DNA from: Isoetes taiwanensis
Taxonomy: Eukaryota; Streptophyta; Lycopodiopsida; Isoetales; Isoetaceae
Direction: 5' to 3'
Assembly: GCA_021234155.1 (NCBI GenBank)
Contig: JAJEKV010000210.1
Coordinates: 219,501 to 283,500 of the forward strand
Length of the DNA stretch: 64,000 nucleotides
Shown here: positions 1 through 64,000 of the stretch, piece by piece
How positions within the stretch are numbered: position 1 is the first letter of the stretch
How the letters are laid out: each line of letters starts with the position of its first letter
Notes under the pieces: model-generated
Databases searched by the model: none
Seen by the model: only the letters and a program-made list of their open reading frames with translations
Told to the model about the DNA's origin: nothing
Program-made: the position numbers and the translations under genes

Positions 1-39
1 TTGCCTCCACGCTATTGAATTTCGTGTCTTGATCTTGGC

Positions 40-342
40 TTGGAAGCTTCAGGCCTCTCGCCAGGGTTATTTTACCTTGGCATGGCCAAGCTCATCACTC
101 AAGAAAGTGGTAGTGTCACTACACAGATAAAGGGAACACCTGGTTATCTTGCATCGAACTATTTTCTTGCTTACGGAGTTTTCAGCACTGCATGCCAATT
201 TCTTCAAGGGCAACCGGTTCGTCCATTTGCAACAGAGCTTTTAACCGAATATTTTTCTTCCCATCAAAGGGTTAGCTTTGCTTCGTGGCTCAGGGACATG
301 CAGGCCAGTTCTATCGTATTTGCAGTGATTTTCCCAAGTTGA
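40..342 (+). pseudogene. Receptor-like protein kinase fragment (activation segment)
   Basis: A short open stretch encodes the activation segment of a plant Ser/Thr receptor-like kinase. GMAKLITQESGSVTTQIKGT is followed by PGYLA and YFL, the usual run between the DFG and APE motifs. The expected Asp of the DFG-type motif reads Tyr (FYLGMAK), and the APE motif reads ASN, so the catalytic and structural residues are damaged. Kinase similarity fades after about residue 60. A second possible kinase piece lies at 895-1070, with a PPR-like piece between them, so this looks like a broken or shuffled gene. Upstream exons would lie outside the window. The family call is fairly safe; the exact subfamily is not. 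Confidence 0.6.
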
Positions 343-587
343 GGCTTTGATTACCACGGGTTTAACCTGAATCTTTGAGTGCAGACCAAGGAATGTGATA
401 TAAGCTTTATGATCAGGAAAACCTTCTCCTTCTTGGCTTGCAAATGTTTCCTTGCAGGCTTTTGGCTTAGACCAACGGTCTGGACTTCGTCACTCTGTGC
501 CATAATAAAACAGAAGAAGTTGTTCCAGAGGTACGATTTTTTTTTCAAAAGTTTCCACATTGACAGGAAAAGTAGGTATGCTGGCAA

Positions 588-875
588 ATGGCTAAGAAAG
601 GAAAATTAAGGGAAGCATTTTCTGTCTTTAAGATCATGGACCATAAAGATTCTAGGGAACATTTTGATGCTTGCATCTGTTTGCTGCAAAGCTGCATGAT
701 ATTCGTAAAAGCAAAGCAGATTCATGCATATCTGAGCAAAATGATGTTTGAAACAAGCTCCTTTTTAGGGAATACTTTAATCAACATGTACATGAGATGC
801 GGAAGTGTTAGTGATGCCATTGGGGTATTTAGCTGGATGGCTAAAGTTGATGTGTGTGCGCAGGCGATAATGCAG
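588..875 (+). pseudogene. Pentatricopeptide repeat (PPR) protein fragment
   Basis: The open frame contains one typical plant PPR stretch: CICLLQSC, then AKQIHAYLSKM, then FLGNTLINMYMRCGSVSDAI and GVFSWMAKVDV. This is the usual spacing of consecutive PPR motifs in organellar RNA-binding proteins. Only about two repeats remain, whereas family members usually carry ten or more, and there is no targeting peptide or DYW/E domain. After VDVCA the frame runs into unrelated sequence that contains a kinase-like DIYAFGI. No full gene can be built, so this is a fragment, possibly carried by a mobile element: a Helitron 3' end lies downstream at 2752. Confidence 0.6.
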
Positions 876-894
876 CTGCATGAGGTATATAATG

Positions 895-1075
895 AAGCTC
901 ATCTCTCTTTGGACATCTACGCTTTTGGCATTTCCATAATGCTAGATAAGAGCAGCAGTGGATGCTTTGAGCACAATTTGTGGCCTGCCATGGCCATCTA
1001 TGATGGAACCTTCATTTCGAAAAACTGATGAAGTTGATCTTTTAGATTGGTTGCAGGCCATGTTTGGTTTTCAGG
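895..1075 (+). pseudogene. Possible second kinase fragment
   Basis: The reading frame gives LSLDIYAFGISIML, which resembles subdomain IX of receptor-like kinases (DVYSFGI-LLLE). A little further on, in another frame, FRKTDEVDLLDWLQ resembles the acidic, hydrophobic stretch that follows it. The sequence then reads TTTTCAG followed by GTAATT, which could be a splice donor. If correct, this is the continuation of the kinase begun at position 40, with PPR sequence in between. The match is short and the call is tentative. Confidence 0.3.
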
Positions 1076-1079
1076 TAAT

Positions 1080-2200
1080 TTGTCCCTCACACTGATTTGG
1101 GATGCAGTCCATTTTATTACATATAAATTTCAGTGTGATACTGCAGATAATGCTGCCAGCCATGAGTATATTATGCAGTCTGTGTTAGCTGTTATTTGAA
1201 GCTTGCCTGTTGTGGGTATGAATTTTTAATTGTTGCATAGTCTCTCTCCTCTGATTTCAATTCTTGCCCTGCTAAATTCTTGAATTGGGTTCTTCCTTTT
1301 GCAGGGTGCTTGCCATGGAGCACCACTAATAACAGGGTGCCAATGGTGCTGAACCATCTCCAACGGTGCCACGTTTCAGCTAAAAATTGAGCACCACTTG
1401 GTGTAGGCACGCACAAGAGCATGACGCCGCAATTGGTAATTACATCAATCTGGGGCAGTTGAGCACTTACTGTAATCAAACAAAGGAGAAAGAAAGTGAT
1501 TATGCAATAGCAACTTACAAAATAACAATAAATTCAAAAAGTTTTGTCCATATATTTTAAAAAATAATAATAACAACTTCCAAATTGTTTGTCTCATATA
1601 TTCAGGGGTAGGAAACTCTGCCCATGGGGCATTACCAAAAAGAAACAAGCCAAACCTTTCCATAATCATATAGGCCATGCCAAATGAAGACTATTTAGTT
1701 TCTCCCTTTGAGAAATTGTAAGTCACTTTAGCTGCACGTACATTGAGAATGATTTACTTTAATCTAAACCACCATGTCTAATTTGCCACTATAAATTATC
1801 CTTTACATAAACAAAAAAATTTCTTTATGGTTTTCCCTCTATATATCAAACAAGGTAATGACTTTTATTCCTTCCAAATTAGGTGAATTGCTATTTTTTG
1901 CATTCTACTGCAATGTTGCACACATTATTGTGCATTGTTATTGCATCCTACTAATGATCTTATAGAAACTTTGAAAAATGGAAAGCACCTAGCCTTAAAA
2001 GGGCAGTTCAAACAAAAACACGAGAAGGTAAGTAGAGATACCTTCTAGCACATTCCTACAAATATTAGTAAGGACACCTTTTCGCTAAGAATATTAGTAG
2101 GGACACCTTGAAGGTGGGAACATTGTTGACTTATCATTTACATATTAGTAGGAACATCTTGGTTGGGAGCGGCGTTGACTTATCATTTACAAGTTTCTAA
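1080..2200. other. AT-rich stretch without a recognisable gene
   Basis: I see no supportable gene here. The short open frames have no recognisable domain. At 2060-2195 a motif resembling ATATTAGTAGGGACACCTTG occurs three times (about 2062, 2092 and 2142). The last two are followed by similar text containing GTTGACTTATCATTTAC, giving a short direct repeat just before a degenerate Helitron-like hairpin. Confidence 0.4.
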
Positions 2201-2205
2201 CTTAT

Positions 2206-2251
2206 GCTCAGCAATGCTGGGCACCATAATTATAACATTATAATATAAGAT
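2206..2251. mobile_element. Degenerate Helitron 3' hairpin next to an inverted Helitron 5' end
   Basis: The hairpin GCTCAGCAATGCTGGGC followed by ACCATAAT resembles the two good Helitron 3' ends at 2725-2752 and 40290-40317, but the terminal CTAG is mutated. Directly after it, 2233-2251 is close to the reverse complement of TCTTATATTATAATGTTAT, the 5' end of the Helitron at 37214. Read on the minus strand, that 5' end begins TC and is preceded by A, as expected for Helitron insertion. The two ends face each other and almost overlap, so this is probably a rearranged or nested remnant. Confidence 0.4.
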
Positions 2252-2724
2252 GTGTTACTCTGTAGAGCTGGAGAACTTACTATTAGAAAAGCAGAGGAAG
2301 AAACGCCAATTCGGATCGGTTAACCTACTTTCGGGCGTATGTGGAACTTACACTTCATCGCGGCTCTTCTCAAGATGATGGGGCGATATTGAATTGACCT
2401 TTCCTTCCACCTTAGCTTAGGGGAAGCACGGTATGGCGGTGTGGAATGAAGCGAGGCCAAAAACCCAACTCCGCATTAACAAAAAGGTTACATTTGTATC
2501 ATCGTTGTAAATGTATTGTTTACTTCTAGGCGATTGTACCCATTAACAATCATACCTTCAAAAAACAACTAGAGCAGTTCAATTTGCTAAGATCCTGCAT
2601 TTAACATGCATGTAATAATGTCGTAACATGGTCATTGCAATGTTTTTTTTTATCATTGCAATGTTTTCGTGATATATCACGTGTATCATCAACAGGCTGT
2701 ATCATTAACATGCGACAAACTTAT

Positions 2725-2752
2725 GCCCAGCAACGCTGGGCACCCTAACTAG
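2725..2752 (+). mobile_element. Helitron 3' terminus
   Basis: The perfect hairpin GCCCAGCAACGCTGGGC (2725-2741) is followed 11 nt later by the terminal CTAG (2749-2752), and the next base is T. This is the standard Helitron 3' structure: a subterminal hairpin, CTRR, and insertion between A and T. The same 17-nt hairpin and spacing recur at 40290-40317. I could not place its 5' TC end with confidence. The sequence after the terminus is LINE ORF1 coding sequence, so the Helitron seems to have inserted into that LINE. Confidence 0.7.
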
Positions 2753-2756
2753 TATG

Positions 2757-4550
2757 TTATGATCGAATGTGGCAACAAAAGATCTGCCAACCTGCTACTA
2801 AATCGAGGTCCTTTAACTCTGGAGTCCTTTCAACTCACCTTTCTAAAGTGGGATCCCAAATTTGAGGTTGCCAATTTGGATAATCTTTGTGTAGCCTCCA
2901 CCACGCTTCATGGTTTGAATCCTATCTACTGGAATGAGGACTGTCTCAAACTGCTCTTTGGCTCCATTGGATCTTACATTTGCTTTGAATTTTAAGCCAT
3001 ATAGACCTCCCAAATCCTTTGTCCAAATTGATATATCCAAAGATGTCCCCTCAAATTCCTTTCCTTGATGTTTTTGGTCAAAAGCCTCCCCTCTCTCTTA
3101 GATGGGCCGGGTGCGCCTCCTCATTGTCAAAGCGTAGGGCGGGCACTTACGGTATGATTCTTGCAAGGAGAATTCACCTTCCACTTAAATGGATATAAGT
3201 TATCGGGGCTGATGGTAAGGAGTCAATAAGCAAGTCAAAGCGACAAGTCGGCCCGACAAGTCAATCCTAAGGAAAACAAAGAATGTGCGGGGGCGAGTTG
3301 AGGTCGGCACAAAATGCAATTACCTTGTGCACCGGTTTCTATTTGTGACTCTCACGAATAACAATAAGAACATTGGTCCTTCAAGCATCTTATCCAAGGA
3401 CAAAGACTTTCGGTGGACCAAAGTCAATGGTAGTTATAAAAGGATTGAGAGAAAGAAAAATCGAAAGACCCCGGTCTCAAATTGATATATTTGGGGATGC
3501 ACCTCCTGTTAGACATCAACCCCAAAAAGGAACTTAAAGAAAAGGGTTCTCGGCAAGTTAAGGTGCTCTACAATCTTTGGACCATCGACTAATGGCATCA
3601 ACAAGGTCAACAGTCTACACGATACTTTGAACAAAATCATTTTAGATGCCAAAAACCTAAACACCAACAATAAGAGTTCACACCATTTGAACTCTAACAG
3701 GGGTAAGAGTAGTTCATTAATCAAGAAAGGCAGTCATGAAGAGGTCTTAAAAAACAGGTCTCTATGACCAATGATCAGCTCCTTTGTGAGGTAATTGACG
3801 AAGGATACTTTGGTTGAAATGGTGCTCTGCTCCAATTCGCTTACGCAAGTGATAAAGATTTTTCTAAATCAAAGGAGAGGGACCGTGGTCTTATGCAATA
3901 TTGAAGATTCAAGGGACAACACCAAAAATCTAAGTGGTAACACCAATCAATTTCAGGTATTGGCTAACCTTAATTTCGAGATAGATTTGGATGTACTTGT
4001 TGGGAAATTCCTATATTGATCCACTCAACCATTCCCAATCTCCTTTTATTGATCTCTCTCCGACCCTCGATCCCTTTCTTCCTCCACCATCCCTCATAGG
4101 CGATGTAATATTCTTTGAGCAATTAGCTTCCCTTGCAAGAGGGTCTTTGCTCTCAATCACAGCAAGCATGCCATATTATGGAGGATGAGATTGTGCAAGA
4201 TACTCCAGAAAGAGAGCTGGTGAGTTTTGAACATGATCAGGATAATTATGAAGAAATTTACAAGAAAGAGGACTCCAGCAAATTGATTACTCATGAGGTG
4301 GCTGGCTGAACTATCGGGTCAGGTTTTCTCTCCTCCTTGTCATAATCATTTGGAGACTCCTAATTTTAATTGTGATCTTCCTGCTAGCATAAATGAAATG
4401 TTTGAATTCATTCCTGGTGGGGCTTCTGATGTCAGTGATATGGAAATTGATAAGGAAAACTGGGAGGGAGATAAATACCTAGCTGAGTGTCCTCATAAAG
4501 AAGATACTTCTAGACATGCCCCGACTGTGAAGGAAAACGGCCAAAGCTAA
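2757..4550 (+). pseudogene. LINE ORF1 remnant (DUF4283 nucleic-acid-binding protein)
   Basis: The frame at 2759-2995 matches the second half of the DUF4283 domain: NRGPLTLESF, then LTFLKWDPKFE, then the LHGLNPIYWNEDCL stretch corresponding to the WV-LPGLP-YW region, and FGSIGSYI. A shifted frame continues with FVQIDISKDVP, the usual end of the domain. DUF4283 proteins are the RNA-binding ORF1 products of plant L1-like elements. The tail to 4550 is acidic and Ser/Asn-rich (EDSRDNTKN, SDVSDMEIDKENWEGD), as is common before ORF2. Several frameshifts are present. The N-terminal half of the domain is missing here, but a similar half is present in inverted form at 9310-9560. Confidence 0.7.
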
Positions 4551-4695
4551 AAAGTTTGATACTCCCCATGCGAACTCATAAACTTGCATAATACACTGCC
4601 GCCAACACTAGAAGTAAAGCTAGAAAGGGGAAAGGGAAAAGAAAAGATATTAACCTTTATCCTAGCTTCTTCTCTTCGATCTTGTAAAGTTGTCC

Positions 4696-5310
4696 ATGAA
4701 GATCATATCACGGAATGTTAGGGGTATTAAAGGCCCAATCAAAGAAGGCGTGCCATCTCCCGGCTTAGGAATTATAACTTTCGATATAATTATGCCGCAG
4801 GAAGTTAAGCTTCCCAAATTTGAAATCTCAACCTTGGAGATTGGATTTACCTAGGAGCCTCTTCCACCCGGATTGAGGCCTCTGGTAGAAGTGGAGGTAT
4901 TATCATGATATGGAAAAATCTGAAACATCTCTCTTACCATAACTCCCCTCTAAGATGTGGCAAGCTGTAATTTTCGGTTACAAGATTCCACATTTGGAGT
5001 TATCAATGTCTATGCTTCCACCAACCCAAAAGAAAAAGAGGTTCTTTGGTGCGAAATTAAAGATTGGATGCATGCTAATCCTATATTGAATTTGGATTAT
5101 AGGGGGACTTTAATAATACTCCCTCTTGGAATATGAAGCTTGGCAACCATCTCAATATGTCTACGATTGGAGAGATCTAGCTGGGACTCTTTTATCTCGA
5201 GACACTTCCTTGGTTTATGTGCCTTCCCTCTTGCTTCCTTTACTTGGTCTAATAAGCAAAAGGGGACAAAAGAGTTTATTGTACCCTAGGCAGATTTTAT
5301 GTGTGTAGTC
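4696..5310 (+). pseudogene. LINE ORF2 endonuclease domain remnant
   Basis: ORF2 starts at ATG 4696 with MKIISRNVRGIKGPIK, the N-terminus of the AP-like endonuclease (normally KI-SWNVRGLN). Further pieces in shifted frames are GRSGGIIMIWKN (about 4889), GDFNNTPS (about 5105) and LGRFYVC near 5290, matching the GG-----W, GDFN and (I/L)DR motifs. The last is normally DRF, so the Asp is lost. Frameshifts separate all these blocks, so no nicking enzyme can be made. Confidence 0.7.
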
Positions 5311-5899
5311 AACCTCATCCCTTTGGGATAATTGCTATGTCACTAGTGATGAAGGAAATATTGTATCAGATCATCAGTCTCAATTTTTATGTACTAAGCA
5401 GCTGACTCAAACTCCCAGGGATGGTAATGTATCTTATAAATTTAACTGTGCTCTTCTAGAAAATGACTCCTTTATTAGAGATTTCAAAGACTTCTATCTC
5501 AATATCCCTGATGAGGGTAATCAGCAGTCAATGAAAAGATTCTATAGCAAAATTAAGAAGGTCAAGAGTTGGATTAAAGGTTGGTCTAAAAGCAAACATT
5601 TGGCCAAAATCAATGAAAAAGAGCAATTGCTTGCCAAGATGAGGGATATTAGATCTCTCCTTCAAGAAGATCCTCACAATCTTAATCTTCATATAGGGAG
5701 GAGCTTCTAGAAAATTACCTAAAAGTGTTGAGGAAATTGAGGCCAAGAGCTCTTCTATCAAATGTAAGATTAAATTTAATAAGGACATGGACTATGGTAG
5801 CTCGGTTTCTTCTTCAAAATGGCTAAAGTCGGACTTCTTAGAAATGCTATCACTCAAGTTCGGACCGACACTTTGGAATATCTCCGAATGACTCCAAGC

Positions 5900-6830
5900 T
5901 TATTAAATCTTTTCTTCCAAGAGAACTATGCCACCCTTTTTTCCAAAACTCCATTTCAAACAAATTGACCTAGTCAAGGAAAGGAAATTTCTTGACTTGC
6001 TGGATGTGATCATTCCATCTTCTATGGATAATATGGATGATTCTATTGTGACTCCCCCTGGAGAATATGAGATTTTCAAGGTTCTCAAATCCTTTGGCAG
6101 AGGCAAGTCCCCTGGTCCTGATGGCCTTCCTAGTGAATTCTATGTTCACTTTTGGGATATTCTTAAACATGATATAATTTCCATGGTTTTCGGGTTTTGG
6201 GGGCCAATTTCTTACATCCTTCAATCTCTGCTGGTTTTATCTCCCTCATACCTAAAGTGGATAACCCATCTACTTTCTCATTGGAGGCCGATCTCTTTAA
6301 CCAATACCTCTTATAAGATATGTGCCAAGATAATTGCAAATAGAATCAATGCATTTTCAGCGAGGAAGAACATATCTCTATCGATCGACCTTTCTTCCTA
6401 ATAGATTTATCTTGGACAACTATATCCTTTGCTATGGAAGGTCTTCCTTTGGAATAGCATCTCCAAACAAAATTGTGTGCTCCTCAAACTTGATTTTTAA
6501 GAGGGCATTTGATACGATGAGATGGGATTTTCTTGATCTTGCTCTCTCAAAGTTTGGGTTTCATCCTAAATTAAGGCTTCTTATTCATGGTTTGAATTCT
6601 TTCTCTAATTCTGCTGTCATTATCAATGGCTCCCCCACCCAATTCTTTCCTCTTGCTAGAGGAGTCAGACAAGGTTGCCCCTAGCCCCCTACTTATTCTT
6701 GATAGTAGCTGAAATGCTCACAAAGGCTGTTCTTAATTTCAAAGAGCTTGGGATGATTAAAGGTCTCAAATTGCCAAATAGTGATGAGTCCCTAACTCTA
6801 TCGGTATCTTGATGATACCTTTGCCTTTTT
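5900..6830 (+). pseudogene. LINE ORF2 reverse transcriptase domain remnant
   Basis: The RT blocks appear in order: GRGKSPGPDGLPSEFYVHFW (6097-6156), HWRPISLTNTSYKICAKIIA with NRI, PNRFILDNYILCYG, FKRAFDTMRWDFLDLALSKF, and LARGVRQGCP (6652-6681). The catalytic box reads YLDD at 6805-6816, where plant L1 elements usually have YADD; both Asp residues are kept. The frame changes at least four times, and a stop follows RQGCP. This is a classic non-LTR RT, clearly non-functional. Confidence 0.9.
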
Positions 6831-7761
6831 TAGATCTTTGATATATCTAACATTGACTTCTTTCTTGACATTATCAAGCAATTTTCAGCTGCTTCTGGGG
6901 TCCACCTAAACTTGGCTAAATGTGTGATCATTGGTGATAATATTCAGCCAAACTTTGCTAATCTCAAGGTTGTTAATACTCATCATGCCTCTACTCTTTT
7001 AGGTATGTCCTTGTCTCTCAATCCTAATCTCAAAGGCCTCTGGCAGCCTATATAATTGATGAGAATAAGGAAAAAGCTAAATAATTTGAGGAGGTGGTTT
7101 GTCTTTTGCTTTGGTAGATCTATTATTGCAAACTCGTCTCCGCCAGCACTCACATTTACTTTTCCTCTGCTTTAGTGGCCCCTAAGTCTATCTATTAGAG
7201 ATTGAAAAGATTATCGAAAAGTTCATTTGGAAAGGCTCCCATCTAGTTGGATGGAATTATGTTTCGAGGCCTAAAAACATGGTGGTCTTGGCTGCAAGGA
7301 TCTTTATTTACAAGCTTTGTGCTCGGGTGGCAAATACATTTGGAAATCCTTCATGAATAGTCTTTGGTCCATCCTCTCATTTTATCGGATCTTGGCTTTC
7401 TTGCTCTCACACGGTTGGCCATCCTACAATTGAGCATATTTTACGATTCTGTTTTAATGTTCTTGGGCTGGTGCAAATACTTCCCCTCTTATGAGAAACT
7501 TCATTATGGCTTGGAATAAGGTGCAATACGCCTATGTATATGAGGATCCTCATGATCTTAACTTGCAAATGACTATTTTTCTGGAATCCAATTAGAAGAA
7601 TCATCCTAGTAAGACTCTTGCCTTGAGACATCCTAGAATTTATAAGAAATGGTCTGACTATGGCCTCCTTTTCCTTGGTGACCTATATATGAACAACAAA
7701 CTCATCTCTTGGACCAATCGAAAAACTTAGTTCATGGCACTTCTAGTGATAAAAGATCTAT

Positions 7762-8450
7762 TTGCATATTAAGTCTATCCTTCCTCAGACTTGGTTAAAT
7801 AATATTGTCCCCAAGGCAACCAATTGGAGCATTGCAGGTAAGTGTTTATATAAGGTCAGTCAAATCTATTCGGCTATTAGCAATTCTGACAATCATTCCA
7901 AAGCTGGTCTCAAATGGTCTATCACTATGGAGGAGGCCAAATCTCTATTTCATAATGTAATGCGGAACTCCTATTGCTTCCCCAAGGTCAACTTCTTTAT
8001 CCGGTTGTTAGCCAATAAAAGCATTCCCAATTTACAACTTCTCTCCCTCGGGAATGACAACATCTACGCCTTGTGCGACTTCATTGTAGTCTGGAGGAAG
8101 ATCTTGAACACATCTTTATCTGCCCTAAGCTTAATTCTTTTTGGTCTTGGTTTGATGATAAGCTGGGTCAGTTTTTTCCCAACAGGATCTGTGGAAATTT
8201 GCAAAATTTGCTGTCTTATGTCCAAAATGATTGCACTTTTGCTAATACTATCATGTTTATTGCTCTTTGGAATATCTGGAAGGCAAGAAATAGAGTAGTT
8301 TATGGCAAAAAGAATTTCTCGATTTTTTGGATCAAATTGCATTTTCAACTAGATGTTCACCATCTCTTAACTCTGACTCACAAAAGGAAGCAACCCGATA
8401 AATATGATGAGAAAATGGGATTTGGTTGGTCATTTCAGGGGGTCTTTTGA
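7762..8450 (+). pseudogene. LINE ORF2 C-terminal zf-RVT region remnant
   Basis: Two overlapping frames together give the zf-RVT region: FPKVNFFIRLLANKSIPNLQ (about 7980-8040), then in the next frame LHCSLEEDLEHIFICPKLNS followed by FWSWF, and IALWNIWKARNRVVYGKK (about 8258-8310). This matches the conserved K-FFIW, L, C--C--E---H-FF-CP and W pattern near the ORF2 end in plant LINEs. The first Cys pair is partly lost. A frameshift near 8070 separates the two halves. The 3' untranslated region follows to 9301. Confidence 0.75.
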
Positions 8451-9309
8451 TTTATTTGTAGCTAACTTCAATGTTATAAATTCTAATGCTGCTTTTGGGG
8501 ATGATGTTAGCCTACTTGGAGAAATGCAAGAAGAGCATGGGTGATTTGGAGGATAATCTGCTCCAAAGGGAAGCTGATCTGGATCTGAAACTATTCTTCA
8601 ACAAACTCTGAAAAAAATGAAGAAAAATTGGACACGACTATTGCAAGAATGTTCTGCAGAGAAGTGGTGCAAGTCTACACTATGTTTGATTTCCTCTCCA
8701 TGTACCACAGATACATGACTGAGGAACAATTCTCAAGATTCAGAGAGCGATTACTACACTCCGCATTTCTTTGGCTGATTTGTTTGGTTCCTTGCTTTGT
8801 TTGGTCATGTCGACCTATCTTGCATGGATAGCATTCTTTGAAGCGGACTCTTGGTAGTTACACCTTTGGATCTGTGACTCTTTCTATGCCTTCAACTCTA
8901 AGCTTGACTCCCTCTCATTTTAGACCCAGTAGCCTCATCCTTCTATCTGACTTCCAATCCAAGTCTGCTAAGACATTTTGCTCAATGGTATCTCCTAATC
9001 TTGCAGAATTTTGGTTGATGTTACTTTCAGGTTTTAACATTAATTACTGGTTGGGGTCGCGATCTCCACACATTTTTGAAGACTATCTTATTTTTGGAAG
9101 ACTATTTCTACTCAACAAGTATCTTTTGGTCAATTCACATCACCTCAGGGTCTAATTTCTGCTACATACTCTTCATACTACACATCACAACATTTTGATG
9201 GACATTTATGTATAAAGATCTTTGATATGCTTTAATCTGCTGATCAAAGCAGATCTATGTACTGTGTTTCTTGATTAATGGAAAAACTTACTCTTACTCT
9301 CAAAAAAAA
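8451..9309 (+). other. LINE 3' untranslated region and A-tail
   Basis: No supportable coding sequence. The stretch ends with TTGATTAATGGAAAAACTTA, then CTCTTACTCTC and eight A residues (9302-9309), the typical short-tail form of plant L1-like elements. The next base starts a different, oppositely oriented sequence. Confidence 0.55.
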
Positions 9310-10117
9310 CCGATGCGCTTCTGGAAACATCATCAAAAACAATCAAGAAAAAGTTTTTATCTAACATTTTCAATGTGCGATAGCCAGGAAGTCCAATTCT
9401 TCGAAGATGACCTGTTAACCAGTATCCAAGCTTTCTAACATCCAAATAAACACCAGTATAACGGCCCACAACTCCAAATGACATCAAATTACCAATACAC
9501 TTCTTATGAAGATCATGATCAATTTCTACCACATGATATCCAGAAGCTTTAAGGGTGTCTCTACATACCTCCGGTTCATAGAACACCTCCACTGGTGGTA
9601 AAGAAAAGTCAAGCTGTGCCTCACGTGCTAGAAGCTCGCCCAATAAGGATCCAATATCTCTTTTATTTTCATGAATCATCAAATCAATAGCTCCTGAAAC
9701 ACGCGAAGAAGAAATAGCAGAAGACAAATCTTTCTTAATCCAATCACTAAAGCGTTCCCTGGTTACCCTAGTCACTGAATTTCCAGACCTCCATGGTAAT
9801 GCAGAGGCGGAAGCCACAACTGTGGGAGCTGGGGGGATAGAAGCACTATCACTTTGAATTCTAATATCGGGGGAGCACCAACGGGGAGACAAAGACGAAC
9901 TTGGCACATCTGCTCTATTACCATTAGGGGGAACACCCCGAGATGGTAATTGGGGGAAATCAATATGAGAGATATCCATACCTTCTTGAACCAAGCTCTC
10001 TTTCATCAGATCTTTTCCTCGTTGCGTCCCTTTAGCGGCATGAGACTTCGTCCCTATCGGGGGCTTGAAGGCCACTTGAGACGAAGAAACAGAAGAGACT
10101 GCTTTCGTCACCATCAA
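9275..10117 (-). CDS. LINE ORF1-like DUF4283 protein, open 280 codons
   Basis: This is the longest uninterrupted frame in the window, read on the minus strand from ATG 10117. The first half is low-complexity and Ser/Pro-rich (PQLPSRGVPPNGN, SIPPAPTVVASASALPW). The C-terminal 90 residues fit the N-terminal half of DUF4283: the KCIGNLMSFGVVGRYTGVYL stretch, LGYWLTGHL, then MLDKNFFLIVFDDVSRSASV. It stops where it meets the A-tail of the + strand LINE; the last residues and stop codon come from that LINE. It is therefore a truncated ORF1, joined head-on to another LINE's 3' end. The sequence at 10118-10328 would be its 5' leader. It is open but probably not a host gene. Confidence 0.6.
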   Translation of the reverse strand: MMVTKAVSSVSSSQVAFKPPIGTKSHAAKGTQRGKDLMKESLVQEGMDISHIDFPQLPSRGVPPNGNRADVPSSSLSPRWCSPDIRIQSDSASIPPAPTVVASASALPWRSGNSVTRVTRERFSDWIKKDLSSAISSSRVSGAIDLMIHENKRDIGSLLGELLAREAQLDFSLPPVEVFYEPEVCRDTLKASGYHVVEIDHDLHKKCIGNLMSFGVVGRYTGVYLDVRKLGYWLTGHLRRIGLPGYRTLKMLDKNFFLIVFDDVSRSASVFFESKSKFFH

Positions 10118-10328
10118 GGATGAGGTGGCCGAAAGTGATCAGACCAGATCCGGCTGCCTTGTGCAAAAAGCAACCCACCACAACACACACTAATGGAAAG
10201 CCCTCGACGCAAGCTTTCCAACGAGCCCAGACACACCAAAAAGCGAGCTCGGATGCAGAAGTTATGGCAGAAAAGGTAAATCTGCCATGTCCGTCGACCG
10301 GCCCATCAGAGCGCCTTCACATCAATCA
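10118..10328 (-). other. Probable 5' leader of the minus-strand LINE
   Basis: This stretch lies between the ORF1 start (10117) and the point (10328/10329) where repeat block C1 begins. It is richer in C and G than its surroundings and has no domain. The break in homology to block C2 falls exactly here, as expected if a minus-strand LINE inserted with its 5' end at 10328. Confidence 0.35.
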
Positions 10329-12137
10329 ACTCTTCTAAGTTTTGTAGCTAAAGATGTGCAGAACTGGCTCCAGGTTGGGTGTTAAGTGTGCAGATATATC
10401 TTTGTAGAATCTATTGAGTGATCCTCTTCCATGATCCTCTGAAATGGAAATGCACACATTTTTCAAATGTCTAGTGACATCAATGTCTCTTGGAACCGTG
10501 CAACATGTGTCTCAAATATTTGTGTTGTAAAAATGGAAAGCAAACAAACGTATTTGAATCATCTTTAGTTGATCTCAATCTCTAGAAGAGCTTTAAAGAT
10601 ATTGCCAAAGCTCACAAAGAAATGTTCCATAATTTCTTGTTTAAAGCAATCACAACGTCACAACCATAAAGAGCATACAGAGTATACAAAGTAACCAATT
10701 TGAGAAGGCTTGGAGCAAGTACAAAATTTCTAAACTAACATGGGTTCTTTATAGTCTTCAAAAGCGCTCTACTCCTCCAATGCGCTCCTACGTGTACTTC
10801 TAGAATTCCATATATGAATCCTACATTTACAGCCACTAGAGCTGCAAATACTACTCAGATGTTGGCTCATATATAACCTACATGCATAAGTTCCAAGGTA
10901 ATTGAACAATACATTCTAGAATTCCTCTGCATAGTAATTCAAGAATATTGAGCTACAATTCTGCATAGCCCAGAATAGGAAAAACATGATTCCTCGTTTT
11001 CATCACTATGGAACTCTAACAAAATAAAAGGAATTGCATAGAAATAGGAAACATCAGTTTATATGAATTATCATTGCTATTAAATTTATAGTAAAACCAG
11101 TAGCCTGCTATTGTCTGAATACAACATGCCTGAATTTATTACTTCCAACAGCACGTTGGCTTCCCACGATCATGAAGTTTATCATAATTAAAAGCCCAAG
11201 AACTTACTGCACTACAACTGAGGCAGATCCTTGAAAATCTATCTGTGACTCGGAAGAAGGTTGGATCATTGCTGTAAAAACATGAGGGTACAACAATTGC
11301 AATTTTGATGCTTTGTACATCATGCAGATGGGCAGAAAGTTGCCCCAGGATAGTTTGTTAACAAATTCTACAAAATAAAATGAATGGATTTTGTAGTAGG
11401 CCGCTACTATTTAACACACATTTCACTTTCGCTCTAACAAAGTACATAGAATCTTTTGAAGCTGATACAACCCACATCTCTAATATCTAAACAAAAATCT
11501 ATGAAGATACCAACTACCAAGCAGCCCAGGCTGCCTAGAAGATGTCATCTATACAAGGCCAACTTTGATCTGATGATTAAATATGCAAAAATGATGGGGC
11601 ATACTGAGTATTTCCATTTCCAAGTTTGTAAGAACTGAGCAAAAGGAATCCATAAAATTGATGTAGTCAATGAAAAAGATATAGTAGCAAACATATAGAA
11701 AATAAAGATAGCTAAAGGAAATACAAAATTTCGGTTAGCAATACGATGCCTCTGTCATATAATGATTATAATAAACATTAAAGTAAGGTGAGTAAGTATG
11801 TAGTAGATAGGACATTACCTCGCTATATGCATCAAAATCGAATGTATCAATAAAGGAACAACAGAACACTGGAGCAGTGAATTGAATATCCTTCAGATTC
11901 TTGCTAGAATGGCCACTTAGGCATTCAATTGCAAAGGCAAGGAGAACCAGGCGGCTTTGTTATTTGGCAAAATTGTTCCTTTGGTGATTCTCAAGTTAGT
12001 TCCATTAAATATGGAAATAATCGCAATGCCATATGCTCCTTGCCGATGCAAAGAAAACGTCTTTGAATATATCCTTGTAGATGCCACCGAATTGCATGAT
12101 GGTTTTGTGTAGCATCATGCTGTATGCCATCTCGATC
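10329..12137. repeat. Repeat block C, copy 1
   Basis: The block starts CTCTTCTAAGTTTTGTAGCT and matches C2 (47640-49493) nearly base for base with small indels, and C3 (62065-62695) over its first part. A reverse-complement copy of its first part lies at about 20168-20600. It contains no recognisable gene. The short frame at 11456-11638 has a relative at 48760-48981 but no known domain. C1 ends at GCCATCTCGATCG, beyond which C1 and C2 differ. Confidence 0.85.
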
Positions 12138-12299
12138 GAGTTTGTGGGTTGGCTAAATGCGCATATGCTTAGAGGTTTGTATACTTCTTCCAACTTTAAT
12201 TCTCCTAAGCTTGTAAGTCTGTGCAATGCAAGGGTCCTTTTTATCCGTTTAAATAATTCATTTAGAGAACTATATTAATAGGCTACCTTTTCTACTTAA

Positions 12300-12406
12300 A
12301 AATCCCTTCTTTTTTTTTTTTTTTAAGGACGTCAGACTTTTTATTAACAGGAACAAAGGCATAATACACAATGCACAGATAGGACTAAAACCCTAGTGGA
12401 TAGGCC
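12300..12406 (-). mobile_element. Truncated retroposon 3' end (poly-T on + strand)
   Basis: A run of 14-16 T at 12310-12325 is followed by AAGGACGTCAGACTTTTTAT. Read on the minus strand this is a retroposon tail ending with a poly-A run, a likely 5'-truncated LINE or SINE. It sits inside 12138-12406, the short unique stretch that joins blocks C1 and A1 in place of the 5.5-kb B block found in the other units. Confidence 0.35.
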
Positions 12407-12776
12407 ATAGAGGGCTGAGATAGCTTATGGAACACAGCCAACCCTGAGGTTTAAAGAAGTAACCACGTTCACGGCATCAGCCATAGCAAACCAGATATGT
12501 TTGCTTTTATAATTGTGCATGGTTATGGTATGTTTCATTGACTTTGGCATTTCAACCCTTATTGTTGGTAGTTCTCTAAAGACAGTGATGAAACCCAAGA
12601 AGGATAAAGGACGAATTCATGCCTACATTGTACGCTATGTTATTGTTTGCAATTTGAATGTATTTTTTTGGGAAAACCTTTTATCCATGTCTCATATGTA
12701 CTATCATATAGTACTCATGTCTTCTAGCTAACACTTGTTTAAGCATCTAACACCATACATAATTAAGAAAAAACAA

Positions 12777-12845
12777 AAAAAGCAAGACCCTCCAGAAATC
12801 GAACCTGGATTATACCATTGGGTCAGACATACCTGAAGGTCCATG
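12777..12845 (-). ncRNA. tRNA-like / SINE-like Pol III sequence (B box plus T-run)
   Basis: On the minus strand CCAGGTTCGATTTCTGG forms a T-arm (5-bp stem, 7-nt loop) and contains a near-consensus B box (GGTTCGATTTC). Downstream comes GGGTCTTGC and then two T-runs that could end Pol III transcription. A convincing A box and full cloverleaf are not visible, so this is more likely a tRNA-derived SINE piece or tRNA relic than a working tRNA gene. It is kept in A2 (about 33945-34015) and A3 (about 55400-55475). Confidence 0.35.
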
Positions 12846-13230
12846 CTAATGTTGGAACAAAAGTTGAAAGCTGCAAGAAGGTAATTATACAAAAGAAATA
12901 CAATAGAAAGGATCAATTAAATGCAAAGGCAATTTAAATTCCAAGAGGAAACACCACAACTTGATGTAGTATTGGTGCCATCACCTCATCAACACTGCTA
13001 ATACCGAATGACAACATAAAACATGATCATGATGGTCCGGCCATCACTTAGGCACCATCTCTGTAACACCAATCAATGCATGGAATAATTCATGCATGGA
13101 ACGAACATTATGCTTGAAATTATGATGTTTTACTTTGTTGGTGAAATTACGTATTAGCTTATAATATATCCTATTACGAGTTCAATTGAGTAGTTTGCAA
13201 GGTGATTGATAAAATCAGCTCTGAACTTTG

Positions 13231-13425
13231 TTGCTAGAAAGTGAGAGATGCAACATGCAAATACTAGAAAGGTTACAAGGTGTTAGGCGCCATTTTCATG
13301 ATGACATCACTCAATTTTTCATAGTCTATGAACAAAACAAAGTGATGTCATGGTGAAAATAGCGCCTAACACCTCTGACCATCTTTCTAATATTTGCATA
13401 TCACATTTCTCGCTTTCTAGAAGCA
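13231..13425. repeat. Long inverted-repeat hairpin, copy 1 (foldback/MITE-like)
   Basis: The left arm (13231-13311) and right arm (13341-13425) are reverse complements with scattered mismatches over more than 80 bp, separated by a loop of about 29 nt. The core pairs TGTTAGGCGCCATTTTCATG with CATGGTGAAAATAGCGCCTA. A transcript would fold into a long imperfect hairpin. The same structure occurs in A2 and A3. It could be a MITE or a small-RNA precursor; no transposase or clear target duplication is seen. Confidence 0.75.
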
Positions 13426-14390
13426 ACATGAAGAGTTGTTGTTATTATTCACTTTGCCCTATTAGACAAAATTTTAAAGAGCTCTTACCCAGTTAATTCC
13501 GTTAATTGAGAAATGTGGGTTACAAATGAGAACTATCTTTAAATTACAAGAGCTAAGTTTCGATCCTAGGTGGGCGAGTAGTAGTTTAGCATTAGTCATA
13601 GACGACACCAAGGACGGGCTTAACCCCAAAAGTGGATTTCAAAGTGCTAAATTAGAATCACATTTATAAAAAATTTATCGGATGGCTCTTGGCTAATCTC
13701 CTTAAACCCCCTACTCTCTGCCAACTCATTTACTTGGCTTCTATAGTTGTATTCAAAGCATGCAATCTAGAGTTGGAAGTACACTTCTATATGGCAGCTA
13801 AGACTATATTTAGGTCATGCAATCTAGAGTTGACATTACACTTCCATTGTCATCAATATCATAATATGTCTTAGAATATCACAACAATTTGACCAAGCCT
13901 TCATTACATACGTGTAATGGTGAAGAGAGTTTGCAGCTATGAACTTTTAGTTCGGGTTTGTGGGTAATCTGTTTTATGACATTTAAGGAAGGACTTAAAT
14001 GTAAAGCATCGTATCTCTCTCTCTAACGGTTGTAATGGTGAGGAGGGTTTGCAGCAAGCAATCGTCCCTTCCCTCCCTCCCTCCTTCCATGGGTGTTTTC
14101 CTGGCCTGCTTGCTTGATGTCCTAATGTTTACTTATACAAACCTGGTTGCAACTGCCCAAATGAAATATGCTGCATTGCTCATGCATTGCTTATAGATGG
14201 CTAATTTGCAAACGCAAATGGATTATAGTTGGCAATTTTTTCTACCATTGGAATTCATCGTTGAAGATTTACTTATGTTTTATTTGGAGCGCAGCTGCAC
14301 AAGGATTATGGTATATTGAAGGCTATGCTGCTTTCAAGAGAATTATGAAAAGGCATATGGTACAGGAACTATATGACCGATTTTCAACCA

Positions 14391-14525
14391 GTGAATATGG
14401 CAATTGCTCTATACTCATGGTGCTCTTATAATATAAAAGTATATGGCAAATTTCTATCTAGTGAATATGGCAATTGCTCTACACTCGGGGTACTCTTATA
14501 ATATAAAAAGTATATGGCAAAGTTC
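14391..14525. repeat. Internal 68-bp tandem duplication in block A
   Basis: The text GTGAATATGGCAATTGCTCT occurs twice (about 14391 and 14460), each followed by a similar GTACTCTTATAATATAAAA segment and GTATATGGCAAA. The same double structure is present in A2 (about 35566-35700) and A3 (about 56957-57095), so the duplication is older than the block triplication. Confidence 0.7.
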
Positions 14526-16101
14526 TTTTAGATAGACTTGGTTGGGTAATGGATGCAAGGTTTCATGTGTTTTATATTTTTCTCTTGTTTTGAGAAAGAA
14601 CAATTTGATTTGCAGGAAAATAGAAAGGTGCTATCCCGAGTTAGAACACGGTATTTAACATCTGGACCACATTGTAATTTTCCTACAAAAAGTGGATTCT
14701 AAAATAAGTGGACCTTCAAGTACCAAGAGCAAGTTCTTACGTCCTGCGCAACACCTGTGAAATGGCTGCAAAATATGATAGTTCCTCTTCCTTCACTGTG
14801 CCTATAGTGTCACAGATAGCATCAACCACAGGACAAAGGTCTTGCTTGAGAGAGTTTTTTTTTCCGTTGGAAGTTTCGATATTTACACCTGAATGAACAG
14901 AGCTGCGCATGTTGGAAACTCTAAACTTTATTCTCGAGATGTCTAAAGCCAAGTCTCAAACTCACCTTTTTGAACTTGAAGGTATGCGTTAGAATTAGAA
15001 GAATAGAAGATGCATGCTCATTGATTTTTTCTCTTGCTTTAGAATGGTGCCTTCATTTCAGTCATGCTTTTATGTTGAAGACAAGTGATGGATTTATTTC
15101 TTGACAGGGCATTACCCAAGTAAGTTACCACTATTATTCCTAAACCCTTCAACAATATCGGATCGATACACAACATCGGCTTGGTTGCGTTGACTTGATA
15201 CAAAACATAGATCGTTTTCCAGTTGCATTGGCAAATCTTCTCTTTCATGAAATTGGTAAGCATAGTTGATTAATAAAAAGAGGTGATTGTTTTCTGATTA
15301 GATAATATAATTGCAGGATAGGTGTGTTAACATGATAGCCCATTTTTTGATGTGTTTATGCACACTGGAGAGCAAGCTGTTGGCACAGTTGGAGAACCTT
15401 TCCTAATGCTAATTGTATAGCCGGAGTTAATGTCCAGTTCAATGCTTAGAGGTTTGCCTTCCCCCTTTGATGTGGATCAATGCAATTATTGCCGCAAAAG
15501 GTTTTGTTGTACAATACATTGTTTGGTGTTTCAAATTGTTCTTGAATGCCATTACGGCCATATGTGAACTCAGGCTTCGCATTAGTTGATTATCATTTTA
15601 GATATTGTAATACTTGCTAGTGGTTTGGGAGAAGTTCGCACTTAAAAATTGAGGTGCAATTGAGGCATGTTCATCTTCATCTGTTCTGTTCATTTGAGAT
15701 GGAATTTTTATGTGATAAATCCATATACGGCGCTCATTTCCATTCCAGCAACATGTCCCATTCTAGCTCTGTCTTTCCTGCATCCTTACAACTTCTCCTT
15801 CGCTTTCGTCTTATTTGTTACTTTTTTATAAAGTGCAGCATTGTGTCATGATTCTACTCTTTGTGATTGAAGGTTTATTTGTGATTAAAGGTTTATTTTG
15901 TTTGTGGAGCACAACAAACTGCGAACAAGTCATTCTTTAATATGTTTATACTTTGAATTGCAGAGTTATTTAAAAGTATGTCATTATACATTTCAGAATC
16001 ATATGTTGTAGCACACAAATAAGGAGCATAACATGTGAAATCATAAGGTGCATGATAAATGATATGGAAGGTCCATGGAATCATGCAAACCAAACGATTC
16101 A

Positions 16102-16291
16102 TGGTTACCGAACACGAAGAGAATACAAGGCTATGCCTTAAGGCTATGTTGTAGAACATAATTTAGAAATTGTAAATACCATGTGAGCTTAGTTATGGTT
16201 ACCAAACACGAAGAGAATTGGACAAGGCTATGCCTTAAGGCTATGTTGTAGAACATAATTTAGAAATTGTAAGTACCATGTGAGCTTAGCT
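16102..16291. repeat. Tandem duplication, 95-bp unit
   Basis: Two adjacent copies start TGGTTACC(G/A)AACACGAAGA and end CCATGTGAGCTTAG. They share CTATGCCTTAAGGCTATGTT and differ by a few substitutions and one small indel. The duplication is recent and has no coding role visible. Confidence 0.8.
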
Positions 16292-17754
16292 TAAGGAACA
16301 TTGCACTGGAAGTGTAACATTTGTCAGATGATTGTGGACAATCAAACCTCTTGATTCTTAAAGTGTTTTTATCCTTCATACCCTTAAACCATACAAGAAA
16401 GCTTTATTAGATTCATCTTTGGTTCCTTTGACAACAATAGTCACATACAATCCAAGCAAAAGCGTAGATAGTTTTTCTTTGTTGTTGTTTGTTTTTTGTT
16501 CAAAGCAAATGATGCTTACCATCTTCTTAATGGTTCACGAGCATGGGTGCCCATACTGTCCTAGACCAACAAAAAAAAAAAATTATCTACCTTTTTGATG
16601 GTTCATGAGCAGTGCACATACTGTCCTAAGCAAAGCCCGCATCGTCCTAAGCAAAGCCCTGGTGAACATCATTTGTTTTGAACAAAAAAAAAAAAAAATC
16701 CAAAAAGGAAAAATTACTTACCTTTTTATGGATGCCCATACTGTCTCTCGAATTTGAAAAGATCATTGGATTTGCCCTTCATTGTTTGGGCCAAGGTTTA
16801 GATAGAGGTTGCAAGCAACAAGTGCCTTTTGGCAATAGATTAGGATTCTAAAGCAAAAGACACCTTGCAGTGGGAGGGATTGCCAAGAAGGTTTGGGGCA
16901 TGAGAAACATCTATAACATGCTTGGGGTTTTGCCGCCTTACAAGAATTAGCTTTGGGATCTGAAATCTTGATAATAGACCTTACAGATCACCACGTTTTG
17001 ATAAAAAAAATATGGGACATTGTGGCTAATATGGTGGCAGTCAGAATTCCTACCAATGATTTTCTATGGACAAAACCTTCGCCAGCGGATGTCAAACAAT
17101 CAAGCTGTTGGAAAAGGATTTTTCTTGGGTTCAGAACACTTTGATTCTCAGAAAAGAAAAGATGGAAATATGGTCTTTTGTTGAAGCATTGCTTACTGCA
17201 ACTTCCATGGTATCGTAAATTTATGTATTTTTCCTGCAACAGTTCTATGCTTAAATGGTGCAATATGTCCTCTTTATGCTATTTTCTTTAGAAACGAAGC
17301 TGCGGCGTTACTTTTTTGTTAATGAAAAAAAAAAGATAGAGATAGATAAGAACCATTCTATATAATCGAACATTATTTAAAAGAAGATATGTATGGACTA
17401 TTTTATGTTTTGACAATGTTGTCAAATGGAGAAAAGTATGTTTGTTGCAGGCTTAAGTATGTAGTCAGTTGTCAATTGCTTGCTGGAATGATGTTGAAGA
17501 AAAGAGTTGTCAATTGGACAAGTATTTAAATGCAAGCGTACCAGAGTATGGACGATATTATAAAACTTTTTTTATGCCTTTGATAATAAATTATCTTCTA
17601 TATCTGTTCAGATACATTAGGCCCCCACATGTATATTTTTTCTATTATCTAAGATTAAGTCTATATAGAATCTAATGTAGTTGTTTTGATGCTGAATTCA
17701 AGGCTTAGAGTTTGCAAATGAATGAAGACATTATGTTTGTATCAACCATTTTTG

Positions 17755-17930
17755 GATTGCCCCTGGGGGGCAAACCCTTGCTCATATGGGTTTTTGGCAT
17801 ATTCCAGGTATATGCCAGCAAATGCCTAGAACATGCCAAAAATTGCTTCAAACTGGCTGTTGCCAGTAAATTGGTGGTCAGCCCTACTGTTGCCGGTCGG
17901 TGCTATTCGAACTGCCTAACCGGCTATGAC
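17755..17930. repeat. Dispersed diverged repeat, copy 1
   Basis: The order TTGCCCCTGGGGGGC, GGGTTTTTGGCATAT, CCAGGTATAT, then GTTGCCGGT and AACCGGC parallels 40350-40510 (TTGCCCCTAGGGAT, GGGCTTTTGGCATAT, CTAGGTATAT, AACCGGC). The copies are clearly related but diverged. The element type is unknown. Copy 2 lies next to the LON2 pseudogene and copy 1 upstream of the b561 relic. Confidence 0.4.
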
Positions 17931-18464
17931 AATTGCTTTACTGATGGATCTAAGCCAGAAATCTGGCGTCTACAAGAGGAGCGACTCTTTCTCCTACTAC
18001 TGTGCTTCAATACTTTTCGGCTATGCAGGTAAAAGATCTTTGAGGCATGATTTCGACCACGAAGCTCTGTTGCTGAGATGCAACCTTCCCTTTTGTTTGA
18101 ATTCTTCTTGGTTCTTCTGCTTCTAATTCATGGCAGTCAAAGATTAGCTTCAACACCACCACTTCCGGTACAGGGGACCTATCCCCTTTTCTGCGAATCT
18201 GTGCCCCTTTCTAGCCTTTACATTAGCACAGATTCAATTCTCATCTAGCGTAGTTGGATCGCCATAGTCAGTGGTGCTTATGCAATTTGACAGAAGAAGA
18301 CGTAGAGGCAGGGCGCCATTTGGGTTCCTTGGATTGATCCGTTAGCGCCTAATTATCATTTGGGTCCCAAGCATTTGCTGCAAAAAAGTATTATTAGAAA
18401 GATTTGTGCAAAGATTGTAAGCCTAATATTCAAGATTAAAATTTTCTCTCAAAGTTGAAGAACA

Positions 18465-19420
18465 ATGAATATATTTTGTAGTCTAGTGCTAGCATTTGTG
18501 ATTGTAGTTGGGTTGTCAGTTCAAATGCAGGGGGCCTGCTAGATAGGTCTCACATTTAGCAGCTCACGCAAAACATTTTCAAATTGCTCTAGTCTAGCGA
18601 AACAAGAAGCAGAAATGGCTTATACTAGAACTGGCACCATTATACTGGAAATAGGATTTACAAGCACTGCTTCAGCATCAGGAGGATGGATAGGATGGCG
18701 AATTCATCCTAGCACAAGAGGACAAATGGCTGGAAGCAGTGCATTAATTTCCTTCAGCAATTCAACAGGAAGTTATGTATTTGAATACCAACTTACAAGT
18801 AGTCAAAACTCAGGTACAGCTCCACATCCATCGAAAGGCAGTGTGTTCACAGTGTTGGATCCTGCTATAGAAATCGATGGGAAAAATATGAAATTCTATG
18901 CTAAGTTAGGTTTCAACAGCGCTCCTGGCAAGCTGTACCATTTATGGAATAGAGGTAGCACAGTAAATGGTGACGCTCCAGCACAGCATTCTCTTTCTAA
19001 ACGAGATAGCTATGGAACCATAGATGTTTCCTAGGAAGCATCTTAAAAATACTTATGGATTTTTAGCCACAGTTTCTTGGGGGATTCTTCTCATCCTTGA
19101 AGCTATGTGTGCCACATATCTCCATCCATTCAAAAGGTTTGATCCTGCTTGGTTTTACCTCCATATCCTTTTTCAAGCTTCTGGTTATGTTCTAGGAATC
19201 ACTGCTTGGGGCATAGGGCTTTATTTAGGGCATAAATCTGTTGGTCATGAATACCACTCACATAGACATATTGATCAAAATTATTATCTTTGCAACTCCA
19301 AGTTTTGGCCATGTTTTTGGGACACATGTAAAAAGGACTTGCATGCTACTTTGGTCCAAGAATATTGATCCCATATGTTGTAATCTTTGGATTTTGGTTC
19401 CACTCAAAACAAACAAGACC
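18465..19420 (+). pseudogene. DOMON-cytochrome b561 domain protein, disrupted
   Basis: A plant membrane redox protein relic. ATG 18465 begins a signal-like peptide (MNIFCSLVLAFVIVVGLSVQ), then an in-frame TAG at 18540. The DOMON domain continues in frame to 19034: LTFSSSRKTFSNCSSLAK, then GWIGWRIHPSTRGQMAGSSA, then KLYHLWNRGSTVNGDAPAQH. A one-base shift near 19030 leads to the b561 domain (19024-19290): HLKNTYGFLATVSWGILL, FDPAWFYLHILFQASGYVLG, then EYHSHRHI, after which another frameshift ruins the C-terminus. The first heme-ligand His of the usual NTHG motif is Tyr here (NTYG). In intact relatives the DOMON domain is apoplastic and the b561 helices carry electrons from ascorbate across the membrane. 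A stop, two frameshifts and a lost ligand argue for a pseudogene. Confidence 0.8.
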
Positions 19421-19459
19421 TAGCACAAAAGAATGAAACAGAACCCATGAAAACACAGG

Positions 19460-20112
19460 GCCACCGAAGGGCAACCCCTCGTGCGCAGCACCTTGTTCAT
19501 TTTTGTTTTTGTCGCATATAATTTTTAATCCCCTGCGGATCTTATGAGGTATTTCAAACAACAGAATTTGTAAAACAAGGGAAATCCTTCTGCCAATTTT
19601 TTTGTGCCAGTTTCTTGTCGCTCTCATAACTTCACATATCAAATTGTTTGACCGTTGTCGCAAATTGTTCTTATCAGGTAAGCTTGCTCCAAATTCCACT
19701 AGACTGGGGTCTTATACTTGCGTGATCGATGTAGCCAGGCCAGCTTCAGGTCTTCTAACGTCTTGAGATATCTTCTAAACCATTCAGGTCGTAATAATAT
19801 CTAAATATCTTTGCCAAGATATGCAGTTGCAAGTCTACAATAGTAAGTAAGAATTACAAATAACAAGACATAGGCACATCATGGCAACAACATCAAGCAC
19901 AAAATTTATATTACCTTGCGTGTCGCTAGGAATAAAGATAGCTTTGTAAAGATATGCAAAATCTAGAAAGAACATTCTTTTACATGTCTAGCATTAAAAA
20001 TTGTAGCATGATTGAAACCATTACGCAATAGATAAGTAGTTTCTAATTAGTAGATAGCACAATAAATGGATAGTTGCATCATGATGGCAAGGGCGCATCA
20101 TGTAATACATTA
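19460..20112. repeat. Repeat block D, copy 1 (internally deleted)
   Basis: 19460-19755 matches the start of D2 (44412-44630), including GTGCGCAGCACCTTGTTCA and GTAAGCTTGCTCCAAATTCC. The sequence then jumps at about 19763 to the equivalent of D2 46142-46500 (TTGAGATATCTTCTAAACC onwards). About 1.5 kb, including the GC-rich foldback element, is missing here. Confidence 0.85.
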
Positions 20113-20167
20113 TTAGAAGCACTATAGAAACATGTGCATGTAGGTTATATGTGAGCATGTGCATGTA

Positions 20168-20815
20168 GGAACTTATGCATGTAGGTTATATATGAGCCAA
20201 CATCTGAGTAGTATTTGCAGCTCTAGTGGCTGTAAATGTAGAATTCATACATGGAATTGGTTGTGACGTTGTGATTGCTTTAAACATGAAATTATGGAAC
20301 ATTTCTTTGTGAGCTTTGGCAATATCTTTAAAGCTCTTCTAGAGATTGAGATCAACTAAAGATGATTCAAATATGTTTGTTTGCTTTCCATTTTTAAAAC
20401 ACAAATATTTGAGACACATGTGGCACGGTTCCAAGAGACGTGATGGATGTCACTAGACACTTGAAAAATGTGTGGATTTCAGAGGATCATTGAAGAGGAT
20501 CACTCAATAGGTTCTACAAAGATATATCTGCACACCTAACACCCAACTTGGAGCTAGTTCTGTGCATCTTTAGCTAAAAAACTTGGAAGAGGTTTTCATT
20601 TTTGTTTTCTGTCAACATGGGTCTTTGCTGGAGGTCAATTTCAGAGATACGCCTAAACATGATTCCTTCTTTTGGATGTGCTACTATCGGATGTGCTACT
20701 ATTGTATCAGGTTAGTATGTTGAAGAAATCATTTGTAAGTCCAATAACCATGTTGCTGACTTGATGGATGAACGCACAAAGCTCCAACAATAGATGGGCA
20801 GTTGTATTCCCTACT
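20168..20815 (-). repeat. Inverted copy of the D/C boundary
   Basis: This is the reverse complement of the D-end and C-start sequence seen continuously in unit 4 (about 61860-62640) and, with a LINE inserted, in unit 3 (46925-48180). Markers are CATGTTGCTGACTTGATGG, TTGGAGGTCAATTTC-type text read as GGAGGTCAATTTCAGAGA, and GTAGGTTATATATGAGCC. It lacks the LINE. Unit 2 therefore suffered an inversion between D1 and B1. Confidence 0.8.
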
Positions 20816-21315
20816 GTAACGGGCCTGCCAAGCTGGCCTCTTCGAGGCAGCTTGGGATCTTGTCTTTATCTTTGCCTTAGCCTCATAGCTAATGCTTTCT
20901 ACTGGGGTGTTGGTTGAAGCTAATTCAAAATTTTAAGCACTTCGCAAGTTTACACATAATGGGAAAGAATCTAATCTTTATCTCAAAATAACAACAAGTG
21001 TAAACAACCATATATATATTCATACCTTCAAATAGTCAAATATGGACTTAAGGTTGGGCACTTAGCCACCCCTCTTACAAATCGAGTGAGACTTACAACA
21101 TAAGATATATCCCAATGTCTACACTCTCCAATCAAGCACAATTATGATTATGGTGTTAACTACAACATAAATCTTCCTCTAAAGAGCCTATTCCATGCTA
21201 TGTCTGCTGCTCCACAGCATTGCTACTCTCAGATCCACCCGGCACTGCTTACAACAGTTTGGAGATGAGGGTTAGTCCTAATGACTAAGTGGGGGCGTTT
21301 GGGACTTAAGGGCTA
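20816..21315. other. Unique stretch without a recognisable gene
   Basis: It follows the break point of the inverted block at 20815 and ends at a minus-strand Helitron 3' end. I see no domain, RNA or repeat structure beyond AT-rich sequence. Confidence 0.4.
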
Positions 21316-21765
21316 CTAGTTATGGTGCCCGACATTGCCCGGCGTAACTACAATTTCATTGTAGAATTATATGAATAAGATGTAGGGTTTAGGAACATAT
21401 GTAGGGTCGTCAATCATGCCCCTTTTAAATTATTGTCCAAATTGGATGTCTTACAACTATCAAAAGGTCAAACAATTGCAGTTATTGATATTCAACCACT
21501 CTATTTTGTTCATCGCATTTGGATCCATTCAATGTAGTTAAAGATTCCGTTATTGTGAAATGAGAATTGCATCTACAACATATTATAAAAGTTGCATATA
21601 TATTTTTTACAGTAGTTGTAGTGAATCCATTGCGACCTGTTTGGCATGTAAAGTAGTTCTTACATAGGTTATTATTATTTGGCATGTAAAGTGAAGAATA
21701 TTTCAAAGAATCTAAATTGATCTAGCTTCAAACTTGGAGATTCTGAATGTAATAGTACTTGCTAG

Positions 21766-21803
21766 AAGAATAGAATAGAATAGAATAGAATAGAATAGAA
21801 TAG
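21766..21803. repeat. Pentanucleotide microsatellite (TAGAA)n
   Basis: About seven uninterrupted TAGAA units. It sits exactly at the 3' end of the minus-strand LINE piece and is best read as that element's tail. Confidence 0.85.
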
Positions 21804-22770
21804 GTTTCTAGCGTCCACGGAGACCAATTGGCCTATGGGACCCAAATAAAAAGAGAGCAGCAAGTGTATTACTGACAGGATTAAAAAACCCCTGCCTCGA
21901 AGGGTTTTCGAGGGAAAAACCTTAGCAGTAATAAGCATGCTGGCACACTGTACAATTGCATAGGACAGTTCAATACCGTCCCGCAGGGCACAAACGAGTC
22001 CGTGCATCCATAACCTCCTGGAGGTATGACCCCAACAAACCCACTGACACCGTAGTCAATAACTGATGCAACGACTAGCCAGGCACTAGTAGTTGAACAT
22101 ATCGCTCTCGGATATGGGCAAATGCCGGGCATATCTGGAGGGCATGGCATTCATCCTCAATCGCGCCCTGGTGGCAACACTGGCAAAGCCTTTGCTCCCG
22201 TGCTTCCCGAGCCCAACGCCCTGTTTCAATGCGGAGGCGATGTGCACCCGTGCGAATTGAAGCTATAAGTCTGCGCTTCTTCATGGGCAGCTGGGTGTAC
22301 AAGTACTGATGTGGGCCTCTTGTGAGCCTAGGATTGACTTGCTGCTGATAGTGTGCCAGCTTAATGTGCGTCAGAGCCTCTGCATCCCAGAGCTTGCGAA
22401 GGAAAGTAACATCTAGGTACCGTTTAAGTGCCTCGCGATCTTTCTTTGTTCTGACCTGGACGCATCTGTTTGCCTCCCCAGCGTGAGAACCACTGAGCTT
22501 GCTTGTCTTTCCAGCAGGATTTCAGGCATTGGGGACCCATCGCCATGGCCAAAGCAAGGTGGGGCAAGCGTGTATCAGCCATAGCGACCACCTTTTGGAA
22601 GTAAACGATATGGCGTTCCAATGCAGCCCGTTGAAGAGCTAAAACGCGAGGAAGACCATCTTTATAATTACAATATTGGCCCATGACATTTGGGCATTGC
22701 CTAATATGCTCATGTTTTGCCAATACATGGCAAATAAGAATTGCATGATATGATTTGAGAGGCATCTAAA
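21766..22770 (-). mobile_element. 5'-truncated LINE, C-terminal ORF2 part, with pentanucleotide tail
   Basis: Minus-strand frames give a LINE C-terminal region. The 22424-22765 frame (PRVLALQRAALERHIVYFQK) continues after a shift into LRKLWDAEALTHIKLAHYQQ. Then at 22075-22302 come KRRLIASIRTGAHRLRIETG, RWAREAREQRLCQCC and the E-ECH-L--CP zinc-binding pattern (IEDECHALQICPAF). A frameshifted tail follows (GVSGFVGVIPPGGYG). The 3' end is a run of about seven CTATT units (21766-21803), the microsatellite tail type seen in I/RTE-like LINEs rather than poly-A. This family differs from the LINE at 2753-9309. Confidence 0.7.
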
Positions 22771-23225
22771 TCAATACTGGTGTGCCCAAGCATGGTTAAT
22801 GCTCCACACATTTGTTAGGGTCATTAACCATTATAATCATCAACACTTCTAGTAACAATTTGAAGAGGTGGTTGTTTTATTGTTGGATATAATAAACAAT
22901 GTAGCTTGGAAGCGCAAAGGTAATGTAATTTAATATAAAGAAACTCCTTAAGATTCATTGAATACATTTAAATATATAGATTTTGTGTATGTAATAATTG
23001 CACTTAAACTTGATTATATTATGTCCACATACAAATACTCACAACCTAGTGTTGGACCTGAATGTACTATAGACAACCTTTTGTGATATGAATTTTAATT
23101 CAAATTTGAGAGCATATAATTTCTTGAATATGAGCACCCAGTAATGTGCTCCTCAACGCAGGTTATAATCCATGCACCTAATTACATAATTGCATATAGT
23201 TGATGCTAAGGACAATAATATAGGA

Positions 23226-26200
23226 TGAAGAACTCTTTGAAAGATATTTCTAAAATTGCAACAATAAGGGTGGCAAAGCAAATTAAACATAATAGATAAG
23301 TACTAAATATCCAAGTACCTTTTCTAGCATTGGTTTAGGGGGAATATTTTTCCAAGGCTATCTGGATTATTGCTAGCATGGATATTGTTTGCCTCGCTTT
23401 CCTAGGCATCAAGGTAGTTCTTGGATTATTAAATAACTCTAGTAATTAATATTGGTTTAGATTATGCTACACTAACATTGAAGTGCCTTATATTGCTAAA
23501 CGATGTCAATGAAGGTCCTTGCCTTTGTCGATTCTATATGTCTAGTCGTGGCTTCATCGCCCACTTTGCACATTGATGCAATAACTATCGGAAGACCCCT
23601 AGGCACATTAACCAATATTGCACTCATGCAATGTTCTGCTTTGTAGTTGTGTGCGACATACAGTGTAAGAACTACATATGCGCCCGATGTTGATCTATGT
23701 GCTTTTTAATGTTGCAAAATGAGAAGAACGTGATTATCGACATGCTTATAAATGGGAATTATTTGTGTATAGTTGGAGAAGGTTTGAATTGTACATAGTG
23801 TTTCAAGTTGAATAATACTTTTCCAAGATAATCAAATAACTTTCCAAAGTGAGAATAGTATGGGTATAGATTCTATTTTGTAGACTTTGGATTGGGGTTA
23901 TGCTAGCCAATGATCTTATCATGTCACATTTCTCATATATTATTTTAATCATAGTTCATTATGAAATGACATTTACAAAATAAACCTTCACTAAATGGGA
24001 TGGCTAAGCAAGCATTGACGTTATAGAGTTGTTTGAATAAGTCAAATTTAAGGAATGTTGAAGCCTAAAATAAATCTACAATATCATAAGCTTAATGCTG
24101 GAGGTTGCATCTGGAAGAACCCTAAACAAATAAGGTCCCTAAAATGGGTGCAAGAGAACATATAAAAAATGCAAGCTCTTGGAAAAACTCAAACAAATTT
24201 ATTTATGTATAACATGGACCACTACGAAACAATGACGATATCTGTTAGTTCAGACATAAGCTTCCAAATTTAGATCAGACATAAGCTTTCAAATTTTCTT
24301 AGTTCAGACATAAGCTTCCAAATTTAGATCAGACATAAGCATTCAAATTTTCTTGGTGGACGAATCTGATGAAGGCAAATTCTAGGGAATTAAAGTCTTT
24401 GTTATCGTAAATGTTTTGTATTTCAACATTATAGCATCGTGAACTATGAAATAAGCCCAGTTTGGATGAACTGAGAATGCACCTTGCAAATGCCAAGGAA
24501 TTGAAACCTCTAAAATTGAGATGTAGAATGATCAAAACACACAGCAATGTAGTCCAAAAAGCTAAAACAACTAAATCATCTTCTTCATTCAATTATATAT
24601 CAAATGTTGAAGCTTCAAGGTTGACAAAATACTTAAACAATATTACTGTTTTGTGTTCAACCTTAACTGGCCTACATCATGCCATCCACACGACTTGCCT
24701 CCTCTAGATGTTGAAAACAATTGATTGAAGTATAGCTGTATTATGATATAGAACCGAACCAATAGAGTTCTTAATAGTTGCCACAATATTTGCATGTTAA
24801 GGTTCATCATGATGGCTGGTATGTGAAGGTGAAACTTTGGTACCTCCAATTAATGTACACCATATTGCAAATTTGCACAATATTGGACAGATGGTTTGAG
24901 CATACTTTTGCAAGCTACTTTACCTTTCTAGAGGAAGCAGGCACTTGCATGCTTATGAAATCAATCTTTGTTGCTTTCACTTTGATCGTCCAAAACTTGC
25001 TCAAATGCTTTGACTTTGCTTGCTCAAGCTCAACCCAAGTACCTTCATGGAGGGGTACTACTGCAGTGAAAGAAGACATAAGGAAAGTGAGCATGGCATT
25101 ATACTTAGTCCTATTTTCTAACCCTTGATTTGGAATGCCATAACGACATTATTGACACTAACAATATGCCAGCTAAGCCTGTGCATATTGTAGCTAGTAG
25201 TACCTTGGAATCTCAGCCAACCCAGATCTGCCATTCGAAATAGAGTACCAAGGAGGGGTGAAAGAGGCACCACAGGTCTGCCATTCAGATGTAGAACTGC
25301 AAGTATGGTTGTTACCTTTGTAGTTGCTGAAATTATAACATCCCAGTAGAACAAATGGTTGCCAATATTATTCATTATGTATAGGGTTCCACAGAACAAT
25401 TAAGATGAGATGCAAATGCACATTTCAATAAAGAGTAAATAAGATAATGTTCATTTAGCAATGCAGATATAATATGCTAAAAGCATGATAGCTTGATAAA
25501 ATAATAGATTGTGTACAAACCAAGCTTTTGCCCTTGCGATGCAAATTTACAGAAACAAAGCCTAGACCAAGAATATAAAACATCATGAAAGATTGTATCC
25601 TAATGGCTACCTTAAATAAAGGTTTGACGAATCAATCCTGCTAATGTACCACATCCCAGTGTCAAGTATTCTTGACCTTGTAACAATGTCAAACACTACA
25701 AATTAGATATGCCTATTAAGATAAGATGGCAGATAAGTAGCTCATTTAATAGCATGAGAGGTCCACTTCACAGGGGCAAAAAAATTGTGATTATGTTAGT
25801 GCAAAAACAATAGATGGCAGCGTATGAGGTCTACTTCCTAAGGGCAAATAATTTGTATTCTCATAAAAGCAAAAGGTTTAATTCAACCACCACCTGATAA
25901 TGATGTTACAATTCAAAACCTGGCTCCATAGATCCAAAGGAAATACAATTTTGTCATGTAAGAACCTACAATATTATTATATTCAACAATTGGTAGATAG
26001 GATTATGACAAACACTGACACATACCAGAGACTGGCTGAGTTTTTTCCCATGTCTGCATATGAAGTGGCATCTCTGTATTAGTTCAAGAATCAAGAATTG
26101 CTAAACCTGAACAGTAAGGCAGAAAAGGCTGAACAGTGGATTTGTCAGCCCTTATAAGGATAATGGAATAAAAATATGCTCCCTATATGATGCATAGAAT

Positions 26201-28020
26201 GCTGGCAAATTTGTTGCAATTACAAATGGAAACAAAGAGTGATACAACTTTATTGAAGAGGACTTTCATGTATACCTGCACATCTGCCTCAAAGTGCACA
26301 CAATATTTATATGTAGACATGCGCAGGAATTAAATTGGAAATGGAGAGAACACTATGGAGTTTTTAGTTTCCTGTCTTTATAGAAATATAAACTTTACAA
26401 AGATATAATGCTTGAAATGATAATAGAATGATGATAAATACCTGCATATCTACCTCAAAGTGAAATCCGAGGATGGTTTGCTTGTATTCCTTTCATTCCC
26501 ACCAATGTGGGCCCTGATAATCAGAAAAATAAAATAAGTATAGAAAGCTCGATCACTCGTTTGCAACCCAACATCCATATTGATCTGTTTTCCTGCAAAC
26601 CTGTCAAAGAAAGTCATCGATATGTTCAAGCAAGCTAGCATACTAAGTGGGAATTGAACTGCCAAATTATAGAGCACCATGTGAACCATGTGCTTTAATG
26701 CAAGCACAAAACTTCCTATAAGAGCACACCGAAATATGGCTAAGATCTTATGCACAAAACCTGGAGCTATATGGCACAAATTATTTCTGAGTGGGCTTAG
26801 CTTGGAGCAAAACTCTAGTGCATCATATACAACGCGGCCTCCATGCCGTGGCATCAATACGAAAGAAATGGATAAGGACAAAAAGAAATAATAATCCAAA
26901 AAGCAGGTTATCCACAGCTTCAAAAGATGCATACATGCACCCGGAGCACGAATTCTAAAGCTACCAGAACATGCAAATTCTGGCTTTCAGGGTTCTTGGG
27001 CAAAATCGTGGCTTTCTTCTGCTTCTAGCAATGGTTAACTTTTTGAAATCTGATCTGCTAGCTAAAATCTATGCCACATGCAATTTGCAATCATGGAGCA
27101 AGGCAAATGAGACTGCCCACGAAACCCAAAAGCCCCTTGGAAATAATACCACAAAAACTTGTCCCGATTTTTGAAAGGACGGAAATATTTTTCGGCCGCT
27201 GAAAACCACAAAATCTTAGGAAATCGGTTAAAAACATTTTCCAAAAACATTTTCTACCGTGAGTTTTTTGTACTATTACCCTAAGCTCCAATTTTGTGTA
27301 CTGACAACCACTTCTAAATATAAAGAATCATAGTTATTCACCATATTTAAGTTGCTAAAATTCTTTATTATGTAGATATAAGTGGAATGTATGGAATGCA
27401 TCATTTATTGCCCATGAGTTTAGTTACACCATTTTAGTTCTATTTTTGTCCTGGATTATGTGTCAAATCTTCTTTCATAAAAATTGAGATCAACGCGACT
27501 TATGGCGACTTCAAAAAATTATTGGATTATAGCTCTTAGAGTTGACAACTTATAGCCACAAGTCTTACGTCAAAACTTGTTATACTAAAGGAGAAACAAT
27601 TCACAACCTCAAAGAGCTTTTTTGAGCTAAATATGGTTTGACGACTTCATATAATGTCATCTAATAGCAACGAAACATGAAAATATGCAAATCAACATGT
27701 TTTATAATAAAACATCAATTACTTTTAATTTTAGAAATGTTTGGACCCCTTTATACTAGAAAGTTTAGAAAATGCAGTTCTGGCCTGGCGTAAAAACCGC
27801 TGAATTCTATAAGGTTTGGGCAATCACCACAACATATCAGTAAATCCATTGGTCATGAAATTCTCCATAGCCATAAAGAATCAAGTGAAGATTCCAAAAG
27901 TGGTGGTATCTTATGAAATGGAAATTTCTCTTGTTAGATATCTGGGTTTAAGTGGCAGAGGGTATGCTGGACCAATTCTGGTGGATGAACCCTGGATAGT
28001 TCTAGTTAGCAGACGTAGCA
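23226..28020. other. Long AT-rich unique region, no gene recognised
   Basis: I looked for domains on both strands and found none I can support. The longest open frame (26450-26932, minus, 160 codons) has no recognisable motif. Other frames (24778-25128, 27816-28079) are likewise unassigned. A 53-bp tandem repeat lies at 24248-24355. The region separates the inverted D/C piece from block B1 and has no counterpart in unit 3, where C2 and B2 are only about 0.5 kb apart. Confidence 0.4.
24248..24355. repeat. Tandem repeat, 53-bp unit, two copies
   Basis: Each unit reads TTCAGACATAAGCTTCCAAA, then TTTAGATCAGACATAAGC and a TTCAAATTTTCTT end. Inside the unit CAGACATAAGC itself occurs twice, so the motif appears four times in 108 bp. 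Confidence 0.8.
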
Positions 28021-28529
28021 TTTCTCGGCATTTAGCAGCATCAAACCACAGAATCACACCTAATAGTCTTTCTTGTTAAGGTAATGTTCAATTACTGGAT
28101 ATTCTCGACATCTCAACTATGTCTCCGCCTTTAACAACATCGACATGGTTTCTATAAGTTAGAATTTATGTACATGTGGCCTAAATCACAATTTGACTAG
28201 TAAAACAACCTTGATTTTAGTTCATAAATATTGTGCTACTCGTGCAGGCCAATGAAGGAGGAGCATAGAGGTACAAGAAGTTAGGAGGCATAGATTTTCA
28301 GACTTAACTATGAACTCCTAAACATGTTGTGATAACATTATGTGTTAACTTTTAGAATAATAGCTATTAAGCCTGTATAATTTTGTATAAGTATATAAAT
28401 GTAGCCTTACAATTAACGTTATAAGTAATTAAGTGGGAGTTGATCTTTTCAATAAAGTCAATCGTTATATTTTTGTTGTGTTGATGCAGGTTCGTCACCT
28501 TACCATAATGCTGAGGATAGCATTATGCT

Positions 28530-28551
28530 AAGGGGGGAGAATGTGACATTC
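28530..28551 (+). mobile_element. Polypurine tract / LTR start of a probable Ty3-type element, copy 1
   Basis: AAGGGGGGAGAATG is followed by TGACATTCC, the usual polypurine tract and TG-starting 3' LTR junction of plant Ty3/gypsy elements. The frame just before it reads AEDSIMLRGENVT, the common end of such polyproteins. The other LTR, primer-binding site and pol domains are not found nearby, so only a relic is claimed. The paralogous junction is at 50497-50517. Confidence 0.45.
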
Positions 28552-30152
28552 CATGCGACGGTATAAATACATATATTTCTAATACTGTAGAGTGTGGATA
28601 GGGGAGCATGGCGACCCCTAAGCTCCCCACAAAACAAAGATGATCATCTTCAACCCTTACTACCATTGTTATGCATACAACAAAGCAAAAAACTCTAGTC
28701 ATTCATATAGCTTACCAAGATATAAGACCAAGACATTCAAGGCCTAGGTTTGCAACAACTTTTGATTACCTTAGTTTAAGAACTGAGGTCTTCCATGAGT
28801 TGGTATCCAGCAATGTATTGAGACTATTCTCAAGCTCAAGCACTTCAATTTTTGCCATGAGAATGTGAATTTGCCCAAAGCTACCCAGAAGGATATTTTT
28901 GTCAAGTACATTAGCAAGGTGAAAGAAAAAGTGGAGGATGTCCAAATTTGATAATGATAGATGATGATCCTATATCTCTTAAGCACTCAATTAACATTTA
29001 TCACCTATTAACGATGGAGTGGAATGTGAAGAGAATGAAGTAGACAAGGAGCTATTCAATTGTGGGTACTGGTGGACCATACATCCATAATCGATCTATG
29101 GGGAGATAATATAACGAGAGTAAGGGAGATTGGTGCTACGGGATATTGCTAAGAGAAGTTAGCATTAGGGCTAACATTAGTTGCTAGCACCAAAGGTGTT
29201 AGTGTCAGTATTATGTTAATATTAATGTGCACTCATGATGGTAGTATTCATCAAGCGTTTAATGGTTTAAGGGGTATGACGTGCCATGTAGTGATTGGTG
29301 AAGCAAAACCAAAGGAGCATGTCGAATTTCACAGTTAGTAGTGCAATGGCGGCACTGCCAGATCATCTGAAAGATTGGCTTCTGGCTAAAGCTGATGATG
29401 CATGAGACTGGATTTAAAGAAGGGATAACTAGTTTTGTGTTGGACTTTTTTGGAGCATATCAAAATTGGCATGTTTCCGAGAAAATCGATCTATGCGCGG
29501 CACAAAATAGTCGCTAGCTTTTGATCTCATAGCAAGATGGTTATAATTTATTGCTGTCGGATTGCAAGGAAACGGTTTCAATCCTTGAGATTTCGGATTG
29601 CCATTTTGGCAGTTGGGTCTTTTCCTTCTTGTGCTTGGGCATTGCAAACTTTGAGAAAATTTGTTCATTTTGAGAAACTAGATCTTTGAAGATCTACAGG
29701 AAATTTTTGTTCACTCTCAGAGTCAGAAGTGCAAACAAAACAGGCAAAACAGTCTTTTATCTAGTTAAAACCCATGTGGATAATTATCTAGATGCAATAA
29801 GCAATCCTAAAAATAGTTGGTGCAAAACTGGATCTAGGCAAAGACTTGATGTTTACTTGAGAAGAAAAAAAATAATCATAGTATAAAAGCCAAAAACTTT
29901 TAACATTAATCAAGATAAAATGATAAATTTCTTTGATCATTTACCAGAATCAAGTTTGCTAAAAAACATCATCTAGAGAAAGTATGCAACAAATATATTG
30001 CAATATTCAAATAAATATATTGCAAAATTCAAATGTTATATAATATTTTATGATCTTCAAGGTTCATTTTTTTACGATTTATCCGCATCAATGCAATATC
30101 CACTCATTACATATTTGGAAAATATAACAGAGAGTAAAGGATCCTGTTACCT

Positions 30153-30824
30153 GCACAAACCAGGGATAGGTTCAATACGCTGTACGTTTTATACGGAATA
30201 CGTATGAATTGTATGATACGGCACATATTTACCGTATAAAACGTAAAAAATACGGCAAAAAAAAAATTCCGACGTCGGAAGATTTTCGTGTACGCGAAAA
30301 CAACGTGAAAGCGTCACGAAAAAACCGGCGACGCCAAACGAAAACGGTGAAAAACCGCGTGCATAAAAATAAAATTTTTTTTTCAGTCTGCTGAAACCAG
30401 ATCACTGACGTCTGCGAAAGTATTTTTCAAGACGCCAATATTAAAAGAATTCACAGTCTGCGAAATTCAAAAAAAAAATAATAATAATAATAATAAATTT
30501 TTTTTCTGGTTTAATTTTTTTTTTTTTTTTTTGAATTTCGGCTGTAATTCTTCAGATCAATGCGACGTCTGAAAATACTTTCGCGACAACAGCGATCTGA
30601 AGGTCCGCCAGACGTCTGTTTTTTTTTTTTTTTTGCGTTCACAGACGCGGTTTTTCACCGCTTTTGCGACGCTTTCGCGTTGTTTTCAGCGTCTGTGAAA
30701 TTTTTTTTCCTACGGTGAGGTTTAGATATGTTAAATACGTATTTTATTAAAAAATAAGTATTTTTTGACTTTATACGTCAGGAATTTGAATTTTATACGT
30801 ACAGGACCTATCCCTGGCACCAAC
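30153..30824. mobile_element. hAT-like foldback element with 8-bp target duplication
   Basis: The element at 30161-30816 (656 bp) begins CAGGGATAGGT and ends ACCTATCCCTG, perfect terminal inverted repeats of 11 bp with looser similarity further in. It is flanked by GCACAAAC (30153-30160) and GCACCAAC (30817-30824), an 8-bp duplication with one mismatch, as in hAT elements. The paralogous block B2 has a single ACACCAAC (52182-52189) and no insert, which proves insertion after the B duplication. The interior is GC-rich in CGT/ACG words, includes an (AAT)n run, and is largely self-complementary (CGAAAACAACGTGAAAGCGTC pairs with GACGCTTTCGCGTTGTTTTC). It has no transposase. Confidence 0.85.
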
Positions 30825-31930
30825 ATTACAAAAAACAAATATCAGAATGGTTGCCTTATACAAGGTAGCAGGTGTCATGGGATCCTTTAGGGTCATCCCC
30901 CTTCACACTGCTTGTGATCCTAATAAATAGCACATAATTCACAATACATCCATTAGCAATTAATAAACAGACATAACTAATGGATTCTTAGAGCCAAATG
31001 CTCCATAAACATGTGTCGACTTTCCCTGAAACATTATTGCCCGCCATCTGTTGTTGTAAGGAGATCGAGCATCAGCTAATGACTAGTCAGGGTAGAACAT
31101 ATTACAAGCCTCGAAAATAATAGCAGCAATTAATAAATATTCTTGAGCCATTGTCTTGCATCCAGACTATTTGGGTATGCACAATGCTTATCTATTGAAA
31201 TGCATTTGCCCTAAATAACAGGTTAGTTCATATATCTATTTTAGTGGCCATGGTGTATTAATTACTCAGCTGATTACCCGATGTATACCAGTTCAAGTTA
31301 AAAAAAACCCTTGGTATAAGGAATCCAAGCCATCACGCGGTTGATCGAGCGTACTTTGCCCTAAATATTGTTTGCAAAAAGAAATGAAAAAAGTACAAAC
31401 CATTGCCATATCATTTTTACCCTTTGGATAGCACATTTGGCAATTACTATAATGAGCCATACCATCCTCGTATCCAGCTTCACAAAAATCCAATAATAGG
31501 ATCGTCTTAAACGGTCCTGAAGCTCAAACCTTATGGGCCATGATCGAGTACAAGGTATTAGGGGTAACCTTGAGCTAGTAGTTGTGCCACATATTGCTAT
31601 TCATTTTTTCCATGGAACATGTAACAAGGGATGCTTTTAGCCCTTTTGATGAAACCAAATTTTGACACACATGAAACGAGATCATACAAGACATGGGAGC
31701 TAATATCAAGGAAGCCAGAGAATGCATCCTAGAGGCACAGGCCGGCAAAAGGCTTACGCCGATAAGCAAATGATAGGCCGAAGCTTCCAAAAAGGTGCAT
31801 TTTTTAGCTGACTAATAGCAGCAAGTTTAGAATCCACACAATGAAGAGGAAACCCAGAATGGCTGGGCCATTTACAATAATTAGAAAAGTGGGAACTGAG
31901 CTAAAGCTAGAGTTTTCTTTACACTTGAGA

Positions 31931-32030
31931 ATAGGGATAGGTTCTATACGTAAAAATAAATGAATAAATAAATTATATATGTATTTTTGCAAAACAGCAT
32001 ACTTTTCACGTATAAAACAGTTTTTGCACA
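31931..32030. mobile_element. Related hAT-like terminus, older copy
   Basis: AGGGATAGGTTCTATACGT resembles the start of the element at 30161, and both share GTATAAAAC words further in. No matching right end was found. The paralogous copy at 53311 reads CAGGGATAGG, so the insertion predates the B duplication. Confidence 0.4.
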
Positions 32031-32509
32031 TGTATACATTGCCATGGCTGCAATATTATGTCACAGAATTGAACATTTGCATCCTGCCGAAAATTTATAT
32101 CCGCTTAAGTGTCATTTGCGGATGCCTCGTGAGGCCTCATGCTCAACAAGCATGTTCGCAAAACCATAAAGTGGCATTGCGCAAAAACTGGTGTTTTGGA
32201 AAAACTGATGCTTTGAGGACACATCTTGCCTATAAAACTCAATGGACTTATTCGAACAAGGCGCTCATCCAAAATGGTGAGCAATTCTCGTCTAGCATGG
32301 TGTAGGCCATGTATACTTAGTGCAGAGTTCTAGTGTAGGTTCTATCGAGCTGCATGGCTCAATCCTTGCCTGGCTTATACCACTGTGAGTTACTTCGATG
32401 TCCCATATGGCACGGGCCGCTCTACCATGTATACTTAATAGAGTCTTTGGCAAATCTGAATTGGTAGAAATATTAATCTACTAGACTAGCCTAGCCATTC
32501 TTAGACTAT

Positions 32510-32755
32510 TTAGCTTATCTTTCCACTAGATAGGATAAAATCCCCCACAATTAGCAAACAATCCGAGCGTATTAAGATACAACTTCTACCACGTTGGGGA
32601 TTATCACTGACAGAATCCCTAGCCACTCCCAACAAGATAGCATATTTGGCAGAATGAAAGGTCGCGCATTCCAGTTCTTTTCCAGCCAAAGCATGCCTAA
32701 TTTGCGGCACGTTGCGAGGTCTCCACCGGCTTCCCTCTCGTTGGTTGGTCCACAC
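32510..32755 (-). pseudogene. Possible LINE RNase H-like fragment
   Basis: The minus frame AKYAILLGVARDSVSDNPQR, followed by CILIRSDCLLIV, fits the RVT_3/RNase H pattern seen near the end of plant LINEs (A-A-LLGL--A, then I-SDSL-VV, with its Asp). An equivalent frame, with Ala for one Ser and Gly for one Glu, is kept in B2 (53881-54126). Only about 80 residues remain and no RT lies next to it. The family call is tentative. Confidence 0.35.
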
Positions 32756-33111
32756 TTTCGTAGTACATGCTCATTTTGTAGGCCCTATATATACAACAGG
32801 TTGGTGGATCTCAAGCATATATACAAATACCTTCCAAGTCATGTATGCAGTCATCATAAGCCTTAAGGGCAAGGAAGAGAGGATTTGCTCTAGATCTGCG
32901 AGGGTGGGTGCACTTCTCTAATGATGGCTTTTGCCAAACCTTGACAACTGAAAAGACTAAGGAAGGCTGAAAGAGAAGAGACTGCCAAAAGAGCACATCA
33001 AAATAGGGCAGAAAGAGAGAGCAAGAAGAAGCGATGCTTTTGAATGAAGAATAAGAGACTTCAGATAAGGAACAGATTGAAAATGAGTAGTCCTTTCTAT
33101 AGTCCCCCCAT

Positions 33112-33532
33112 GGATGATCATAGCTAGCCCCAACAAGATGACGAGGACATGCAAGCTATGTGTAGCCTAGAAGACACACACATTTGCTCGGGTGATGCAC
33201 TCAAGGAAGGTAGATTATAAGCATATAGGGGTATCTGCCTCTGGTCAGACCTATGCCAAATTAATTAACACACTTGGATCATTAATGAAGAGGTGGAATT
33301 AGCCAACGAGGAAATGGAACACCAACAACATGCTGACATTGGCCATGGGAATATCTTGAGGATGGTTACAAGGGACTGGGTGAATTATGTTGCAGCCAAT
33401 TCAGAAACCCAGCATGGCCAGGTCAGACCTATAGATAAAACAAGGATTATAAAGGAGATGGTGGAAATTGGAGTGGACTCTGATATTATATCTCGGGCCA
33501 GGGGTATGGATGCAGAATTTGGAAGTATATAG
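33112..33532 (+). CDS. Short conserved frame of unknown function, copy 1
   Basis: The frame at 33293-33532 encodes ELANEEMEHQQHADIG, then MVTRDWVNY, then GQVRPIDKTRIIKEMVEIGV and SRARGMDAEF. The B2 copy (54682-54969) stays open over the same span with mostly conservative changes. Just upstream another frame (MDDHS, QQDDEDMQAMCSLEDTHICS) also looks protein-like and is shared by both copies. Before it lies a basic stretch, LRKAEREETAKRAH. I recognise no family. It may be the remains of a mobile-element ORF or of a host exon. Confidence 0.35.
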
Positions 33533-34400
33533 AGGGCTAAGATAGCTTAGGGAACACAGCCAACACCGAGGTTTAAAGAAGTATCCACATTCATGGCAAC
33601 ACCAATTCCAAACCAGATATGTTTGCTTTTATAATTGTGCATGGTTATGGTATGTTTCATTGACTTTGGCATTTCAACCCTTATTGTTGGTAGTTCTCTA
33701 AAGACAGTGATGAAACCCAAGAAGAATAAAGGATGAATTCATGCCTACATTGTACGCTATGTTATTGTTTGCAATTTGAATGTATTTTTTTGGGGAAAAC
33801 CTTTTATCCATGTCTGATACGTGCTATCATATAGTACTCATGTCTTCTAGCTGACACTTGTTCATACGTACTATCATATAGTACCCATGTCTTCTAGCTA
33901 ACACTTGTTTAAGCATCTATCACCATACATAATTAAAGAAAAAAAAAAAAAGCGAGACCCTCCAGAAATTGAACCTGGATTATACCATTGGGTGAGACAT
34001 ACCTGAAGGTCCATGCTAATGTTGGAACAAAAGTTGAAAGCTGCAAGAAAATAATTATACAAAAGAAATACAATAGAAAGGATCAATTGAATGCAAAGGC
34101 AATTTAAATTCCAAGAGGAAATACCACAACTTGATGTAGTATTGGTGCCATCACCTCATCAACACTGCTAATACCAAATAACAAAATAAAACATGATCAT
34201 GATGGTCCCGCCATCACTTAGGCACCATCTCCATAACACAAATCAATGCATGGAATAATCCATGCATGGAACGAGCAGTATGATTGAAATTATGATGTTT
34301 TACTTTGTTGGTGAAATTACGTATTAGCTTATAATATATCCTATTATAAGTTCAATTGAGTAGTTTGCAAGGCGATTGATAAAATCAGCTCTGAACTTTG

Positions 34401-34595
34401 TTGCTAGAAAGTGAGAGATGCAACATGCAAATACTAGAAAGGTTACAAGGTGTTAGGCGCCATTTTCATGATGACATCACTCAATTTTTCATAGTCTATG
34501 AACAAAACAAAGTGATGTCATGGTGAAAATAGCGCCTAACACCTCTGTCCATCTTTCTAATATTTGCATATCACATTTCTCGCTTTCTAGAAGCA
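34401..34595. repeat. Long inverted-repeat hairpin, copy 2
   Basis: Left arm 34401-34481 and right arm 34511-34595, matching the copy at 13231-13425 almost exactly. Pairing of the GGTGTTAGGCGCC core is intact. Confidence 0.75.
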
Positions 34596-35052
34596 ACATG
34601 AAGAGGAGTTGTTATTAGACAAAATTTTAAAGAGCTCTTACCCAGTTAATTCCGTTAATTGAGAAATGTGGGTTACAAATGAGAACTATCTTTAAACTAC
34701 AAGAGCTAAGTTTCGATCCTAGGTGGGCGAGTAGTAGTTTAGCATTAGTCATAGACGACACCAAGAACGGGCTTAACCCTAAAAGTGGATTTCAAAGTGC
34801 TAAATTAGCATCACATTTATAAGAAATTTATCGGATGGCTCTTGGCTAATCTCCTTAAACCCCCTACTCTCTGCCAACTCATTTACTTGGCTTCTATAGC
34901 AATCTAGAGTTGGAAGTACACTTCTATATGGCAGCTAAGACTATATTTAGGTCATGCAATCTAGAGTTGACATTAGACTTCCATTGCCATCTATCACAAC
35001 AATTTGACCAAGCCTTCATTACATACCTGTAATGGTGAAGAGAGTTTGCGGC

Positions 35053-35199
35053 TATGAACTTTTAGTTCGGGTTTGTGGGTAATCTGTTTTATGACATTTA
35101 AGGAAGGACTTAAATGTAAAGCATCAACTTTTAGTTCGGGTTTGTGGGTAATCTGTTTTGTTTTATGACATTTAAGGAAGGACTTAAATGTAAAGCATC
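35053..35199. repeat. Private tandem duplication in A2
   Basis: AACTTTTAGTTCGGGTTTGT through TTAAATGTAAAGCATC occurs twice in a row (about 35057 and 35127). The other two A copies have it once. Confidence 0.8.
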
Positions 35200-36142
35200 G
35201 TATTTCTCTCTCTAACGTTTGTAATGGTGAGGAGGGTTTGCAGCAATCAGCAATCGTCCCTTCTCTCCCTTCCTCCTGGCCTGCTTGCTTGATGTCCTAA
35301 TGTTTACTTACGCAAACCTGGTTGCAACTGCCCAAATGAAACATGCTGCATTGCTCATGCATTGCTTATAGATGGCTAATTTGCAAACGCAAATGGATTA
35401 TAGTTGGCAATTTTTTCTACCATTGGAATTCATTGTTGAAGATTTACTTATGTTTTATTTGGAGCACAGATGCACAAGGATTATAGTATATTGAAGGCCA
35501 TGCTGCTTTCAAGAGAATTATGGAAAGGCATATGGTACAGGAACTATATGACCGATTTTCAACCAGTGAATATGGCAATTGCTCTATACTCATGGTGCTC
35601 TTATAATATAAAAGTATATGGCAAAGTTCTATCTAGTGAATATGGCAATTGCTCTATACTCGGGGTACTCTTTATATTATAAAAAGTATATGGCAAAGTT
35701 CTTTTAGATAGACTTGGTTGGGTAATGGATGCAATGATTCATGTGTTTTATGTTTTTCTCTTGTTTTGAGAAAGATATGTTTATAGAAAGAACAATTTGA
35801 TTTGCAGGAAAATAGAAAGGTGCTATCCAGAGTTAGAACACGGTATTTAACATCTGGACCACATTGTAATTTTCCTGCAAAAAGTGGATTCTAAAATAAG
35901 TGGACCTTCAGTACCAAGAGCAAGTTCTTACGTCCTGCAACACCTGTGAAATGGCTGCAAAATATGATAGTTCCTCTTCCTTCACTGTGACTATAGTGTC
36001 ACAGATAACATCACCACAGGACAAAGGTCTTGCTTGAGAGAGTTTTTTTTCCATTGGAAGTTTCGACATTTACACCTGAATGAGCAGAGCTGCGCATGTT
36101 GGAAACTTTAAACTTTATTCTCGATATGTCTAAAGCCAACTC

Positions 36143-37213
36143 TCAAACTGTAAATTGATTGATAGATGTGCTCACTAACAAAAGGTCTGAATCTGCTGAA
36201 GTTGTTCTATCAACAAATACAACTGTTAATATGACAATTCCAGCAGTTTTAGGGCCAACTGAAATAACTGATTTTGACCTCAGTGAATTTATCGAAAGCT
36301 TTGTTAGGCATGAAGATACACTGCCAAGGGAGCTTTGTTCTGCTTTATATAGAATTCACTCCTTGTTGCAAGACTTAAGATATCCATGGTACACCACAAA
36401 CTACTTAAGCACTAGGGAGAATCATTGAACACCGGACCTCTTCCACACCCCATTTCACTAAGTCTTTGGACATTTAAAAGTAGCATGTATGCTTCATAAA
36501 TGAGGCATGAATGACATTTTTAGTCACCAACTCCCTATAACATATGATTAAGAGGGTATTGCCATTTTTTAGTCACCAACTCCTATAATATATGAATAGC
36601 GAGGGGATATTGTTCTACCTCGTGGAAATCTTTGGACACTTTAAAGGTAGCATATTTGCTTGGTTATATAACTGAATTTCCTACTTTGTTTAGTATCCAT
36701 TTGTATCGCTCTTCTTATTTTCGTGAATGACTAACAATAGCCGGATGTTGCTTCTTATTTTCGAGAGAGAAAAGTATCTAAACCTAACAACAAATGATAT
36801 GTGCCTTCCAATTTTCGAGGAGAAGGGGTTATCTACCAAATCTAACAAGATGCTTAAACAATGTTTACGATATGCAGTGTAGAAGCTAAATTATAAAGAG
36901 AAAACAAAGGAAATAACACCGCCCCGAGGGCACTCAAACATACCTCTCAAAACAGAGTTACAAATGGCAACGAAAGATACCTTAAATATAAGTGCTTGCT
37001 GGGCTTTCGGAAAAATGCGAGATCACGGCTATTTTGTGTTACCGGAAAATGATCGACCACTTCAACAAGTAGATCGCACCACTGCATCATCCACGCCGTG
37101 CCGAATAGCGGCTTCGCGGCCAGATGTTACCTGCCCTAACCAAGGCTCGGTTTATTTGCCCTAAACCTGTGTTACGGTGCCACGTGCACGTAGATATTAG
37201 AGATGTTTGATCA
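36143..37213. repeat. Repeat block E, copy 1
   Basis: It follows A2 and matches E2 (57573-58607). It starts GTAAATTGATTGATAGATG and is cut at 37213 by a Helitron. The first 270 bp contain a frame that is kept open in both copies. The last 500 bp show an unusual pattern of differences from E2 in which CAG or CTG in one copy appears as CG, CGG or CGAG in the other. Confidence 0.85.
36159..36428 (+). CDS. Conserved short frame, unknown protein (copy 1)
   Basis: 89 codons from ATG 36159. The frame is also open upstream of the ATG for a few codons, so it may be an exon rather than a complete gene. Visible pieces are [33 protein letters not shown] and [20 protein letters not shown]. The E2 copy (57585-57854) is open over the same length and differs at about four bases, three of them changing residues. 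The flanking sequence has many more indels. The LP-EL---L--I--L pattern faintly recalls the N-terminal helix of ING proteins, but this is too weak to name it. Confidence 0.4.
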
Positions 37214-38734
37214 TCTTATATTATAATGTTATTGTGTAAGTGTTGGACCCAGCCCTAGATCCAACGGCTTAGATCTAGGGCTGCAGATCGAACGGCCGTG
37301 GCAGAAAAAAGCACTTCCTTCACTCCAATCCATCACCATAGGCTACGGCTACCCTAGCTACGACTACTCTAGCTACGGCTACGGCAATGGTGCAATCAGG
37401 AGCCGGAATGGAAAAGATAGCTAGGTATGGCAATGATGCAAAGGAAAGTTCGCGAGCGAAGGGAAGCAAATAGCCGGATTGCTATGGTTTGGTTTGGTTT
37501 TAGAGTCTTCAGTGGAACAAATAGCATACAGATTGATGGAAGCGGAGCCATTTGAGCCTTTCTTCATAGCCATAGCCGTGTGAGGAAGTCGAAGATCGAG
37601 AATCTGAGTTGTAGAAGGAGGCAGCCCATGTTTCGAAACCAATTGAAGAAAGCGGTGAGTTTTAGAGTATAGTTCTGATTAAAAGTTGTTTTAGAGTTTA
37701 GTTCACGGTTTTAAAGAGATGGTTAATCTTGTCAAGTGCGAGAAAGAAAGCTGTGCATCCTCCTAGAAGGAAACGGACCTCAAAGGCAAATTGAAAAATA
37801 ACAATCCTTGGTGCAATGGTATAAGTCTGCGTGACACTGAAACTGGTAATGTAACTGGTAATGTTCGTGGCAAGAATGCAGTGTCCATACATGCATGTTT
37901 GCATATCTCAACGCTTAACAGGCTTGGTCACCTTTGCTCTAGCGATGAGTTCACGACCTATGCCCATGCCCTACATTGCCTAAAGCGGCTTATTCATTTG
38001 TTGTTCAACAAGATTATCTTTGTAGGGAGCTTGCCGTTTGCAAAACACGGTGGAGCTTGGAGCTCAAATGACATGAAGTGTTCAGCCAAAGATATAAAAA
38101 GAAAAAGCTTTGGAAGGAAAAGATATAGTCATCTTACTCTTTTGTGCGAATGATGCGTAGAGCGGGACTTTTGGATAAAGGATGAGATAATAACTCTAGC
38201 ATTAAGAGGTGTATTTGGAAGCCCTACAATTTACGCTATATGTATTCATTACGCACCACAAAAGGTAAGGCTTTGTATCCAACTTATTGCACCGATTGTT
38301 TTTCCTTCTTATAGAAGGTAGTTTTTAGTTTTAGTCTACATGTTGGATAAGGATGAAGGCCCGAGAAATGCGTGGACTACGAAGTTAAATCATCAAGCGC
38401 CCATATGCACTAAGCGCCCATATGCACTAAGTCATAATTCCAAAGGTAATTTCGCTTTCTAGATTTAAGTTGGTTTGATCATTTCAGTTTCTAGACCATT
38501 ACGATTATCTATAAGTTGCTTTGATCATTGGCTTCTCTATTCCTACAGCAAATAGTAGAAGAATAATTGATGGCCCTCAGAGGCTTTAGAGATAAAGGAA
38601 GATACTGATAGAAAGTGGATTGTATTGATATCTCAAATGCAAAAGGAACTCCAACTTAGCTGTTTTGTTATGGTATTTGGAACCAATATATTGAATTTCT
38701 CACAAGTAAATATGAAGATCAAGAGTTCTTGAAT

Positions 38735-39060
38735 CCATCACTCCTATGATCTTGCAAGTTTCAACTTTGTTGATCCTGCTAAAAGAAACACCGCAATGTT
38801 AACTAATACTGGATGGACTGCAATGAGATGGAAAGTTGATAATCCAGGTTCGAGTAATATTTTTTTACAGTTTTGATCCTAAGGGCATAGTATTTATGAT
38901 GTGGGTATGTATCATTGTGATGCAGGTCTTTGGCTTATGCATTACCACTTTGATGTCCATGTGAGTTGGGGAATGGGGACTGTCTTTATTGTTGGGATGC
39001 AGATAAGACCTTCCAGGTCCTTCTACAGATTTGTCCACCTGTTGACTAAAAGATTAACCA
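38735..39060 (+). pseudogene. Captured laccase (multicopper oxidase) C-terminal fragment
   Basis: Two exons of a plant laccase lie within the Helitron. Exon one gives FNFVDPAKRNTAMLTNTGWT, then AMRWKVDNPG. A 78-bp intron (38848-38925, GT...AG) follows. Exon two gives LWLMHYHFDVHVSWGMGTVF and IV, then in another frame KTFQVLLQICPPVD, close to the usual laccase end. Intact laccases have HCH in this last copper motif, where Cys binds the type-1 copper. Here it is HYH (TGC to TAC), so electron entry would be lost. The kept intron means capture from genomic DNA, as is usual for Helitrons. Confidence 0.8.
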
Positions 39061-39173
39061 GTAATGTGCCAACTCAACATTGTTCACTTTGTATTTCATA
39101 GCCTATTCTGGTCATTATCAATATAATGCTTCGCTCTCTTTGCTATTAATATTTGTGCTTCTGTTTATCAAAT

Positions 39174-39187
39174 TGATATCAGAGCCA
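39174..39187 (+). other. Possible LTR primer-binding site
   Basis: TGATATCAGAGCC differs by one base from the tRNA-iMet-complementary TGGTATCAGAGCC used by many plant LTR elements, and an upstream TCA could be an LTR end. No gag/pol or second LTR was found inside the Helitron, so this may be chance or a small relic. Confidence 0.25.
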
Positions 39188-40349
39188 CAGCTATCAATTC
39201 GGTACCAAAGGAAGGGAACCACCAAACATCAGGTCTTAACATCAGACAAACAACACTACAAATAATCAAGTGCATCTGAACATCAGGTGGTTGTTACTGA
39301 ACACTAAAAAATAATTGTTTGTCCACTGTCAAAAACATGCTAGAGATGCAAATTTAGGAGAAAGCATTATCCACCTTTTCAATTGCAAATTCAGGTCCGA
39401 TGTCTTAGAGAAAGCATCCACCATATAAAAAAATCTGGTACCAGAGAAATTGATGATAATCAATTCAAATTACAACCTATGTTTGGTAAGGCCTTCGCAT
39501 GTGCCCCAACGCATCTTGGTAGGATATTGCATGAGTTCGTTTTACTTGCCTTATAAGTCTTGATGTAGTATTTTCAATACATTGTAATGATCTGGTGAAT
39601 ATAAGAATTAAATTATATAATTTTATTGGGGAAGCATTTTCAATACATTGTAATGATCTGGTGAATATAAGAATTCAACTATATAATTTTATTGTGGAAC
39701 TTTTATCTGTTATAAACAAGTTTAATTGAAGCTTTTCCATCAAGTCCCAAATTTAGTAGGGAGATAGACGAAAACTTGCCCAGAAAATGGCCTCAATGAC
39801 TGTATAAAATGCAAGGGGAATGATCAATTTATTTTAATTAGGAGAAATTGTGTGCTCGATAAAATTTTCCTTGATATAATGACTACCTAAAACATCTTAA
39901 CGCGAAGGTTGATAGTGCTTTAAACCCATCGAAAATAGGACCTCTTCCATGCACTATTGCTACATAAGCTTTTAATTATCATATATTAACAACTACGTCA
40001 ACCACCTTCTAGCGTAAAAACTACCTTCACCTCGGCAATTCAATTCAATTTTTATAGTCCAATAACGCTCAATAACGCCAAGAATAAACATGTATAATAA
40101 GCAATAACATGCCCAATACCACCAAGAAGTAAATCCCCTTCTACATAATGTTCCAATAGCAGGTATTTGAATATTTGCAAGCTCCAAATCATGCCCAGCA
40201 ACGCGACTATTATAATAAAAATTTACAGAAGTTGGATTATACTGCAAACTTTTCTAATTGCGGCCAAAATATTTACAGGCTGAACTTATGCCCAGCAACG
40301 CTGGGCACCATTACTAGTTATTATATTATTATCTAAACATACATTTAAT

Positions 40350-40510
40350 TTTTGGGTTGCCCCTAGGGATGTTTATGTGGGCTTTTGGCATATCCTAGGT
40401 ATATCCTAGAATATCCCTAGGATATGCTGGTGACTGTTCAAAACCTGATGTTGAAGGTAAACTGGCGGTCGCCAGTGTTCTTGGGCGGGCAGTGTGGAAA
40501 CTGGATAACC
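40350..40510. repeat. Dispersed diverged repeat, copy 2
   Basis: Related to 17755-17930. It starts TTGCCCCTAGGGATG, carries two TATCCTAG-type words, and ends at AACCGGC. It sits just past the host flank (TTATTATCTAAACATACAT) of the Helitron and marks the left part of a roughly 4-kb insertion between blocks E1 and D2. Confidence 0.4.
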
Positions 40511-40841
40511 GGCACTGCCATAGCTAGATAGCTAGATGCAAGAGCGGTCTTCACCGAAGAGGCCTCCGATTTCGAATGCGTTGTTCTTGTCGAGCCGATT
40601 TCTGAGCTAACAATGTCAATTTGATAAAAGAGCTCAGTCTTTATACAAATTTCGAAGAGCCTTCCAGCCGTATCAGGAACAACAATCTTAGGGGAGCATG
40701 GGAAAAATGGGGCAACATCTCTTCCGGATTTTCAACAGCGATTGGGAAAGCAATCCCCTGACCTTATTCAATGGCATCCACGGTACTGCCCTTTCTTGAG
40801 TTTACTGCTGTTCTATATTATGCTGAGTTTTGTTGTTCTAA

Positions 40842-42490
40842 ATGTTTAGAGGTGTAGCTGCTCGGGCTCTTCATTTGTCACGCGGTATGGAAAAACCTAG
40901 CGGAAGAGTTACATACACTATAGTTTTGGAAGGATGGTGCAGGTTTAGCTTGCAAGATATGAATGCAAGGGGGTCATATAATGTTGCCCGTGTTGCACAG
41001 CTTGACATGACAAAAGCAGGTCATCTTTCAATATTGGAACTGTGCTTTGCTACAACTATTCATATAATGGTTTGCTAGTTATTATGTTGCCTACAAGATG
41101 ATCCCTGCATTTTTGTTATATCCCAGAGATGGAGCAGGCTAAAATACAGGCCCTTGGTCGTCAGTTTAAAATCCTAGCAAAGCGAAGTTGGTTTGATTGC
41201 TTGAACAGTGCATGGGATGCCACATGATTGTCTTGAATTTGTAGCAACAAGTAATTATGAGGATATTGAATATGCACAAAAATTTCATTATCATGATATA
41301 TCAATAGCCTTACCATCTATCCATGTACACCTTATACGTTTTCCAAGTCACCAATTTAGAGAATAGATGAGTTAAGGCCGTCATTTTAAGGGTCAAGACA
41401 GAATGCATGATTAGTTCGGAAAGTTGCAGATGATGTCATGGAACAACATGCCAATGGAAATGACTGGCACACAAAATAATGTTGTATAGGTGGTTGTTGA
41501 TGTTTCCTGATAATGGCCCTTCTCTTTCAGAGACAGAATTCTGTGGGGCGGACCAAGGTTTTACTAGAAACAACTCCTGCCTACAGGCTAGCAGATATAT
41601 TTGTGGCTAGTTTTGAAGGGAGTTTTGAGGACCGCCTTGCCATGCTAGATGTTGTAGATCTTAAGCAGCGGATGACAAAGGCAAATGAAGTCATTACTCG
41701 CCATCTTCAGGTATGTTCAACTGTCAATGTAGCTTGAAGTAAATTAGCTATTTTCTATGTCTGACAATAAAAGGATGTCATTTGGCTTTGGTTATGTGTT
41801 ACTGTGAACTTTTATTGGGCTGAAGGCTGTACGCTAGATTTCTTTGTTTTGCTATGCTATTACGTTTTAATCGTGGTTAGGACTTTTTAGCTTAAAATAT
41901 TTGTATGAATCAGACTATTCGTGTGGCTGAGAAAATATCGCAGAAGGTTGAAGGGCAACTTTCAAAATCTCAAAAGGAGTTTTGCTTTCGTCAATGTGTA
42001 ACCGCCTTTGGATGTTGTTTCAATTTGTAGTTACAATGGAGGCACTAGTTATCATTCTTGATCAACCAAGAAGTGCACTTCTTGGTGTGCAGATGAAAGC
42101 TATTAAAGAAGAGTTAGGTGATAATGAAGATGATGATGATGATGTTGCTGCATTCAAAAGAAAAATGCAAAGTGCAGGCATGCCAGCAAATGTTTGGAAA
42201 CACGCACAAAGAGAGCTTCGGTGAGATTGGTTAGACAAGTAACTGTGGTTCTGGTATGTAGACACTAACTAAAATGTTGCGAGGAGATGCGGAAAATGCA
42301 ACCTCAACAAGGGATATGGAAGCTCTAGAACATAGATAGAGGTTCTCGCTGATTTACCATGGCAAGTAAGCAAATTGAGGAGCATAAGCTTGACCTGGCT
42401 CTTTGCAAAGGAGAGGTTTGATAGTGAACGATATGGTCTTGGAAAAGTCAAAAAGGATTATTGAGTACTTGGCTGCATGCGGAAGGTAGC
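40842..42490 (+). pseudogene. LON2: Peroxisomal Lon protease homologue (LON2-type), truncated pseudogene
   Basis: A decayed copy of the N-terminal part of a plant LON2 gene with introns kept. Exons: 40845-41019 (RGVAARALHLSRGMEKPSGR, ending LDMTKA), 41127-41195 (EMEQAKIQALGRQFK), 41531-41710 (VGRTKVLLETTPAYRLADIF, then DLKQRMTKANEVITRHLQ), 41914-41997 (IRVAEKISQKVEGQLSKSQK), 42093-42220 (MKAIKEELGDNEDDDDD, then MQSAGMPANVWKHAQREL), then frameshifted 42270-42485 (MRKMQPQQ, EVLADLPW, IEEHKLDLALCK, RYGLGKVK, RIIEYLA). GT-AG borders still fit at 41020-41126, 41711-41913 and 41998-42092. LON2 is an ATP-dependent peroxisomal matrix protease. The substrate-binding N-domain is represented, but the AAA+ and Ser/Lys protease domains are absent, and at least three frameshifts and a stop occur. 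Confidence 0.9.
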
Positions 42491-43000
42491 TTCGGGGAGC
42501 TTTTGCTATGCTTACAAAGAGAAGAAATGCAATGCATTTGATTGTTTTACTGAGAAGTACCTTAGTAGGTTTTCAAAATGAGCGGCCAGATAACAATTAC
42601 TAGGGCTAGGATGGTCAATTGATTTTGCATTTAATATCTGTGTCTTAACAATTACAAAATTCGAGTTCCTATGTTTCATCGTGGAAGTGGACTACAGTAC
42701 ATGCATCAAATGCATCAAACCCCTGAACCATCTAAAATTGCCAATGACCAAATAAGACAGACTTTGATAGCAGAGGCTTGAAATAAATTTCCTGCTACTT
42801 CCCATTTGGTTTTCCGGCCCATCGGAGATCCCCAAGGGATTCTCAATGTCTGCATTCCTCCTGCTGGAAAATTTCTTGATAAAATTAATTTGCCTTTCAA
42901 GGTTATGAGAGCGAAATGGTGGATGATATTCCCCCTTTTCAGCTCCGGTTGAAGCAGGAAGTAATTTTGGATTTGAAGAAGATAAGGATTTGGCTATGGA
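42491..43000 (+). other. No clear gene; weak C2-domain-like frame
   Basis: After the LON2 homology ends, one frame around 42800-42870 reads FRPIGDPQGILNVCIPPAG, faintly like the YQVRRPSGKPQGVLNVSV stretch of SRC2/BAP-type C2 proteins. It is too short to call. Downstream frames contain SPSPKKSRVSF-like text without recognisable domains. Confidence 0.2.
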
Positions 43001-44411
43001 GAAAGATCATTTTACTCCAGGGAAATCGCCAAGCCCAAAAAAATCCCGTGTTTCTTTTCATAATTTAAGCCTAAGCAAAAAATCCCTTGTTTCTGATCAT
43101 CGTTTAAGCCCACATAGATCCACAAATCTACGTTGATTTTGTTCCTTCGTTTCTAGCCCCAAATGCTATGTATATAATGACCAAATGCTCTCTCTATTTT
43201 TGCCCTCTCTATTTTTGCCCTTGCTTGAACATTAAAAGCCCAAAGGATCGATCATTTAGCTCTGGGTATGGCGAGGTTAATCTTCCTTCACAGCTACTTA
43301 TTTGAACATCGTTGCTTCCTCGCAACCAAGGGTTCTTTTTTTGAAAAAGAAAGTCAGAGTTCAGAGAAATTTCATGGGCCAAAGTTGTTGTATCAAAAAT
43401 CATTAGTGAAGAAATCCATGCCTGTGGTGTTTGTGTCTTTCTGTTTTGTGTTGAAGCTCTGGTTCTGTGTCTCTGAGCCAAAGATCAGACCCGCTTCTCA
43501 GCTTCTCAAAGCTGTTTGCCCAGAGCCCTGTGTTTCTTAAAACCTGCCGTCGCTCACCATCCCCGCCGTTGTAGGATCAAGAGAGAAGGGGAGGAAAGAC
43601 GCATCCTAGGAAGGCCGGTGGAACGCCATAGCTAGAACCTCATGGCAATAGCAGAAAAGCCAACATTCTTCTATTCCTTTGATTTATGCAATAGGTTTCA
43701 AGGGGGTTTCGTCCGCCATAGTCTAGCTAATACTGCATAAAAAAAACTCTGATTTCCTATTGCATTCTTGCCGTCACATGTGTTAATGCATTAAAGGCTG
43801 CATAGTAAAATAAATGCACCATTCTAATTTACTGAAGAATAGTTTTAAAATCAAAATCACGTAATCTCATATTTTAATCCACTGAAAGACAATTCTAAAG
43901 CAGCCTCCTAACACTTGTGGATAGATCATGAAATAAATGTTAATGCCTAATTTTGACTCTTCAATAGAAAAGCTAGAATCTGTGATGTTGAAAAGCTCAT
44001 GTTGATTATGAGTTTTCGAGTCATATTTTATATCTGAATTTCACAACGCAATGGTGATACTAATAAACAGAATATGATTGAAATAAGATCAGAATAACAA
44101 TATAACTTCTCTCAATGTCTTTCAAGTGGAACATCACCCAAAAGATTGTTTATTGTATGTTGTGACTCGTTCAACGATGCTATAGATGAACACCTACAAT
44201 TTAAAATATTGTGAATACTGGGAAGTGTTGTGATTGTGTCTGCATGCACAATTCAATCAAGGGGCACTTGTGGACAGGCTTGTACATGAATGTAGGAGAC
44301 CTACAAACTGATTGTAGGAACATGGTAGGGGTCTACTTTAATTTAAATATAGATTGTGAAAACATGACGTCACAGTTTGGTTTAGGCCACTTCACGCTCA
44401 AAAAACCGGAG
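43001..44411. other. Unique stretch without a recognisable gene
   Basis: This lies between the LON2 relic and block D2. There is a small AT-rich region (43730-44170) and no domain. The direct repeats CCCTCTCTATTTTTG (43191-43218) and two AAGCCCA...AAAATCCC motifs are minor. Confidence 0.35.
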
Positions 44412-47053
44412 GGTAACCCTCCGTGCGCAGCACCTTGTTCAGTTTTATTTTTGTCGCATCTAATTTTCAATCCCCGCCAATTTTTTTGTGCCAGTTTCTT
44501 CTCGCTCTCATAACTTCACGTATCAAATTGTTTGACCGTTGTCGCAAATTGTTCTTATCAGGTAAGCTTGCTCCAAATTCCACTAGACTGGGGCCTTATA
44601 CTTGCTGGATCGATGTAGCAGGACAGCTTCAGTATTAAGTACCAGTTGCTTTATTCGGCCTAGAGGGAGAGGGACCATGGCAAAGGAAAAAGATGTGATT
44701 ATAAGCAAGAGATGGAGCAGTACATGCCTCATTTCTGGCAGATAGTCACGAAGATAATTCCAAGCACTGCATGTTAGCATTACCTTTCAGTTATGAAAAA
44801 CAGATGCAGATGCCTAATTCCAAGAAGTGGAATTTGCGGAGCACGAAACTAGGTAACCTTTGGAAGCCAAGCTGCACTGCAGGGGAATTAGTTGAATGTC
44901 AGTGATATTGCTGAGGCTATGCTGATTTTGTGTTCTGATTATTCTGCATACATAAGGAGCTTACAAAGACTTGGGCGAGTTCGAAAGCACATCAAAATCG
45001 GTCATGGACGAGATCAATTCTCTGAGAGGAATTAGCTCTTATCTCCGTATATGTTGGGTCGGGGGGCTAGTTTGGCTTATCCCCCTTCCCCCACCTCCAC
45101 CCCCAACAACCGGATGAAGTATCCGGCCCTTGCCCCGGCGAAACAAACGCCCCCCCCCCTCCCTTCGAGGAATCCCTTCCCCCATCCACCCCAACCCCCC
45201 TCTTTTGAGGAATTCGGCCCTCCTGGCCCCGTTTTGTATAGTGAAAATACACCAACCGTTTTCCTATGCGAAGCGTCGGTTTTCCGGCGGCCAGCGAAGC
45301 ACTACGGGGCGGATTCGTCAAAATGGGGGTGGGGAGGAGGGGGGATCGATAATTCAGCCCTCCGGATCCGGTTTGAATTGTCACATGAGCGAGAATACCT
45401 TTGGGAAACCGATTTCTAAGATTATAACCGAGATAAAATGAAGTTCCAGAAATCTCTCATGCTTTTGAAAGCATTGAACCACTTTCTGTATGAAACTAGC
45501 GTACCTGTAAAAAAATACCCAAACGGAGTAAAAAAAATTGCAAAAAAAACAAACAAGGTAGGCAAACACTGCTCTGACATTTGGGCTTTGCCCTGTGCAA
45601 AAATGGCGATGTCTGGAACTGGCTACAACGATGGCCATGGTAGGGTAGTAAAAAAAATGGGGCTGGCGAAAATATGGAACTGGCCAAGGATAGTCTGCTG
45701 CCGAATATACGCTCTGGCAGGCAATGCATTTACTTCATTTCCCTGTTCTTGAAATCCCCAAATCCACCATCATAAATGCATTCCTTTTCATGACCAATAT
45801 GCCCAACTTTGGCTCATGTTGTCAAATTCTGTCATCATTCCTTCGTCCTTCTAGATGCCTCTATGTATAGAGAGTCAACATATATGGGCATCAATGATTA
45901 AAATAGATGATATGATGTCTAAATGTGCCCATAATAAGATGGCTTTATTTGGTGTAGACATCACCAAATCTAAAGAAAAGCAAGTAGTAAATTGGAACAC
46001 TGAAATTTGACCCCCAAACTTATGCATCTAGGATGCTTATCAAAATAAAGTAGGTTAAGCATATTCAATTCATTGAAACCAATGTCAGCTAGCAATCCAA
46101 AGAGGTCGAAAGAGAACACAATCTAGTTAGGTAATGATAACATCTTGAGATATCTTCTAAACCATTCAGATCGTAATAATATCTAAATATCTTTGCCAAG
46201 GTATGCAGTTGCAAGTCTACAATAGTAAGTAAGAATTACAAATAACAATATATAGGCACATCATGGCAACAACATCAAGCACAAAATTTGTATTATCTTG
46301 CATGTCGCTAGGAATAAAGATAGCTTTGTAAAGATATGCAAAATCTAGAAAGAGCATTCTTTTACATGTCTAGCATTAAAAACTGTAGCATGATTGAAAC
46401 CTTTACGCAATAGATAACCAGTTTCTAGTTAGTAGATAGCACAATAAATGGATAGTTGCATCATGATGGCAAGGGCGCATCATGTAATACATTATTAGAA
46501 GCATTATAGCAATAATATCGCAATGTGTATAGTGAAAACTTCATCTTCAATCAATTTTTGCAACATCTAGTCATATAAGTTGTTACTCCAGGGCACATAT
46601 GATACGCCTAAAACTTGGTTCTTCCATCTCTGTTGTTGCACAGATCTCCGAAGAGTAACTTAGCATATGTGCTCATCGCCATGTTTGAGATCGCGTACCT
46701 TGAAGCTACTTCAGAATCAAGTAGCACATGACATGCATTTTCTATCATCCATTTTCAAACGTCATCTTTTGTTGTTCTTTATAGCTGAATCAAGTAATCA
46801 TATGAAGCTGCCATAATGTTACCTGGATAAATACTATAAGGAATACAATGTTGTTGTAAGTCCAAACCAATCTAAAACTTGTAAGCAAATCAAATTGCAA
46901 GCTACTCTCTAATGCATGAATAAGTAGGGAATACAACTGCCCATCTATTGTGAATATTATAGCTTTGTGCGTTCATCCATCAAGTCAACAGCATGGTTAT
47001 TGGACTTACAAATGATTTCTTCAACATATTAACCTGATACAATAGTAGCACAT
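44412..47053. repeat. Repeat block D, copy 2
   Basis: It shares 44412-44630 with D1 and, from 44446, its whole length with D3 (59367-61981). It includes the GC-rich foldback element (45056-45369). The last 540 bp (46500-47040) are about 98% identical to 61437-61977. On the minus strand this part has a frame reading LLDSEVASRYAISNMAMSTY and LLFGDLCNNRDGR, which looks protein-like but is unassigned. Confidence 0.9.
45056..45369. repeat. GC-rich foldback element with C-run and G-run arms, copy 1
   Basis: The left arm is C-rich (several runs of 4-10 C) and the right arm G-rich, unlike the AT-rich surroundings. The arms pair imperfectly: TTTTGAGGAATTCGGCCC on the left and the reverse complement of GGGGCGGATTCGTCAAAA on the right. 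The loop holds ATAGTGAAAATACACCAACC and TTTTCCTATGCG, nearly unchanged in the D3 copy. The G/C runs could form G-quadruplex or i-motif structures. It resembles a MITE or foldback element; no transposase is present. Confidence 0.6.
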
Positions 47054-47574
47054 CAGCTGATCAGTGATCTCTGTCCGATGTATGGTGCTTGTGTTGAGAC
47101 TCTGGAGCACTGTATGTTTCTTTGCACAGAGATCCAGTCGCCTCTTTCACATCTCGCTCCGTAGTCAAGAGGTTCTTTTGGGGGTGTATCCTACTGGGTG
47201 GTCTCAACATCTGGCCTTCCATTTGTGTAAGGCTAGGTTACTGTGGCTCATTTGGAAGCGGCGACGCCTGAAGGTGTTCAGGAATGAGGAGGTGTAGCCT
47301 GGGGTGTTAATCCCGCCATTGAGGTACAAATTATATCTTTCTTACATGGCGTGCCCTCGTAAAGAGTAGTTCAAGGCAGCTGTATGGGAGAGGACCCTTC
47401 TCATTGTAGACAGCTTTGGCAGGTTTGTTTCATGAGTCGTAGGTAGGTATGCGTGCCATTTGGGTGCTCGCCCAAGTGTGGGCAGGGGCACCCTAGTATC
47501 GCTCTTCTTGTACTTATTATATATTAATTAACTTGATCCTTCAAAAAAAAAAAAAAAAAAAAGTAGTAGCACAT
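47043..47574 (+). mobile_element. 5'-truncated LINE insertion with 11-bp target duplication
   Basis: The insert (47054-47563) is a 5'-truncated LINE 3' end. One frame gives LCPMYGACVETLEHCMFLCT, the zf-RVT zinc-binding region with one Cys lost, and the insert ends with about 20 A (47543-47562). It is flanked by TAGTAGCACAT at 47043-47053 and 47564-47574, a perfect 11-bp target duplication. The paralogous unit 4 has a single TAGTAGCACAT (61971-61981), and the inverted unit 2 copy also lacks the element. It therefore inserted only in unit 3, after the array formed. A 3' untranslated region lies at about 47290-47542. Confidence 0.9.
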
Positions 47575-49493
47575 TCGAACGTGTCTCCGAAATTGACCTC
47601 CAGCAAAGACCCATGTTGACAGAAAACAAAAATGAAAACCTCTTCTAAGTTTTGTAGCTAAAGATGTGCAGAACTGGCTCCAAGTTGGGTGTTAGGTGTG
47701 CAGATATATCTTTGTAGAATCTATTGAGTGATCCTCTTCAATGATCCTCTGAAATGGAAATCCACACATTTTTCAAATGTCTAGTGACATCTATCACGTC
47801 TCTTCAAACCGTGCAACATGTGTCTCAAATATTGTTTTAAAAATGGAAAGCAAACAAACGTATTTGAATCATCTTTAGTTGATCTCAATCTCTAGAAGAG
47901 CTTTAAAGATATTGCCAAAGCTCACAAAGAAATGTTCCATAATTTCATGTTTAAAGCAATCACAACGTCACAATCATAAAGAGTATACAAAGTAACCAAT
48001 TTGAGAAGGCTTGGAGCAAGTACAAAATTCCTAAACTAACCTGGGTTCTTGATAGTCTTCAAAAGCTCTCCACTCCTCCAATGCGTTCCTACGTGTACTT
48101 CTAGAATTCCATGTATGAATCCTACATTTACAGCCACTAGAGCTGCAAATACTACTCAGACGTTGGCTCATATATAACCTACATGCATAAGTTCCAAGGT
48201 AATTGAACAATACGTTATAGAATTCCTCTGTATAGTAATTCAAGAATATTGAGCTGTAATTCTGCATAGCCTAGAATAGGAAAAACATGATTCCTCGTTT
48301 TCATCACTATGGAACTCTAACAAAATAAAAGGAATTGCATAGAAATAGGAAACATCAGTTTATATGAATTATCATTGCTATTAAATTTATAGGTAAAACC
48401 AGTATCCTGCTATTGTCTGAATACAACATGCCTGAATTTATTACTTCTAACTACACTTGTTGGCTTGCCACGAACATGAAGTTTATCATAATCCAAAGCC
48501 CAATAACTTACTGCACTACAACGGAGGCAGATCCTTGAAAATCTATCTGTGACTCGGAAGAAGGTTGGATCATTGCTGTAAAAACTTGAGGGTACAACAA
48601 TTACAATTTTGATGCTTTGTACATCATGCAGATGGGCAAAAAGTTGCCCCAGGATAGTTTGTTAACAAATTCTACAAAATAAAATTAATGGATTTTGTAG
48701 TAGGCCGCTACTATTTAACACACATTTCACTTCCGCCCTAACGAAGTACATAGAATCTTTTGAAGCTGATACAAACTTCCAAGACGATTAATGATAAAGC
48801 TTGTCCTAAAGAGACCACATCTCTAATATCTAAACAAAAACCTACGAAGATACCAATTACCAAGCAGCCTAGGTTGCCTAGAAGATGTCATCTATACAGG
48901 GTTGGCTTTGATCTGATGATTGAATATGCAAAAATGATGGGGCATTTTGAGTATTTCCATTTCCAAGTTTGTAAGAACTGAGCAAAAGGAATCCATAAAA
49001 TTGATGCAGTCAATGAAAAAGATATAGTAGCAAACATATAGAAAATAAAGATAGCTAAAGGAAATACAAAATTTCGGTTAGCAATATGATGCCTCTGTTA
49101 TATAATGATTATAATAAACATTAAAGTAAGGTGAGTAAGTATGTAGTAGATAGGACATTACCTCGCTACATGCATCAAAATCGAATGTATCAATAAAGGG
49201 ACAACAGAACACTGGAGCAGTGAATTCAATATCCTTCAGATTCTTGCCAGAATGGCCACTTAGGCATTCAATTGCAAAGGCAAGGAGAACCAGGCGGCTT
49301 TGTTATTTGGCAAAATCGTTCCTTTGGTGATTCTCAAGTATAGCGAGCCACAGTTCCATTAAATATGGAAAACATTGCAATGCCATATGCTCCTTGCCGA
49401 TGTAAAGAAAACATCTTTGAATATATCTTTGTAGATGCCACTGAGTTGCATGCTGGTTTTGTGTAGCATCATCATGTATGCCATCTCGATCGG
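47575..49493. repeat. Repeat block C, copy 2
   Basis: It matches C1 from 47640 and C3 from 47583. An 18-bp deletion relative to C3 lies just after the LINE duplication. It ends at GCCATCTCGATCG, the same point where C1 similarity stops. Confidence 0.9.
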
Positions 49494-50006
49494 ATAGGAT
49501 AAAGAGATTGACACGGAATCATATGTCCAAGTAAGTCTATGATTTTTGGAAAATCTAAAAGTTTTTCCAGCAGGTAGAACTTCTAAAATCTTAGGAAATT
49601 AACTTAAAAAACAAGATGCTAACACATCAATGGGTTGCCCTTTGGAAGACCCATTGATACATCACCAACTGGCACCATTCGAGTTTTCTATATAATACAC
49701 CACAGAAATCTTGGTCCAACCATGTGACCCTTCCACAGAAATGTTGGCCCAACCATCCTAACCATTCAATATGCGTATTTTACTCGCATATTTAAATCTA
49801 TAATTTGCATCTTTCTTATACATGTAAATAATAGTTAGATGTCGTTCTGCCCCCACCGCTAGTCATGATTTGCCAGGATGACAATTTTCTTTTCCTAAAC
49901 TGACATTTATTGTTCATCCTATTTTAATTTCTTTTCTATGATGCATTCTATTTTTATGAGTGGTATTTTATTTTCCTTAATGACATTCTTGGCCATATTT
50001 AACTTG
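49494..50006. other. Spacer between C2 and B2, no gene recognised
   Basis: About 510 bp of AT-rich sequence joining C2 to B2. It has no obvious counterpart at the C1-A1 junction or before B1, and no recognisable domain or repeat. Confidence 0.4.
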
Positions 50007-50496
50007 GTCTCGGCATTTGGCAGCGTCAGAATCACACCTAATAGTCTTTCTTTTTAAGGTAATGTTCAATTACTGGATATTCTCGACATCTCTCAACTAT
50101 GTCTCCGCCTTTAACAACATCAACATGGTTTCTATGAATGCCAATAATTAAAAGACGTTAGAATTTATGTACATGTGGCCTAAATCACAATTTGACTAGT
50201 AGAACAACCTTGATTTTAGTTCATAAATATTGTGCTACTCGTGCAAGCCAATGAAGGAGGAGCATGGAGGAGGGGGCACGTTACGAGAAGATAGGAGGCA
50301 TAGATTTTCAGACTTATCCTAAACATGTTGTCATAACATTATGTGTTAACTTTTAGAATAATAGCTATTAACCCTATATAATTTTGTATAAGTATATAAA
50401 TGGAGCCTTACAATTAACTTTATAAGTAATTAAGTGGGAGTTGAGGTTGATGCAGGTTCGTCACCTTACCGTAATGCTGAGGACAACATTATGCTA

Positions 50497-50517
50497 AGGG
50501 GGAGAATGTGACATTCC
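50497..50517 (+). mobile_element. Polypurine tract / LTR start, copy 2
   Basis: AAGGGGGAGAATG then TGACATTCC, the counterpart of 28530-28551. Here the putative LTR keeps about 38 bp (around 50548) that are missing from B1. Confidence 0.45.
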
Positions 50518-53500
50518 ATGCGACGGTATAAATACATATATTTCTAAGCCACGTCACCATACAAGCGTACCTTAATAGCCTTGTATACTGTAGAGTGTGG
50601 ATAGAGGAGCATGGCGACCCCTAAGCGCCCCACAAAACAAAGATGATCATCTTCAACCCTCACTACCATTGTTATGTATACAACAAAGCAAAAAACCCTA
50701 GTCATCCATATAGCTTACCAAGATATAAGACCAAGATATTCAAGACCTAGGTTTGCAACAACTCTTGATTACCTTAGTTCAAGAACTGAGGTCTTCCATG
50801 AGTTGGTATCCAGCAATGTATTGAGACTATTTTCAAGCTTAACCACTTCAATTTTTGCGGAGAATGTGAATTTGTCCAAAGCTACCCAGAAGGATATTTT
50901 TGTCAAGTACATTAGCAAGGTGAAAGAAAAAGTGGAGGATGCCCAAATTTGATAATGATAGATGATGATCCTATCAAAAACATCTCTTAAGCACTCAATT
51001 AAGATTTATCAGCTATTAACGATGGAGTGGAATGTGAAAAGAATGAAGTAGACAAGGAGCTATTCAATTGTGGGTACTTGGGGACCATACATCCATAATC
51101 GATCTATGGTGAGATAATACGAGATTAAGGGGAGATTGGTACTACGGTATATTGCTAAGAGAAGTTAGCAGTAGAGCCAACATTAGTCGCTAGCACCAAA
51201 GGTGTTAGTGTCAGTATTATGTTAATATTAATGTCCACTCATGATGGTAGTATCATCAAGCGTTTAATGGTTTACGGGGTATGACGTGGCGTGTAGTGAT
51301 TGGTGAAGCAAAACCAAAGGAGCATGTCGAATTTCACGGTAGTAGTGCAATGGCGGCACTGCCAGATCATCTGAAAGATTGGCTTCTGGCTAAAGCTGAT
51401 GATGCATGAGACTAGATTTAAAGAAGGGATAACTAGTTTTGTGTTGGACTTTTTTGGAGCATATCGAAATTGGCATGTTTCCGAGAAAATCGATCTATGC
51501 AAGGCACAAAACAGTCGCTAGCTTTTGATCTCATAGCAAGATGGTTATATTTTATTGCTGTCAGATTTCAAGGAAACGGTTTGAATCCTTGAGATTTCGG
51601 ATTGCCATTTTGGCAGTAGGGTTTTTTCCTTCTAGTGCTTGGGCATTACAAACTTTGACAAGATTTTAAAAGCTTTGAGGTGGAAGAAAAATTTGTTCAT
51701 TTTGAGAAACTAGATCTTTGAAGATCTACAGGAAATTTTTGTTCACTCTGAGACAAAACAGACAAAACAGACAAAACAGCCTTTTATCTAGTTAAAACCC
51801 ATGTGGGTAACTATCTAGATGCAATAAGCAATCCTAAAAATAGTTGGTGCAAAATTGGATCTAGGCAAAGACTTGATGTATATTTGAGAAGAAAAAAAAT
51901 AATCATAGTATAAAAGCCAAAAACTTTTTACATTAATCAAGATAAAATGATAGATTTCTTTGATCATTTACCCATAATCAAGTTTGCTAAGAAACATAAT
52001 CTGGAGAAAGTAGACAATAAATATATTGCAATATTCAAATAAATATGTTGCAAAATTCAAATATTATATAATATTTTATGATCTTCAAGGTTCATCTTTG
52101 TATGATTTATCCGCATCAATGCAAAATCCACTCATTACATATTTGGAAAATATAACAAAGAGTAAAGATATCCTGTTACCTACACCAACATTACAAAAAA
52201 CAAACATCAAAATGGTTGCCTTATACAAGGTAGCAGGTGTCATGGGATCCTTTAGGGTCATCCCCCTTCACACTGCTTGTGATCCTACAAAATAGCAAAG
52301 AATTCACAATACATCCATTAGCAATTAATAAACAGATGTAACTAATGGATTCTTAGAGCCAAATGCTCCATAAACATGTGTCGACTTTCCCTGAGACATT
52401 ATTGCCTACCATCTGTAGTTGAAAGGAAATCGAGGATCTGCTAATGACTGGTCAGCCTCCAAAATAATAGTAGCAATTTCTAAATATTCTTGAGCCATTG
52501 TCTTGCATCCAGACTATTTTCATATGCATAATGCTTATCTATTGAAATGCATTTGCCCTAAATAACAGCTTAGTTCATATATCTATTTTAGTGGCCATGG
52601 TGTATTTACTCAGCTGATTACTCGATGTATACCAGTTCAAGTTAAAAACCCCTTGGTATAAGGAATCCAAGCCATCACTCGGTTGATCGAGCGTACTTTG
52701 CCCTAAATATTTTTTGCAAAAAGAAATGAAAAAAGCACAAACCATTGCCATATCATTTTTACACTTTGCGCAGCACATTTGGCAATTACTATAATGAGCC
52801 ATACCATCCTCCTATCCAGTTTCAAAAAAATCCAATAATAGGATCGTTTTAAACAGTCCGTAAGTTCAAATCCTATGGGCCATGATCGAGTGTAAGGTAT
52901 TAGGGGTAACCTTGAGCTAGTAGTTTGGCTCAAGGAGGTATTTAGGGGGGTGGTCTATTATTATGCCACATATAGCTATTCATCTTTTGCATGGCATATG
53001 TAACAAGGGATGCTTTTAGCCCTTTTGATGAAACCGGATTTTGACACACATGAAAAAAGATCGTACAAGACATAGAAGCTAATATCAAGGAAGCGAGAGA
53101 ATGCATCCTAAAGGCATGCCAGGCAAAAGGCTTACGCGAATAAGCACATGATAGACTAAAGCTTCCAAAAAGGTGCATTTTTTTAGTTGACAATAGTAGC
53201 AAGTTTAGAATCAACACAATGAAGAGGAAACCTAGAATGGCTGGGCCATTTACAATAATTAGAAAAGTGGAAACTGAGCTAAAGCTAGAGTTTTCTTTAC
53301 ACTTGAGAGCAGGGATAGGTTTTTTACGTAAAAATAAATAAAAATTATTATGTATTTTTGCAAAACAGCGTACTTTTCACATATAAAACAGTTTTCGCAT
53401 ATGTATACATTGCCATGGCTGCAATATTATGTCACAGAATTGAACTTTTGCATCCTGCCGAAAATTTATATCTACTTAAGTGTCATTTGCGGATGCCTCG

Positions 53501-53880
53501 TGAGGCCTCGTGCTCAACAAGCATGTTCGCAAAACCATAAAGTGGCAATAAGCAAAAACTGGTGTTTTGGCAAAACTGATGCTTTGAGGACACATCTTGC
53601 CTATAAAACTCAATGGACTTATTCGAACGAGGCACTCATCCAAAATGGTGAGCAATTCTCGTCTAGCATGGTGTAGGCCATGTGTACTTAGTGTAGAGTT
53701 CTAGTGTAGGTTCTATCGAGCTGCATGGCTCAATCCTTGCCTGGCTTATACCACTGTGAGTTACTCCGGTGTCCCATATGGCACGGGGCGCTCTGCCATG
53801 TATACTTGATGGAGTCTTTGGCAAATCCTAGTTGGTAGAAATATTAATCTACTAGACTAGCCTAGCCATTTTTAAACTAT

Positions 53881-54126
53881 TTAGCTTATCTTTCCACTAG
53901 GTAGGATATAATCCCCCACAATTAGCAAACAATCCGCGCGTATTAAGATACAACTTCTACCACGTTGGGGATTATCACTGATAGAATCCCTAGCCACTCC
54001 CAACAAGATAGCATATTTGGTAGAATGAAAGGTCGCGCATCCCAGTTCTTTTCCAGCCAAAGCATGCCTAACTTGAGGCATGTTTTGAGGCCTCCACCGA
54101 CTTCCCTCCCGTTGGTTGGTCCACAC
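53881..54126 (-). pseudogene. Possible LINE RNase H-like fragment, copy 2
   Basis: Counterpart of 32510-32755: TKYAILLGVARDSISDNPQR then CILIRADCLLIVGDYI. The frame is open over the same span in both copies, with several conservative changes. The RNase H-type assignment rests on the A-A-LLG and I--DCLLIV spacing only. Confidence 0.35.
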
Positions 54127-54681
54127 TTTTGTAGTACATGCTCATTTTGTAGGCCCTATATATACAAGGCTCACAGGTTGGTGGATCTCAAGCATGTATA
54201 CAACTATCTTCCAAGTCATGTATGCAGTCATCATAGGCCATAGGGGCAAGGAAGAGAGGATTTGCTCTAGATCTGTGAGGGTGGGTGCACTTCTATAATG
54301 ATGGCTTTTGTCAAACCTTGACAACTGAAAAGACTAAGAAAGGCTGAAAGAGAAGAGACTGCCAAAAGAGCACATCAAAGCAGAAAGGGAGAGCAAGAAG
54401 AAGCAATACTGCTCTTGAGTGAAGAATAAGAGGCTTCAGGTAAGGAACAGATTGAGAATGAGTTAAGATCTGAGTTCAATTCGGGCTTGCACTTGAGATA
54501 CATCCTCTGAGATAGGTCAAATGCTCCCACATTGTAGTCTTTTCCATAGTCCCCCCATGGATGATCATAGCCAGCCCCAGCAAGATGACGAGGACATACA
54601 AGCCTTGTGTAGCCTAGAAGACACACACATTTGCTCGGGTGATGCACTCAAGGAAGGCAGATTATAAGCATATAGGGGTAT

Positions 54682-54969
54682 TTGCCTCTGGTCAGACCTA
54701 TGCAAAATTATTGGATCACTAATGAAGAGGTGGAATTAGCCAACGAAGAAATGGAACCCCAACAACATGTTGACATTGGCTATGAGAATTTCTTGAGTAT
54801 GGTTACAAGGGACTGGGTGAATTATGCCGCAACCAATTCAGAAACCCAGCACGGCCAGGTCAGACCTATAGATAAAACAAGGATTATAAGGGAGATGGTG
54901 GAAATTGGAGTGGACTCTGATATTATATCTCGGGCCAGGGGTATGGATGTGGAATTTGGAAGTACATAG
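54682..54969 (+). CDS. Short conserved frame of unknown function, copy 2
   Basis: 95 codons. EEVELANEEMEPQQHVDIG, MVTRDWVNYAATNSETQHGQ, IIREMVEIGVDSDIISRARG. It matches the 33293-33532 frame with about ten substitutions and no frameshift, while flanking sequence has indels. Function unknown. An upstream frame (MDDHSQPQQDDEDIQALCSL, about 54550-54650) is uninterrupted here but has a stop in B1. Confidence 0.35.
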   Translation: MPLVRPMQNYWITNEEVELANEEMEPQQHVDIGYENFLSMVTRDWVNYAATNSETQHGQVRPIDKTRIIREMVEIGVDSDIISRARGMDVEFGST

Positions 54970-55368
54970 AGGGCTGAGATAGCTTATGGAACACAGCCAA
55001 CCCCGAGGTTTAAAGAAGTAACCAACTCACGGCAGCAGCCATTCCAAACCAGATTTGTTTGCTTTTATAATTGTGCATGGTTATGGTATGTTTCATTGAC
55101 TTTGGCATTTCAACCCTTATTGTTGGTAGTTCTCTAAAGATAGTGATGAAACCCAAGAAGGATAAAGAATGAATTCATGCCTACATTGTACGCTATGTTA
55201 TTGTTTGCAATTTGAATGTATTTTTTTGGGAAAACCTTTTATCCATGTCTCATATGTACTATCATATAGTACTCATGTCTTCTAGCTAACACTTGTTCAT
55301 ACGTACTATCATATAGTACTCATGTCTTCTAGCTAACACTTGTTTAAGCATCTATCACCATACATAAT

Positions 55369-55372
<4 letters not shown>

Positions 55373-55399
<27 letters not shown>

Positions 55400-55411
55400 A
55401 AAAAAAAAAGC
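55373..55411. repeat. (GAA)n microsatellite
   Basis: About nine AAG units followed by an A-run, at the A-rich edge of the tRNA-like sequence. The other copies have only an A-run here, so it expanded in A3. Confidence 0.85.
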
Positions 55412-55839
55412 GAGACCCTCCAGAAATCGAACCTGGATTATACCATTGGGTAAGACATACCTGAAGGTCCATGCTAATGTTGGAACAAAAGTTGAAAGCT
55501 GCAAGAAAGTAATTATACAAAAGAAATACAATAGAAAGGATCAATTAAATGCAAAGGCAATTTAAATTCCAAGAGGAAACACCACAACTTGATGTAGTTA
55601 TCAACACTGCTAATACCGAATGACAAAATAAAACATGATCATGATAGTCCGGCCATCACTTAGGCACCTCTGTAACATCAATCAATGCATGGAATAATTC
55701 ATGCATGGAACTAATAGTATGCTTGAAATTATGATGTTTTACTTCGTAAATGAAATTACGTATTAGCTTACAATATATCCTATTACGAGTTCAATTGAGT
55801 AGTTTGCAAGGCGATTGATAAAATCAGCTCTGAACTTTG

Positions 55840-56035
55840 TTGCTAGAAAGTGAGAGATGCAACATGCAAATACTAGAAAGGTTACAAGGTGTTAGGCGCC
55901 ATTTTCATGATGACATCACTAAATTTTTTATAGTCTATGAATAAAACAAAGTTATGTCATGGTGAAAATAGCGCCTAACACCTCTGCCCATCTTTCTAAT
56001 ATTTGCATATCACATTTCTCGCTTTCTAGAAGCAA
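55840..56035. repeat. Long inverted-repeat hairpin, copy 3
   Basis: Left arm 55840-55920 and right arm 55950-56035. Two or three extra mismatches compared with copies 1 and 2 (GTTATGTCAT in the right arm). The GGTGTTAGGCGCC core still pairs. Confidence 0.7.
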
Positions 56036-57355
56036 CATGAAGAGTTGTTATTAGTCACCTTGCCCTATTAGACAAAATTTTGAAGAGCTCTTACCCAGTT
56101 AATTCCGTTAATTGAGAAATGTGGGTTACAAATGAGAACTATCTTTAAATTACAAGAGCTAAGTTTCGATCCTAGGTGGGCGAGTAGTAGTTTAGCATTA
56201 GACACCAAGATCGGGCTTAACCCGAAAAGTGGATTTCAAAGTGCTAAATTAGAATCACATTAATAGGAAATTTATCGGGGTGGCTCTTGGCTAATCTCCT
56301 TGAACCCCATACTCTCTGCCAACTCATTTACTTGGTTTCTATAGTTATATTCAAAGCATGCAATCTAGAGTTGGAAGTACACTTCTATATGGCAGCTAAG
56401 TAAAGGTCATGCAATCTAGAGTTGACATTACACTTCCATTGCCATCAATATCATAATATGTCTCAGAATATCACAACAAGCCTTCATTACATACCTGTAA
56501 TGGTGAGGAGAGTTTGCAGCTATGAACTTTTAGTTCGGGTTTGTGGGTTGTCTGTTTTATGACATTTAAGGACTTAAATGTAAAGCATCGTATCTCTCTC
56601 TCTCTAAAGTTTGTAATGGTGAGGAGGGTTTGCAGCAATCGTCCCTTCCCTCCCTCCCTCCTTCCATGGGTGTTTTCCTGGCCTGCTTGCAAACCTGCTT
56701 GCAACTGCCCAAATGAAACATGTTGCATTGCTCATGCATTGCTTATATATATGGCTAATTTGCAAACGCAAATGGATTATAGTTGGCAATTTTTTCTACC
56801 ATTCGAATTCATTGTTGAAGATTTACTTTTATTTGGAGCACAGATGCACAAGGATTATGGTATATTGAAGGCTATGCTGCTTTCAAGAGAATTATGAAAA
56901 GGCATATGGTACAGGAACTATATGGTACAGGAACTATATGACCGATTTTCAACCAGTGAATATGGCAATTGCTCTATATTCATTGTGCTCTTATAATATA
57001 AAAGCATATGGCAAAGTTCTATCTAGTGAATATGGCAATTGCTCTATACTCGGGGTACTCTTATAATATAAAAAGTATATGGCAAAGTTCTTTTAGATAG
57101 ACTTGGTTGGGTAATGGATGCAAGGTTTCATGTGTTTTATGTTTTTCTCTTGTTTTGAGAAAGATATGTTTATAGAAAGAACAATTTGATTTGCAGGAAA
57201 ATAGAAAGGTGCTATCCCGAGTTAGGACACGGTATTTAACATCTGGACCAGATTGTAATTTTCCTGCAAAAAGTGGATTCTAAAATAAGTGGACCTTCAA
57301 GTACCAAGAGTAAGTTCTTACCTCCTGCAACACCTGTGAGCACAACTATGACATA

Positions 57356-57565
57356 TTAAATGGCTGCAAAATATGATAGTTCCTCTTCCTTCAGGCATAT
57401 TTTAAGGCCTGTGACTATAGTGTCACAGATAGCATCAACCACAGGACAAAGGTCTTGCTTGCGAGAGTTTTTTTTTCCGTTGGAAGTTTCGATATTTACA
57501 CCTGAATGAGCAGAGCTGCGCATGTTGGAAACTCTAAACTTTATTCTCGAGATGTCTAAAGCCAA
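57356..57565 (-). CDS. Minus-strand short frame at the end of block A
   Basis: Encodes LDISRIKFRVSNMRSSAHSG, VNIETSNGKKN, then DLCPVVDAICDTIVTG and KEEELSYFAAI. A similar frame is open in A1 (14737-14952); A3 has a six-residue insertion (GLKICL). No family is recognised. A2 carries small indels in the same span, so its frame is broken. It may be a gene fragment. Confidence 0.25.
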   Translation of the reverse strand: MALDISRIKFRVSNMRSSAHSGVNIETSNGKKNSRKQDLCPVVDAICDTIVTGLKICLKEEELSYFAAI

Positions 57566-57572
57566 GTCTTAA

Positions 57573-58607
57573 AATGTAAATTGATTGATAGATGTGCTCA
57601 CTAACAAAAGGTCTGAATCTGCTGAAGTTGTTCTATCAACAAATACAACTGTTAATATGACAATTCCACCAGTTTTAGGGTCAACTGAAATAACTGATTT
57701 TGACCTCAGTGAATTTATCAAAAGCTTTGTTAGGCATGAAGATACACTGCCAAGGGAGCTTTGTTCTGCTTTATATAGAATTCACTCCTTATTGCAAGAC
57801 TTAAGATATCCATGGTACACCACAAACTACTTAAGCACTAGGGAGAATCATTGAACACCAGACCTCTTCCACACCCAGATTTCACTAAGTGCTGGACATT
57901 TAAAGGTAGCATGTATGCTTCATAAATGAGGCATGCATGACATTTTTTAGTCACCAACTCCCCATAACATATGATTAACAGGGTATTGCCATTTTTTAGT
58001 CACCAACTCCCTATAATATATGAATAGCAGGATATTGTTCTACCTCTTAAAGGTAGCATATTTGCTTGGTTATATAACTGAATTTCCTACTGTTTAGTAT
58101 CTATTTGTATCGCTCTTCTTATTTTCAGGACAGAAGCTAACAATAGCCAGATGTTGCTTCTTATTTTCAGAGAGAGAAGTATCTAAACCTAACAACAGCG
58201 ATATGTGCCTTCCAATTTTCAGAGAAGGGGTTATCTACCAAATCTAACAAGATGCTTAAACAATGTTTACGATATGCCGCGCCGAGAAGCTAAATTATAA
58301 AGAGAAAACAAAGGAAATAACACGGTCTGAGGGCACTCAAACATACCTCTGAAACAGATTACAAATGGCAACGAAAGATACCTTAAATATAAGTGCCGCT
58401 GGCTTTCAGAAAAATGCAGATCACAGCTATTTTGTGTTACCTGGAAAATGATCGACCACTTCAGCGCAGTCGCACCCTGCATCCACGCCACAGCGGAATA
58501 GCAGAAGCTCGCAGCAGATGTTACCTGCCCTAACCCTAAACCTGTGTTAGCCTTATCACCGACCGACGTGGTGCCACGTGCATGTAGATATTAAAGATGT
58601 TTGATCA
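57573..58607. repeat. Repeat block E, copy 2
   Basis: Counterpart of E1. It ends at GATCATTATTAT, where a terminal-inverted-repeat element follows. The paralogue E1 has a Helitron inserted at the same place. Confidence 0.85.
57585..57854 (+). CDS. Conserved short frame, unknown protein (copy 2)
   Basis: Same 89-codon frame as 36159-36428: [19 protein letters not shown], then [17 protein letters not shown] and [20 protein letters not shown]. The four differences are Ala to Pro, Pro to Ser, Glu to Lys and one silent change. It is open in both copies despite neighbouring indels. Unknown family, possibly one exon. Confidence 0.4.
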   Translation: MIDVLTNKRSESAEVVLSTNTTVNMTIPPVLGSTEITDFDLSEFIKSFVRHEDTLPRELCSALYRIHSLLQDLRYPWYTTNYLSTRENH

Positions 58608-58614
58608 TTATTAT

Positions 58615-59292
58615 GGGTGAAATCACACTAGAGGCCGGCCAGGAATTGATTTTGTGACACGAAGATGCCCAAAAAATTCTTGTCACACCTGCGCCCAAGA
58701 TTGGAATGCCATGTCAGAAATCTAGCTGTTGTGCTGGATTTATGTGGAGGAACGGAGGAAAGAATTTTAGGGCAAGGAAATCTGATTTTGTGCTTAGACT
58801 GTAACCAAATCCATTGTCATCAGTCGGATTCATGCTGAAATCTATTTTTCGGCTTCATTGCAAGCAAATCGGTGTTAATTCTTTCAGATTTTTGCTGTTA
58901 GAGCTCCAGTCCGCAAATTTTCACAGTTCAAAACCAAAAAAAAAAAATCAATCTTTGACTTCATTGCAAGGCAAATCAACCTATTCGGATTTTTGTTCCT
59001 CGCTCCAGCTTGAAATCTGATGCCGACAGGCTACAATCGATACTCTTTGCAGGTATAAGAACCCTAAACTCGCCAGTTCGATGATCTTTTCTACAACTGT
59101 GCTGAGCTTGCGCTGGCCATGATCTTGGGCAGGGGGTATTCCCCGGCCAGGAACATTACGGGTGCCCAGGAATTTTTGTGTTTTGGGCACCTCTGGTGTG
59201 ATAGGAGGTGCGCCCAAGTTTGAGAAACACTGCTTTGTGATTGGTTTAAGCTTTTTTTTTAATCTTGGGCGGCTACAGGTGTGATTCCACCC
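58615..59292. mobile_element. 678-bp terminal-inverted-repeat DNA element
   Basis: It begins GGGTGAAATCACACTAGAGG and ends with the near reverse complement (ACAGGTGTGATTCCACCC). Subterminal CACACCTGCGCCCAAGATT pairs with AATCTTGGGCGG and CAGGTGTG near the right end. TTATTAT flanks both sides (58608-58614, 59293-59299). The unoccupied E1 site already has two TTATTAT copies, so this is not proof of a target duplication. A 45-codon frame is present but no transposase. Superfamily not assigned. Confidence 0.7.
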
Positions 59293-59366
59293 TTATTATC
59301 TAAACATACATCTTTTCCTTTTTAATTATGAAAATATTAATACTAAACATATTAATTTTCCTTTCT

Positions 59367-61981
59367 GTTTTTGTCGCATCTAATTTTCAATCCCCTACGG
59401 ATCTTATGAGGTATTTCAAACAACAGAATTTGCAAAACAAGGGAATCCTTCTGCCAATTTTTTTGTGCTAGTTTCTTCTCGCTCTCATAACTTCACATAT
59501 CAAATTGTTTGACTGTTGTCGTAAATTGTTCTTATCAGGTAAGCTTGCTCCAAATTCCACTAGACTGGGGCCTTATCGATGTAGCAGGCTAGCTTCAGTT
59601 TAAGTACCAGTTGCTTTATCCGGCCTAGAGGGAGAGGGACCATGGCAAAGGAAAAAGACGTGATTATAAGCAAGAGATGCAGCAGTACATGCCTAATTTC
59701 TGGCAAATAGTCACGAATGTTAGCATTTATTTCAGTTATGAAAAACAGATGTAGCAGTACATGCCTAATTCCAAGAAGTGGAGTTTGCAGAGCACGAAAC
59801 TAGGTAACGCATTGCAAGGGCATCAGTTGAATGTCAGTGATATTGCTTAGGCTGTGTTGATTTTGTGTTCTGATTATTCTGCATACATAAGCAGCTTACA
59901 TCACTGGAGCAGTTCTGAAAGCACACAAAGTCTGGTCATGGACCAGTCAATTCTCCTGAGAGGAATTAGCTCTCATCTCCCCGATATGTTGGGTCATTTC
60001 TCTTCACCCCCCCCGCCGACCGAAAGTATCCGCCCCTCCCCACGTAAGCAAATGGCCCCCTCCCTTTCGAGGGGAATCCCCTCCCCCTCTCCCCTCCCTT
60101 TGAGGAATCCGCCCTCCCCGATGCCGCCAGATAGTGAAAATACACCAACCGTTTTCCTATGCGGAATTTATCGCTTTTTCCGGCCGATGCGTAAGCACGG
60201 GGACCGGATTCGGCCAAAAGGGGAGGGGGGGAGGGTGGGGGAGGGAGGGAGGGCGATACTGTCGCCTGGGCAAAATGGATACTACACCTGGGAGGGGGGA
60301 GGGGAGGGGAGGGGGGGAGGACCGGATAATTCAGCCCTCCCAGGTCTAGTTTGAATTGTCACATGAACAGAACACACTGGGAAACTGATTTCTAAGATTA
60401 TAACTGAGATAAAATGAAGTTCCAGAAATCTCTCATGCTTTTGAAAGCATTGAACCACTTTCTGTATGAAACTAGCGTACCTGTAAAAAAATACCCAAGC
60501 AGAGCAAAAAACATTGCAAAAAAACAAACAAGGTAGGCAAACACTGCTCTGACATTTGGGCTTTCGCCCTGTGCAAAAATAGCGATGTCTGGAACTGGCT
60601 AAAAAAAATGGGGCTGGCAAAAATATGGAACCGGCCAAGGATAGTCTGCTGCCGAATATACGCTCTGGCAGGCAATGCATTTACTTCATTTCCTAGTTCT
60701 TGAAACCTCCAAATCCACCATCATAAATGCATTCCTTTTCACGACCAATATGCCCAACTTTGGCTCGTGTTGTCAAATTCTATCATCATTCCTTTGTCCT
60801 TCTAGGTGCCTCTATGTATAGAAAGTCAACATATATGGGCATCAATGATTAAAATAGATGATATGATGTCTAAATGTGCCCATAATAAGATGGCTTTGTT
60901 TGGTGTAGACATCACCAAACCTAAAGAAAAGCAAGTAGTAAATTGAAACCCTGAAATTGACCCCCAAACTTATGCATCTAGGATGCTTATCAAAACAAAG
61001 TAGGTTAAGCATATTCAATTCATTGAAACCAATGTCAGCCAGCAAAGCAAAGAGGTCGAAAGAGAACACAATCTAGTTAGGTAATGATAACATCTTAAGA
61101 TAACTTCTAAACCATTCAGTCGTAATAATATCTAAATATCTTTGCCAAGGTATGCAGTTGCAAGTCTACAATAGTAAGTAAGAATTACAAATTACAATAT
61201 ATAGGCACATCATGGCAACAACATCAAGCACAAAATTTATATTATTTTGCATGTCGCTATGAATAAAGATAGCTTTGTAAAGATATGCAAAATCTAGAAA
61301 GAGCATTCTTTTACATGTCTAGCATTAAAAATTGTAGCATGATTGAAACCATTACACAATAGATAAGCACAATAAATGGATAGTTGCATCATGATGGCAA
61401 GGGCGCATCATGTAATACATTATTAGAAGCATTATAGCAATAATATCGCAATGTGTATAGTGAAAACTTCATCTTCAATCAATTTTTGCAACATCTAGTC
61501 ATATAAGTTGTTACTCCAGGGCACATATGATACGCCTAAAACTTGGTTCTTCCATCTCTGTTGTTGCACAGATCTCCGAAGAGTAACTTAGCATATGTGC
61601 TCATCGCCATGTTTGAGATCGCGTACCTTGAAGCTACTTCAGAATCAAGTAGCACATGACATGCATTTTCCATCATCCATTTTCAAACGTCATCTTTTGT
61701 TGTTCTTTATAGCTGAATCAAGTAATCATATGAAGCTGCCATAATGTTACATGGATAAATACTATAAGGAATACAATGTTGTTGTAAGTCCAAACCAATC
61801 TAAAACTTGTAAGCAAATCAAATTGCAAGCTACTCTCTAATGCATGAATAAGTAAGGAATACAACTGCCCATCTATTGTGAATACTGTAGCTTTGTGCGT
61901 TCATCCATCAAGTCATCAACATGGTTATTGGACTTACAAATGATTTCTTCAGCATACTAACCTGATGCAATAGTAGCACAT
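59367..61981. repeat. Repeat block D, copy 3
   Basis: Starts TTTTTGTCGCATCTAATTTT and matches D2 through to TAGTAGCACAT (61971-61981), running directly into C3 with no LINE. It contains the second GC-rich foldback element (59993-60349). Confidence 0.9.
59993..60349. repeat. GC-rich foldback element, copy 2
   Basis: Same plan as 45056-45369: C-runs on the left, a central AGTGAAAATACACCAACC, then G-runs on the right. The right arm is longer, with GGGGAGGGGGGGAGGG and GGGGAGGGAGGGAGGG tracts (60220-60320). The arms differ much more between copies than the flanks do, as expected for slippage-prone G/C runs. Confidence 0.6.
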
Positions 61982-62695
61982 CCGAAAGAAGGAATCATGT
62001 TAGGCGTGTCTCCGAAATTGACCTCCAGCAAAGACCCATGTTGACAGAAAACAAAAATGAAAGCCTCTTCTAAGTTTTGTAGCTAAATATGTGCAGAACT
62101 GGCTCCAAATTGGGTGTTAGGTTGCAGATATATCTTTGTAGAATCTATTGAGTGATCCTCTTCAATGATCCTCTGAAATGGAAATCCACACATTTTTCAA
62201 ATGTCTAGTGACATCCATCACGTCTCTTGGAATCGTGTCACATGTGTCTCAAATATTTGTGTTTTAAAAATGGAAAGCAAACAAATGTATTTGAATCATC
62301 TCTAGTTGATCTCAATCTCTAGAAGAGCTTTAAAGATATTGCCAAAGCTCATAAAGAAATGTTCCATAATTTCATGTTTAAAGCAATCACAACGTCACAA
62401 CCATAAAGAGAATACAGAGTATACAAAGTAACCAATTTGAGAAGGCTTGGAGCAAGTACAAAATTCCAAAACTAACCTGGGTTCTTTATAGTCTTCAAAA
62501 GCGCTCCACTCCTCCAATGGGCTCCTTCGTGTACTTCTAGAATTCCATGTATAAATCCTACATTTACAGCCACTAGAGCTGCAAATACTAATCAGATGTT
62601 GTCTCATATATAACCTACATGCATAAGTTACCAAGGTAATTGAACAATACGTTCTAGAATTCCTCTGCATAGTAATTCGAGAATATTGAGCTGTA
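61982..62695. repeat. Repeat block C, copy 3 (truncated)
   Basis: Matches C2 up to GAATATTGAGCTGTA, then breaks off into unique sequence at about 62695. Only the first third of the block is kept. Confidence 0.9.
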
Positions 62696-64000
62696 CCTGA
62701 TTTTGCATTTCATAAGAGATGTTTGCAGACAAGTATGAACCAAAGATATTGAATACAAAGAAGAAAAGTTTGTAGAAGACATGATGTCAATTGCTCACCC
62801 TAATAGGATTTCTAATTTTTAAATTTTGCTTTTATTTATCATTTATTACATAGTTTTATATTTCATACGGTATTTCTTCTAGCAAAGATAATAGAAAATT
62901 AATTTTAAGATACAGTAATCATATATATTTGCATAAGTTTGATGTTTCCCTCAAGATCTATTATGTTTTGAAATGGATGTTGGTCCAAGAATGCTTGTAT
63001 AGTGTTCAATCCTCGCGATTCTTAGAATGCTCCATCTCTCCATAAATGTGTGGCATGACATGATATCTAAAGCAAACTAGAATCATGGCATGACAGAATA
63101 TCTAAAGGAAACTAAAATCATGGCATGAAAGATTATTTACTAGGATCATTGCATGAGAGAAGCCTGTTTAATTTACAGTTCTCAAGAAATGGATAAACCT
63201 CTACTAAGACTCTGATTACTCAAATCCCCTTATCCAAACGTCATGAGCTGCATTTTTTTCATTTGGAGCTTGTGGAAAAATCTTAATCTGAATAGAAATC
63301 TTGGAGCTTCTCACCAAGCCAAGCTCATAATTTTGTTTTAGAACTATCCATGCAGCAACCTTAAGAACCTTTGAAATTCGAGTTCTGGAACTAGCCCCTT
63401 ATTCTAAATTAGACAGCTGGAAATTGCATAAAACTTTATTTGGAAATCTAGGATTGTTCTTCAGACTAGAAATCATCTTGCTTATTTTGCTATAGCGTTA
63501 CTTCTCAGGTATGTTTTGCAGTCAGAATGCTATAGCTCAGAAAGAAAGGGAGTTCCAAAGATTAGTTGTCTGCTGATATAACCCTAACCTTACCAGGAGC
63601 CCTAAAATGAAGCCATGGATGTAGAATGGCGCTGATTAAACAAAAAGGCCAATGTTCCTATTTTTAAATCATAAGGAAAGAAAAGGAAATAAACTACAAC
63701 CCAAATCTGTTTCCTCCAGCTTCGATTCGGCTTCTACACCTGTGAAGAAAAGCCAGGGTTCTAGGGCATCACTAGGAGCAACACCTTCTCTCACTAGATC
63801 TGGCTTTCTCTCACCAGAGATTTGCCTCCACTTCCAGATTATTGTGCTGACGATGTTTTTGAGTCCCCAAATTGGATCTTCATTGTCCAAGATGTCAACT
63901 GATAACACTTCTCTCTTGCCCATTCTCTCACTAGGTTTTGCCTCCAGCTCCCAGATTGTTGTGCTAATGATGTTTCTTGAGTCTCCAAATTGGATTCTAA
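62696..64000. other. Unique end of window with short tandem repeats, no gene recognised
   Basis: No domain is recognised on either strand. Two tandem repeats occur. At 63050-63165 a unit of about 43 bp (ATCATGGCATGACAGAATAT and relatives) appears three times. At 63800-64000 a unit of about 110 bp with CAGATT(A/G)TTGTGCT and CCAAATTGGAT appears twice, the second running off the window. Confidence 0.45.

Follow-up and report, generated by a model that had tools for sequence, protein, structure and literature searches.

A 3,104-bp segment of the window (the whole 64,000-nt stretch of Isoetes taiwanensis DNA analyzed here) has ends resembling those of Helitron transposons and contains part of a laccase gene. 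The locus raises the questions of whether the segment is a Helitron, how the laccase piece came to lie inside it, and whether an altered copper-site residue in that piece says anything about laccase function. The coordinates of the features are collected in Table 1.

Table 1. Features of the window discussed in the text (^ marks an insertion point or element boundary).
Feature	Position	Strand	Evidence or remarks
Left flank, homologous to paralog as far as the junction	36043..37213	+	Sequence comparison within the window
Non-autonomous Helitron	37214..40317	+	3,104 bp, A^TC...CTAG^T; both ends recur in L001 within unrelated flanks; junction table
5′ terminus TCTTATATTATAATG	37214..37228	+	3,314 exact copies, 22 of reversed control; preceded by A in 2,908
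Tail of penultimate laccase exon, captured	38741..38847 (start approximate)	+	PF07731, E 4.5e-16 with both exons joined; DNA match to L011 starts at 38741
Retained laccase intron, GT...AG	38848..38925	+	78 nt; same position in aligned laccase genes, interior partly alignable
Last laccase exon, captured, to donor-aligned stop	38926..39045	+	HYH in place of HCH; 10-nt gap relative to siblings
Laccase 3′ UTR-like stretch	39046..39094 (end approximate)	+	Limit of the BLAST match to L011 (39094)
3′ terminal hairpin	40289..40307	+	8-bp stem, 3-nt loop; 17-mer with 5,412 exact copies, 0 of reversed control; fold
3′ end CTAG, then T	40314..40317	+	CTAGT/CTAGV counts; junction table
Paralogous insertion site A^T without Helitron	58607..58608	+	Comparison of left flank, right flank and insert
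MITE-like insert in paralogous site	58615..59292	.	678 bp, inverted-repeat ends, TIR GGGTGRAATCACAC, 7-bp TTATTAT on both sides

Terminal sequences and their abundance in the genome

The left junction of the element reads TTTGATCA^TCTTATATTATAATG at 37214 and the right junction GCCCAGCAACGCTGGGCACCATTACTAG^TTATTAT at 40317. We observed several hallmarks of Helitrons – the 5′ TC and 3′ CTAG ends (CTRR in the general pattern) are constant among copies, a short G+C-rich hairpin lies ahead of the 3′ end within the 5–12 nt expected, and insertion falls between A and T with no target duplication. In a junction table, TC...CTAG ends and an A^T insertion context are common to the window element and the related loci L001 and L004–L007; no terminal inverted repeats are visible by eye in the end bases of the same table. 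Folded as single-stranded DNA, the 3′ hairpin reaches −9.5 kcal/mol (z −5.25), and none of 200 shuffles folded equally well.

We searched the 1.66-Gb genome for the exact end sequences, with reversed sequences as controls. The hairpin 17-mer occurs at 5,412 places (reversed control, 0) and the 5′ 15-mer at 3,314 (reversed control, 22), counts so far above the controls that the ends are not a matter of chance. Such a search for the pair of ends had been proposed in the original prediction, and it returned thousands of copies of each. The hairpin is followed within 0–16 nt by CTAGT in 5,056 matches (a few places being counted twice) and by CTAGV in 79, among which a nearer CTAGT is also present in 56 and absent in 23. 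Pairing of 5′ with 3′ ends could be read from the listed places, the first of the genome (contigs C2–C47): there, of the 77 listed 5′ ends, 32 are followed 0.15–12 kb downstream by a 3′ end on the same strand, whereas a 3′ end in the wrong direction was counted for 7 and one on the wrong strand for 5. The base before the 5′ 15-mer is A in 2,908 of 3,314 places; the remaining 406, which have another base, count against our explanation.

The junctions, the fold and the genome counts all agree with the original prediction that both termini obey Helitron rules, with A^TC at one end and a hairpin and CTAG^T at the other. The segment is almost certainly a non-autonomous member of a large, very abundant Helitron family – a degree of confidence that we attach jointly to this assignment and to the account of movement, capture and decay given below. 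Elsewhere in the window, a second exact family hairpin with CTAG^T lies at 2725–2753 (+), and a degenerate hairpin at 2206 (+) faces a family 5′ end at 2250 (−), within the region 2206–2250.

A second copy and its unfilled sites

Among 40 scored places of 1,789 candidates, the sole other near-complete copy was L001 (C1030:8463786–8467438, minus strand), which aligns from base 1 to base 3104 of the window element and is lengthened by an inverted-repeat insert of 555 bp that follows window position 39100. The end bases of the two copies are identical and their flanks unrelated; the original prediction had named a lack of other copies sharing both termini as the finding that would speak against it, and L001 has both. 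L001 lies within a repeat. From 40 listed matches to its right flank we cut out five loci, one of them L001's own place, and all four other copies of the host repeat are unfilled and join at A^T. The flanks are directly contiguous in three of these, and in the fourth an A-run beside the junction is longer by two A. L001 therefore inserted precisely between A and T and duplicated no target bases.

An exact empty site had also been predicted inside the window, at the paralogous E2/D3 junction. The junction is correctly placed and its left half is solid: the left flank matches 57424–58607 at 89% with 31 gap openings, and the alignment ends exactly at 37213/58607. The right half is less than was claimed, as the paralog is split by the MITE-like insert. 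To the right of the junction the paralog reads TTATTAT, the 678-bp insert, TTATTAT again and then CTAAACATACAT, and the window reads TTATTATATTATTATCTAAACATACAT; their likeness amounts to about 19 bases (TTATTAT...CTAAACATACAT). From about 40349 the right flank of the window element is another dispersed repeat, with 38 further places among 40 scored candidates. The shortness of this site on the right counts against our explanation; a clean site is available for L001.

These comparisons bear on the alternative that a segmental duplication or an ordinary laccase pseudogene accounts for the whole segment, its Helitron-like ends being coincidental. The window does hold diverged repeat blocks at a spacing of about 21 kb, and a laccase cluster exists on contigs C1043 and C907, but L001 has the same end bases in unrelated flanks and its site occurs unfilled – observations on which we rejected an origin by segmental duplication – and laccase similarity stops well inside the element. 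We give this alternative next to no credence, and continue with the segment as a Helitron.

The diverged blocks lie at 12469–14960, 33591–36342 and 55027–58607, and one of them includes a match to the retinoblastoma A domain (36159–36428; PF01858, E 2.4e-9). In the right flank, two fragments resembling the LON protease substrate-binding domain (40842–41078 and 41513–41737; PF02190, E 3e-4 and 9.8e-5, both under the curated cut-off) probably represent a pseudogene.

A laccase piece with its intron

The joined exon parts encode 57 amino acids that match Pfam Cu-oxidase_2 (PF07731, E 4.5e-16) at profile positions 80–133 of 137, and their best solved match is the plant laccase 6klg (7.1e-17). The donor-aligned stop is at 39043–39045. 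A genome protein search with the piece gave 110 matches, which included copies of the Helitron as well as numerous laccase genes, the latter in clusters on C1043 and C907. We fetched seven laccase loci for comparison; the DNA match to the closest, L011, spans 38741–39094 at 74%. Across the 11 Helitron laccase pieces, identity is 71.0–78.3% to L011 and 59–78% to six laccase genes taken together.

The GT-AG intron occupies the same position in the window piece and in the laccase genes, and parts of the intron and of the 3′ UTR are alignable. Upstream of 38741, comparison with the fetched laccase loci found no laccase similarity. Retention of the intron next to non-laccase sequence is the pattern expected of capture at the DNA level, as the original prediction had argued from the exon-intron-exon structure. 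The homology is confined to 38741–39094; it does not extend across the Helitron ends, the outcome that the original prediction had named as speaking against it.

Arrival by a processed (RNA) route or within a nested transposon would be a different history for the piece, and one for which the other inserted repeats of the window and the insert in L001 offer some precedent. The intron nonetheless sits where the laccase genes have it and can be aligned in part, and the alignment of copies has neither a poly-A tract nor separate transposon boundaries around 38741–39094. We consider such a history very improbable and favor capture of genomic DNA.

The expected donor was found in part: laccase genes with an intron at the same position exist, but the exact donor is absent among the seven fetched loci, where no gene is closer than about 72–78% and the closest is about 72–74% identical to the window piece. 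In a FastTree phylogeny built on a few hundred columns, a split divides the Helitron pieces from the laccase genes, with several weak nodes. A single capture before amplification is likely, though not proven. Helitron 3′ ends of the window family also occur near two laccase genes (L012:2627–2706, 85%; L017:1138–1211, 73%).

Decay of the laccase piece

All ten related Helitron loci that we fetched (L001–L010) retain some laccase piece, with L008 and L009 lacking about 38741–38874 and L004 lacking 35 nt of the last exon. In the window the HCH motif of laccase is not intact – its Cys codon, at 38943–38945, is TAC (Tyr) – and some ten bases kept by the siblings are missing further along the last exon. 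The same codon is TAC in L001 (HYH), AAC in L002 (HNH) and deleted in L004; it is TGC in L003 and L005–L010 (7 of 10 loci), followed by CTC in L008 and L009.

The replacement of the type-1 copper Cys by Tyr was thus correctly noted in the original prediction, but with TGC kept in most siblings it has no bearing on laccase function. A functional change of the copper site was rejected, as the substitution is limited to the window and L001, and L002 has another codon. Because most sibling loci keep TGC, the change is, as far as sequence comparison goes, a post-capture decay step of an already dead fragment.

It is conceivable that the fragment is nevertheless in use, with the element transcribed and the laccase 3′ end serving for splicing, as a transcript end, or as a source of small RNAs directed at the laccase cluster. 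Its sense orientation, retained GT-AG intron, stop and 3′ UTR similarity would suit such a role, as would its at least partial retention in 10 of 10 related loci, and a review describes in one of its passages captured sequences in maize as siRNA reservoirs (PMC13317346). Against this, the window frame is broken upstream, the Cys is lost and the 10-nt gap is present; L004, L008 and L009 have large deletions; and identity to the closest fetched laccase is only about 71–78%. We judge a present use very unlikely, at a few chances in a hundred. There is likewise only a slim prospect that the Helitron subfamily puts the laccase 3′ end to work, either in its transcripts (which would gain an intron that can be spliced, a stop and a 3′ end) or through small RNAs touching the laccase genes of the tandem cluster, and that the piece persisted for this reason over several amplification rounds. 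Capture followed by decay remains our preferred reading.

Differences between copies at CAG/CTG triplets

The window element and L001 are identical over 38451–40317 except for the L001 insert, and differ once (at 37328) in 37214–37450. Between 37450 and 38451 differences are frequent, mostly small indels. A recombination or gene-conversion mosaic, suggested by a first alignment with 97% identity in the left part and 100% in the right part, was rejected, since the left-hand differences are mostly small indels at CAG/CTG. Within 37214–38600, 22 of 42 CAG/CTG triplets of L001 are altered in the window, as against 7.6% of other triplets; conversely, just 1 of 21 window triplets is altered in L001. 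The figure for 38600–39100 is 0 of 13. The left flank at 36701–37213, compared with the paralog, has 19 of 23 CAG/CTG triplets altered and other triplets altered at 25%. Among 57 differing columns at about 37854–38470, both relatives examined side with L001 in 37 and with the window in 12; in 2 a single relative sides with L001, and the other 6 give no clear answer.

Errors of long-read base calling at methylated CHG, if left uncorrected, would yield altered CAG/CTG. We think it likely that roughly 36.5–38.46 kb contains systematic base-call error at CAG/CTG, an assembly artefact; this is a better reading than a mosaic, though 12 columns point the opposite way. The region does not reach the laccase piece.

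Further features of the element include a 217-bp stretch at 37497–37714 that is 89–94% alike to places on C1018 and C1076 (seven genome matches), with a common minus-strand frame of about 51 codons. A domain search of this stretch found no Pfam family; it is perhaps a second captured piece. A guess from five residues that it is the start of a proteasome gene was rejected, as the matching loci L025 and L026 have no such gene and the Pfam result was null. At 39567–39699 lies a 67-bp tandem duplication (94% alike), which may be particular to the window and L001; most relatives align as far as either of its two copies. For the 128-aa and 84-aa frames within the window Helitron, the domain search gave no accepted Pfam family and one sub-threshold match.

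A candidate autonomous partner

A genome search with PF14214 scored 150 places of 1,813 candidates, and six Rep loci were fetched. In one of the six (on C1036), the exact hairpin and CTAG^T lie downstream of a Rep/helicase frame; two others have a hairpin variant with G-C replacing A-T pairs. The C1036 element (8550183–8558004, minus strand; 7,822 bp) contains an uninterrupted frame of 1,198 codons that combines PF14214 (E 3.8e-61) and PF05970 (E 1.5e-58), that is, Rep and a PIF1-type helicase. Its last 28 bases are the same as those of the window element, and its 5′ end is TCCTATATTATAATG, with A before it. The genome thus encodes a Rep/Hel-coding relative with matching ends, as the original prediction had anticipated, and we regard it as a candidate autonomous partner. 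The two elements resemble each other near the ends only, and the C1036 element starts with TCCT, not TCTT; we count both points against our explanation. The flanks of this element (L020/L024) read ...CCATCTTA^ and ^TATTATAATGTTTTAGTGC..., which suggests that its insertion point was an A^T in the 5′ end of a further Helitron of the family.

In our proposed account, the Rep/Hel protein of this element, or a similar one, would move the window element by rolling-circle (peel-and-paste) replication, for which the 3′ hairpin would be the stop signal. An ancestor of the subfamily would have taken up genomic DNA from the 3′ portion of a laccase gene, intron included, through template switching, filler-DNA repair or read-through beyond a 3′ end. 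The fragment, which has been amplified with the Helitron, would later have decayed, without enzyme function. The mechanism is drawn by analogy from a study of Helraiser, passages of which describe a nick at TC, unwinding, a stop at the hairpin, cleavage at CTAG and insertion at AT, as well as read-through as a way to acquire host DNA (PMC4778049). We hold this account, from family membership to decay, with very high confidence.

Comparison with known Helitrons

Plant Helitrons are well known to capture parts of genes (PMC13317346, PMC4528327). A literature search combining Helitron and laccase found no report of this capture in the titles and abstract openings of the papers listed, where absence is unproven. 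The finding leaves existing knowledge of Helitrons unchanged. It adds a high-copy family in a genome where such ends number in the thousands, and offers a clean worked example in which one genome displays the matching ends, a site still unfilled in other copies of the target, a candidate for the autonomous partner, a capture that kept its intron, and the decay that followed.

By anatomy, as judged from its ends and content, the window element is a familiar, canonical non-autonomous Helitron. Maize-type plant Helitrons, in descriptions that include these same two sources, share its TC/CTAG ends, 3′ hairpin, A^T target and lack of target duplication, and include non-autonomous copies with intron-containing gene pieces (PMC4528327, PMC13317346). 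They differ in genome and end sequences, and the donor in the window is a laccase gene; the comparison is one of descriptions. The bat element Helraiser/Helibat1 likewise has 5′-TC and CTAG-3′ and inserts at AT, with a palindrome situated some 11 nt ahead of its 3′ terminus and a RepHel protein with HUH nuclease and helicase, as passages of PMC4778049 state. Helraiser, however, is an animal element active in the laboratory (PMC4778049), whereas the window element is known from sequence alone and has another hairpin sequence.
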